A stretch of DNA of 64,000 nucleotides, taken from positions 18,109,272 through 18,173,271 of the forward strand of contig NC_089276.1 of NCBI RefSeq assembly GCF_963678975.1, written 5' to 3'. Positions 1 to 64,000 of the stretch are shown piece after piece (position 1 is the first letter of the stretch; each line of letters opens with the position of its first letter). Made by a program: the position numbers and the translations under genes. Source of the DNA: Dysidea avara (Eukaryota > Porifera > Demospongiae > Dictyoceratida > Dysideidae). The notes beneath the pieces are model-generated. The model saw only the letters and a list, made by a program, of their open reading frames with translations, made no database searches and was not told the DNA's origin.

Positions 1-927
1 TAAATGTTGGAAAAATGGACTTTTTATATGCTCAATAGATAGAGTATTGATTGCCGATCTCAGAAATATATAGTTTGTTGGGTTGGAATTAACTACTTTG
101 GCATGCACAGTGCTTTAAAACTGAAAAAGGTACATTTTTTCTCCGGGGCTCCCCATACATTTTAAAGGGAAAAATGGCACAATTGAATCAGGAAGCCATC
201 TAGCAATCTGGACTGTCTTGAAACTGTAGTTGCTTCTAACTGCAAGTTTGTACATATAATGAGAGTAACTTCAGATGTTATCGGATCTCAGCGATCTTTG
301 TATGCTTTGTAGTGAGCAAATATGTTTCACCTACTGCACACTTCTCAATACAATGGTGCATACCCACAGGCAAGAGGCTATCTCAAGTAAGTAAAAACAT
401 CAAGTTAACAACTTATAAAGGTAAACAACTAAAGTGGAGGTGCCACAATGATGCAACAATACCTAAAGGTGGAGTTGTGGTTTCAATTACGGCATTGTTA
501 TGCTGACTTTGAAGTGGTTTGTATTTTTGAGCTGATGACACAGCCATCAGAAAATTGCTCTGGAGCTGAAAATCGCTAACCCGAGCAAAGTAACTACACA
601 CTTTAAAGTAAGCACCAGTGACTACCTTCCAACCGACACTACGTTTTTTTAAATTTTAAAGTATTCTACAATGCTTAAAAAGATTACAAAACAACACAAA
701 ACTTACTTATATGTAACGCGCACGACAAAACTAAGATTTTCATGATGATCAGCGTGTGGAGAAACCCCATAGCGATTTTCATCCTCATTGGAGCTCGGAC
801 TACAGAGCAATCCCAAGTTAAACGCAAGTTGTTGTTTTGTGCCAGGGTTCTATTGGGGAATATACGGAGAATTTTTTTATTTAAAAATCTCAGATACTGG
901 AATGCCTACTATTACTCTATTATCTAT
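1..927. other. Unannotated AT-rich DNA
   Basis: I see no gene, RNA or clear repeat here. The short open frames have no recognisable motif and both strands carry frequent stops. The similarity to the far arm of family P begins only at about 928. Confidence 0.5.
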
Positions 928-2286
928 GGTGATGTTTATCTAAGAATTTACCAAAAAGAGCAGTTAATGGATCAATTATTTTCACTGAAGCTTGCACTTG
1001 TTTATGCTTAGTGTGACTATAGACTACAGTCTGCAGTGGCGTAGCTACCATTGAGGCAACCGAGGCAGCTGCCTCGGTAAAAATACTCAACAACAGGCTG
1101 AGCAGGCCTGACTTTTGACACCACAGATTTTCTACTCAAACGTTACTAGACAGCATTGATTACTGTACTACACATTATAGAATCTATACTGTAGTACTAA
1201 GCAGGGCTGGAGCCCATGGTGACACACTTTCAGTTAGCTACTTGTAAAAAGATCGAGATACTCTAAAAGAGCAGTCATCGTAATATACTCTAATAGAGCA
1301 TTCAATACAGATTATAGCCACTGTTTTGATTACACTTGTTAATTGTCTTTACATTAGCCACTTTTCAAAAGTTCCAATCAGTCAACAGCATGGCATTGCA
1401 TTGGACTAATTGATCATGCATTAGCAGTTACAATAAAAAGTATAGCCTCCACATGCCATTTCAAAGCATATATTCTCAAAAGTTTCCTTGAGGGAGCATG
1501 CTCCCAGTCTCCCTAGCTTGACATGCTTAGCTACATGCAGTTGAGCATTACATGAAAGCAAGGGTTCATAATATTGTATGGGGCCATACAAATAATTTAT
1601 TATGAACTCTTGATGAAAGAGATAATCTCTGACTTAAATATCACTAAACTATACAGTGTGCATGACCATGATCTCCCCGTTGCAGTCCTTGGGATGGTTT
1701 GACCACTAATATCTCCAGAATAAGTCAGTATTTTGTGTTGAGGTTATATACAACTAGACAGATGCTAAAAGCATTGTGGGGCAAGCCTGATCTATAGCTA
1801 AAAGACTTGTACAGCTAGCTAAACACATTAGGGATGCAACAATACAGGTAAACACCCTAATTGCGTATTGTCTTTATTGCATTCCACACCATGACTTTCT
1901 CGTAAAGTAACACTGAGAAACGAAGAATAATAAAGAAGAAATTACGTAGTCTCGTCCCAAGCCACCCACGCGCTCCTAGCCAATCTATATGAAAAGTATA
2001 ATCAATTTTTATTATGTGATGAGCTATATCAAGAAACATGTAAGCAAGTAGGGTTTTTGCCTAGTGGGTCACATAAAATCCCATATTCAAAAAAACAGTA
2101 TAGTCAGCTTATTACTGACTTATGTTGACATGCAACAGTTACTTTCATCTAACCAAGCAGACCTTCAGTGCTGGTTACTGTAACGTGTTAATAACAATAA
2201 CAAGTATAGAGTCAACCTGTAAATGCTGTACTACCTGTACTTGAAAGTATTCGTGAATCAGTTGAGTCAGAAGCAAACCCTCTCAA

Positions 2287-5200
2287 TCAAGACACACGGT
2301 AGTGTGTCGTGCGGCCCAAGAAGCCAGCGCGTAACACCCGTGAGTATATTGACAGGAAGAAAGAAAACGCAATTTTTGCACCTCCGTAGCTCTGTGCTGC
2401 CTTGATGAAACAAGACGATTTTTGCTGTGGACACTCCCTCCAACTTCAGCACTCCACATTCCAAATTTGAGCGAAATCGCTTCAAGCGTTCCCGAGATAT
2501 GCGACTTCAAAAATTGGCTTAGTTTCTTCGTCTTTTTTTTCTTATTTTTCTTTCTCTTGTCGCACACTTACAAAAACTGCTATAAAACGCGAACGCCATA
2601 TCCGATCGCCTTGAAATTTGGCACACAGAAGGGGGGTATAAAGGCGCATCTCTGTACCAACTTTGGCTGGAATACGATAAACAGGCAAAGAGGTATGAGC
2701 TATTATTCACGAAAAATAACACCAATATGTTGTCACGCCTACAGGGTAAACCGCGTATGGGAAGAAGCTGAAAATCGGTGGGTGAATAGGTTAACTATTG
2801 AACCTCAAACCTTTTGTGGTTTGAAAGAAATCGAGCTAAAAACCAGGAAGATACAACGAAAAAACCAACAGTGTGCAACAATTACGCAATCGAGATTAGC
2901 TAATAAAAAACGACTGCTTGCCACGCCTACCAGATAAACCGCTTAGGGTAATGCTTTGAAAATCGCTGTACAGATGGAGTTATCATCTTAGAAAGGCTCT
3001 TCAATGGTGTAGAAGAATCAGACTTAAAGCCACGGAGTTATAACACGAAATCCAACTTGGTGTAGAAAGTGCGAGATCGAGATACTCTAATAGAGCAGTC
3101 AACCTAATAGAGCAGTCATCCTAATAGAGCAGTCACCCGAAGAGAATTCAAGAGATCACCTAGAAACAAGTAACCTGTATAGAGATCAGCTACAAACAAT
3201 TCACCCTGTGGAGAGATCAGCCACAAACAATTCACCCTGTAGAGAGATCAGCTAGAAGAAGTTACCTTGTAGGGAATTCATGCAACTATAGAAAGAGACA
3301 ATTCAACTAGAAGAAATCACCTTGTAGAGTTCAGCTACAAAGAAACCACAATGTAGAGAGTTCAGCTACAAACAAATCGCCCTGTAGAGAGATCAGCTAG
3401 AAGAAGTTACCTTGTAGAGAGTTCAGTTACAAAGAAACCACCATGTAGAGAATTCATTTACAAACTAGTGACCCTGTAGAGACATCAGCTAGAAGAAGTT
3501 ACCTTGTAAAGAGTTCAGCTACATAGAAACCATTCTGTGAAGAGCTCAGCTGCAAACAAATCACCTATACAGAATTCAGCTACAAACAAATCACCCTGTA
3601 GAGAGATCAGCTAGAAGAAGTTACCTTGTTGATAGTTCAGCTACAAACAAAACACCCTGTAGAGAGATCAGCTAGAAGAAGTTACCTTGTAGAGAGTTCA
3701 GCTACAAAGAAACCATCATGTGGAGAGTTCAGCTGCAAACAAATCACCTGTAGAGAGTTCAGCTACAAACCAATCTCCCTGTAGAGAGATCAGCTAGAAG
3801 AAGGTACCTTGTAGAGAGTTCAGCCACAAACAAATCACCCTTTAGAAAGATCAGCTAGAAGAAGTTACCTTGTAGAGAGTTCAGTTACAAAGAAACCACC
3901 ATGTAGAAAGTTCAGCTACAAACTAGTGACCTTGTGGAGACATCAGCTAGAAGAAGCTACCTTGTAGAGAGTTCAGCTACAAAGAAACCATTCTGTAAAG
4001 AGCTCAGCTGCAAACAAATCACCTGTAGAGAGTTCAGCTACAAACAAATCACCCTGTAGAAAGATCAGCTAGAAGAAGTCACCTTGTAGAGAGTTCAGCT
4101 ACAAAGAAACCACCATGTAGGGAGTTCAGCTAGAAGAAGTTACCTTGTAGAGAGTTCAACTACAAAGAAACCATCATGAAGAGAGTTCAGCTGCAAACAA
4201 ATCTCCCTGTAGAGAGTTCAGTTAGAAGAAGTTACCTTGTAGAGAGTTCAGCTACAAAGAAACCATTCTGTAAAGAGCTCAGCTGCAAACAAATCACCTG
4301 TACAGAATTCAGCTACAAACAAATCACCCTGTAGAGAGATCAGCTAGAAGAAGTTATCTTGTAGAAAGTTCAGCTACAAACAAATCACCCTGTAGAGAGA
4401 TCAGCTAGAAGAAGTTACCTTGTAGAGAGTTCAGCTACAAATTTAAAGAAACCATCATGTGGAGAGTTCAGCTGCAAACAAATCACCTGTAGAGAGTTCA
4501 GCTACAAAGAAACCACCATGTAGGGAGTTCAGCTAGGAGAAGTTACCTTGTAGAGAGTTCAGCTACAAAGAAACCATCATGAAGAGAGTTCAGCTGCAAA
4601 CAAATCTCCCTGTAGAGAGTTCAGTTAGAAGAAGTTACCTTGTAGAGTGTTCAGCTACAAAGAAACCATCAAGAAGAGAGTTCAGCTACAAACAAATCAC
4701 CCTGTAGAGAGATCAGCTAGAAGAAGTCACCTTGTAGAGAGTTCAGCTACAAAGAAACCACCATATAGAGAGTTCAGCTGCAAACAAATCACCCTGTAAA
4801 AAAATCAGCCACAAACAAATCACCCTGTAGAAAGATCAGCTAGAAGAAGTCACCTTGTAGAGAGTTCAGCTACAAAGAAACCACCATGTAGGGAGTTCAG
4901 CTAGAAGAAGTTACCTTGTAGAGAGTTCAGCTACAAAGAAATCTCCCTGTAGAGAGTTCAGTTAGAAGAAGTTACCTTGTAGAGAGTTCAGTTACAAAGA
5001 AACCATTCTGTAAAGAGCTCAGCTGCAAATAAATCACCTGTACAGAATTCAGCTACAAACAAATCACCCTGTAGAGAGATCAGCTAGAAGAAATTACCTT
5101 GTAGAGAGTTCAGCTACAGTACAAAGAAACCACCATGTAGAGAGTTCAGCTGCAAAGAAATCACCCTGTAGAAAATTCTGCCACAAACAAATTGCCCTGT

Positions 5201-6144
5201 AGAAAGATCAGTTAGAAGAAGTTATCTTGTAGAGAGTTCAGCTACAAAGAAACCACCATGTAGAGAGTTCAGCTAGAAGAAATTACCTTGTAGAGAGTTC
5301 AGCTACAAAGAAACCATCATCTAGATAGTTCAGCTGCAAACAAATCACCTGTAGAGAGTTCAGCTACAAACAAATCTCCCTGTAGAGAGATCAGTTAGAA
5401 GAAGTTACCTTGTAGAGAATTCAGCTACAAAGAAACCATTCTGTAAAGAGCTCAGCAGCAAAAAAATCACCTGTACAGAATTCAGCTACAAATAAATCAC
5501 CCTGTAGAGAGAACAGCTAGAAGAAGTTACCTTGTTGATAGTTCAGCTACAAACAAATCACCCTGTAGAGAGATCAGCTAGAAGAAGTTACCTTGAAGAG
5601 TGTTCAGTTACAAAGAAACCACCATGGACAGTTCTGTAATAAATATATGTATTATATATATAATTTGTACATTTACTGATAAAATCAGAAATATTTAAGG
5701 TACATCTGCTTCATCTTTTCTTCTTCCTGTGGTAAAGAAAAAAAAGATAGGTTAAAAAAGTCCCAAAGCAGGCCATAGGCTGGCTTTGGGGTATACAAAT
5801 ACAAAAAGAAGTGAAATCTAATCCAAAACAGCCAAGCTGTAGAAAAAGTGTGCGGCCCTCAAAAAGGCTATGGTGAAAAAAGATGTGAAATCCAAGGTGG
5901 CGGCCAAGAAATGGCTGTGATGGTAGGTTAATGGTAAAATTTTAATAACGACAATTCAGGTGAATTTTGTGCCAATTGACCAAGCGGCACCAAAATTCAC
6001 CTGAATTGTCGTTATTAAAATTTTTACCATTAACCTACCATTACAGCCATTTCTTGGCCGCCACCTTGGATTTCACATCTTTTTTCACCACAGCCTTTTT
6101 GAGGGCCGCACACTTTTTTTACAGCTTGGCTGTTTTGGATTAGA
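2287..6144 (+). mobile_element. Helitron-like composite element, copy A
   Basis: The order is: a 5' end starting TCAAGACACACGG with a small hairpin (acacac...gtgtgt); about 850 bp of conserved noncoding sequence; an ACTCTAATAGAGC cluster at 3065-3125; a 30-bp minisatellite; and a 330-bp palindrome ending GGATTAGA. The same order occurs inverted at 36818-40304, and a 5'-end fragment lies at 8597-8882. In all three copies the base before TC is A. In both complete copies the base after the 3' end is T. No target duplication is seen. A TC start, A/T flanks and no duplication fit Helitron-type insertion, but the 3' end is not a canonical CTRR. No Rep/helicase is encoded, so this would be non-autonomous. 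The open frame at 2422-2937 lacks any domain and overlaps conserved noncoding blocks. Confidence 0.55.
3135..5630 (+). repeat. 30/31-bp minisatellite array, copy A
   Basis: Roughly eighty head-to-tail monomers of the types gagagttcagctacaaaca + aatcaccctgta and gagagatcagctagaagaag + ttaccttgta. Several monomer variants alternate in a loose higher-order pattern (..caaacaaatcaccc.., ..agaagaagttacc.., ..aaagaaaccacc..). It is not CRISPR: there are no unique spacers. The same array occurs in the opposite orientation at 37262-39440 within copy B. Confidence 0.95.
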
Positions 6145-6145
6145 T
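5816..6145. repeat. 330-bp near-perfect palindrome, copy A
   Basis: The left arm starts atctaatccaaaacagcc and the right arm ends ggctgttttggattagat. Arms of about 150 bp meet at a small centre near 5968-5990 (gtgccaattgaccaagcggcac). It forms the 3' part of the Helitron-like composite and is repeated at 36817-37144. Such a structure would form a very long hairpin in single strands. Confidence 0.95.
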
Positions 6146-8596
6146 TATAATTACTGTAGCTAGGTTAATGCATAAACTTTGCCTCAGTACAAATTTTTTC
6201 CTGGCTACGCCACTAGTCTGGGTCCAGTATTTCAATCATAAATCAGTACACTGAATGTTGTATGCTACAAAGGAAACAAGCAGGAAGGCAATGGTGACAA
6301 GAAAGAGCCAGCTGAAGGAACTCAGTAAAAATGTAAGGAATTTTGTGCAGTGTGTGAAGCGCAAACATTCTGGCGGACTGAGTGCCACAACAGGGCTATT
6401 TTCTGTGAAAATCAATAAAGTTCATGGATTCATTAACACTGCAGTGGACTAAAACCAGTAGTGAGTTGAAATTTTTCTGTTGTATGACAAAGAGTTAGCC
6501 AAGTCTTCGACTGTTAGCCTTGAATCAATACTTGAGACCACCGACAAAATCAACCAGATCTCCTAAACCTTTCATGCATCCATGCTCATAGCCACCAGAC
6601 CTTGATTTGGACCAAGATCCTAGGGATTTCTAGAGTGTAACATTTCACATGCTTCTTTCCATACAATGAAACTAGCATGTACTGTAATTTGCTGCAACAG
6701 TGTGGCTTGTGTGGGCTCCCTGGGAGTCTACCTTGAAATATAAACTACAGCAGATCTAGTGCAGAGCGCGCTTCATAGCAAGAACCTGTGATCCCACTGG
6801 ACCAGCTGCATGGACTAAGAATCCTCACTCGAAAATAGTGGTGAAAAAATGTTAAGATTATTCCAACATGTGAAGTTATTTGATGTGCATACATCCACTT
6901 AGCAACATATTCAAGACAAGAAATTACCACCTTTTAATCTCCAACCTTCATCTTCATCCAAGACCCAGCTGATACCAGTCCACCTTTATTCCATCAGTGA
7001 TTTTGTGAAAGTATATATCTAACCTAGCCAAAGACTTTGCCACTCTAACTCACATCATTTCTTTATAATCACCATATTGTATAATTGCTGCTATGTGTAT
7101 ATCTTCATTTGTAAAGTACAAAATAGCTAGGTATGTAAATTGTAAGGCAGGATTCTATTGACTGAGAAAATTTAAAATTTAGAAGACAATAATTATGACA
7201 GTCAATTTACTTTAATTTGGATATTTAATGTCTTGCAACCCAAATCTAGGCTCACTCGTCTTTGACTGCCATCTAAAAGATTACAGATTATAGTAAAGAA
7301 GTTTTCAGTCAGTAAGAAACACCAACAAGAGTATCATCCAACTCACATGTACTTGTAAATAGTACATATACTTTATTAAGTAGCACACAATAATTATAGA
7401 CTATTAGAACATTTATGTATATAAGGCAAGAATTTTTACAGTTAAAAACACAGTACGATTTTCTTTTTACTGAGAGAAAAATTCTTATCAATGTCCAAAT
7501 TTTGATGAATCCATGCATCTCATCAACCTTCACATTGGTGGTCTAAACTTTCTGAAAGTGATACCACGCACTATGTGTTTAAATAAAATCGAGTTATGAT
7601 CAACTAGCCTTTTCCTGTCACACCAGTGTCTTTCTGGTTTCTGAAGACAATTTCAGGAAATTCTACTGTGATTATGCTCTGAAACCAATGAGATTGATTA
7701 ACCTTCTAAATATTGTACTATCTCATCAATATCAGCAGAAACAATTAACTGAATGACATCATCCAATCAGCTATACTGTATATATCCAGTAACAGCCTCA
7801 CAATCATGTAATAAATGAATTGAAGAGCACTACTAGGGAAACAATCATTGAGAAAGCTAATCTTGGTGCTAATGAAAACTAACAATCAATCCTTTAATAT
7901 GGAGAATGTTTGATCACAAGCTGCCGCTGGAGGTCTGCTGATAACTTGTAATGAGGATAGTTTCAGCGATGAGTTGCCACAATTTGAGAAAGCACTCCAT
8001 TCCATAGTTTAGTCCATCATTCCATTCTGTTCTGTACCATAGATCCCACCTGTTTAATTAATGGATCCATGCACTTATAGTGATGTTCACAGAATATAGC
8101 CTCCTTGTGGCACACAGCCCAGTCCGCCAGAATGTTTGCGCTTCACACACTGCACAAAATTCCTTACATTTTGACTGAGTTCCTTCAGCTGGCTCTTTCT
8201 TGTCACCATTGTCTTCCTGCTTGTTTCCTTTGCAGCATACAACATTCAGTGTACTGATTTATGATTGAAATGCTGGCCCCAGACTGTAGTATACAGTCAC
8301 ACTAAGCGTAAACAAGGTACATACTGTAAGCTTTAGAGAAAATTAGCGATCCATTAACTGCCCTTCTTAGATAAACATCACTGAGACAGCTAATCCCACA
8401 ATAAGTACTTTGTTACTAATGACAACCGACAATCAGTCCTTTAATTGTTTCTATCTTTCTTGGGGCTTTGTTTAATCACCGGCTATAGGTCCATCAATAA
8501 CTTGTAAGGGAAGTTTCAGCAATGGTAAGCTGCAGGCTTCATTTTGAGAAAGCGTTCCGTTTCGTAGTTTAGTCCATGATTCCGTTCCGTAGAATA

Positions 8597-8882
8597 GACC
8601 CCACCCGAAAAGAGGACTGAAGAAAAATAAGAAAAAAAAATGAAGAAACTAAGCCAATTTTTGAAGTCACATATCTCGGGAACGCTGGAAGCGATTTCAC
8701 TCAAATTTGGAAAGTGGAGTGCTGAAGTTGGAGGGCGTGTCCACAGCAAAAATTGTCTTGTTTCATCAAGGCAACACAGAGCTATGGAGGTGTGCAAATT
8801 GCATTTTCGTTCTTCCTGTTAATATACTCACGGGTGTTGCGTGCCGGCTTCTTGGGCCGCACGACACACTACCGTGTCTTGA
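8597..8882 (-). mobile_element. Fragment of the Helitron-like composite (5' end only)
   Basis: The inverted sequence matches 2287-2560 (tcttgggccgcacgacacac, the atatctcgggaacgctgg block and the A-rich tract). It ends TCTTGA followed by T, which is the same 5' terminus (A|TCAAG) as the full copies. It abuts the right end of family P copy 1 and lacks the minisatellite and palindrome. Confidence 0.75.
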
Positions 8883-9167
8883 TATAATGGAAATGCACAG
8901 TAGGGATATAGCACTTTTTATTGTTTTATTGTGATTTAATATCATGCACTACTCCAGCTTGTTTCAGTACTTTTTATCGAGGTGCTATGGTACCTACTCT
9001 AGTTGAAAATTCCAATTTTTTTCTGTGTACTTGTTATATAAAGAGAGTACATACAATTCCAAGCTAGGGAACTTTCAGCCACTACTTATAAGTTCCAATG
9101 TTGGTAACTTTGTGAAGCTACCGTAATGTGTACAGGAATAGCCAAATTTGGCAATCGTGCACATCCT

Positions 9168-10453
9168 GGAATGTGCAGTCACATCCTGTTTTCCCATTTT
9201 TGGTAATTTGTTTTTGTAGCTTGTGGTTTCTCATCTCTATAAAAAGGGCAAGAATTTGCTGTTTCATGCATTGTACAGACATTACAAATGCTAAGCTAGA
9301 GGTTAAAGGTCTCTGGAAGAACAGCTCAAGTAGCCAGTCCTCGCTACTCACCCCCAAAGGGATACCCTTCAAGAAGAGTTAATTCACTTGGGCAAATGCC
9401 AGTAGCCCCTTCTCCAGGTTACACCCACCAACCTGCTAGGTTGTCTGGACAGCTGGTGTCCGAGGCAGGATCTTGGTGAGGAAGAACACAGGGAGTCTGT
9501 AACTGTATGGTGCTTAAAAGACCTGTGGGGCCTGGACTAATTTGAGATAGTGTGGAGCAACTACAAATGCCTGCTGTTTGTAAACCTAGCTTACTTGGAG
9601 AGCTATCATCGCACAAGGGTGTTAGGAGCAAGCTGGCTGATGTCTCTGCCAAGGTTCGCCCTGTTCACGCAAGGGGGACATTAACCTCAGTCACTGTACT
9701 ATTCCACTTGTCCAAAGGAAGAAGTGTCTGCCGATGGTCTGCTGATGAGGGTGGTCGGCAATTACACCCGAAACAATGCCACCTAGACTACTAATCTAGA
9801 AGGGCCATCCAAGATCCAACGGTGATGGATCAAAGCCACTAGCCTATTGACATCATCGTTGGGTATACTTGAATTAAAAGCTGGATGTTTTATTCTGAAG
9901 TATATAGACACGTTGGTTGTTACAGAGAGGCAGCGACGCTCCTCAATCTGAGTACTAGAGAATTTAAGCAGACTGACCTGTCCATTCCTGTACACTGTGC
10001 TACTCAAAGAATATACTGCCAGGGATGGATTATGGATGTGGTATATGCATAATGTTACCCTGTGCCACACTGCTGATGCATGTTGGAGGCTAGAACTAAG
10101 GAGAATGGGGGATGGAGTTAGCGGAGTAGATCCCGGAGACGGCCGCCCATTGATGCAAAGTACTCCTGGTTCCAATCCCCACTGATGGTATACTGAAGGG
10201 ATTGTTACCTCAAGACATAAACTGTCTTGTAACATCTCAGGAATGTGCAAAAGTCACATCCTGTTTCCCATTTTTGGCAATTTGTTTTTGTAGCTTGTGG
10301 TTTCTTGTCTCTAGAATTTGCTGTTCTATGCATTGTACAGACCTAACAAAATTAATGCTAAGCTAGGGGGTTAAGGGTCTCTGGAAGAATGGCCTGAGTA
10401 GCCAGTCCTCACTACTCACTGCCAAAGGATACCCTTCAAGAAGAGTTAATTCA
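9168..10453. repeat. Pair of 215-bp direct repeats around an 850-bp core
   Basis: 9168-9388 and 10241-10453 are direct copies, both running from the cacatcctg block through tttgtttttgtagcttgtgg to ttcaagaagagttaattcac. They could be the repeats of a small non-autonomous LTR-type element or a simple duplication. I see no clear primer-binding site, polypurine tract or retroviral-type protein. Open frames in the core (for example 9783-10250 minus) show no known domain. Confidence 0.6.
10100..10190 (+). repeat. tRNA-like (SINE head-like) segment
   Basis: A B-box-like ggttccaatcc lies at about 10169. About 50 bp upstream is an A-box-like ttagcggagtaga. The spacing suits a pol III internal promoter, but the T-arm does not pair well, so this is at best a decayed tRNA-derived sequence inside the direct-repeat unit. 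Confidence 0.3.
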
Positions 10454-10454
10454 C

Positions 10455-10924
10455 ATCCTGAAAGTTGCCAAATTTGGCATTTCTGGGAAATAACCAATTT
10501 TGGTAATTTCTGGAATTGCTAAAACTGAGAAGTTGCCAAAGTGGTAACTTTCCAGCATGTCCATTATTGCCAAAAACACTTATATTACATACCTCTCCAT
10601 AATCACCTCCCGCCCGCATCAGTTTTTGCTGCACTAGGTGACAGGAAACAAGCAATACAATATAATAATGATGGCCTTATAATGGAAATGGACAGCCCGC
10701 CCTCATGCAAATATGCCTGAGTCCAGAATGGGAAACAGGAAATTTATATGGAATGGCCTAAGCAGAAATTTCACCATTGTTGCCAATTTATACCGAATTT
10801 TCACTGAAATATCATAACCCCTGCATTGCACCAACGGTTTGGAGGGAGGCAGTAGTAATCCAGTAGTAAGACGGCATTGGCTGGTGACAACATGGGTTCA
10901 GGGTGGGGAATGCTGGCAGTACAG
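10455..10924. other. No gene; slipped short repeats and a degenerate MITE end
   Basis: 10455-10600 repeats variants of ttgccaaatttggtaattt. 10650-10757 resembles, inverted, the left end of the MITE at 32721 (gaaacaggaaatttatatgg, ending ggaatggcc followed by TAA), so it is probably one end of an old copy. Nothing else is recognised. Confidence 0.45.
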
Positions 10925-11297
10925 TAGGGTCCCCAATGAAAAAATTGACTTCCACCAAATAATTTCTTTACTATTGCAGGATACTTAGCTTGTTGTACTG
11001 ATATTTGAACCACTACAAATCAGAAGCCACGAGGCACATCGTATTTCATGATTTGCAGCAAAAACATGGAATTGCAAGTGCAGCTTCTTGCAAAGGACTG
11101 AGTTGAACTTTCTTTTTAGTTGTATGTTATCTTAAGTTGTTGTGCTGTGCAAACGTGCATAGTAATGGGTAAACGTCTAGCTGGGTGGCTTTCAATGGCT
11201 CGTTTTTGTGTCTGCAAAATCATGAAAAATGTGTTTGAGTTGCTCTGGCTCCTACCACAAGAGAAGCCAGATCTTCCTCACTGCATGGTCATGCAAC

Positions 11298-12436
11298 TGG
11301 ATGTTCCCTCAGTCTATAATGCAGTTTCAAAAGAATCCTAAACTGTATGCTATCTGGCTGGTGACGACGAAATATTACGGTGATTTTACGAAAAATAATG
11401 CAGCCCACTGCTTGTGCAATTGAAACTACTTTACTAATTATGGGTTAATTGCAACACTAACCACTTACAATCAAACCAGATGGCATGAAGCTGCAGCTGC
11501 TTTGGTGGCAGAGATCGCTGACATCCCAAATTGGTGATAAAATATTTCAACATCACCAGCCAGATAGCATGCATACATCCTTGGATTCCTTCCATCTTTG
11601 CAGTATAGACTAAGTAAGCATCCAACCGTGTCACCACGTGGTGAGGAAGATCTGGCTTCTCTCATTGTAGATGGTAGTGCTTTCAAAACAATTTTTTTAC
11701 GATGCTACTTTGAAGAAAGCAACCTTGTGCAAGCAATACAGCCAGTCATTTGCCAATAACTACGTACATTTGCAGAGTATAGCAAGCCTAGATAACACCT
11801 AGCAAATAAAAAAGCTCAAACCATTTCTTTGACAGTAGCTAGAAACCGGGGCTAGAAACTGACCAAGCTGAGCCTAGATCAGTTTCTAGCTACTGTCAAA
11901 GAAATGGTTTGAGCATTTTTATTTGCTAGGTGTTATCTAGGCTTGCTATGCTCTGCAAACGTACATAGTTATTGACAAATGACTGGCTGTATTGCTTGCA
12001 CAAGGTTGCTTTCTTCAAAGCAGCATCGTAAAAAAATTGTTTTGAAAGCACTACAATCTACGACAAGAGAAGCCAGATCTTCCTCACCACATAGTGACAT
12101 GGTTGGATGCTTATCCAGTCTATACCGCAAAGATGGAAGGAATCCAAGGATGTATGCTATCTGGCTGGTGATGTTGAAATATTTTATCGCCAATTTGGGA
12201 CGTCGGCGATCTCTGCCACCAAAGCAGCTGCAGCTTCGTGCCATCTGGTTTGATATATTTAAAGTGTGAGTGGTTAGTGTTGCAATTAACCCATAATTAG
12301 TAAAGTAGTTTCAATTGCACAAGCAGTGGGCTGCATTATTATTCGTAAAATCACTGTAATATTTCATCGTCACCAGCCAGATAGCGTACAGTTTAGGATT
12401 CTTTTCAAACTGCATTATAGACTGAGGGAACATCCA
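11298..12436. repeat. 1.1-kb inverted repeat (core of family Q)
   Basis: The left arm begins gcaactggatgttccctcag. The right arm ends ctgagggaacatccag. The arms meet at about 11860, around gtttctagctactgtcaaag and its complement. Similarity is high along roughly 550 bp per arm. Short open frames inside are symmetric shadows and are not genes. Confidence 0.9.
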
Positions 12437-12438
12437 GT

Positions 12439-15005
12439 CGAGGGGTCCGACACTCTTGAAATCTCGTACGCTTCCTCAGAAATCACATTTGAAATCATGA
12501 AATCACACACTCAAAAGAAATCAGAAATCACACTTTTGAAAATGAAAATCGTAAAACTCCGTATATTTCCGTAAATTACCGACGAATTGAACGACGCGAT
12601 ATTATTAATTGGAACTTAACAGAAATGATCTAAGGCCAGAATCACTTGATCTGGCAGCGATTTAAGGCTCGAATCACTTGATCTGACACTGGTTCGGCTG
12701 CCAATCTCTTGAATTTTACAGCCCAAGCTGAGTCCACTATAATGGTCAATAGCCTCCATTACTGGAGCCACACGAGTGATCTGAGAATCTATTCAGTGTT
12801 AACTAGCAATTTAGGCTCTACTTGCAGCAATAACTGACAGTACATGACTGCATGGGTTAACCGTTAATGACGAAACGGGTTAACTATGTAGAAGGTCTGC
12901 AAACTATAAGCACACTTTTGCAAAGAAAGTAGTTCCCAGCATTACTACTAGCTTCAGGACAAATATGCAACTTGTCTGAGAAAACATGTATGTCAGTACT
13001 GGTTAGTAACTACTAGGTGTTAACTATTCAAAAATTAGCTCACATATTATGATTCTGCTTGTTCAGCTGACCCACTTAACATCTTTGCACAACTCACAAG
13101 CAAACATTTCATATAAAACAAAACTCATATACAATGAAGACCATGGATGTAGCCAGATCAGTCAACTCACTCAACTGTGTACTTAAGTGTTTCCTGCTGC
13201 TGTGGTTGCTAGTCAAAATGAAATGAGATCAGGTTTGTTACCAGAGAGCCACTTTAGTTTTCAATTCCATTGTGAAAGAAGGGACGTGCACGTTACTGAT
13301 GTTAGCAGAGATATTGTTCATGTAAACTTTCAGGTGTGATTTAATCTATTGTGTATTATCAAACTGGTAGCTAGTACACACAAGTAACTATTTTTCTGCA
13401 TAAGTCAGCTTGGCTATTACATGTAGATTAAATACATCACATATTGAGGTATACATTCTTATTTCTTACTAATAACTATTTTGTGAATATACAATCATTG
13501 TGCTGTATAAGGTTTATACGTTCTGCTAAATTTTGCAGGTATACTCATTGCTGGCAATGAGTATACCTGCAATACTTATGCAGAAAAATAGAAATTGGTT
13601 GTTTAGGCCACTTTTTGCCAGAAACAATTGCTCAAATGGCTACTGCTTGTGAAGTGCCAAAGAAAACCATAAGATCCTTGTTTGAGCAGGCAGCTCGCAT
13701 TGCTGTGTCCTGTTCTTACAGAATTTTTAATTCTAGAGCCTCCCCGGGCTGGGATCTTTTAGACCACCTTAGGTAAACTTTATATGTAGATATAGTTTTT
13801 GTTTTGTTTTGTTTTTTTTTTTGTTTTTTTTTTGTGTATTGTAATTTAATTTACCTTTAGTTAATGTAAGTCTTGCCAGGGCTCCTGTACTGATCCATCA
13901 GCACATGGTACCCCTGTGTCTAGGCCCCTGTATGCTTGTAACGTATATTTTGTCTTAATCATTAAGACGTTTATTCTCTCACTGGTTTGCATTGTATTAT
14001 CTGAAGAACTGATAACACAGGATGCATTGGAGCTAGCAGTGTATAGCGCATAAATTTTGCTGAGAGCACTTACCTAATCATTACCAAGTCTATCTACCTG
14101 CCAAAGATACTGTTTTAAAATTCATCATGACTCAGTGATGATTGTAGATAAAGGTGAAACTGAAATCATGTGGACCCATGGATGACACGCAACCATGTAA
14201 TAGTAACCAATTCCAATATAAGATAACATGTACAACAGTACTGCTTAATTATATCTACCGGTAAAAGGCAATGCTTTTTACTTTACAGCACAAATATGTA
14301 GTAGCTATATGCTAGTACTTTCTGACTCAATCACTGAAGTTGGCAAATTATTCCAGTCGATGACAGCTCTTGGAAAGAAGGAATGCCGGTTCATGTAGCT
14401 ATACGTACCTGGATGAAGTGGTAAGGGTAGTGGTGCCCAGTTGAATATTGTGTGGCTAAGAGTATAATGGTATTGATAGTTGTGGATTGCCAGCTCAATT
14501 GCCAGCATACAGGCCAGTGCGGCATTCCTTCATCCACGCCTATTTTTACCCTTGTTAGAATGATTATAACTTATGCACGAAGTTCTGGGACTGCTTCTAG
14601 TAAATTAAATCATTTTTAAGACTCTTTTGCACTGTTAGCTTGCCTGTTAATCATCAGCACTACCATACGACCTCACTGACTCGGTGAACCACGAACCATC
14701 ACCGGTCGCTACTGCCTCGCCTACTGGTGCCTGGACCTCAGCCAACCGGCTATGTTCCTAGCATCTTTGTTTCCCAACTAGTGATGATATAACTTTTACC
14801 ATCCAGGACACTGATGACGAAGCTTCCAGACCTGTTCTAGCTCCATAAGAGTCAACTATGGTGAAATCACGGAAATCACGAAATCAAAATTAAAATCACG
14901 AAATCACAATTGAAATCATGAAATCACTAATGAAATCATTGATTTCAAAGAAATCACTGTGATTTCGAAATCTCGTACACCCTTCGAGAAGTGACGAACC
15001 CCCCG
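12439..15005. mobile_element. hAT element with 8-bp target duplication catccagt
   Basis: The duplication catccagt lies at 12431-12438 and 15006-15013. The opposite arm of the host palindrome (11298-11320) shows the empty site with one copy. The terminal repeats are imperfect: cgaggggtccgacact against inverted agtgacgaaccccccg. The subterminal regions at both ends are packed with gaaatcac/gaaatcatg repeats, as expected for transposase-binding sites. The interior holds a LINE remnant (14305-14515), a perfect hairpin (13535-13570) and a short acidic coding-like frame at 14666-14848 with one stop. No intact transposase remains. Confidence 0.75.
14305..14515 (-). pseudogene. LINE reverse-transcriptase C-terminal remnant
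   Basis: The frame contains HSFFPRAVIDWNNLPTSV, the conserved C-terminal signature (SFFPRxIxxWNxLP) shared by the other LINE fragments of this window. Upstream RT motifs are absent, so the copy is 5'-truncated and lies inside the hAT element 12439-15005. Confidence 0.75.
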
Positions 15006-15489
15006 CATCCAGTTGCATGGCCATGCTGTGAGGAAGATCTGGCTCTCTCGTGGTAGGAGCCAGAGCAACTCAAACACATTTTTCATGATTTTGCAGACAC
15101 AAAACGAGCCATTGTAAGCCCCCCAGTTAGACGTTTACCCATTATGTTTGCAGAGCACAACAACTTAAGATAACATACAACTAATAAGAAAGTTCGACTC
15201 AGTCCTTTGCAAGAAGCTGCACTTACAATTCCATGTTTTTGTTGCAAATCACGAAATACATGAAAATACAATGTGCTAATTTCTCAATCTAAAAGACTCG
15301 CGGCTTCTGATTTGTAGTGGTTCCAATATCAGTACAACAAGCTAAGTATCCTGCAGTAGTAAAGAAATTGTTACAGTTTAGTGAATACAATACATAACAC
15401 AAATTACAAGTAGAATGGTAACTAAATACAAAATTAACTCTACTACTACAATTACAGTACCACTAATACTACTACTACTACTAACTAAG

Positions 15490-16285
15490 GGTAAAGGGGA
15501 TTGTCATCATCAGACCCCTGTAGAGCCCAATATCAAAGGATCATCCTTGCATTGTAAGTCCATAAGGCAACAGACAGTTGTAGGAGGAGATTCTTTTGTG
15601 CCAACTTGGGAGGAACACCACTACAGGGGTGGTTCGGTCAGCAATGGTGTTTAAGGATCTCAAAGCAAATGGGGTTCAGACTCCAAAAGTTTCCACTACT
15701 CAGGGAATAAAATCAGCTCCCACCTTCATTACAGCTGCCAGATGTTTCTCATCCTTGGCCAACTCTCCAGCTGCAGCAGCCACCCCAGCACAGGAAGTAG
15801 AAGAGGAAACATAAGCAGGTTGAGTAGTACTGCGTATGGAGACATCAAAATAGGCAGAACGACCATTCTGGAAGTCAGGGTGGCCAGGGCGTAAGCCATC
15901 ATTATAAGAAGCACACTGCTCTTTGAGAACACCAGGGTGATCTTGTGATAGAGCATTATAAAGGATGTTGACCAGGGCATCATGACGACGGATTCTCATT
16001 GGACCATGAGAACAGCCGTAACAAATGATCACCAAAGCAATCTATGGGAGAGAAGCAAATACAAAGTGGAGAATGAGGAAATAAAGCAACTCCTAACCAC
16101 AGATGTAGGCCCACAACAAATTCAGGTCCAGGGATGACTAATCCAAGACAGGCTCAAGGAATAGCCTTAAACCAACCACTACTGGTACCAGAGGAATGTG
16201 CCAGGGCAGTCAAACGAGCCTGATCCCTAATACTGAAAGGCACATACAAATCACCAAACAAACGTTGATCTAAAAATGCTTGCAA
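15490..16285 (-). pseudogene. Degenerate LINE C-terminal nuclease region (type 1)
   Basis: Read on the minus strand it gives DQRLFGDLYVPFSIRDQAR, then a zinc-knuckle-like C-x-C...DCFGDH...GCSHGP, RRHDALVNILYNALS, HPDFQNGRSAYFDVSI and AAAAGELAKDEKHLAAV. The CCHC knuckle followed by R-H-D and an HPDF...FDV segment resembles the restriction-like endonuclease end of R2/NeSL-type LINEs. Family assignment is an inference. It is broken: a frameshift near 16025, stops at about 15700 and 15685 and others downstream. A tag/tac microsatellite (15434-15490) may be the 3' tail. It lies head to head with the next entry. Confidence 0.6.
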
Positions 16286-16583
16286 ATCTTGCTGAGATTA
16301 TTATTATTATTATTATTATTATCAAGTCTACCAGTTGGGCACTGGAGGGTTTGCACAGAAGGCAGGGCCTGTACGAGGTGCTTCACCACTAGCCCAGGGA
16401 ACCTAAGCGAAATACTGATGAGATGGAACAATCACTGGGAAAGTCAGGAAAAAACAGCGGCAGCAGCTACTGCAGCCCCTTCATCAGGAAAACTAAGCTG
16501 GTCTGCATCAATAGAAAGAAGGGTTGAAGCTAAATCATTTTTTGGTGAAAGTCGATTTTTTTCATTGGGGACCCTAAGTACAG

Positions 16584-17537
16584 TTGATTGCAGAATTCTT
16601 GAAAACCTGGATCCCTCCTCTCAACGCGCTTTAGATCTAGCCTCAGCCAAAGGGGCCTCCAACTGGCTTACCACCCGGCCCCTACAGGAACATGGCTTTG
16701 CACTGCATAAGTCCACGTTTCATGATGCCGTGGCACTACGTTATGGGTGGTCTCCTCAGCGGACTCCTGCTCACTGTGCATGTGGGACTTCCTTTTCAGT
16801 GGAGCATGCTTTATCCTGTCCCAAGGGTGGCTTGCCTTCTATCTGACACAATGAGATCAGAGATCTAACTGCTACCCTGTTGACTGAAGTATGCTCTCAG
16901 GTAGCTGTTGAACCAGAGCTCCAGCCGGTTTCACAGCAGGACTACCCTGCTTCTGCCAATATCCAAGATGGTGCCCGTCTTGACATCGCCATGAATGGTT
17001 TTTGGGGTGGAAGAAGTGAAAGATGTTTTGTGGATGTGCGGGTGTTCAACCCTCTGGCTGCTTCTAATGCGTCCTCTTCACTGGCCTCCTGTTATCGGAG
17101 GCACGAGAACATTAAGAAACGCGCGTATGCTCAGAGAATTCGTGAGGAGGAGCATGCCTCTTTTACCCCCTTGGTAATGTCTGCCTCTGGTGGTCTGGCT
17201 CATGAGGCTTCTGTTTTTTATCAACGCTTGGCTCGTCAACTTTCAAATAAGTGGGGCGATGATTACTCTGTTGTCATGGGGTGGTTAAGGTGCTGTCTAT
17301 CTTTCTCTTGCGGTCCTCCATACAATGCATCCGCGGAGCCCGCTCATCCATCGGTCACTATGTTAAGACTCCCCCAATTGTGGAGCTGATTCGGGCAGAG
17401 TCTCAGTTTGCCGTGGACTAAGAAAGTCCCGGTTTGTCCAGCACAGGCCATTTATGTGCTGGGGGTGGTAGGCAAGGGCAGTCCATCAAGAAAAAATAAT
17501 AATAATAATAATAAAAATAAAAAATAAATTTTAAAAA
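16584..17537 (+). pseudogene. LINE C-terminal nuclease region (type 2) with 3' tail
   Basis: The frame shows LQEHGFALHKSTFHDAVALR, a knuckle CACG..FSVEHALSC, HNEIRDL, ARLDIAMNGFWGG, CFVDVRVFNP, HASFTPLVMSASGGLAHEA and MGWLRC.LSFS. The Cys/His knuckle followed by LDI and DVRV suggests a PD-(D/E)XK-like nuclease (inference). The damage is light. TGA at 16844-16846 stands where CGA (Arg of RHNE) is expected, a CpG-to-TpG type change. A frameshift near 17308 moves the true end (RSSIQCIRGARSS...) to a stop at 17419-17421. A short 3' UTR and a (TAA)n-rich tail follow at about 17495-17537. Confidence 0.7.
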
Positions 17538-17866
17538 AAAGAATTCTTGAAAAAAGTATGCCGTACCGTGAGTGTTTCCGTAAGGCTCCTTGTGAGTAAA
17601 TTTTATTGTCCTTGCCACGGATTCAACAGCAATTAAATCACACTGATCTTTTTCCTTAATACGGCTGATCCGGCGTCACTACAAATACTTCTCAGCTCAC
17701 GGAATGTTTACGGCAGGGGAAGAGAAATTTCAACAATTCTCCAATCGACTGTACAGATGAAGTTTTATAGTACTACTGAGCTGATCTGTCACGACATATA
17801 TGTCGCCACAAAGTCACCGATGATTAATACCTCTATAATCTATGTTAATACTATATAAATACCCAC

Positions 17867-17987
17867 CTGTAGACTCTGAAGGGCTAGCGAAGGTGAAGCA
17901 TAGCAAACACGAGAACAAACAACAGAGGAGCTGCCACTCGAGCTGTCGTTTGAAAGGTCTCCCAACCGTGCTAGTCAGGAACTTCAT
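17867..17987 (-). CDS. Putative host first coding exon, signal-peptide-like N-terminus
   Basis: The ATG at 17987-17985 (purine at -3) opens 40 codons. They begin MKFLTSTVGRPFKR (basic n-region), then a hydrophobic, Cys-rich stretch LLCCLFSCLLCFTFAS at about residues 20-35, with a plausible cleavage near Ala34/Ser35, then PSEST. The exon ends ...ctacag followed by the donor gtgggt (17866-17861), phase 1. Without splicing the frame ends at TGA 17814-17816 (57 residues), so a very small secreted protein is an alternative. A well-formed promoter lies just upstream. I do not recognise the family. No second exon was identified; the intron side is filled with LINE sequence. Confidence 0.5.
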
Positions 17988-18014
17988 CACACAACAGCTT
18001 TTAGCAGTATGATG

Positions 18015-18175
18015 ACAACAAGTTCGCTCTTTCAGCTCTTGCTTTTATAATATAATAAAAACCAATCACTCCAGCGGCGCAAAGCTGGCACTCCTCCACA
18101 TCCATGCACGTGTCTTATGAAACTCCTCGATTCTGATTGGTCAGCCTTTCGCTGCCGGGGTCACACTTCCGGCAG
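18015..18175 (-). promoter_or_regulatory. Core promoter with TATA, CCAAT, E-box and ETS sites
   Basis: Read on the minus strand, upstream to downstream: CCGGAAGT (18172-18165, ETS consensus); CCAAT (18140-18136); CACGTG E-box (18112-18107); ATTGG, an inverted CCAAT (about 18066); and TATAAAAG (18049-18042), 55 bp before the ATG. A start site near 18015 would give a 5' UTR of about 28 nt. The co-occurrence and order suit a real RNA polymerase II promoter; the individual sites alone would be weak evidence. Confidence 0.5.
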
Positions 18176-18181
18176 ACTTAA

Positions 18182-18345
18182 TATTATTATTTATTATTAT
18201 TACTAGGACCGCGTCGCATACAACCAAGTACATACACCAACATGACAGCCCCCCTGTTGAGGCTATTAGGTGGTGAAGGCACGATCCCCAAATCAACTCA
18301 ATATGTCACAGTAGTGACAGATACAACACAATAGTGGTATCTTAA
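18182..18345 (-). repeat. Retroposon 3' end with (TAA)n tail
   Basis: The minus strand runs from the gtgacatattgagttgattt block to acttggttgtatgcgacgcg, then gtcctag and (taa)n. A second copy lies at 35590-35752 and a plus-strand stub at 48800-48856. The tail-bearing end and repeated boundary indicate a LINE or SINE 3' end inserted about 130 bp upstream of the putative TATA box. Confidence 0.65.
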
Positions 18346-18348
18346 CGG

Positions 18349-18570
18349 TGGGGTCTATTCTACGGAACGGAACGGAACGGAACGGAATGATGGACTAAAC
18401 TACGGAACTGAATGCTTTCTCAAATTGAAGCTTGCAGCTTACCATTGCTGTACAAGTTATCGGTGGCACCATAGGCACTTCCAGCAGGTAATCAAACGCA
18501 CCCCAAGAAAGATAAAACAAATTTAAGGATCGATTGTGGGTTCTTGTTGGTTGCACTGGGCGAAAAGTTC
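18349..18570. repeat. Isolated end of family P
   Basis: It starts ggtggggtctattctacgga, followed by ggaacggaac repeats and an aagcttgcagcttaccattg block. This is the inverted equivalent of the family P termini at 8420-8593 and 27110-27345. No second arm is seen nearby. Confidence 0.7.
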
Positions 18571-18629
18571 CATGTCCGCTTGTAGGTAATGCGTATAAAA
18601 TGGCCATGAAATTTGTCATTTCAGCCACA

Positions 18630-19690
18630 TTTCATACTTAAAACATTAGTAGATTTCAGTAAAGTTTCATACAGAGGATAGAGAAAGATTTACTGCATCT
18701 AGAATGGTGCTGGAAATGAGGCAGTGAAGAAATGTACATTTTAACACTGTGAAATATGCATGCAGCATGTAAAAAATCCTGTAGATGAAATCAACATTTT
18801 CTATATTGTGCATCTGCTTTATACTGCGCTAGTAATATAGCTAGCAATGTCTCCCTCCTGTGTTGTATTTACTACCCACAATACGTATTTCATTAATAAG
18901 TAAAATAGCACATCATTTGTACAGCAACTATAATTTTCAGTTCACAAATTGAAGTTCTTGACACCTTCAGGATTCTTTTTTTTTGAGGGATGTTACATCA
19001 CTAAAATTAATGTAGATTTGCTCTTTTACTTCTGTCCGTTGAGTGCAGCTTTCTTCTCTTAATCTGTTTCATCACTAGTTATATATAGTTCTTATAGGTA
19101 GCATCTGTAAAAATGTTGTTACAATAAAAATATTGCTATAGCAATTTTTTTCTGTAACAAACCTTGAATTAATGTATACTATTCCTTGTACAGTGTCAAT
19201 CATAGCTTTCACAAGATCCAGCCATGATCACAGGTTTCTCCACTGCCTAACTTCAATAGACCACAAAATACTCATTTCCAAGAACTATAGCAGAACTTAC
19301 TATCTGATTTCATCTACATGATACAGTACTACCACAAGACATCATCAGCAGTCCAAGTTTTGAAAGCATCAGTAACTACTTTGTAACTTCCTTTGACAAC
19401 TTTAAGTAGCTAGGTGATGTTGATGGCAGATCCCACTGCCATGCAGTGATAGATATCAAATTAATAATGAATCATGAATTAGCCACATCTTCTTACCTCA
19501 CAATTGCTACAAATGCAGCTCTTCCTATATGTCTTTCTGCAAAGTTCCCTATGTCAGGGTAGCTTGCACTTGCAGTCATCTATAAAGTAGACTTAACCAA
19601 TTCACTGTGAGGTAGTTGTACTAGAGATGATGAGTGCTTGTGGAATGCACCCAGTTGTCTCTCGACCCAGGGGGTGTTATCCTCTACTCC
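18630..19690. other. Unannotated AT-rich DNA
   Basis: I see no gene, RNA or strong repeat. Open frames are short and without motifs. Confidence 0.45.
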
Positions 19691-19698
19691 TTTTGCCA

Positions 19699-20505
19699 CA
19701 GGGGCGTAGGGAGGGGGGTTCCGGGGGGTTCAGGAACCCCCTGTAAAATTTAGACTTCTGCAAGCAGGATCCTAACACACCATTTAGTGTGGCAGGACAA
19801 AATGAGTGAGCAATATAGTGTAATGGCACAGCACAACAATTGATAAAACTTACATTCATCTCTCAGGGAAGGATTTACAGAGGTAACATGAGCCCTCTTC
19901 AAAACTTGTTAAAAAGATCGATATACTCTAATAGAGCAGTCAGGTATATACTCTAATAGAGCAGTCAGGTATACTCTAATAGAACATGCATGTAAATATC
20001 CATGTCCATATGAAGTTTTTCAGACATTCCAACATTAAATGCAAAACTTAGCATGACCTTATACTGCTATAGCTTTGGTATGCAGTGTTTAAAGATATAG
20101 AGCTCCAGTAATTTATCACTTGTGTTATGCAAAATGAATTCATGCTATGCATATTTGTATAGTTATATTGTTTATCGTCATTTGTATCAGTGGATTCATG
20201 GCTCCTATACCACAGTGAGATATAACCATCACTTACAGATTACTAGCTATATGTGTCTCTATGTGTTATGCTGTCTGCTTCCACTAGGTGACTTTATCCA
20301 GTACTACAGTACCTTCATCCCAGGGCCACTTAATGCATCATAATTAATGTACTTTTTGCATAAAATATAGCGATTTGCTGAGTTTTGATTTATTAAAATA
20401 TTGAAAGTCTCTCAGCGGCTGGGGGCTGCGCCCCCAGACCCCTGCTTCTAGTAACTCAATGCTGGTGCTGGAACCCCCCTTCAAAAAATCCTGGCTACGC
20501 CCCTG
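19699..20505. mobile_element. hAT-like non-autonomous element, 5-bp duplication tgcca
   Basis: The termini are caggggcgtaggg and inverted ctggctacgcccctg. The direct repeat tgcca flanks it at 19694-19698 and 20506-20510. The G-rich subterminal block gggggttccggggggttc is mirrored by ggctgcgcccccagaccc near the other end. It carries three ACTCTAATAGA-type motifs at 19915-19990. It has no coding capacity. Confidence 0.8.
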
Positions 20506-20510
20506 TGCCA

Positions 20511-21320
20511 GCAAGCAACATGCGATTTTGTAGCCGCCAAATGCGTGTAGCACTGTAGCTAGCTACTGTAGCAAAGGTATACAATTGTGGCGTCGCTAGA
20601 AATTGGCGGAAAAGGATGGAAGAGGCGATATCTATGAACGATCATAAATGCTGTGACAGTCTTTATAGCTATACCTGCAGGTAAGTCTGCCATGGAGCAC
20701 AAGCACTGTAAATAAATAAAAAAAAAAACAAGCACTGTTCTAGTTCTGGATGACAACAAGCTGCATCATTGCTAGAGCCTCGTTATTAACTGCGACTAGA
20801 ACAATCGGAAGAAACATGCAGCGAAGGTGATTGTGTGCAATCTGTGCATGCATGCATGCTGTTGGTATATATATACGAGCATGATAGAGCAGTGACCTCA
20901 TCCATGCGCAGCCATATAGCTAGTGCGGTGGATGCACTGTGGCTAATTAGATTGTCCACACTGATTAGTAAAAATATTCATGTACTTGAATGCATTCCTG
21001 TCAACTTCTTAGTCAGCCTTAGCCTACACTAACAGAGCAAAGCCCAACACACAAACACATACAAACACACACACAAAAGACAATACCTTCTCTTCAGCTA
21101 CCACTTGCCTACCTGACTGTATCTGTGTGCTAGCTACTCATGTAGGCTGGTGCTAAGAGTCATCGTAAGCATAATCCTTCAAGGGCAGGACTAGTATTAT
21201 ACGTAACTCACAGAAAGGTGTACCATACAGTATCTCATGTGAATGTGTGGGTATGGCAGCCCAATTAAGTATCACCTGTACCTTCACCCACTACATATAT
21301 TATATTAGAGCTATGGATGG
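20511..21320. other. Unannotated DNA
   Basis: There is no convincing gene. It contains short ata and gcatgcatgc runs. The frame at 20835-21032 has no known motif. Confidence 0.4.
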
Positions 21321-21349
21321 TCTGCCTCCCCAGTTGTCATTAGGTTGCC

Positions 21350-22935
<1,586 letters not shown>

Positions 22936-22939
22936 AGGT

Positions 22940-25110
22940 AAAAAGGTCTACCAAAACATTTGAATATAGTTATGTGTAATTCTTCAACTCTATGAATATG
23001 ACCAATTAGCTGCCACCACCCTTCTCACTCATGCAGTTTCTTAGCAAATAGCTAATTTTAAGAGAACTTTATTCCTCATGCAAGTCCTTGCACATTACTA
23101 GCTACTAGTTACATGTGAATGATGATCACATCTAGTTGGTCTCATAATGTTATTAAGGCATACAGGTCTATAGCAAATCTGTGAACTAAAAAAATTTAAT
23201 GTGATACTAGCTATAGACCACCATATGAGAGTGCTGTAATCCAAACATTTTGTTTTCTTACTACATCATAATTCTTGCATGGCTTCTATTTAACTGTAAA
23301 CCAACATTGCAATTAATAAACCATCTAAGTGTCATTAGTGTTTTTTTCCTGCAATAAAGTTCTACCAATAACCTCTTGTACCAAGAGTCCATACTATAAG
23401 ATCTCTTTATTATGAACTATAGATAGTACACATATACAATCAAAAATCAGTAATTTATTGTTATACATTACATACACTTGTCAGAAAGTGCCCAGTGGCA
23501 GTGACACAAGGACTAACACCTTTTAGTTTGACAACCATCCACTATAGGATTGCGGGAAAGACTATACCACAGTTGGCTGTGGTGCCTCAACAGTGACTAG
23601 GGGAGGTCACAACATTACAGTATACTGTGCTAACGTCATCCATGACTGACCAAAGAGTTGAGATTAGCCATATTGTATATTGTCAATGTAGACTTGCATG
23701 CATCATGTATCAGGTAATGTAGACAGCACGATGCAGCTAATGCACACAGAAACTAGCTATATGTAAAATGATGTGATATCATCATAGCTAAGTTGATAGC
23801 TTGCTTCAGTTATAAAATTAATGTAAAGCAACATTACAATAATATGTCACCCGAGCGATAACCGGGAATGATAGGATGGCATCAACTTAGTCACTGCACT
23901 GTAGCTATGTTACACATAATCACCCACATAACTGTAAAGGCATATATTCCCATTCCTTATATATACACTAGGGGAAATTTTTATGGTGTACATGTATAAT
24001 ATTCATAGCCACTTACATTTCCTTTATTATTATATTCATGAAATGCACTATTTCTTTTTTATCTCCTCGCAATCAAGTGCAGGTTATTTTATCGTAGTAA
24101 TCAGTACCTTTCCACAAATCCAGGTATATCATTGTAGTATACATTAAAGTACATAGCATGAAGATGGTGAACCGCTGAAACAGTAAGTAAAGCCATCGCT
24201 AGATATTTACTAAAATAAACACTTTGTCACAACGCCATACTCCCCAGCTGTCTGTCACTATTCATGACAAATTCTAACATCCATATTGTACAAAGACACA
24301 AAGTGTAACACACAATTAAGGCCATAATATTTACCTTGGCATACAGTACATAACTATCCAGCTCCGCGTGTTGACTGTTTACATTGTCATGTTGAAAGCC
24401 CTAAAGGGTTGAGTATCATCACTGTATGCCATAGCTTGTTTTTTCTGTAGCACGGTAAGTCACTGAGAAATATGATTTAGATACAATTCTGGCATCACGT
24501 AAAGTTAATTTTAAAAGTAAAATAGAGCTTCCTTAGTATAACAATTCATATACCACTAAAAAGTTATTGCAGCAGCATAATATGGGTTACAGTGTTACAC
24601 ATTGTTATAGAGACACTCTGTTATATGATGTTGAAAGCCTATGTTGTGTTGAGAACCATGTTTTGGCTCAGTATTACACTGAGCTAAACAAAAGAAACCT
24701 GTAGTATCCATTTGATCAGTTTACAGCTGCATTTTCACTAGTCATGAATGTGGTGAAAATCTTAATACTCATTTTATCTACATTTCTTGTAAATGTTAGA
24801 ACACTTTACTGCAATGTGACACTAACAGGAAATTGTACAGAAAATGTTCAAAAATGTTCAAAAACATTTCCTGCATGATAACTCAAATAGGAAATTCTAA
24901 AGGAAATCATTAAAAAAATTTCCTACATGCTGACACAAGCAGGACATCTTATAATTACTTTTCGTGCAGTGTTGTCATCAGTAACGTGGGAATCGCTGAC
25001 TCAATGTGTTCATCTTCGGATGTATCAAGTAGGGAACTTAATGCATGACTTGTTTTTACTAGTATGTGAGTTGTTTTTGCTTACTTTGACTTTAAAATGT
25101 ACATGTTTGG
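22940..25110. other. Unannotated AT-rich DNA
   Basis: I found no gene or clear element in this stretch. 24820-24930 has short reiterations of ggaaatt/aaaatgttca. It may hold host intronic or intergenic sequence. Confidence 0.45.
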
Positions 25111-25114
25111 GGCC

Positions 25115-27345
25115 CAGCCTTTCTAATCAGCATAAATCAGTATGTAGCTACACTACAAAGGAAACAAGTATGGTGACAAGCTGAATCAACTCAGTCTAAG
25201 CAGAATCTAAAGGAATTTTGTGCAGTGTGTGAGGAGCAAACAATCAGATACCTCGAGGAGGCTACATTGTGTGAACATTAATGATTCATTAACAGAGTAG
25301 TGGACTATTGCCAGATATCTCAGCCCGAGTAGTGAGTTGAATCCAGGATGGAGTCTATTTTACAGAATGGAATGCTTTCTGAATCAAAACTTGCAGCTTG
25401 GCTAGCCACTGTCATCGCTGAAATTGCATTTTATCAGTGGAGCCTCCAGAAAAATTGAATAGGATAATAATAAAATATTAATAGCTGTCTCATGCAGTGA
25501 TTGTTCTACTACCTGATATATCAAGCAGGTCTCTTCAATTCATTTATTGCATGACCAAGGCAAGTTTTGTTACTACAATACAGTAGCTGATTGGATGTCA
25601 GTTGTTTCTGCTGATCTTTACAAGATAAATAGTTTAGAAGACCATTCAATTTCTTCAGTTTCAGAGCATAATATCCACAGAGAAATTAACTAGAAAGTTA
25701 CTGGTGACAGGAAAAGGCTAGGTGATCATGACTTTATTCAGTCTACTAAACAGAATATGTGGTTGATTGAGTGAGGTATCACTTTCAAAATGTTCAGACG
25801 ACCAGCGATGGAGATGCATGGATTCATCGAATTTTTGTTGCGGTTGGAGACACCAAAAGCAAACTGACTATGTTTTATTAATATTCATTCACTTTCTTTA
25901 TATTTTCTCAATTTTGAGCCGGTATACAAATAATTAAATTTTTCTTAGTCAATAGAAATCCTAGGATGGGAGAGAAAATTTATCTTTGTTTACCTATACT
26001 GTACAACTTCAAAGGAAAATGAAGAAAACATAAAGACAAATCAATAAAATTAGTACAACTACAATAAGGTGAATTACAGATTTAAATACTTAGAGCCTTT
26101 TAGTTAATTATTGTTCCAAAGCAAAATTGTAGATGGAAAAAAAAGACTGGTGAGATCTTGGTTAATTAACGACAGTGGATGGAGATTAAAAGGGTGGTAA
26201 CTTCTTGAATATGTTGCAAAGTGGAGGTACAAATCAAAATGGGATATCAATTTCATTATGAAAACTTGGTATACATAAATAATCTAGCATTACTGTATTC
26301 ATTTGTTCTCCACTTAAATATGCTACTAGTGTCGGTACATTGGCAGTCTACCTTGAAATCTCAACTCTAGAGTAGATCCAACACAGAGCAGCCCGCACTG
26401 TAACAAATACATGTGATCCCACTGTAATTTCATGGACCAGCTGGACTGGGAATCGCTTGAAAACAGACGAACAGATTTAACCTGTTTTGTTTGAATTGAA
26501 GCATGTGAAATGTTACACTTAAGAAATTCTAGAATTCTTAGGTGGTATGTAATTAATGTGAGTGTTCCATTTCAGGTCTGACTAGATATATTGAAATTAC
26601 ACACACATCTTGGTCCAAATCACGTTTGCCTGGTGGCTATGGGCATGGTTTCACATGTATAGAAGGCTTATAATTAAGATTTGGTTGATCTTGGAGTTTT
26701 GGCATTTAGCCTGATTCAAGGCTAGCAGTCAGACACATCCTTGAATTTGTGCAACAGAAAAAATCAGCTCACTATTGAACACAGCATTAGTCCACTGCAC
26801 TGGCTGTTAATAATTCCATGCATACACTTCAGTGATGTTTGCAGAATATAGCCTCTTTGCGGTCTGCCAAAATATTTGTTCCTCACATACTGCACAGAAT
26901 TCTTCAAGTTTTAATTCAGCTGGTTCTTTCCTGTTACTAGTGTCTTCCTGCTTGCTTTGTACACTGATTTATGACTTGAAAAGCTGGCCCAGACTGTTTT
27001 TTAAAGTCAAAATAAGCAAAACAGCTCATAAAAAGTGCCCTTCTTGATATATCCATAGATGAAGCATGGATGAACATCACTAATACAGCTCATCCCACAA
27101 TTAATACTTCGTTACTAATGACAACGAACAAGAACCCACAATCGATCCTTTAATTCTTTTTATCTTATGTTTAATCACCCACTGGAGGTGCCACTGATAA
27201 CTTGTAAGGGCAGTTTCAGCAATGGTAAGTTGCAAGCTTCAATTTGAGAAAGCGTTCCGTTCCGTGGTTTAGTCCATCATTCCTTTCCATTCCGTGGTTT
27301 AGTCCATCATTCCTTTCCGTTCCGTAGAATAGACCCCACCTATCT
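25115..27345. mobile_element. Foldback element, family P copy 2
   Basis: The left arm (25125-25330) and inverted right arm (26780-27060) share the tacaaaggaaacaag, ttttgtgcagtgtgtgagg and cagtggacta blocks of copy 1. The interior is mostly the reverse complement of the copy 1 interior (25550-25760 against 7600-7800; 26160-26230 against 6890-6960). The exception is a block at 26345-26460, which lies in the same direction as 6725-6840. The right end carries the gttccgttccgt terminus, partly duplicated at 27250-27330. Confidence 0.7.
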
Positions 27346-27447
27346 TAACTATACACTGTAAAAATTTAGTAGTGAATTGCTCTGCCACAATACTCACTAC
27401 TTTTAAGTAGTGACGTTCACTATTTTTTGTAGTGAACGTCACTACTA

Positions 27448-27663
27448 TCAATGACTGGAATTCATTACCCCAATCTATTGTTGATTCTCCCTCTGTCAAT
27501 GATTTTAAAACACTGCTGGACAGACACTACAGTAATTGCTTATTTGATTTTGTATAGTAATTAGAATAGCTAAGTACATAATAATTATTAATTTTGTTTA
27601 TGGATGTACAGGCATAAGCCTTTATCCTTAAAATACAAATACAAATATATAAATACAAATACT
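27448..27663 (+). pseudogene. LINE 3' end: last RT residues, UTR and tail
   Basis: The frame NDWNSLPQSIVDSPSVNDF followed by KTLLDRHYSNCLFDFV and a stop is the C-terminus typical of the LINE RTs here. After it come a stem-loop acaggcataagcct and an aaatac/aaatat repeat tail. It is strongly 5'-truncated. Confidence 0.75.
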
Positions 27664-27746
27664 TGGTGGTCAATGTAGTGACGTTCACTACAAAATTAGT
27701 AATGAACGTCACTACACAAAAATAGTGAGTATTGTGGTAGACCTTA

Positions 27747-28056
27747 TGCACCTATCAATGTATTGCCCCACTACCCCCCCTCGGGCATATATGGGGCTAT
27801 AGTGGGGATTTGACACAGCCGAATGTCAAATTCCCCATAGTAGGGCAAACCTATCGTGTCAAATCCCCACCGTTGGCCCCAGTTGCAATGCGGGGTTTAC
27901 TCGGGATTTGACATCAGCGAAGGAAAAAATATTTGGGTGCTTACTGAACGATCGTCAAATGCCCCATAGTGGGGCAGCAGTTTCGTGTCAATTCCCCCTG
28001 TAAAGCCCCACTTACGCCCGAGGGGGGGGTGGTGGGGCAATACATTGATAGGTGCA
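27747..28056. mobile_element. MITE with TTA target duplication (PIF/Harbinger-like)
   Basis: The termini are tgcacctatcaatgtattgc and the exact inverted copy at 28037-28056, extended by C-rich subterminal repeats. TTA flanks both sides (27744-27746 and 28057-28059). The 3-bp TWA duplication points to PIF/Harbinger. It is noncoding, 310 bp. Confidence 0.75.
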
Positions 28057-28125
28057 TTAGTATAGTGACGTTCACTACATTTAGTAGTGACGTTCACTAG
28101 TTTATTTTTACTGTGTAACGGCCAC

Positions 28126-28168
28126 CATAGATAATATATACCTCTGTCCGGAGGTATATATTATCTAT
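28126..28168. mobile_element. 43-bp palindromic micro-element with 8-bp target duplication
   Basis: An almost perfect hairpin, atagataatatatacctc...gaggtatatattatctatg, lies between two copies of cggccacc (28118-28125 and 28169-28176). The related repeat copy at 35752 has a single ggccacc and no insert, which gives the empty site. The 8-bp duplication suggests mobilisation by a hAT-type transposase. Confidence 0.7.
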
Positions 28169-28400
28169 GCGGCCACCAGTAGCTGTGCCAGTACATCGTT
28201 GGTGTGGTAATGGCACAGTGATGTGTACACAGTATATGTATACAAAACATATATACAGGAGAGAACTATACATTATTGCAGTATTGTATGCAGCAATACA
28301 TTATAGGCAACATCAACACATAAAAATTATTAACCAATATACAGCACAGTATATCAACATCAACTAGAGCTAAATAAGATTTATTAGTGGTGTAGCAATG

Positions 28401-29171
28401 CAGGGGCGGATCTAGGGGGTGAGTTTTGGGGGCTGAAACCCCCCCTTCACTTTTAGGCTTTGCTTGTCAATATGCTGAGTATTATAATGAAATTTTGTCT
28501 TAGCATAATTATATGATGACTAATAATAGTGAATTTATGCTAAAGGTTATGTAACAAGAACCCGGATCAGCATTGGAGGTGTACAAGACCGAGATACTCT
28601 AATAGAGCAGTCACCTAACTACTCTAATAGAACATTCAGTGTAAGCATAAGTTGGTTCTGTTATGGAATTTTCCTGCACCTATACATACAATGAAGTGCA
28701 TTGGTCTGTTTAAAAGGCTTGTTCATTTACTTGTGTAGTTATTACCGGTACCAATACGCTTAATTCAGGTACACAATTTCCATTGAAAATGCTCTCAGAT
28801 TCAATCTCAAATTTCAAAATTTTCCAGTTTCAACATTATCTTGCACGCAATTGTGAGAGGGTGCATCATGTACTTGGTTGTCTGAACCTACCCAAACCTT
28901 TTCATTAGCAAATGCTGCAGAGAGCCATGCATATCTAAAGGCAGTATATAAAATATCTACAGGCAGAAATATGCATTTTATGTGGAAATGACTCCAAATT
29001 GCAGTATTTAGCATCTTTTTTTTTAAATTTCCTGGGGGGGGGGGGGGCATCCCCCCAGACCCCCTAGTTCCAGCATGCTTCACATGCTGGGAGGTGTGCT
29101 TTGCACACCTCCACCCAAGCGATTAGTACCTTGAGTTACCCCCCCTCTTATAAATCCTAGATCTGCCCCTG
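28401..29171. mobile_element. hAT-like non-autonomous element, 5-bp duplication caatg
   Basis: The termini are caggggcggatctaggg and inverted cctagatctgcccctg. The duplication caatg lies at 28396-28400 and 29172-29176. The empty site is seen at 42640-42652 (gtgtagcaatggcac). Two ACTCTAATAGA motifs lie at about 28590-28632. It is noncoding. Confidence 0.85.
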
Positions 29172-29254
29172 CAATGGCACAGTGATGGGTGACACAATGA
29201 TATGCATACACAACTTGCAGGAGATAGCTACACAATATTGTAGGAGTATGCAAG

Positions 29255-31491
29255 CCAGAATAACTACTTCAAATCAGCCTTTACCAAAGAAAACCTGACG
29301 CATATTCCTCCCATGGTCAACTCTGGAAGTTCATTACCATGTATTCCTAATATGTGACCTGATCTTGGAAAACCTACCTTTTTGGCACATGGGTCAATTT
29401 TCTGTTTTATACCTTAAATGAGGTACTAGGTACTCATCTATCTTGTGTTAAAATTTCAGCTTAATATCTTTAAGCATTCCTGAGATATCTGTCCTGTACA
29501 TTACAAACTAAGTTCTGTGGGTGATTAAGGGTGACAAATGGTGACAAATCACTTTGTTTACTAATAATTCCTTTCTTACCATCTAAAATACTTTAAGACA
29601 TTTCTGATAGTTTAATGAAGCATTCTTGGTACTTTTCTGCAATTAAATGCCATGTATCATTGTCTAAGACTAAGTTTTAGCCATTCCAGCACCTGAACAA
29701 ATCACCTAATTTGTAAGTTACTTGTTGTCCCACGCATGTGAAATTACTACATGGTCTGATATAATCATCCATATCGCCTAGGAAAAAGAAGCTATGGGTG
29801 TGAAACGTCACAGCAAGAAGGTTTAATAGTTGCTTTATCTAAATGTGCAAAAAATTATTAAAAAATATTGTTGAAATTTTCATTTGAGTTTTCCTAAAAA
29901 GTTAGCTTGTGCCCAAAAGGTAGGTTTTCCAAGATCCGGTCACATATTACATTTACAGTTTCTGGTATACAACATCTGCTGTCTACACTTGATACCAACA
30001 AAGCCAGTGGCCCGGACCATATATCTCCATATATATATATTAAAGCTGCAGAAGAAATATCACCAGTTTCACAAATCCTTTATTCTCAATCTCTTGACTC
30101 TGGATTTCTACCAACTGATTGGTTAGCTGCCAATGTATGTCCAATCCACAAAAAAGGAAGTCGTACAGCACCTTCAAATTACTGGCCTATTTCTCTAACC
30201 TCTGTCTGTTCTAAAGTAATGGAACACATAATATATCACACCATCATAGAACATCTCAACATCTTAATTATTAATCAACTTGGTTTTAGATCCCAACATT
30301 CTTGTGTAACACAGTTAATTGACTTGGTGGAGGACCTGTCCTTTGCTCTGGACCATCAGAGGCAAGTTGATGTTGATGTTATCCTGCTAGACTTTCCAAG
30401 GCATTTGACAGTGTCCCTCACCAAAGACTTCTCAAGAAACTTAAACACTATGGAATAAGCAACAACATCTATAATTCATAGAAACATGGCTTACTAGAAG
30501 ATCTCAATGTGTAGTCCTGAATGGTATTTCCTCACATCCAGTTCCAGTTCAATCTGGTGTACCACAGGGAACTGTAATTGGTACTTTAATGTTTCTTCTG
30601 TACATTAATGATATCTCCAAGAATATTCACTCGCAATTACGTCTTTTTGCTGATGACTGTCTTCTCTATAGAGTAATAAATACTGAACAGGATACCCTTC
30701 AACTACAACAGGACCTTGATCTATTATCCAATTGGGCAGAAACATGGCAACTGAAATTCAACATTAACAAATGTAACTATAATGCGATTTACTAGGCCTA
30801 CATCACCACTTACATTTAATTATCAACTCAACAATCAAGTCTTAACCACTGCAGATCAACATATTTATCTTGGTGTACTACTGGACAAGAAATTATCATG
30901 GTCACCACATATATCTCACACTGCAAGTAAAGCCACACGAACTCTAAACTTCTAAAACGTAATTAATTTAAGCACCTGCTCTACAGATGTAAAAGCTGCA
31001 GCTTACCTTTCAATGGTCCGTCCCTCAATGGAATATACAGCAGCAGTCTGGGATCCCCACCATACTGGAGATATAAACAAACCTTGGAGGAGGAACCACA
31101 GAGACAGTATAACCGGCATGCTAATGACGTTGAAATGGCCATCGCTTGAGAATCGTAGAAGACATTCACGTTTAATTCTGCTATTTCAGTTCGTAAACAA
31201 GTTGATACATATTCCTACACAGTATTTGCCAGTGCCATCCCCCTTAACAACTACCAGGGCTAACCACGATCAAAAGTTTATGCAACAGTATGCCAGAACG
31301 GACCGATATCTTTATTCATTTCTGCCAAGGACAATCCCTGACTGGAATAACTTGAATATTCAGAATTTAAGTAATTGTAATCTAGATTTTTTAAGGATTA
31401 TTTATCTAGTTAATCACATACATGACCTTTTTTTGTACATTAGCGTTATACCCTTGATGGGTTTTGCTAATCAATAAATAAATAAATAAAT
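29255..31491 (+). pseudogene. LINE-a: reverse transcriptase remnant with (TAAA)n tail
   Basis: The RT region reads KASGPDHISPYIYIKAAEEI, IHKKGSRTAPSNYWPISLT, LGFRSQHSCVTQLIDLVEDL, then a frameshift at about 30395 (otherwise DFSKAFDSVPHQRLL), GTVIGTLMFLLYINDIS, the catalytic FADD box at about 30645, LSNWAETWQLKFNINKC and YLGVLLDKKLSWSPHIS. The C-terminus is SMEYTAAVWDPHHTGDINK and FLPRTIPDWNNLN. It is of the CR1/jockey-group style with APE-type relatives nearby. It is broken by several stops and frameshifts, by a deletion at about 31080, and by the MITE 29353-29944. The tail is an (aata)n run at 31472-31491. Confidence 0.85.
29353..29944. mobile_element. TA-flanked TIR element, TGTGACC family member 1
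   Basis: The termini are tgtgacctgatcttggaaaa and inverted ttttccaagatccggtcaca, extending to about 40 bp. TA flanks each side. It sits in LINE-a: excision with one TA gives a continuous frame (..IPNITFTVSGIQ..), which supports the boundaries. The interior is noncoding, about 590 bp. The TA duplication suggests Tc1/mariner. Confidence 0.8.
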
Positions 31492-31495
31492 CCAA

Positions 31496-31960
31496 CAACG
31501 TTGAAACCGGGACACTACTGCTGACCCGGATGACCCACTGACCCGTATTTGACCCGGATGTGACCCGGATTAATAGGCGTGCGATAAGAGCTATGTTTTG
31601 GCTAGTCTCGAGCGAACGAGACTACGTTTTGAGCGTTCGATTCGTGTTGAGTAAATATTGCAACTTCAGCCTAGCTGTAGGTTGAAGACCAAAAAAAAAA
31701 AAAGTCATCACCTACTGACAATAGCTACCCCTCACATAGATACCCTCAGTTTCGTGCTACATACTGCACTTACTAATAAATGGGCGTGCCTGAGCGTATG
31801 TTGGTAACGCGATAAATGGGCGTAGCTCACGAAAGAGCTACGCGATAGCGTTTGTAAGTTTCCACGTCGTCAAACGAACAATTTCGTTTCTCACGTGATC
31901 CAATCCGGGTGAGACCCGGAGAAAATGTGACCCGGTTGACCCGACCCGGTTTCAACGCTG
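31496..31960. mobile_element. TIR element with CCCGG-rich ends (family E)
   Basis: The termini are caacgttgaaaccggg and inverted cccggtttcaacgctg. Flanks are aaatccaa and atatccaa, an 8-bp duplication with one mismatch. Many gacccgg repeats lie at both ends. A truncated inverted copy lies at 58200-58535. It is noncoding and hAT-like by duplication length. Confidence 0.6.
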
Positions 31961-32140
31961 ATATCCAACATTTGGAAAAGGTACAACGCAGAGCTACAAG
32001 ATGGGCACTCAATGATTATGGACGTTATAATTCAGTTACATCTATGTTGAAATTAGGTTAGGTAATCCTAAGGCTGCAGCACATGTTGCTGCAGACCTTC
32101 AGTGCTGGTCACTGTAAAGCATTAATACAATAAATACTTT

Positions 32141-32404
32141 AGGATTAAGGAAGAAAATCCATCCCTCCTGGAGGAGACTGAGTGTGGCCCCGACTATACA
32201 TTGGGTGACCTGCAGTTCGATTCCTGGGGTTGGAGGGATTTTTTCCTTACTTTGGCCCCTTTTCTGTTACACCTTTTCAGCTATAAGTCACTAAGTCTAA
32301 GTCCTTGAAATTAGGTTAGGTAATCCTAAGGCTGCAGCACATGTTGCTGCAGACCTTCAGTGCTGGTCACTGTAAAGCATTAATACAATACAATAATACA
32401 ATGT
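32141..32404 (+). repeat. tRNA-derived SINE inside LINE-b
   Basis: The head 32161-32239 looks tRNA-like: atccctcc pairs with ggagggat as an acceptor stem, there is a B-box gttcgattcc at about 32215, and T6 follows directly (a pol III terminator). The body and tail contain gctgcagaccttcagtgctg and end aatacaatacaataata. A body-and-tail fragment repeats at 32047-32134, and a shorter one at 2156-2210. Confidence 0.55.
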
Positions 32405-32720
32405 TGGAACATTTAGGATGGGACACTCAAAAGACGCATGATTACAAGACTACAAACACTATTTAAAATATTACACAATGACTATGCACTTGAAATTCCA
32501 CATCACTATCTCCACCAAACACGAACACCAGACAGTATCACTCCCAACACTTCATTATTCCAAATTCATCTACTGTAACGTATCAACAGAGCTTCTACTC
32601 AAAAACAATTAATGAATGGAACAACTTACCCACTGCAATAATTGATTATGATGATTTGAACTTATTTACTAATAACTTACAAACATTACTATAGACTCTT
32701 AAATCATTGTAGCTAGCTAA

Positions 32721-33080
32721 GGCCACTCCAAATAAATTCTCTGTTTCCCGTCCTGGACTCAAGCATATTTGTATGCGGGAGGGCGGTCCATTTCCATTAT
32801 TTCATTATAAGATTGACAGCTTTTCAAGCCATTAATTGCCTGGCACAACCATAAAAAGCTGCATAAAAGCATACTTAACCTTTTCAAGTTACAAAACTAG
32901 TGTAAACGTGAAGTTTGTGCCAACTCGAAGACACTGTTTCAAGATGGCTTTTACTGAGCCTCTCAGTATGCAAGAATAACCGGAAAATAATGGAAGAATA
33001 CGGAATAATGGAATATTTAGAGCTGACAGTATCTAGGTGCGGGCGGTGGACGGGAAACAGAGAATTTATTTGGAGTGGTC
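32721..33080. mobile_element. MITE with TAA target duplication (PIF/Harbinger-like)
   Basis: The terminal repeats are about 32 bp: ggccactccaaataaattct at the left, inverted agaatttatttggagtggtc at the right. TAA flanks both (32718-32720 and 33081-33083). An end of an older copy lies at about 10650-10757, also followed by TAA. It is noncoding, 360 bp. Confidence 0.8.
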
Positions 33081-33380
33081 TAATACTAGTAAATTTTTGT
33101 AAATTCTTTTTTTCCTGGGAACATCAGCAGAGCTGCCTGCCCAGTAATAGTAAATAAATAAATAAGCCACATGAATCAGATAAAGGAAGACAGCCAAGCC
33201 AGCCAGAGCCTAGTAGCTAAGCCAGGTGACAGCAAAAAAGATCAAGCATGTATTGAACTGATTGCCTGACACCAGCACAAAGGAAGTTCGCCATGCCAGC
33301 TGCACAAGACAAGATTGTTTACTTGTATTTTATATGTAACTGTATTGTAAAGAGTGTGGCATTTGTTTTAATGCTTTCTT

Positions 33381-34119
33381 GTGTGCCTAATTCCGGACAG
33401 TTCCTAACTCCGGACACTTCCAATGTTTGGCGTCATATCTCCAAAACTATCTACAGCATTTACTTGAACGTTTAGGTGATTAATGCTTCATATACAATGA
33501 TGCTGTGATCCTAAAATCAGCTTAAACATCGTGCTGATTATTTATTGCCGTGTGTGGCAAAATTATCAAAAATTATTCGATAATCGCTGCTTATCCCCAA
33601 ACTCAAAGAGCTATCTGGCTGATTTTAATACAGTGCAGAGGGACAACTATAACTTACCGCTGTACCAAGTTTCGTTTGCAAACAATCAGCCAAACACTTG
33701 CTATGGACGATTTTGTAAGAGCCAGTCTCATTGAAGCTGCATAAATATTTTCGTAAATACACCTATAAATTTGAAATACCCATAAATCAGCAACGAAAGG
33801 TACTATGACTCTTAAAATCGAGTATGAGGTGGGAAATAGATGCAAGTTTAACGTGGTGGTGTTTAAAATTCAAAATCAACTTCGTAAGTGTTGTATCAGG
33901 CATGATAAAAAGCATCCGGAGTTAGGAGCATGCGCGAAATTTACACATAGTTGAATGTTGGAGCGCACAGCTCCTCGACGGATGGAGATATTTTGATGAA
34001 ACTTGCAGGACTGATGCACCATAGGATAGGCTTTATAACCATATTTTAAGGATTAAGTGATTCGCTTGCATGGCGGAGATAGAGCACCCAAAGCAAAAAC
34101 TGTCCGGAGTTAGGCGCAC
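33381..34119. mobile_element. TIR element with CCGGA-containing ends
   Basis: The termini gtgtgcctaattccggacag and inverted ctgtccggagttaggcgcac match at about 18 of 20 positions. It interrupts repeat H: copy 2 runs through this point at 42920-42945 without it. The target duplication is not clear. It is noncoding. Confidence 0.65.
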
Positions 34120-34149
34120 TTACCTTATTGTTTAATTACATACACTGTA

Positions 34150-35267
34150 TGTGACCAGATTTGCAAAAAAGTACATTTACCAGTGTTTATTCTAGGATTT
34201 CTTGTTTGGGGGGAATCAGGAATTTGGGGGGTGACCAGGAGAAAGCCTACATATAGTTGTCCAAGTTTACAATTACGTAAAAAGTTGAAATAGTAAACTG
34301 GTTAGTCATTTAAGACTGTACGGGGTGTTGATTTTGATTTTAGTGTGATTGGGTGCAGTCCTACTGTTGGTAGAGCTTGATGCATGAGTGTAGTAGTGAT
34401 GACATAATGATGTAATATTTTTAGGACAACCATGTACACTTCATGTACGCAATTATTCTATTAGTAGTGCACTACATTTGTTGAATCTGTTGAATAAAAG
34501 AATTGTGTGAGATTATCTATTGACCATTATTGTATGATACCACCAAGTTAAAAGATCTGCATGGGTGGATGTCTTCCAAGAAATTTAATTAAGTTATATT
34601 TGAAATGAATATTAGGTTATGGAAACTTTTTAAAATCAGATTAAATCAATGGGTATATTTGCTGGCTATGCATGCCAGGGGACACACATTTTGACAGTTA
34701 AGCATGCTATTTAGAAAAAAAACCCAAGAAACTTGGGCTCTCAGGTGTTGAATAGCCATCATGTCTGTAGGAACTTTTGTTGGTTACTAGGAGATTTTTT
34801 AGAAATTAAATGATCTGATACTAAATCTGAGAGCATTTTAAGGTTGCATTCGCAATTTTTAACCTGGGAAAATTTTACATATTAAAACACTCTGAGATTG
34901 AATCTGAGGGGATTTAGATAAATTTTGGGTGTCATTTAAAAAACAAGCTCAACCTTAAGTGTCACTCACAATTTTAGGGGGTGAGTCTGAGATTTTAGGG
35001 GGGAAGTTCCCCCCTAACAGACCTGGAATAAACACTGCCTTTTCCACACATTTTACATACCAGCAAATAAAATGATGTAACACTTGCCTCCTTATATACT
35101 GATTAACATATCTTAATATCAAACTGTAGCCAGATACTTTAGCTGCATTCATGGAAAATTTGATTGAATTATATCCAATGATAAAGTTACAAAGCTTGAA
35201 AGTTTAAAAAATGGGTCAAATTTTGTGTGTGAAAAAGGTACTGTACCTTTTTGCAAATCCGGTCACA
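34150..35267. mobile_element. TA-flanked TIR element, TGTGACC family member 2
   Basis: The termini are tgtgaccagatttgcaaaaa and inverted ttttgcaaatccggtcaca, with TA on both sides (34148-34149 and 35268-35269). Repeat H copy 2 lacks it. It contains a nested TIR element (34181-35037). Confidence 0.7.
34181..35037. mobile_element. Nested TIR element in TGTGACC member 2
   Basis: The termini are cagtgtttattctagg and inverted cctggaataaacactg. Subterminal G-runs (ggggggaatcagg and ggggggaagttcccccc) resemble those of the hAT-like elements here. No clean target duplication was found and it is noncoding. Confidence 0.55.
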
Positions 35268-35589
35268 TATTCAGTTTATGTGAATGAATCCACGGCAGCT
35301 GGCATGGAGACTTGAGGCATTACAAACATAAAAACTTACTTGTAATCTTCTTGTTTACATGTAAAATGGCCTCTGGCTCTCCTGCAGTCACTCCACGGAC
35401 ATTCGCTAATCTCCTTCGCACAATCTGTAATTAAGCAAGGGTGTGGTATTGGGCGTTATATAGAATTACACGTATGGTCAAGTCATCAGCACGAACACGC
35501 ACAACGATTATACGCTTGTGCCTTCATTCATAGGCGAATCTATCCCTGGTTAGTTCATGTCTCTACACCTCGTAGTTTTCGAGAACATA

Positions 35590-35752
35590 ATTTATTTATT
35601 TACTTATCTAGGACCGCGTCACATACAACCAAGTACATACACCAACGTGACAGCCCCCTGGTAAGGCTATTAGGTGGTGAAGGCACGATCCCCAAATCAA
35701 CTCAATATGTCACAGTAGTGACAGATAAAACACAATAGTGACATCGTAACTA
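35590..35752 (-). repeat. Retroposon 3' end with A/T-rich tail, second copy
   Basis: It is closely similar to 18182-18345 (ggaccgcgtc, acatacaaccaagtacatac, tcaactcaatatgtcacag). On the minus strand it ends gcggtcctag followed by a taaata-type tail. It lies between the two H copies. Confidence 0.65.
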
Positions 35753-35963
35753 AAGGCCACCAGTAGCTAAGTGCCAGTACATCATTGGTGTGGTAATGGC
35801 ACAGTGATGTGTACACAGTATATGCAATTATGTATACAAAACATACAGGAGAGAACTATACATTATTGCAGTATTGTATGCAGCAATACATTATAGGCAA
35901 CATCAACAGATAAAAATTATTAGCCAATATACAGTAAAGTATCAACATCAACTAGAGCTAAAT

Positions 35964-36817
35964 ATTTATTTATTTATTTATTTGTAATGTACAGGACTCA
36001 GAATTGAGTATATGGTACATGTAAACATGCAAGTAATTAGTTAAATAAGTAATTTTCTAAAAGTGTTTTGAATTTGTCCAAGTCTGGTGATGTAACAATA
36101 TGTTCTGGGAGGGTGTTCCAAAGTCGGATGGTAGAGGGAAAGAAGGAGTGTAGGTACATGTTAGTTCTGGCTGCCAGGTGTATGAATCTCACACTGTGAC
36201 CACGGGTGGTTGTAGATGATTGAATAAGATGGTCATGTGGTACTGATATAAGATTATCGATAATTTTATAAAACATATGTAACTTGGCTTGATTTCTTCT
36301 GAGCTCTAAAGTTGGCCAGTTCAGATGGTTTAGCATTAATGTTACACTAGCTGTTCGGTTGAAGTTGTTATGCACAAACCTCGCTGAGCGACGTTGGACC
36401 ATTTCAATTCTATTTGTATCTCCAACTAGATGTGGAGACCAGACAGTTGAAGCATACTCAAGTGTAGGGAGGATGTAAGTAGTGTAGCTAGCTGACTTGA
36501 CAGATGGTGGGCACTGATTTAAGTTTCTTTGCAAGAAGGCTCTAGTTGAATTGGCTTTGTTGGTTATCTTGTTAATGTGTTCAGACCATGAGAGATTGTT
36601 GGTAATAGTAACACCGAGGTATTTTGCACTGTTGCTTTGTTCAATAACTGAGTCACAGATTGAATATCTTGATGGTAGCGAATGTGTCTTATGGCTGATA
36701 GTTAAATGTATACATTTGGAAGGATTAAAACTCATTAGCCATTTCTTTGCCCATTCAGATAAGATGTCCAAGTCTCTTTGTAACATTGCTATGTCTTCAG
36801 GTGTGTGAATAATTCTA
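35964..36817 (-). pseudogene. LINE-c: RT C-terminal part, 3' UTR and (TAAA)n tail
   Basis: The frame, continuous from 36816 to the stop at about 36034, reads RIIHTPEDIAMLQRDLDILS, EWAKKWLMSFNPSKC, AKYLGVTITNNLSWSEHINK, LPTLEYASTVWSPHLVGDTN, RIEMVQRRSARFVHNNF and LHSFFPSTIRLWNTLPEHIV. It is the thumb and C-terminal region of the RT. A short 3' UTR ends in (aaat)n at 35964-35985, which joins repeat H. The frame is well preserved and is cut only by the Helitron-like element B. The other half lies at 40305 onwards. Confidence 0.85.
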
Positions 36818-37144
36818 TCTAATCCAAAACAGCCAAGCTGTAAAAAAAGAGTGCGGCCCTGAGAAAGGCTATGGTGAAAAAAGATGTGAAATCCAAGGTG
36901 GCGGCCAAGAAATGGCTGTGATGGTAGATTAATGGTAAAAATTTTAATAACGACAATTCAGGTGAATTTTGTGCCAAGACCAAGCGGCACCAAATTCACC
37001 TGAATTGTTGTTATTAAAATTTTTACCATTAACCTACCATCACAGCCATTTCTTGGCCGCCACCTTGGATTTCACATCTTTTTTCACCATAGCCTTTCTC
37101 AGGGCCGCACTCTTTTTTTACAGCTTGGCTGTTTTGGATTAGAT
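36817..37144. repeat. 328-bp near-perfect palindrome, copy B
   Basis: It has the same arms as 5816-6145 (atctaatccaaaacagcc ... ggctgttttggattagat), with the centre near 36975-36995. It is the terminal structure of copy B. Confidence 0.95.
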
Positions 37145-40100
37145 TTCACTTCTTTTTGTATTTGTATACCCCAAAGCCGGCCATAAAGCCGGCCTATGGC
37201 TGGCTTTAGGGCTTTTTAACCTGTAATTTTTTCTTTACTACAGGAAGAAGAAAAGATGAAGCAGGGTGATTTCTTTGTAGCTAACCTCTCTGCAAGGTGA
37301 TCCTTCTGGCTGATCTCTCTACCGGATGACTTGTTTGTAGCTGAACTCTCTACAGGGTGATTTGTTTGTAGCTGAAATCTCTACAATGTAACTTCTTCTA
37401 GCTGATCTTTCTACAAGGTGATTTGTTTGTAGCTGAATTCTCTACAGGACAATTTGTTTGCAGCTGAACTCTCTACATGGTAGTTTCTTTGTAGCTGAGC
37501 TCTCTACAATGTGACTTCTTCTAGCTGAACTCTCTACAGGGTGACTTGTTTCTAGCTGATCTCTCTACAGGGTGACTTGTTTCTAGCTGAACTCTCTACA
37601 GGGTGATTTGTTTGTAGCTGAACTCTCTACAAGGTAACTTCTTCTAGCTGATCTTTCTACAGGGTGATTTGTTTGTCTCTACAGGGCAATTTGTTTGCAG
37701 CTGAACTCTCTACATGGTAGTTTCTTTGTAGCTGAACTCTCTACAATGTAACTTCTTCTAGCTGAACTCTCTACGGGTGACTTGTTTCTAGCTGATCTCT
37801 CTACAGGGTGACTTGTTTTTAGCTGAACTCTCTACAGGGTGATTTGTTTGTAGCTGAACTCTCTACAAGGTAACTTCTTCTAGCTGATCTTTCTACAGGG
37901 TGATTTGTTTGTCTCTACAGGGAAATTTGTTTGCAGCTGAACTCTCTACATGGTAGTTTCTTTGTAGCTGAACTCTCTACAATGTAACTTCTTCTAGCTG
38001 AACTCTCTACAGGGTGACTTGTTTGTAGCTGAACCCTCTACAGGGTGATTTGTTTGTAGCTGAACTCTCTACAAGGTAACTTCTTCTAGCTGATCTTTCT
38101 ACAAGGTGATTTGTCTGTAGCTGAATTCTCTACAGGGCAATTTGTTTGCTGCTGAACTCTATACATGGTAGTTTCTTTGTAGCTGAACTCTCTACAATGT
38201 AACTTCTTCTAGCTGAACTCTCTACAGGGTGACTTGTTTCTAGCTGAACTCTCTACAGGGTGATTTGTTTGTAGCTGAACTCTCTACAAGGTAACTTCTT
38301 CTGGCTGAACTTTCTACAGGGTGATTTGTTTGTAGCTGAATTGTCTACAGGGCAATTTGTTTGCAGTTGAACTCTGTACATGGTAGTTTCTTTGCAGCTG
38401 AACTCTCTATAATGTAACTTCTTCTAGCTGAACTCTCTACAGGATGACTTGTTTCTAGCTGATCTCTCTACAATGTAACTTCTTCTAGCTGAACTCTCTA
38501 CAGGGTGACTTGTTTCTAGCTGAACTCTCTACAGGGTGATTTGTTTGTAGCTGAACTCTCTGCAAGGTAACTTCTTCTAGCTGATCTTTCTACAAGGTGA
38601 TTTGTCTGTAGCTGAATTCTCTACAGGGAAATTTGTTTGCTGCTGAACTCTGTACATGGTAGTTTCTTTGTAGCTGAACTTTCTACAATGTAACTTCTTC
38701 TAGCTGAACTCTCTACAGGATGACTTGTTTGTAGCTGAACTCTCTACAGGGTGATTTATTTGTAGCTGAACTCTCTACAAGGTAACTTCTTCTAGCTGAT
38801 CTTTCTACAGGGTGATTTGTTTGTAGCTGAATTCTCTATAGGGCAATTTGTTTGCAGTTGAACTCTGTACATGGTAGTTTCTTTGTAGCTGAACTCTCTA
38901 CAATGTAACTTCTTCTAGCTGAACTCTCTACAGGGTGACTTGTTTCTAGCTGATCTCTCTACAATGTAACTTCTTCTAGCTGAACTCTCTACAGGGTGAC
39001 TTGTTTGTAGCTGAACCCTCTACAGGGTGATTTGTTTGCAGCTGAACTCTCTACATGGTAGTTTCTTTGTAACCGAACTCTCTACAATGTAACTTCTTCT
39101 AGATGAACTCTCTACAGGATGACTTGTTTCTAGCTGATCTCTGTACAGGGTGACTTGTTCCTGGCTGAACTCTCTACAGGTGATTTGTTTGCAGCTGAAC
39201 TCTCTTACATGGTGGTTTCTTTGTAGCTGAACTCTCTACAAAGTTACTTCTTCTAGCTGATCTATCTACAGGATGACTTGTTTCTAACTGAACTCTCTAC
39301 AGTGTGATTTATTTGAGCTGAACTCTCTACATGATGGCTTCTTTGTAGCTGAACTCTCTATTAGGTACCTTCTTCTAGTTGATCTGACTACAGGGTGACT
39401 TGTTTGTAGCTAAATTCCCTACAGAATAACTTGCAATGTAATATAACTGAGTAAATTATACATGCAGCTGAATGCTTTATTAGGGTGACTGTTCTATTAG
39501 AGTATCTCGATCTCGCATTTGCTGCACGTAGTTACCTTTCGAATCATAACTCAGTGATTTGTAATCCGATTCTTCTGTACTACTGCAAGAACTTTCTATG
39601 ATGATTATTCCAGCTACATACTGATTTTCAGCTCGTTGCTCTAAGCGGTTTGCCTGGTAGACACGAAAACTAATAGTTTTTTTATTCATAAAAACTGATC
39701 GCGTAATTTTGACACAGGTTGGGTTTTGTGTCATATCTCCATGGTATTTATCCCGATTCCTTTCAAACCACAAAAAGGCACTCCTACGATGGTTGCTCCA
39801 TCTACATATCAATTTTCAACTGATTCTTCCAAGGCGTTTACCCTGTAGGCGTGACAGACCTTCGATCTTATTTTACGCAAATAATCGGTCATAACTCCGT
39901 GAATGTTCATCGGATTCCTACCAAAGTTGGTACGGAGATCCGCCTTAATGAGCCCTTTAAGTGTGCCAAATTTTAGCCCAATCCGAGCACGCATTCGTGT
40001 TTTATGGCGAATTTTGCGAAGTGTGCGAAATGAAGAAGATGAAGAAGAAGAAGAAAAAAACGAAGAAATTAAAACGAAATTTTGTTCGCTCGTATCTCGG

Positions 40101-40304
40101 AAATGGCTGGAGCGATTTTCTTCAAATTTGGTATGTAGACTCCCCTAACTGGGTGGCACGTCTCTAGCAAATTTGGTTCCAATCGGATAAGGAATCACAG
40201 AGCTACATAGGTGTGAAAATTGCGTTTTCTTTCTTCCTGTTAATATACTCACGGTGTGGCGCGCCGGCTTCTTGGGCCGCACGACACACTATCGTGTGTC
40301 TTGA
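36818..40304 (-). mobile_element. Helitron-like composite element, copy B
   Basis: Read on the minus strand it starts TCAAGACACACGATAG and ends GGATTAGA. It has the same module order as copy A: conserved block, ACTCTAATAGA motif (about 39484-39512), minisatellite, palindrome. The host is the RT frame of LINE-c. Joining the flanks directly, A against T with no duplicated base, gives ...TLVY|RIIHTPED..., an open RT frame. A TA or ATA duplication would not. It has no coding capacity. The conserved block (39540-40190) contains related modules such as cataactccgtgaatg and catatctccatgg. Confidence 0.6.
37262..39440 (-). repeat. 30/31-bp minisatellite array, copy B
   Basis: Roughly seventy monomers of the type tagctgaactctctacaagg + taacttcttc and tagctgaactctctacaggg + tgatttgtttg, inverted relative to copy A. 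Alternating variants repeat in runs of several monomers. The array lies between the conserved block and the palindrome, as in copy A. Confidence 0.95.
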
Positions 40305-41440
40305 TATACTAAAGTGTCATCTGGCATACAGCTTAACATTGGATGAAACAGAGGAAGGGAGATCATTGATATATAGTAAGAACAAGAGAGACCCCAGGAC
40401 AGAGTCCTGGGGAACACCTGACAGTACATCAACTTAGCTACTAGTAACATTATTCAGTACAACCTTTTGTGTTCTATTTGTGAGAAAGTCTTTGATCCAT
40501 TCAAGTACCAAGTCTCGAATTCCATAATGTGCAACAGGTGCTGATGTGGTACTTTGTCGAAGGCTTTGGAGAAGTCTAGTAATATGACATCGATTTGTTC
40601 TCCGGAGTCAGTATGATGTGAAAAATCTTTAATAGTGGTGAGTAGTTGGCTTTCACATGAGTGGTGTTTTCTAAATCCATGCTGGTAACTAGAGAGTATG
40701 TTGTGAGTAGAGAGATGCTTAAATATGTGACTGTAAATGACGTGTTCGAAAATCTTACAAGGGATACATGTTAGTGAGATCGGGCAGTAATTTGATGGAT
40801 TTGTGCGGTCCCCTTTCTTGAAGACAGGAGCAACCAGTGCCCTTTTCCATTCTGAAGGAACTTTATGCTGTTTCAGAGAAGCTTGGTACAATAGTGTAAG
40901 CATGGGAGCAACACTATGAGCGGTTTCTTTTAGCAGTCTGGGATAGATTCCATCTGGGCCACAGGCCTTATGCACATCTAGACCACATAGTAAGGAGGCA
41001 ATTCCATTTACTGTAACATTGAGAGGATCTATGGAGGGATATGGAGAGCTATCTAAGTTTGGTAAATTGACAACATTTTCCTTAGTAAACACAGTTGAAA
41101 AGTAATTATTTAAAATATTTGCCCTAGATTCATATGAAGTATATGTTCCATTGCTGTCCTTCAGAGTTGGTATGCCAAAATTCTCTTGTCTTTTACTTTT
41201 AATGTAAGACCATAGTCTCTTGTGATTGGTATCATAGTCAGGGTTGGTGAGTTGCTGGAGATAACGATTGTATGCCTTGCGGCATTCTTTCTGAGATAGT
41301 GTTTTATGGGAATGATAGGCTGACCAGTCCGATGCTAGACCAGTGGTATGTGCTTTGTTGTATGCTCGCTTCTTTCGATTAGAAAGGCGTTTAATATAAG
41401 CAGTGATCCAGGGGGCTTTAAAGTGGTTCTTGGGGAGTTT
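40305..41440 (-). pseudogene. LINE-c: RT N-terminal and palm region
   Basis: It reads: FTKENVVNLPNLDSSPYPSI, HKACGPDGIYPRLLKETAHS, VPSEWKRALVAPVFKKGDRT, NPSNYCPISLTCIPCKIFEH, QHGFRKHHSCESQLLTTIKD and VILLDFSKAFDKVPHQHLLH. The palm then continues as [20 protein letters not shown] and YA-DD (one extra base splits the YADD box at about 40330). The linker upstream (AYNKAHTTGLASDWSAYHSH) is in a second frame, with a frameshift near 41430. The frame resumes beyond element B at 36816. Confidence 0.85.
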
Positions 41441-41459
41441 GTGCTAGGAATAAGACTGA

Positions 41460-42375
41460 GACATTCAGAGCATATAGACTTGAAGGTTTCCTATATCACT
41501 TCAACTGGAGTGTCTGATGAATAGTTAGACAAAAATTCAGAACAATGTTGCATCATGATGTGATTGACTTGGTAAAAGTCAGCCTTATTCCATAAAAATA
41601 TATGCCTAGATATTTCAGGAGTTGTCATTACATTAAGTTGGGTTTCAACATGTACAGTTTCATGGTCGCTTATACCAGGGATTACCTTGCATTCTGTGAT
41701 TAAGGATGGTATATTTGTGGCAAAAATGTCGAGTATATTGTTGTTTCTTGTTGGATGGTCAACAAGTTGACAGAAACCATGAGTAATAAACAAATCTATT
41801 ATAAGGTTACACAATGCAAGTGGGTAGCTGTTATCTTTAACTGTCCAGCTTTTCCAGCATATATTGGGTAAATTCAGATCACCAGCTATCCATATGTACA
41901 GCTGGCTATGCCTTTTGGTGCCACCCTGTCATTTTGACAAATTAGATAAATAATAATAATAATATAACACTATTAGGATGGTCAAGGATTATTCTTTCAA
42001 TAGTTTCACTAAGAGTTTCAGCATATGAGAGATTATTGGTAGGGGGGCAATATACTGATATAATAATCAAGTTGCCTTCTTCAAGGTCAATCTTACATGA
42101 TAAAATTTCACAGTCATTGGTTATGTTGATACGTGTGCATGTGTAGGTGTTACGGCAACCAAAGAAAACCCCTCCGTAACCATCAAAACAATCTTTTCTA
42201 TGAATTGTGTAACCCGAAGGAAATATTTCATTGTTGTTGATGTCATCTGAAAGCCAAGACTCAGTACCAATAAAAAAGTCTGGATTGGTGGTTAATAATA
42301 GGTGGGTAATGGAATCTTTTTTGGATTTAATACTTTGGCAATTTGTCACAATCAACTTACATGTACTTGGTGGAT
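41460..42375 (-). pseudogene. LINE-c: APE-type endonuclease domain
   Basis: It starts at about 42375 with LIVTNCQSIKSKKDSITHLL. It continues with PDFFIGTESWLSDDINNNEI (catalytic Glu in TESWL), GYGGVFFGC, IISVYCPPTNN, AGDLNLPNICWKSW (GDxN motif), LVDHPTRNNNILDIFATN and ISDHETVHVE (SDH catalytic motif). The motif order fits an APE endonuclease that nicks target DNA in LINE retrotransposition. The frame is broken by a 65-bp insertion at 41902-41966. Confidence 0.85.
41902..41966 (+). mobile_element. Short retroposon 3'-end insertion in the LINE-c endonuclease
   Basis: The plus strand reads cagctggctatgcctttt, ggtgccaccctgtcattttg and then an (ata)n-type tail. It separates two adjoining parts of the APE domain (NSVI | WIAGDLN). 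The cagctggctatgcctt stem-loop resembles the 3' stem-loop of the other LINE ends. Confidence 0.6.
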
Positions 42376-42421
42376 AATTTAAGGTGTTAGAATCATGAAC
42401 ATGATCAGGGATGCGGGGGAC

Positions 42422-42629
42422 AACTATTTGTCCCTCCGCACAATCTTCCCGTTTTTTATTTTGTAGTGTTTACCAGATTTATTTAACTCTAGAAGTTGTG
42501 ACCTTAAAGCCTTATTTTCCTGTTGTTCCTTTGGAGTAAGGTCTGGTGTGATATAAATTCTTTGGATGTCTTCAGGATGGTCTTTGTTATGAAGCTTTGT
42601 ACAGTTTTTTAATATTGAACCATAAGGTT
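42422..42629 (-). pseudogene. LINE-c: C-terminal end of ORF1
   Basis: The frame contains NKDHPEDIQRIYITPDLTPK, EQQENKALRSQLLELNKSG and IKNGKIVRRDK. It resembles the C-terminus of ORF1 proteins of CR1/L2-type LINEs (RNA-binding chaperone). The junction with repeat H at about 42629 cuts it, so LINE-c is 5'-truncated within ORF1. ORF2 follows within about 50 bp. Confidence 0.7.
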
Positions 42630-43067
42630 CATCAGTGGTGTAGCAATGGCACGGTGACGGTTGACACACTATAATTATGCATACACAACTTGCAGGAGAT
42701 AGTTACACAATACTGTAGGAGTATGCAAGCCAGATGAACCAGATAAAGGAAGACAGCCAAGCCGCAGCCAGCCAGAACCTAGTAGCTAAGCCTGGTGAAG
42801 ACAAAAAAGATTAAGCATGTATTGAATTGCCTGACACCAACACAAAGGAAATTCACCATGCCAGCTGCACAAGACAAGATTGTTTACTTGTATTTTATAA
42901 ATAGCGTGGCATGTGTTCTAATGTTTTCTTGTATTGTTAATTAATTACACATTTTATGTAACTGGCAGCTGACATGGAGACTTGAGACGTTACAAACATA
43001 AAAACTTCCTTGTAATCTTTTGTTTACCTGTAAAGTGGCCTCTCGCTCTCCTGCAGTCACTTCACGG

Positions 43068-43399
43068 CAGCGGCGGAGGAAGTAGTTGATATGAGGGGGG
43101 GCTGGGCTGACCCAGACTTACTTCTATAGTTTGGTAAGGTGAGACCAAAAAAAAAAAAAAAAAGGTCACAACCAACTGACAAGAGCTTTTCACCTCACTA
43201 GCTACCACTTCTAGCTGATAAACTACATAAAAATCCTTTCATAGCTCGCTACACACTGACTACTTCATTAGAGTGACTGCTCTATTAGAGTATCTCGATC
43301 TTTATCACGGTTTTCAGCCCCACTCCAAGAAAGATAATTTCGGTGTGATATCATTCTGAGGGGGGGCTTTAGCCCCCCCCCCCCTTTCCGCCGCCTATG
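43068..43399. mobile_element. hAT non-autonomous element, 8-bp duplication cttcacgg
   Basis: The termini are cagcggcggaggaag and inverted ttccgccgcctatg. The duplication cttcacgg lies at 43060-43067 and 43400-43407. Copy 1 of repeat H has the empty site (ctccacggacattcg at about 35392). G-rich subterminal blocks and an ACTCTAATAGA motif (about 43268-43300) are present. It is noncoding, 332 bp. Confidence 0.85.
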
Positions 43400-43603
43400 C
43401 TTCACGGACATTCGCTAATCTTCTCCTTCGCGCAATCTGTAATTAAGCAAGGGTGTGGTACTGGGCGTTATATAGAATTACACGCATGGTCAAGTCATCA
43501 GCACGAACGGGCGCAACGATTATACGTTTGTGGTATCGTTCACAGGCGAATCGATCCCCGGTTAGTTTATGTCTCTAGGCCTCGTAGTTTTCTCAAAGAT
43601 TAA

Positions 43604-44379
43604 TAATTACATAACCAAGTAATAATAATAATAAGTGACGTCATAAATAATTAAATAATTAATTAATGTACAGCGAAACTACTTAGCACACACACAAATG
43701 CTCACCGGGATTGTGTTAGACGGTAGTAAAACAGGAAAAATAAAAAGGGATTTTTTCTTCCGTGCCTTCGTTATTGAATACAGTTTTCCATATAACGCCA
43801 TCCTTTTTCAGTGCCTGACAACCAGTAACTCGTTAGTTACCACTCGTAAAACCTATTTGCGTGCCCAGAAACTAGTAAGGCCGGTTTGTAGCTCATAGCA
43901 ACCAATTCAAATGCGCTGCGCCGCCTGCGCGTTAAACCAGGCGCTTGACTCCTTATCTCCTATGAGGGAAAGCACTATTATTGGTGGAAGCAACGATGTT
44001 TTCTTACTTGGAAGTTAGTTCTATGTAATGTACTCCAACTATTACTTTACTGCAAGTAGTTTTTAGGGTATTCCATTTGAGTATTAAAATGCGCAAAAGC
44101 ATTAGAATACACTTACGAGATTTTAGCCAATAGTCAGTAGGGGAAAAGTCTTATTATTGGACCAAATTTACAAGTTTGTACTACTGTCAAATCACTGATA
44201 CTACGCTGTGTGGTCTGTTATTTAGTGACTAGTCCATAAGTGGTGACTTACTATTTGTAGCTACTGTACAAGCGTTGTTTAGCTATTAAAAAGGTAGCAA
44301 AACAAAATTTCTATGATAAAAGACTCTGTTTACTGTGCTCAGGATCGAGTAAGGGGCACCAAGAAATAGTTTTTCATAT
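43604..44379. other. Unannotated DNA
   Basis: I see no gene or clear element. It contains short TAA and AATT runs near 43620-43670. A frame at 43698-43898 has no motif. Confidence 0.4.
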
Positions 44380-45143
44380 AGAGCAGTCGTTCTTATAAGA
44401 CTTGTTTGTGTTTCATGTGTATGCAGCTTCTGTAGACATATCAGTACTGTGCATGTTGTACACTAATGATGCAGACACATGTGTCATAAGATAAATAATA
44501 TACTTTGAACATTTGCTTTTACCATATGCTTGCAGCACTAGATGTGCGACTGCTGGTCAAGACAAATCTATTGTAGATAACATGGCTTATAGCTACTATA
44601 GCATTCAAACCAATATTGTTAACACTGAGTAATAATGACTACAATAGCAGTGCAAATGTAGATGTAATGAGCTATTCAATTTGTGGATGGTAACAGTGTT
44701 AGTGGAGTTTGTACTAAGATTCTGTCTTATAGCAGTGCTGCCTGTTCACGTCCCAAAACAAACCCAAAGATTCACTCGCAAACAACTATAAACTTGTTGC
44801 TAACTACTCGCATAACAATAGTCTATATATCGCATACATACAGTATGCTATAGGATACTAATATAATTATGTTCTAGTTAAATGTCTGTTGTTACATATA
44901 GCTTGTAATGTATGACTGTTAATACCATACCTGTTTCACTGCCCGTACAAAAGTCTCAATAGTAGCAGTGAAATTTATCCCGTATTTCACTGACAGCAGT
45001 GAAAAAGTTGTAATTGCAATTTCATTGGCTAGAATTTATGTTAACAATGTAGCGCCAATTAGTGTCGACGCGTGTTTAGTACATAGTGACAAATTGCGTA
45101 CATAGCAAAGCTAATGCAGCATATGCAGCGAGTATGGTATTAA

Positions 45144-45307
45144 CTAGGAATAGCATGGGTAGCAGTGAAATTTGGGATAAATACCACTCTTGTTGTATTG
45201 GAAATGGTAAATTTCACTTGGCTTCGCCTCGTGAAATTTATCCCCATTTCCAATACAACACTCGTGATATTTATCCCAAATTTCACTGCTACCCATGCTA
45301 TTACTAG
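45144..45307. repeat. 164-bp palindrome (probable MITE)
   Basis: The arms run from ctaggaatagcatgggtagc to gctacccatgctattactag with a short centre near 45222-45235. Internal repeats of cagtgaaattt(a/g)gg also occur alone at 44955-45010. Overlapping open frames on both strands are palindrome artefacts. Confidence 0.85.
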
Positions 45308-45341
45308 TACGTACAGTACGTATGTATGATGACTTACGATA

Positions 45342-45965
45342 TGTGACCGTCTCAGCGAATACCTGTCTAGTTCGCACAAGCATGAGTATTTAGAAAATAG
45401 AAATTTTAAAATAATCCGTAAAATTACACATGCTACAAGAAAAAAATATGCAAGTTTTTATCGGGCCAGTACTCAAAGAAGGAAGATTCAAATCAATTAA
45501 ACTATGCACCATCTTTGTTTTAGAATCTTCCAATGGTTTGTGTGTCACGTGAGTTTGTTTACAGAGCAGTAGACATAAACAAAGTTATTGCTGTTTTTTT
45601 TTTAACAAAACTACCTTCATACCCTTATGCACAGGTGAATGCAAGGCAAAAACTATACCTTAGTTGGTCTGCCAATCCATGGTGAACATTGTAAGCCAAA
45701 TTTCAACTTTGTAGACTAATCCAAATGGAAGTTACAGGGTATGACTGCGAATGCAAGCGCCTGTAGTTTATTTTTAGTTTAGTCACCGTACAAATTGATT
45801 TCCTTGTTCTTCCTACTTTCTAGCACTGTAATTCCAAAATTACTCACCACAGAAGGCTGAAACTTTGGTGAACCATTTCTTGGACTATGCAGATAATGCT
45901 GAGAAATGAAAATAAATATTTGGAGGTTGTGCGAACTAGACAGGTTTTCACTGAGATGGTCACAT
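45342..45965. mobile_element. TA-flanked TIR element, TGTGACC family member 3
   Basis: The terminal repeats are about 35 bp (tgtgaccgtctcagcgaa... and inverted ...cactgagatggtcaca), extending to gtgcgaactagacagg. TA lies at 45340-45341 and 45966-45967. The interior is noncoding and lacks a transposase. Confidence 0.75.
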
Positions 45966-47739
45966 ATGTGATTATTGTATGTACATTCAGTAAAATTAAG
46001 TAGTGGATATCATTCAATCTTTCTTTAATAATGTTACTCTGTGTTGTGTTGGCCGGTCCATCTGTAATGCTATAATTTTTATAGCATACTGTAGTATTGT
46101 TACTAGGTTTTACTGAGAATAAAGCAGATGGGGTTGATAATGGTCCTATTCAGTGTCATACTGTACATGGTATTGGGGACGTTAGCTTTATATAAGTTGA
46201 CCATATAATATTATTAATTGTGTACACCGAGCACAGAGTTGACGCTTGTTTTCTGTGTAATAGTGTTGTGAACCGGTATGGAAAAACTGATTAACTGGTA
46301 TTGTCTTTTGCCCACTTACTTGGTAGACTTCTGCTGACAAGTGATAATGTCATAGCATAACCTCAAAGCATGTGTAAATGCTGTGTAACAACAAAATAAT
46401 ATTTAGGCAATTTGCAGTTGTCAATTTGGCAAAATACACACTATTTAATTTTTATTAAATTTACTGGTAAATTGGCTCTATACTGTTGCAGATGTTGTAG
46501 GCTGACAGAAGGATGAATTTGTATCCTGAATGTTTGTTGTGCTGAAATGTCTGCCTTGTAGATTTAGTGTTCAGTCACAGTGAGCTGTCCACTGATCCCT
46601 TTCATAGGGTTAGATCATCCGATGCGCAATCAAATATCTGGATTGGATCATGTGTGCGATGGATCAATTAGTTCACGTTGAAGTGTTTTAACTTAGTCCT
46701 GCTATATACAATCTATTTTTTTGTGAGCCACACCCACTTATCGTTATCATGTACAGGGTGTGTATCTCGAAGTAATACAGTAAACCTTTGATTTCTTTAG
46801 GATGTCATATCAAGTTACACATACAGTGTTGACAATGTCATCAGTGGACTGCTTATTGCAAACTACAAGGGTTATTGAAACTTAATGCTGAGTAGATACC
46901 TGACCAACTAACACATTAAAAGTGACTATAGGTATTGCATCATCGCTTCGAGATATGCATATGCACAGGCTATATACTGAAGTAGGATACTCTCCTCTCT
47001 TTATATATTATGAACTCTTGCTAGTGGCCATGGGCTTGGCTCCATGTAAGCTCACAGACAGTATCAAACATAAGATTCATGCAGACTGTAATACTCTAAT
47101 TGATAAATGAATACAAGCAGCGTCTTATAATTAGAGTGAATTTGTTAGTTTGTGCGTAAAATCACTGATACAAGCAGTTTTTCTTATAAATAATACTTGT
47201 TCGTGTTTCATGTATACAGCTTTCCTAGACATATCAGTACTGTCCATTTGGTGCATATAGGCACACACGTCAGAGAATGATAGTATAGCTTTGAGCATCT
47301 TATTTAAAGATCACTTTCACCATACCTTGCAGCAGTTTGAATGTGTGACTACTGGTTAAGACCAATCTATTGTAGATACACTTTTCTGTACACTTCGTAG
47401 AATGAAATTAATTTGTGTATGAACATGGCTTATAGCTACCATAGCAAATAAACCTATCACTTTACAATTATATTGGAGTACTGATGGCTACAATAGCAGT
47501 GCTAATGTAAATGTATTGAGCTAGTCATTTTGGGAGTGGGTAGCCATGTTGGTAGTGTGCATACTAAGATTCTATCATATAAACTATTGGCATATAGCTT
47601 ATAATGTATGTGGACAGTATAGATCCTCGCTAACCCAAACTCCTGTAATCTAATCCCAACAGTAGAAATGACTGTTCTATTAGGGTATTTTGAGAACAAG
47701 TGTTTGTTCTATTACAGTATTTGAATAGGGTTCTGTATA

Positions 47740-47978
47740 TGTGACCGAATTTTACAAAACAAGGCTTCCACACACATCCACGTTTATGACTTTGAAGTAC
47801 CATAACGTGATGTAGCAGTAAGCCATTAGTCTCAAAGTTTGACCTGGTATTGTACTATGCTATGGAAGGACTATGTGAAAAGTTGAAGCCAATAGCTTGC
47901 TGAGTAGTCAAATTACAGCTGGTTAAAGTCAGAAAATTGGATGTGTGTGGAAGCCTTGTTTTGTCAAATTCGGTCACA
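47740..47978. mobile_element. TA-flanked MITE, TGTGACC family member 4
   Basis: The termini are tgtgaccgaattttacaaaa and inverted ttgtcaaattcggtcaca, with about 40-bp arms ending at gcttccacacacatcc. TA is on each side. At 239 bp it is a typical MITE. Confidence 0.8.
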
Positions 47979-48419
47979 TATAGTTTATAATCTGAACAAT
48001 TTTACTACTTTTATCAACTTGAGAACAGTGCTGTTCAGATTATTGAGGATCCACTGTTTAATAAATTGCTATAATATCCATTATTAGCTTACAATGTGCG
48101 ACTGTTGTGTGCTCATATGATAAAATTAAGTGATGGATAACTCCCAATCTTTTTATGATAGTTTTTCTCTGTGTTGGTTGATCCATCTATTTCCCTATAA
48201 TTTTGATAACATACTTTAACATTGTTACGAAGTTGTACTGAGCTTTCAGTGTCTTTGTATTGGTACTGGTGACATCAACTTTATAATATTACCATGTATT
48301 TTGTGTATGTACACTGTGCACATGGCTTTCCCCTTGTTATCTGTACAGTGGTCCTTCTATTATTTAAATTCATTAAATAATGGGAAGTTAAAACCGATTG
48401 ATTTATACACAGAATTCCA

Positions 48420-48625
48420 TTCAAATACTCTAATAGAACATACAGTGTACACTCTGAAACAAAATACTCTAATAGAACAGTCACTTCTGTTTGAATAACA
48501 AAACATTTGGGTATCGATGGCCGAACATTAAAGGGACCACTGCACTGGGGATGTGTAACCTATTAGAGTATTTTCCATTACATGAACATTCTATTAGAGC
48601 ATGTGTATGTTTTATTAGAGTAGTT
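48420..48625. repeat. Cluster of ACTCTAATAGA motifs outside a recognised element
   Basis: Copies lie at about 48425 and 48464 (plus) and 48560, 48588 and 48613 (minus). Two further degenerate copies lie at 47665-47720. I could not find terminal repeats around them. Confidence 0.6.
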
Positions 48626-48799
48626 GAACATAACTCTATATAAACAAATGGGCTTCATTTATTTGAACAAATTCACTTAACTGGAAGCTTTTAATGTTGA
48701 ACTGAAACAGATGTTCGGATAATGGAGGTCCTACAATACTTATTATACATCACAGTTAGACAAAGCAAATACAAGTTGTTTTATATGTTAACAAATTTA

Positions 48800-48856
48800 C
48801 TTGGTTATGTGTGACCCGGTCCTAGTAATAATAATAATAATAATAATAATAATTAA
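48800..48856 (+). repeat. Retroposon 3' stub ending ggtcctag(TAA)n
   Basis: acttggttatgtgtgaccc + ggtcctag followed by about nine taa units repeats the 3' end seen at 18182 and 35590. Confidence 0.6.
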
Positions 48857-49046
48857 CTTTACAGTGTACATATACCTACATACATACAAGTTGCAGATGT
48901 TGGTATGATAGAATTGGGACATATGGCAGCACACTGATGGTCCACTGACATCCTGTGTCAGTGGCCGGAAGCTAAATTGTAGCAGTGATTAGCTACAAAG
49001 TTTACTTACTAGTCTAAGATTACTTAAGGGGGGGGGGGATTAACAG

Positions 49047-50588
49047 TTAAAGGGAGTTGAAGTTAGGTTGGTGAGGGATCTTTGAACACTTTGAGCATGG
49101 ACATAGAAATGAAAAAGAGCAGGTGTTGTTGGTGGTGAAATTGACAGTGAAATGATTCCACAGATAATCTAAAAGTTTGGCCTTTATCTTGAGTGGGTTG
49201 TCCTGGTAGTTGATAACGGGAAGGGCATTCCAGATGCGAGGAAGCCGGTTAAAATAAAAGTTACTAGTGGAATTGTCAGGTGATCTTGTTTGGAGTAGCT
49301 TGTTTCCAGAAGCTAGACATGTGTGACCAGTTGCAAATTTAATGAAATTATTGATGTCAAATCCATTGTGGGGGTTGTGGAGATTTTTAAGAAAGAACAT
49401 CACATCATTTACATCAAGAATGTACATCAGGGGTAGCATATGGAGATTAATAAGACGAGACTTGTAGTCAGTAGAGTAATCATTTAGAATGTATTTGGTT
49501 GCACGCCTCTGAACACGTTCGAGTTGCTGAATGTGCTTAATTAGGTGGGGTTTCCAGATGACCGAGCAGTAGAAAAACTGGGATCTAACAAGAGAGGTAT
49601 ATAGTCGAGATTTGGCTTGGACATAATTTTGTAGGGAGAAAGATCTTCTTAGAAGTCCAAGTACCTGATAGGATTTGGAGATAATGTGGTTATAGTGAAC
49701 ATCCCATGACAGGTCGCTTGATAACATAATTCATAGATCTTTGTATGTATCAACACATGAAATCTGGGAGGTGCCGATATTATAAGATGTTGGAGATTTC
49801 CTTTTAAAAGATAGCAGAAATATTTTTGATAGACCGAATAGAAGATTCCAGTGGGTACTCCAAAAGTTTAAATTATTTAAGTCTTCTTGAAGTTTAAGTG
49901 AATCTAGTGGTGAGGAGATAGTTTTGATGCATTTGGTGTCATCTGCAAATAGAAACAATAGACAAAATTTAATGATGTCCGGAATATCATTAACATATAT
50001 GAGAAATAGAAGTGGGCCAAGTATACTTCCCTGTGGGATTCCGGATAGAACTGGGAGAAGGTGAGACAAAGAGTTGTTAATCTTCACACACTGATAACGA
50101 TTAAGTAGGTATGATTCAAACCATGACCAAAGCTTGCCAGAAATTCCAAGTGATCAAAGTTTGAATAACAGTTCCTTGTGGGGGACACTGTCAAAAGCCT
50201 TTTTGAAGTCAAGATAGACTACATCAGTTTGGTCATTAGTACTATGTATGGTGTTCAACATGAGAAGCAACTGTTGCACTGTGGATCGATTTTTTAAGAA
50301 GCCAAACTGCTGAGGTGAGAGAAAACTTGAAATGTAAGAAATGGTTTTGTTGTAAACTAGTTGTTCTAATACCTTAGATGTTATACAGAGTAGAGAAATT
50401 GGACGATAGTTAGTAACTTGAGTCTTGTCACCAGATTTATGTACAGGAACAATCGTGTGTATGCGCCATTCATAAGGTATGGAGCAACTATTTAAACTGA
50501 TTGTAAACAAATGGTGCAATGGCTTAGCAAGAATGTTAGCATATTGTTTGAGAATCCTTGGGCCAATACCATCACAAGGTTGGCCCAA
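49047..50588 (-). pseudogene. LINE-d: reverse transcriptase, nearly open frame
   Basis: One frame covers the RT: CDGIGPRILKQYA, VPVHKSGDKTQVTNYRPISL, QFGFLKNRSTVQQLLLML, VVYLDFKKAFDSVPHKELLF, SGIPQGSILGPLLFLIYVND, LFLFADDTKCIK (FADD catalytic box), LNFWSTHWNLLFGLSK, LSSDLSWDVHYNHII and RRATKYILNDYSTDYKSRL. The C-terminus is NFYFNRLPRIWNALPVINY and FLCPCSKCSKIP. Only two in-frame stops interrupt about 510 codons: TGA at about 50154-50156 and TGA at about 49728-49730. It is a different lineage from LINE-a/b/c: the FxNRLPRIWNxLP and CPCSKC endings are its own. The 5' end is truncated at a hairpin (50550-50596). Confidence 0.85.
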
Positions 50589-50596
50589 GGATTCTC
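50550..50596. repeat. 17-bp inverted repeat at the 5' junction of LINE-d
   Basis: gagaatccttgggccaa (50550-50566) is exactly mirrored by ttggcccaaggattctc (50580-50596) across a 13-nt loop. One arm is LINE-d coding sequence (GPRIL). The other lies just outside the truncation point. Confidence 0.9.
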
Positions 50597-50599
50597 AAC

Positions 50600-51270
50600 T
50601 AACAATATCTCCCACCCCAGATTGAGAAATTACCGGAAAAGCACAAAAACAAACCAAAATAAAAAATAATAATACTTTTAAGTTGACTTTTGTAGAAAAC
50701 CAGCTACTTTCAAGTTCGATTGGCCTTTCACCCCTAATTATAGGTCATCCGAGGTTTTTGTCACAACCACCGGTTCATTCCTCCCCTACATGGACACATA
50801 GATTCAAATTACCCATAACTAGATCACTTGATATCGGGATTTTTGACTTTAAATCTCACATTCAATCTCATTACAAATCTCTTTTTGCCAAAAACTTCTT
50901 GCAAATCCCTAATACTAAAGGTACGATATCACTATCTGCCAAAACAACAAATTTCATAACTTTCCTTCACAGTACTCTTCACTATCGATGACAAAATTAA
51001 TTTAAAAATTTCATTCTCCATTACTTTCTTTTTTATTTTCCAAAACCCCCTTTATACTAAGATGATTCCTTTTTTTAATATTCTAAAAGACTCCTTCATC
51101 CCAAATAACTTCCAACTTTACAATGTCTCGCTTCTATCCAAAATATTAATTGCAAAAACTTATATCGCATATTAAATTTCTATTTAATTTGCACAATTTA
51201 ATTTTGCTTAATTTTAGATTATTCGTTATCTCTAGTCTCCATCTGTTGTTCTTTATACTAATTCTAAATT
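50600..51270. other. Very AT-rich stretch of unknown origin
   Basis: The plus-strand frame 50683-50991 (102 codons) has no motif I recognise. Base composition is unlike the flanks, with long pyrimidine-biased plus-strand runs. It connects LINE-d to the hairpin array and may belong to the same unit as the array. Confidence 0.4.
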
Positions 51271-51280
51271 AATAAAACCT

Positions 51281-51665
51281 GAATACAAAATGGATAATCT
51301 TTGATTGTCCATTTTGTATTCATTGAATCCACAAATTGATAATTTAAATTATCAATTTGTGGATTCAGAATACAAAAATTGATACAAAGTGTCAATTTTT
51401 GTATTCATTGATTTAATAAATGGCTATTTAATACCATGAGTTGAAAAATGTATTTCAATAAATACATTTTTCAAGTCAGTTACCCAAATTTAGTTTAATT
51501 ATTAAATTAAACTAAATTTGGCTAATTTATTAAATCAGAATACAAAATGGATAATCTTTGATTGTCCATTTTGTATTCATTGAATCATAAATGGCCCACC
51601 ATTAGTTTTCCATTTATGATTCTGAATAATAATTAATGTAGTTTTCTCAAACATTAATTATTATT
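51281..51665. repeat. Ordered array of nine AT-rich hairpins
   Basis: Consecutive stem-loops lie at 51281-51321, 51325-51366 (perfect 21-bp arms, no loop), 51368-51406, 51410-51536, 51538-51578, 51582-51622 and 51624-51666. The 51410-51536 outer stem gatttaataaat encloses hairpins at 51441-51474 and 51484-51521. Spacers alternate ATT, A, ATT, A, ATT, T. The first and fifth top-level hairpins are identical; the third shares their gaatacaaaa/ttttgtattc stem base. Five of the seven top-level stems open GAAT(A/C)(A/C) and close with the complementary ..ATTC. The structure is seen directly; the function is unknown. Confidence 0.9.
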
Positions 51666-51679
51666 TATTTATGACGTTT

Positions 51680-52312
51680 AGCACAATTTATTGAATCACG
51701 TATTGTGGTTGTTGGTGGTATTAAATATCCATCGAATTACATTTGGTAGTGTCGTCTAATTCTACTGACAATTTTAAAATTTTGATTGATAACTTTTATT
51801 CTTAATGTAATTGTTTATTGTAATGAGCAGGACTCACAGGCATAATGCCTTTTTCTCTGTATTTATTAATAACAATAGATGTTGGTGGTATCGACATTGT
51901 ATACTTTTTGGCAGGTGGTCAGGTTGTTTCATCACGTGATCCTCTCTCAGCGTAGGTTGGTGACAGGTGCATAGCTGCTATTGCGTTTTCGAGCCTTTGT
52001 TGTAATCTGTATGGCTCGATGTAGGATTTTTGGCCCCTGCAGCTAACTCGAGCCTATTTGGGCGAGAGTTCCATAGCCCCAAAGAAAGCCCATAGTGGGA
52101 TAGCAGGGGGTTCTATTAAGTAGCTAGTTGGAGAAATTTAAACCTTGACAAAGTGATTATCTTGGTTTTCCTGTCGCCCAGATGAAGTCTTGTCGCCTTT
52201 GATAGGCGCTGTTAAGCTTTAGCACGTGTGCCTGCCTGCCTGCCTTTTCATGGCTACCTGGCCACCTCCATGTGAACCATGCCAGCAGCACGATTAGGAG
52301 CTGCAAACAGCT
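51680..52312 (+). repeat. Repeat unit H2, copy 1
   Basis: It matches 63306-63920 in the same direction: tttttggcaggtggtcaggt, tttcatcacgtgatcc, tttttggcccctgcagctaa, tcgcctttgataggcgctgt and agcacgtgtg. It is interrupted at about 51740-51880 by a LINE-type 3' end (acaggcataatgcctttt then an A/T-rich tail). LINE-e lies at its right end. I saw no conserved coding frame. Confidence 0.75.
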
Positions 52313-53740
52313 AACAAGGATGCTAAACTTTGTTAAACGTAACCTTTATAGATGTTCTGCAGAAACTAAATGTTTAGCCTACACCAGTATAGTGAGACCA
52401 CTGTTGGAGTATGGATCGGCTGTATGGGACCCCTACTTGCAGAAGGAGATACAAAGTATAGAAATGGTACAACGACGTGCTGCTCGTTGGGTCAAGTCAG
52501 ACTACCGATATAACAGTAGTGTTACATCTATGTTAGCAGATCTACAATGGCCATCACTTCAAAACCGACGATATGTGACTAGATTAAAAGTCTTCTACAA
52601 CATTGTTTACTCCTCATCAGTCTTAACAGCATAGGCGGATCTGAGGGGGGGCCAAGGGGTGCTGTGCCCCCCCCTGGCCTTTCTCTGGCCCCCCTTGGAC
52701 CTACAGTACTATATGTATACCAAAATTAGAATCATGCACTCACACTGTATTTAGAAGAAGAGAAAGCCAATAGGCAAATAGAAGACAACACTTATAAATG
52801 TAGTTAACATTTATAGTTAAACTGTACACCGTAAAAAAAGTGAGGCAAATAAATTTGAATTTTTGTGCAAAGATCGAGGTACTCTAATAGAGCAGTCACT
52901 ACTCTAATAGAACAGTCGCAATTCTGATGTCATCAATTTACAAATCGTAGCAATGCTAGCTACTCCTTATTTTGATTTGGTATACACTTTACCATCAAAC
53001 AGGTTATCTCAGATAGGCTAACCAATCTTTGTATGCATTGTAAAGCATACACTTTTTTAGCTAAATGTTATCAAAAATGCTCTGAAATTCAAACCTGGGA
53101 GGTCTGATTTTTAAAAATTTCTCCAACTACAGTTTTACAAACTGTATGTCCATCATTCATCCAGCTATATGCTGAATAAGGTTATGCAAATGAATACAAC
53201 TTTATTATTATTATTATTGTTAATTAGCCAAGCCCACTAGGGGCAACACGCTAATGAGCATTACAATCACACATTATATTATATTACTTACAGCGTTCTT
53301 AAATGTTTCAAGATCTATTGTGTCGATGTTAGGAATTTGAAACTTGTGTTCTAGAATTTCCCCATAGCTCATAGTAGAATAAACACTGTTGTGTACTAAA
53401 ACTTCTTGCCCCCCCCTTGGCCCCCCCTGACAGTGTCTCCTAGATCCGCCTATGCTTAACAGTCCCAAATTACTTCACTAACACCACATATCCCACCCAC
53501 CACCACCACCCCTTCCATTTTGAGATTCCGTTTGCTAGAACAGATCATTATAAATTCAGCTATTACCCCAAATCTATCTGCGATTGGACCAACTGACACA
53601 ATAGAATCCCAATCTCTACAAGTATTTTTAGATAAATTATAACTGACTCTTATCTATGTGATTTGTAATGTTTTTCCTTACCTGAACATATCAGTTTGTA
53701 ACTGTGTTTTCAGTAATCATAATCACAATCATAATCATAA
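52313..53740 (+). pseudogene. LINE-e: RT C-terminal remnant split by a hAT element
   Basis: 52313-52629 reads KRNLYRCSAETKCLAYTSIV, RPLLEYGSAVWDPYLQKEIQ and EMVQRRAARWVKSDYRYNSS. After the insertion the frame resumes at 53463: VPNYFTNTTYPT, FHFEIPFARTDHYKFSYYPK, SICDWTN, then a stop. With one target-site copy removed the two parts join in frame (SVLT|VPNYFT). The tail is (aatcat)n at about 53712-53738. H2 copy 2 shows the empty insertion site (ggagctgcaat...tgttgatactg). Confidence 0.8.
52630..53454. mobile_element. hAT non-autonomous element, 8-bp duplication cttaacag
   Basis: The termini are cataggcggatct and inverted agatccgcctatg, with perfect 8-bp copies of cttaacag (52622-52629 and 53455-53462). 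The subterminal sequence is C/G-rich (ggccccccttgg). ACTCTAATAGA motifs lie at 52872-52916. It is noncoding and disrupts LINE-e. Confidence 0.9.
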
Positions 53741-53754
53741 TGGTTGTTGATACT

Positions 53755-55971
53755 GGCCGGCATAGAAAGGAACATATTTCAAAACGTTAAGTGAGTGATG
53801 TTGTATCAGTGCCATGCCCTGATCTGGCAAGCAGTCAACTGTCAGACTACGCCAGTTTCATTGATACTTAGCTGCGTGACACTACAGTATAGCTAGTACC
53901 CGGCTTGGCCTTTGTTTGATTGAAGTTTTATGGTCATATATAGTTTTGATTTACGCACATGCTAAGACTGCTATAAGTGTGTCACCAGCTAGTATGTTGC
54001 AAAGTTGGCAGTATTGGTAGCGATAGCTGTAACTTGTAAATCTATAATATACATGTGGATGCAAGTGCGTTTTAGTGGCTACACGGCCTGTTGGATTTTA
54101 GCATTGCGGTCACGTGCTCACGTGCTGACCTAGCTGATTTGCAGCTGCACTATGTCCTCAGCTCACAGTGCAGTCATAGTGAGTAATATTGGCTCAGCTA
54201 CTTGTGCACTCTTGACACAACCATAATTGATGTGTTCCCCATATCCAGAGAGTTGAGGCGCAGCTCAGTCTGACGTGTCTATGTGTCACTAATCTGATAC
54301 TGTTTAGAGCAATCTCACATCTCTATTCATAGTGTAGGCACCTGTGTTAAACATGCCTGGTGTGATTTCGATAAGCCAGTGTGTGATACAGCTGGCATGT
54401 GGTAATGCTCAAATAGCTTAGTACGACTTTGTCTTGTTGCCTGAAGTAGTGCTACCAGATCTATCCTCACTCAATTGTTTTGTTCAGTAGTCACCATAGC
54501 TGTTGTAGTGTGCTGCTCATCTGTCACATCCTGAGTCGCTGGATATCGAATATGCCAGTATGTTTTTTTTATTGCTAGCAGTTCTAGTCAAGGTGTTCCC
54601 AGCAAGTGAGCTGTAGTAGTAGCTGGTCATCTTGATTATCAGCTATCGATTTAGCTGATATGTGTGTACTGTACATGCATGTGCTACTGAACATCGCTGC
54701 CACATCTAGCTGGGGCAAATAATGTAGTCGGGTGCTAATGATCAAGTTGATGTCTGACTCCACTGTGTTGGTCGCTTAGCAGGTGCAGTCATAAGCTCTC
54801 AGTGCAGTGCAGCTGAAGTGTGCTTAAACTGTGGCCGCATGCAGCAGCTGCATGTCCTGTCGTTTAGTGGTAGTGATTAGCTGATGTGTAACTGTACAAT
54901 GCTACAAATGTAGCTGTCCCGTCATTCAGTTAAGTGCAATAACTGATATGCCACTGTATAATCAACTGAGTAGCCGTTATGTCTACTGCCATCGATGCTA
55001 TCATGTATAGCTGATACGCATCTATAATGTACTGTGCTACCACTGTGTAGCCGTCAAATATACTGCAAATGATGCTGTCAGGTGCTACTGTTATAGCTGC
55101 ATGATGCAGGCACTATGCCTTTATGATTAGGTAGATGAAGAGGAGTCTTTAGAGTACATGGCTGAGCATGCTAAGTATGCAGAGACCTAAGCCCAACCTC
55201 ATGCGATTGCTATGGTCCTGTAATGTGCAACTGTACTTCACTACTGACATGGCTGTCTCACCCACTATGACTGATACTGAACAATAGTGATGGAATCAGG
55301 TTTAATGCTCATGACTGTCCTGTGCTGTTACTATCTGTAAGATCTGTCAATGGTGCAGGTACTACTAATACAACTGATATGTAGCCACAATCATGAGATG
55401 GTCAGGAGTATCAAAATAGTCCTATCCTGGTATGGCTGTTACATCTGCAACTAATTCATCAGGTGTTTTCAGTATGTAACTGTGCTATTGAAATTCCTGA
55501 CACTTCCGCTCGAGCTTCCGCTGCACCTGATTGCGTCAAGTGTTAGCAATATCTCTGATGTGTGGGTGTAGGATTATGGCATAGCCAGGTGTCACATCTA
55601 CTACAATTGATGCGGTCAGATGTAACAATATACCTGGTATGTGACTGCACAGTGCTACTGGTGTAGCTGTCCTGTCCACTGTAGCTGATCATGATGCAGT
55701 TAGGTAATGATATAGCTGTTGTGTGGCTGCGCTGCTGACACCTCTGCCTCTGACATGTTTCTGTGCTAACAATATAGCTGATGTGTGACTGTGGCTACAG
55801 TGCATGGTAATACTGTATAGCAGTACTATGGCTGTGTCATTTTTAAATTCTATTTTTACCACTGATGTAGTCAGAAGCTAGCAATATAATGACTGTACAG
55901 TGTTGTTGACGTAGCAATCGCCTCAACTACAGCTGATGCATGCAATGTAGCTGTCGTGTAACTGTGTGATG
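53755..55971. repeat. Degenerate tandem field of gctgatgtgtgactgt-like units
   Basis: There are loose reiterations of agctgat(a/g)tgtgactgta, gtgctac and gtagctgtc with no fixed period. The left part (53755-54100) still resembles the H2 flank. The field continues at 57300-57375 beyond the inserted element. No gene was recognised. Confidence 0.6.
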
Positions 55972-57290
55972 CAGGGCCGGAGGAGAGAAAATTGAATTGG
56001 TCAGGCCATTGACTATAATGTTGAAATTGCTACTATATACATACCAATGAGAGAGGAGCTGTTGCACAGTGTGCGAAGCACAAGCATTCTGGGGGCATGC
56101 CTCCACAGGAAATTTTTGAAAATTAGACACTCAGATATGCAATTTTAGTGATATTTCACTGCTAGCTAGCTATATAAATATGCTCAAGTCTATCTTGTTC
56201 TTCAGACTTTCTATACTATGTATAAAATTATTGTAGACCTGACATACCCAGGGGACAGAGCATGAAACTTGCTGTATGGTTCATTTAGTTATAGCTAGCA
56301 ATTAGAAGTTCAAGGGGGGTCTGGGAGTGCAACCCCCAGGAACTGCAGAATTTTTGCAATTTAAAGGCTTGAAAATGCCTTAAAATTTTAAATTGATGCT
56401 AAATTTTAAAGTAAAACTAGCTGTAGCAACTTGCAACCAAATTTCACAGGGAACCCATGCAGCATGGCCCCCTTTAGCTAGGATATAATTGCTATACAGT
56501 GAATTCACACAGCTACATTAAAAAGCTACACAGCTACAAAAATACAGTATACTACTATACTGGTTTGTATGAAGTGAACGGATCATCACGTATAGTAAAT
56601 TAAATATACTGGTGGACAGTCACGAGACCAATCAGTATTCGAAAATGGCGTGATGTGGGTGAGACTGAGAGTTTGCTCAGTATCTCGACAGGACGAGTGG
56701 GTAGTTGAAGAGGAGTGATTTCTACTCAACATCTCATCCAGATGGCCACCATGTAATGTATGGGTGTACAGCTTCTTGCCACGGAATGAGTCATCTGGTT
56801 TGTCACTGCCAGCCCTTCGCTGGTTTGTCACTGCCAGCCTTTCGCCCAGTAAAAGAAGCCAAGAGAGACAAGCCAAGGAAAATGCTAATGATTATTTTAT
56901 GAAGATTGAATTGTGATATAAGTGTGCTGGTTTAGAATCAAAGAAGGCACCTGCCTTACACGTGATAAATGCCAACTGTCAGCACACGTGATACTGTACG
57001 TAGAACCCACAATCATTTCTGTACAAAACGATACGAATGCTATGCTATACTGTAAGGTAATTGGAGGTACTATACGTGTAGTTCTGTGCTTTAGTTAGGC
57101 TGAGAAACTAGGCAACTACTCGTGGCATGCTTTTCAATTACATCTGTAAAATGTACGTAGCTGCATGTAGATGTGATCGTCCAAAGATTGCATGAGAGTA
57201 ATGTAGTTCGAGCTGGTCAGTTAGTTGGTTCAACTCCAGATTATTGGTCCGGCTCAGGCCTGACCAACCGGACCGTCTCCTCCGGCCTTG
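55972..57290. mobile_element. TIR element with cagggccggaggaga ends
   Basis: The left end cagggccggaggaga and inverted right end tctcctccggccttg match at 13 of 15 positions. A second inverted pair, attggtcaggcc / ggcctgaccaa, lies just inside. Its ends are hAT-like, but I saw no convincing target duplication. The interior is noncoding. Confidence 0.6.
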
Positions 57291-57379
57291 TCAGATGACA
57301 AGAGGTCACATTCACTGTGATTAATAGTCAGGTAGCTGATGTGTGACTGTACTGTGATACCAACATGGCTATAACATTA

Positions 57380-57680
57380 GGGGGCATCTCCAAACTGATT
57401 TTGGTACGCTTATGACGTTAAGGGGGGAGGGGGTTCAGCCCATGACGTTATTAATTTTTATTAAAGCAGTTATAGTGTAAACAGCTATAGAACAGAGTGA
57501 GTGACGTGATTAAACAGCTATACTGTTTATAGAATATGTTTTCAGGTAAAGAATATAACGTTTTGTGCTTCTATTACCAATGCATTGTTTTCATAGTGTG
57601 ACGTTAAGGAGGGGGGGAGGGGTCTGAAGTTAGCGTCATTATGACGTTAAGCGTACCAAAATCAGTTTGGAGATGCCCCC
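57380..57680. mobile_element. MITE with TTA target duplication (PIF/Harbinger-like)
   Basis: The terminal repeats are about 32 bp: gggggcatctccaaactgat... and inverted ...atcagtttggagatgccccc. TTA lies at 57377-57379 and 57681-57683. Internal tgacgttaagg blocks are also inverted. It is noncoding, 301 bp. Confidence 0.8.
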
Positions 57681-57688
57681 TTAATTTT

Positions 57689-58168
57689 CAGTGGCGGATC
57701 TAGGATTTTTAAAAGGGGGTTTCTGAAAGTTGGTATAGCTGAATAAGGCATCTGATGACATTTCTCCAGAAAATTTTGAGACTTTAGAAGTTCTGAGATC
57801 GGATCTTAGGCTATTTTTAATTACTAATTGCAATAAATCCAATGCTTTAAACAAACACTATTGCTAACTATTGGGCGAAGATGGTGACTGCAATCTGTAG
57901 CTTTGATTGCTCTATTAGAGTAGTTACATGACTGCTCTATTAGAGTATCTCGATCGTTTTTAATGCAGCGAGAGATGAAAAGTGAAGTGTTGCTGAGGGT
58001 TTAATACCTATAAATGGTGTCAGTTATGCATGCATACTACTGAAACACAGTGGTATATAGTTGTTTGCTATGACAAATTGTCAGTGCAACAATGTTTATG
58101 TGCCACTGAGCTAAATTTAAAAGGGAGTTTCTGTCGAAACCCCAGAAACCCCTCTAGATCCGCCACTG
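57689..58168. mobile_element. hAT-like non-autonomous element
   Basis: The termini are cagtggcggatctagg and inverted ctctagatccgccactg. Two ACTCTAATAGA motifs (minus orientation) lie at 57908-57955. The flanks are A/T-rich and give no clean duplication. It lies within 10 bp of the preceding MITE. Confidence 0.75.
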
Positions 58169-58199
58169 AAAAATTTTACTGGAATTGATGCACCCAGGT

Positions 58200-58535
58200 C
58201 AACGTTGAAACCGGGTCGGGTCATCCGGGTCACATTTTCTCCTGGTCATCCGGGTCTGACCCTCGGTCTGACCCGGTTTACGGGTCTGACCCAGATTGGA
58301 CCACGTGAGAAACGAAATTGTTCGTTTGACGACGTGGAAACTTATAAACGCTATCGCGCAGCTCTTTCGTGAGCCACGCCCACTTATTGCATTACAAACA
58401 TACGCTCAGCCACACCCATTTATTAGTAAGTACAGTATGTAGCACGAAACTGAGGGTATCTATGGTGAGGGGTAGCAATTGTTAGTAGGTGATGACCTTT
58501 TTTTTTTTGGTCTTCAACCTACAGCTCAAGCCCGT
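58200..58535. mobile_element. Truncated inverted copy of family E
   Basis: It starts caacgttgaaaccgggtcgg and follows the 31496-31960 element in reverse (acgaaattgttcgtttgacg, tatcgcgcagctctttcgtg, ggtcttcaacctacagct). It lacks the other end. A hAT-like end (cccgtagccagggattttg) begins at about 58544. Confidence 0.75.
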
Positions 58536-58639
58536 AGCCAGGGATTTTGAAAGGGGGGTTCTTTTTGACCAAAAGTGGACCTTTAGTAAAGGTCCAAATA
58601 TTGTGCTGCTATAGTAAAGGTCCAAAAATTTCAGTACTG

Positions 58640-61600
58640 TATAGCTCGTGTGTGAGTGCTATACTGACGTATGACATCACTCATGCTTGAGTGCTGCCAA
58701 TTTACCTCATCTGAGTGCTACTGACATTGCTCATGTATGGCTGCTACTAACGTAGCTCATGTCTGGGTGCTACTGATGTAACTCATGTCTGTGTGCTACT
58801 GATGTAGCTCATGTTTGAGTGCTACCAACTTACCTCATTTGAGTGCTACAGACATATATAGCTCATGTCTGTGTGCTATTGACTTAGCTCCTGTCTGGGT
58901 AAATGTCTGAGTGCTACCAACATAGTAAATGTTTGAGTATTAGCGAAGTAGCTCATGTACTGACGTCAAGCATGTGTGAGTGCTACCAACATGGCTCATG
59001 ATCATATCTGAATAATGCTACTGGTATAGCTAATGTTTGAGTGCTACTGACATAGCCTGTGTTGAGTACTATCCCGACATATATAGATCATGTTTGAGTG
59101 CTACCAACATAGCTCGTGTCTGAGTGCTACTGATGTAGCTCATGTTACCAGCTTACCTCTTTTGAGTGCTACTAACGTAGCTCATATCTGAGTGCTACTG
59201 ATATAGCTCATGCTTGAGTGCTACAAACATAACTCATGTCTGAAATTGAGTACTACTGATGTTCATAGCTCATGTTTGCGTGCTACTGACGTAGCTCATG
59301 TTTGAGTGCTATTGACATAGCTCATGTTTGAGTGCCACCAACATAGCTCATGATCATGTCTGAGCACAGTAGCTCATGTTACCAACTTACCTCTTTTGAG
59401 TGCTACCAGCATAGCTCATGTCTGAGTGCTACTGATATAGTTCATGTTTGAGTGCTACCAACATAGCTCATGTCTCAGTGCTACTGACATAACTAATGTT
59501 TGAGTGTTACTGACTGCTTGTGTTTGTGTGCTACCAACATAGCTCATGTCTGATATTGAGTGCTACTGATTTTTGTAGCTCATGTTTGAGTGCTACTGAC
59601 ATAGCTCATGTTTGAATGCTACCAACTCACCTCTGTTGAGTGCTACTGATGTAGCTCATGTTTGAGTGTTACCAATATAGTTCACTTTTGAGTGCTTACA
59701 ATGTAGCTTGTGTTTGAGTGCTACTGATGTAGATCATGTTTGAGTGCTACCAATATATTTATGTTTGAGTTCTACTGTTGTAAATCATGTTTGAATGCTA
59801 CCGACATAGCTCATGTGTGAAAGCTTTTAACTTACCACATTTATTATGAGTGCTACTGATGTAGCTATCGTAGCTCATATATGGGTGCTACCAATGTAGC
59901 TCATGTCTGGGTACTAACAATGTAGCTCATGCCTGATCGTGAGTGCTACCGACGTATAGTAGTTCAGTTTGAGTGCTACTGACATAGCTCATGTTTAAGT
60001 GCTACTGACATAGCTCATGTTTAAGTGTTACCGACATAGCTCATATTGTGAGATGTAGCTCATGTGTTTGAGTACCAACTTACCTCATTTGGGTGCTACC
60101 AACACAGTTCATTTCTGGGTGCTGTAGTAGCTCGTGTCTGGCTACTAGTGGTGTATATAGTTCATGTCTGAGTGCTACTGACAGCTCATGTCTGGGTGAT
60201 ACTGACATATTGAATGCTACCAATATAACTCAGATTTGGGTACTACCAATGTAGTTCATGTTTGAGTGCTGCTGACGTAGCTCATGTTTGAGTGTTACCA
60301 GCTTAACTCATGTTTGAGTGTTGCCGATGTAGCTCATACGTGAGTGCTACCAACGTAGCTCATGTTTGAGTGTTACTGACATAGCTCATGTGTGAGTGCT
60401 ACCGACATGGCTCACATTGTGAGATGTACCTCATGTTTGAGTACCAACCTACATCATTTGAGTGCTACCAACATCGCTCATGTCTGACTACTACTGTTGT
60501 AGCTCATGTCTGAGTGCTACTGACAGCTCATGTCTGGGTGTTACTGACATATTGAGTGCTACCAATGTAACTCAGGTTTGGGTATTTCTGACGTAGCTCA
60601 TGTTTGAGTGCTATCGATGTGGTTTGTGTCTGAGTGCTACCAATATATTTTTCTACTGTTGTAACTCATGTTTGAGTGCTACCAACATAGCTTGTGTGTG
60701 AATGCCTTTAAATTTACCACATTTGAGTGCTACCAACATAGCTCATGTATGGGGGCTACTGACATAGCTCATGTCTGGGTACTATCGATGTAGCTCATGT
60801 CTGGGTACTACCAATGTAGCTCATGTCTGAGTGCTAACAACGTATAGTAAATCAGTTTGAGTGCTACTGACATAGCTCATGTTTACATGCTACTGACACA
60901 GCTCATACTGTGAGATGTAGCTCATATTTGAGTACCAACTTACCTTATTTGTGTGCTAGCAACATAGCTCATTTCTGGGTACTATAGTAGCTCATCTGGT
61001 TACTACTGATGTAGCTCATGTCTGGGTGTTACTGACATATTGAGTACTACCGATTTAACTCAGGTTTGGGTACTACCAACGTATATGTAGCTCATGTTTA
61101 AGTGCTACTAACATAGCTCGTGTTTGCGGCATAGCTAGTGTTTGACTGAGTGCTACCAACATAGCTCATGATTGAGTGCTACCGGTGTAGCTCATGTGTG
61201 AGTGCTACCAACATGACTCACGTTGTGAGATGTAGCTCATGTTTGAGTACCAACTTACCTCATTTGAGTGCTACGAACTTAGCTCATGCCTGGCTACTAC
61301 TGATGTAGCTCATGTCTGGGTGCTACTGACAGCTCATGTCTGGGTGTTAATGACATAATTGAGTGCTACCGACTTAACTCAGGTTTGAGTACTACTGACC
61401 TAGCTCATGTTTGAGTACTATTGACATGGCTCACGTGTGAGTGCTGCTGATGTAGCTCCTGTGTGAGTGCTATCAACATGGGTCACATTGTGAGATGTAG
61501 CTCAAGTTTGAGTACCAACTTACCGCATTTGAATGGTACTAATGTAGTGGCTACTACTGATGTAGCTCATGTCTGGGTGCTACTGACAGCTCATGTCTGG

Positions 61601-62420
61601 GTGTTAATGACATATTGAGTGCTACTGACAGCTTATGTCTGGGTGTTAATTACATATTGAGTGCTACTGATGTAACTCAGGTTTGAGTACTACTGACATA
61701 GCTCGTGTGTGAGTGCTACCGATGTAGCTCATGTGTGAGTGCTACCAACGCGGCTCATGATCACATTGTGAGATGTAGCTCATGCGTGAGTACCAACTTA
61801 CCTCATTTGAGTGCTACTAACTTAGCTCATGTTTGGCTACAATTGATGTAGCTCATGTCTGAGTGTTACTGACAGCTCATGTGTGGTTGTTAATGACATA
61901 TTAAGTGCTGCTGACAGCTCACGTCTGGGTGTTGATGACATACTGAGTGCTACCGATGTAACTCAGGTTTGAGTACTACTGACGTAGCTCATGTTTGAGT
62001 ACTATTGACATAGCTCGTGTTTGAGTACTATTGACATATCTCCTGTGTGAGTGCTACTGACGTAGCGCATGGGTGAGTACTACCAATGTCGCTTATGTTT
62101 GAGTGTTACAAATGTAGCTCGTGGGTGAGTGCTACCAAGTTGAACGTAGCTGATGTTTGAGTGCTACCAAGTTGAACGTAGCTGATTTTTGAGTGCTGCT
62201 GACGTAGCTGATGTTTGAGTGCTACCAACGTAGCTGATGTTTAAGTGCTACCGATGTAGCTGATGTTTGAGTGCTACTGACATAGCTGATGTTTGAGAGT
62301 TACCGATGTAGCTGATGTTTGAGTGCTACCGACGTAGCTGATGTATGAGTGCTACCGACGTAGCTGATGTTTGAGTGCTACCAATGTAGCTCACACTGAG
62401 TGCTACTGATGTAGCTACCA
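58640..62420 (+). repeat. 26-bp satellite array with higher-order units
   Basis: About 140 diverged copies of agctcatgtttgagtgctac + caacat or tgacat. A longer unit starting attgtgagatgtagctcatg and containing gagtaccaacttacctcatt recurs at about 60049, 60413, 60898, 61206, 61481 and 61762 (spacing roughly 275-485 bp). From about 62130 the monomer shifts to agctgatgtttgagtgctac. No spacers or coding frame. Confidence 0.9.
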
Positions 62421-62439
62421 ATTTACCTGTCCCCCGACT

Positions 62440-62946
62440 GAACCAGGCCTAGCTATCATCCCCCCTCCTACAGAGGGGCTAGACTTAAAATGTGGAATCC
62501 AACCAGTTTAATTTGTAGTCGACTAATCCATAAATTCCTTCTAAAAGAAAATACCAGCAACCTTACCCTAAAAGGCCAGGTACCCTCTACGCTCACTCCA
62601 GGATTTACTATATTTCACTCCCTTCTGTGTGAAGGGAGGAGAATGGGTAACCGGCCCCGACTGGTTTGTGGGGACTTCCGGTGGTAGATGATAACTCACC
62701 CAGTGAGACGATACTGGAGGATTTAGCTACTGATAGATTCAGTTGTGTTGATCTGTGTGTGCCGCCACGGCTAGAGTGCTATTGTGATCAAACTAGTGTT
62801 GGAAACTTGCTTGAAGATCTTCATGGTATTTATTTTTATTTTTGTATAAGTCATTTAATTGATTCAAGAGTTATTTTTGTATAATTACTGCATTGATCGG
62901 GTATGCAGGCTGTGCCTTTACCCGTATTTAATCATAATCATAATCT
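62440..62946 (+). pseudogene. LINE-f: degenerate 3' portion with (aatcat)n tail
   Basis: The 3' end has the stem-loop tgcaggctgtgcctttaccc followed by taatcataatcataatc, as in the LINE-e and 27448 copies. The upstream frames (for example 62490-62687) show no certain domain. It is called from its 3' structure. Confidence 0.5.
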
Positions 62947-62967
62947 GGCAGTTACCACTGTGGTTCG

Positions 62968-63042
62968 CTAGTCTGGCGGCGCCCGCCCCTTCGCATGGAG
63001 TAAGGACTTACTCCATGCGAAGGGGCGGACGCCGCCAGACTA
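62968..63042. mobile_element. 75-bp palindromic micro-element with 8-bp target duplication
   Basis: Two arms of about 37 bp (ctagtctggcggcgcccgcc... and inverted ...gcggacgccgccagacta) meet at a 2-bp centre. gtggttcg flanks it at 62960-62967 and 63043-63050. It is almost pure hairpin and unusually GC-rich for the window. Confidence 0.75.
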
Positions 63043-63305
63043 GTGGTTCGCGGGGGTAACAGTAGAAGATGATACCCTACTAGTCATCAGGATATCGTTC
63101 CGTTTGAGGTAGAAATGAAATGTCAATGTTCTCCGTCTCGCACTTTTACGCACGACGAGTTGAAGTTCGATCACACGAGCCAACAAATGGCGCCTTCTAC
63201 ATCACGTGCGTGATTGGCTAGAGGCGTGCATGATTCTTTTGTGCTAACCACGGATAAGCTATTAACCTCCATAATTTTAACCACGTTTCGTATTATTCTT
63301 AGTAC

Positions 63306-64000
63306 TTGGTTAGCACATTTGTCGAATCACATTTTGTAGTTGTCGATGTTGGTGGCATCAACATTTATATTTTTGGCAGGTGGTCAGGTTGTTTCATCAC
63401 GTGATCCGGTGTCACGTGATCCCCTCTCAGCGCAGGTCGGTGACAGGCGCGTAGCTGCTTTTCGAGCCTTTATTGTAATCTGTATGACTCGATGTTGGAT
63501 TTTTGGCCCCTGCAGCTAACTCGAGCCTATCTGGGCGAGAGTTATTAATTAATTAATTTACTTACTTAATTACTTATACTTAATTAATTTACTTACTTAT
63601 TTACTTACATTCTAATTTAATTTGTAACTAATCATTGTACTATGCTCATGCATATGAGTCTTACAATTATAAAATATAATATAATAATAATAAAGAGTTC
63701 CATAGCCCAAAGAAAGCCCATAATGGGGTATAACTAAATGGCTAGTTGAAGTGTAAAATGATTATGTTGTTTGAGCTTAGTTTTCTTGTTGCCCAGATGA
63801 GGTCTTGTCACCTTTGATAGGCGCTGTTAAGTGTTAGCACGTGTGTCTACCTATTCGTGGTTGACCTGGCCACCTCAATGGAAACCATGCGAGCAGCATC
63901 GTTAGGAGCTGCAATTAGGTAATGATTGTTGATACTGAACAGCATAGAAAGGCCAGATGTTTCTGCCACCTTTATTGTAATTGATATGGTCTGATGCCAC
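63306..64000 (+). repeat. Repeat unit H2, copy 2 (runs off the window)
   Basis: It is the direct counterpart of 51680-52312. An insertion at about 63543-63694 (AT-rich, ctcatgcatatgag stem-loop, aataataataa tail) is flanked by gagtt and looks like a LINE 3' end. Copy 1 has the empty site (gagagttccatagcc at about 52065). Beyond 63920 it matches the flank right of LINE-e. Confidence 0.75.

Follow-up and report, generated by a model that had tools for sequence, protein, structure and literature searches.

A hairpin array in the nuclear genome of the sponge Dysidea avara, very probably a relic of mitochondrial double-hairpin elements

How mitochondrial hairpin elements arise, how they spread and how their arms stay matched is an open question, and one stretch of DNA from the sponge Dysidea avara raises it within a nuclear chromosome. 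The window that we analyzed is 64,000 nucleotides long and sits in a 42-Mb contig of an assembly of 551 Mb in 108 contigs; 385 bp of it (51281–51665) are taken up by an array of seven top-level hairpins, the fourth of which (H4) holds two more. All of these were re-found as the initial annotation had described them, as were the spacers, which run ATT, A, ATT, A, ATT, T. On the plus strand, H1 (51281–51321; type T1, with 16 hairpins at 15 loci) and H5 (51538–51578) are identical, have 19-bp arms with one mismatch, and fall within an identity that we measured at 49 bp (51281–51329 = 51538–51586). H2 (51325–51366; type T3, 12 hairpins at 11 loci) has a perfect arm of 22 bp and H3 (51368–51406; type T2, 14 hairpins at 12 loci) an arm of 18 bp with one mismatch. 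The outer stem of H4 (51410–51536; by eye like type T10) has an arm of 13 bp and encloses H4a (51438–51477) and H4b (51480–51525), with arms of 19 and 21 bp and one mismatch each. The arm of H6 (51582–51622; type T9, four hairpins at four loci) is 13 bp long, and that of H7 (51624–51666), which spans the junction of a nuclear mtDNA copy (NUMT) with a nuclear repeat, is 15 bp long.

The comparison with shuffled controls proposed in the initial annotation confirmed an excess of folding: the folding energy of 51270–51670 is −177.6 kcal/mol, whereas 100 dinucleotide shuffles average −61.8 (sd 4.3; z −27), and the array holds eight hairpins with perfect arms of at least 12 bp, against none in each of 300 dinucleotide shuffles. 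The description of the remaining stem cores as unrelated did not stand. Among 28 arm pairs, four are akin (H1/H2, H1/H3 and H2/H3, p 0.001–0.003; H4/H6, p 0.003), and the sequences of H1/H5, H2, H3 and H6 recur genome-wide as types, assigned by eye; in the other 24 pairs p was 0.05 or more, uncorrected, including every pairing of H4 or H6 with H1–H3 (0.055–0.436). AT-richness was dropped as an argument, since AT-rich sequence also continues past 51666. A 17-nt inverted match with one mismatch links the H4 loop (51420–51436) to 51716–51732, past the proposed NUMT end; none of 40 shuffled pairs gave one.

The neighborhood of the array points to the mitochondrion. A fragment of the LSU rRNA gene rnl lies on the minus strand at 50687–50838, 440–590 bp from the array. 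Both whole-window Rfam scans missed it; it matches Rfam RF02541 at up to 106.8 bits (E 2e-31) and was found by nhmmer (E 1.8e-22) with a profile from six bacterial 23S sequences, of eight fetched. Towards the array follow two further collinear LSU motifs on the same strand (50905–50976, at 50905–50925 and 50960–50976), with spacings of 34 and 77 nt versus 82–90 and 101–103 in the six bacterial 23S sequences, a shortening that would resemble organelle rRNA. The motifs were reached by one and none of 2000 mononucleotide shuffles, and both together by none; the first is weak by profile (E 0.042) and absent from the nhmmer listing. The rnl query matched 40 plasmid records, and 12 of the 20 matches listed cover 48–50% of the query at 69–72% identity; E. 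coli genomes gave no match to the rnl fragment query. Near the window array, six-frame Pfam searches under code 4 found no mitochondrial protein.

Judged by sequence, about 950 bp of rnl and hairpins is one among many mtDNA copies in the nucleus; it comprises the 5′ portion of rnl together with some of the rns–rnl spacer (50687–51637, rnl reading minus; ends approximate). A genome search for further copies, which the initial annotation had called for, disposed of the possibility that there are no others: a 401-bp array query gave at least 105 matches, a lower bound because 40 of 346 candidates were scored. Exact matches to the array numbered two, the window itself and a copy 364 kb away (L018, G000:C5:17794161–17797842), where the array and its surroundings, at least 3.7 kb, are repeated at 99.95%; this copy either arose by a recent segmental duplication or is duplicated in the assembly only. 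The rnl-side query (50599–51280) gave 32 genome matches, including copies on other chromosomes, and nine other copies stop at query position 678, equal to window position 51276, immediately before H1. Long rnl-side copies mostly begin at query positions 86–107 (one at 58), and query 1–93 (50599–50691) recurs elsewhere alone as a separate repeat at up to 95%; since this part is found without the rest, the mitochondrial part would start near 50687. The right end is placed at 51637 because a nuclear match begins at 51638: the loop and right arm of H7 (51638–51663) match a nuclear element at 43584–43609 in 24 of 26 bases, and H7 is mostly nuclear sequence. The region 43584–43682 is a MITE-like near-palindrome with ends GTAGTTT...AAACTAC, and half of a relative lies at 51638–51675.

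Sister copies also have mitochondrial genes beside hairpins. Among 40 loci fetched (L029–L068, the window apart), 33 carry family hairpins, and 14 of these proved to have mitochondrial genes or flanking rnl/rns (L029–L032, L035, L036, L038, L039, L044, L048, L049, L052, L064 and L066), few of the others having been tested; the loci are not independent, L055 and L056 being 99.9% alike over 1,458 bp. By nhmmer, rnl is present in L029–L033; Rfam, in 13 loci scanned, found rnl in L030 (model positions 571–2044, E 3.5e-79) and L032, and rns in L044 and L048. L029 contains rnl, cytb (E 2.5e-62), nad1 (E 5.6e-47) and hairpin clusters. With Pfam, L038 has a nad2/4/5-type domain, L052 has hairpins between cox1 and atp9, and L064 has them between cox1 and nad1, with cytb also present; L041 gave no Pfam match in 4 of 6 frames examined. 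In L044, hairpins follow rns, and the rns match itself contains one pair. The order in L032, where 310 bp in common with the rns-bearing L044 (96%) are followed by hairpins and then rnl, places the hairpin site in the rns–rnl spacer. With rnl beside the array and mitochondrial genes beside hairpins in sister copies, the suggestion that the array derives from palindrome-rich mitochondrial DNA proved right. The marks of a NUMT, mitochondrial gene sequence (rnl in the window; rnl, rns, cytb, nad1, atp9 and cox1 in the sisters) embedded in a nuclear chromosome, are present. A cox1 search gave 21 genome matches, all on contigs C1–C13, and several copies contain in-frame TGA, as would be expected under a mitochondrial code. 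The rnl-side and cox1 searches found no intact mitochondrial genome of the species in the assembly; the 5,000-bp contig C80 was not accepted as mtDNA, as it has an rns piece, hairpins and repeats also present in L068.

The hairpins themselves belong to a limited repertoire. A scan of 41 loci (L029–L068 and the window) yielded 201 hairpins, of which 109 have GA..TC ends and 104 of those are family-like; the 104 comprise 67 distinct sequences in 23 types, 13 recurring and 10 single, in a catalogue that rests on cut-offs we set ourselves (GA..TC ends, 85% identity). Spacers within six bases (n = 44) are ATT (15), AAT (13), A (10), T (5) and TTT (1); ATT and AAT are one spacer read from opposite strands, and ATT/AAT or A/T joins neighbors in 43 of the 44 cases. 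Where spacers are consecutive, a three-base spacer stands beside a one-base spacer in 16 of 16 cases, and this alternation points to a pair, hairpin–ATT–hairpin, as the unit. Such a pair may also be what moves. Positions in the outer 13 are paired in 1313 of 1352 cases, and in 92 of 104 hairpins the two arms match over all seven outermost bases, while in 12 they differ at a single base. The outer arms vary as matched pairs around a common core: one core has GAATACA on both arms (11 hairpins) or GAATGGC on both (3), and another has GAATACC on both (3) or GAATACA on both (3). The cassette repertoire and the spacing grammar are new here; searches of the open-licence PMC literature turned up no such repertoire or spacing rule, and subscription papers on Baikal sponge mtDNA may come close.

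One mitochondrial site bears several of these arrays. In seven rnl-flanked copies, the identity of the rnl flank ranges from 0.940 to 0.996 over 239–620 positions (21 pairs), and the same seven copies run by eye into five different hairpin arrays, copy C9a sharing its array with C6 and C4 with C9b. The type of H1 stands third in copy C1, and that of H6 second in copy C9b. Several versions of one mitochondrial spacer within a single genome make hairpin gain, loss and swapping directly readable, with the rRNA flank providing dates. Arrays would turn over fast through such events next to an rRNA gene that hardly changes, and the reshuffling would have occurred in the mitochondrial rns–rnl spacer before copying to the nucleus. 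Some array changes may have happened after the transfer.

We consider it very probable that the array lies in a NUMT and descends from mitochondrial double-hairpin elements of limited types, in which two hairpins would be joined by ATT and successive pairs by A or T, stacked in spacers such as rns–rnl, with fast turnover and, probably, recopied arms and inertness in the nucleus. Recopying of one arm from the other, by strand switching across the hairpin, would keep the arms matched and would explain why outer arms swap as pairs around one core; in yeast, passages of PMC3820800 report, template switching makes palindromes more perfect. A broader reading falls just short of probable: that this is an animal mtDNA with a combinatorial hairpin system of limited, interchangeable cassettes, always paired at three-base and one-base spacing, with outer arms and cores that recombine as matched pairs; the system would be rewritten at the same intergenic sites faster than the genes around it, and the nuclear copies would form a datable record of it.

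The double-hairpin elements in the mtDNA of Allomyces and other fungi have two hairpins per unit and are possibly mobile; the elements described here resemble them in having a hairpin pair as the putative unit. The mtDNA RHEs of demosponges, as far as passages of PMC2800124 describe them, are AT-rich near-perfect hairpins with arms of 15–18 bp, conserved stems and variable loops; they form tandem double or multiple hairpins, with types that differ by complementary changes, and Vaceletia mtDNA has repeated motifs in the rns–rnl, rnl–atp9 and atp9–cox1 spacers. The nuclear mtDNA copies share with them stem-loops repeated in mitochondrial spacers or rRNA genes, in tandem double or multiple hairpins. 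As to the host, the names of the hairpin-bearing spacers agree with those given for Vaceletia, and Ephydatia muelleri is the one named species among the 120 of 220 matches listed for one ORF, while LINE matches name other taxa. Compared with those passages, they differ in their 13 recurring types, paired outer-arm swaps and 3/1-base spacer rule, read in nuclear copies, in an AT content of 78% rather than over 90%, and in stems that vary between types. Mitochondrial gene copies in sponge chromosomes are known from passages of PMC12920757 and PMC11572364; unlike in the NUMTs described there, a single hairpin array survives in several versions in those found here.

The hairpins could instead be a nuclear repeat family inserted into or beside NUMTs, as H7, which is nuclear, and the 19 of 33 hairpin loci at which no mitochondrial gene was shown (few of them tested) might suggest. 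However, hairpins occur at mitochondrial spacers (rns–rnl, atp9–cox1 and cox1–nad1) in separate NUMTs, and the rnl flanks stop at the identical base in nine copies, which makes a nuclear family very improbable. An account in which single hairpin transposons inserted one after another, each duplicating its target, is quite unlikely: it would fit the common GAAT/ATTC ends and the nesting within H4, but not unequal flanks, with ATT at one end of a hairpin and A or T at the opposite end, nor their strict alternation; equal target-site duplications, by which a MITE or hairpin transposon is recognized, were not found in the array or in the spacers of the 41 loci.

Selection on RNA, as a structured molecule or a small-RNA source in the mitochondrion or the nucleus, would likewise keep stems nearly perfect and make outer arms change in matched pairs. 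This seems unlikely, given that the paired changes are blocks and indels, mostly transversions, that one site bears different arrays, and that the array contains no Rfam family at gathering score; nothing found here supports a small-RNA source. A G.U argument for a plus-strand RNA was set aside, as it concerned about two events.

As a relic of mitochondrial elements, the array is probably inert and without function in the nucleus. Matches to miRNA models, at 20–31 bits versus gathering scores of 52–230, were rejected, as were tRNAs in the window, weak mitochondrial-tRNA calls inside the array and a weak group II intron match; collections of viral and genome contigs contained no match to array or rnl strings. 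Hairpin clusters in nuclear assemblies may be organelle relics and not miRNA genes.

The nuclear surroundings include LINE RVT_1 domains within 49731–50594 and minisatellites. Near its 5′ end, at 50548–50598, the LINE folds back on itself, 19 bp of its sequence recurring there in inverted orientation around a loop of 13 nt; because 50599–50691 is a separate repeat elsewhere, this foldback is not a junction, and the idea of foldbacks at both insert ends was dropped. On the other side of the array, the 12-bp direct repeat TGTTGGTGGTAT (51710–51721 and 51880–51891) frames 158 bp that are missing from a related copy at 63310–63543, and the framed stretch is probably an insertion with a target-site duplication. 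Elsewhere in the window are two related long hairpin elements with arms of 35 and 60 bp (5936–6024 and 36916–37045) and two large minisatellite arrays with related units on opposite strands (3151–5623 and 37262–39424).
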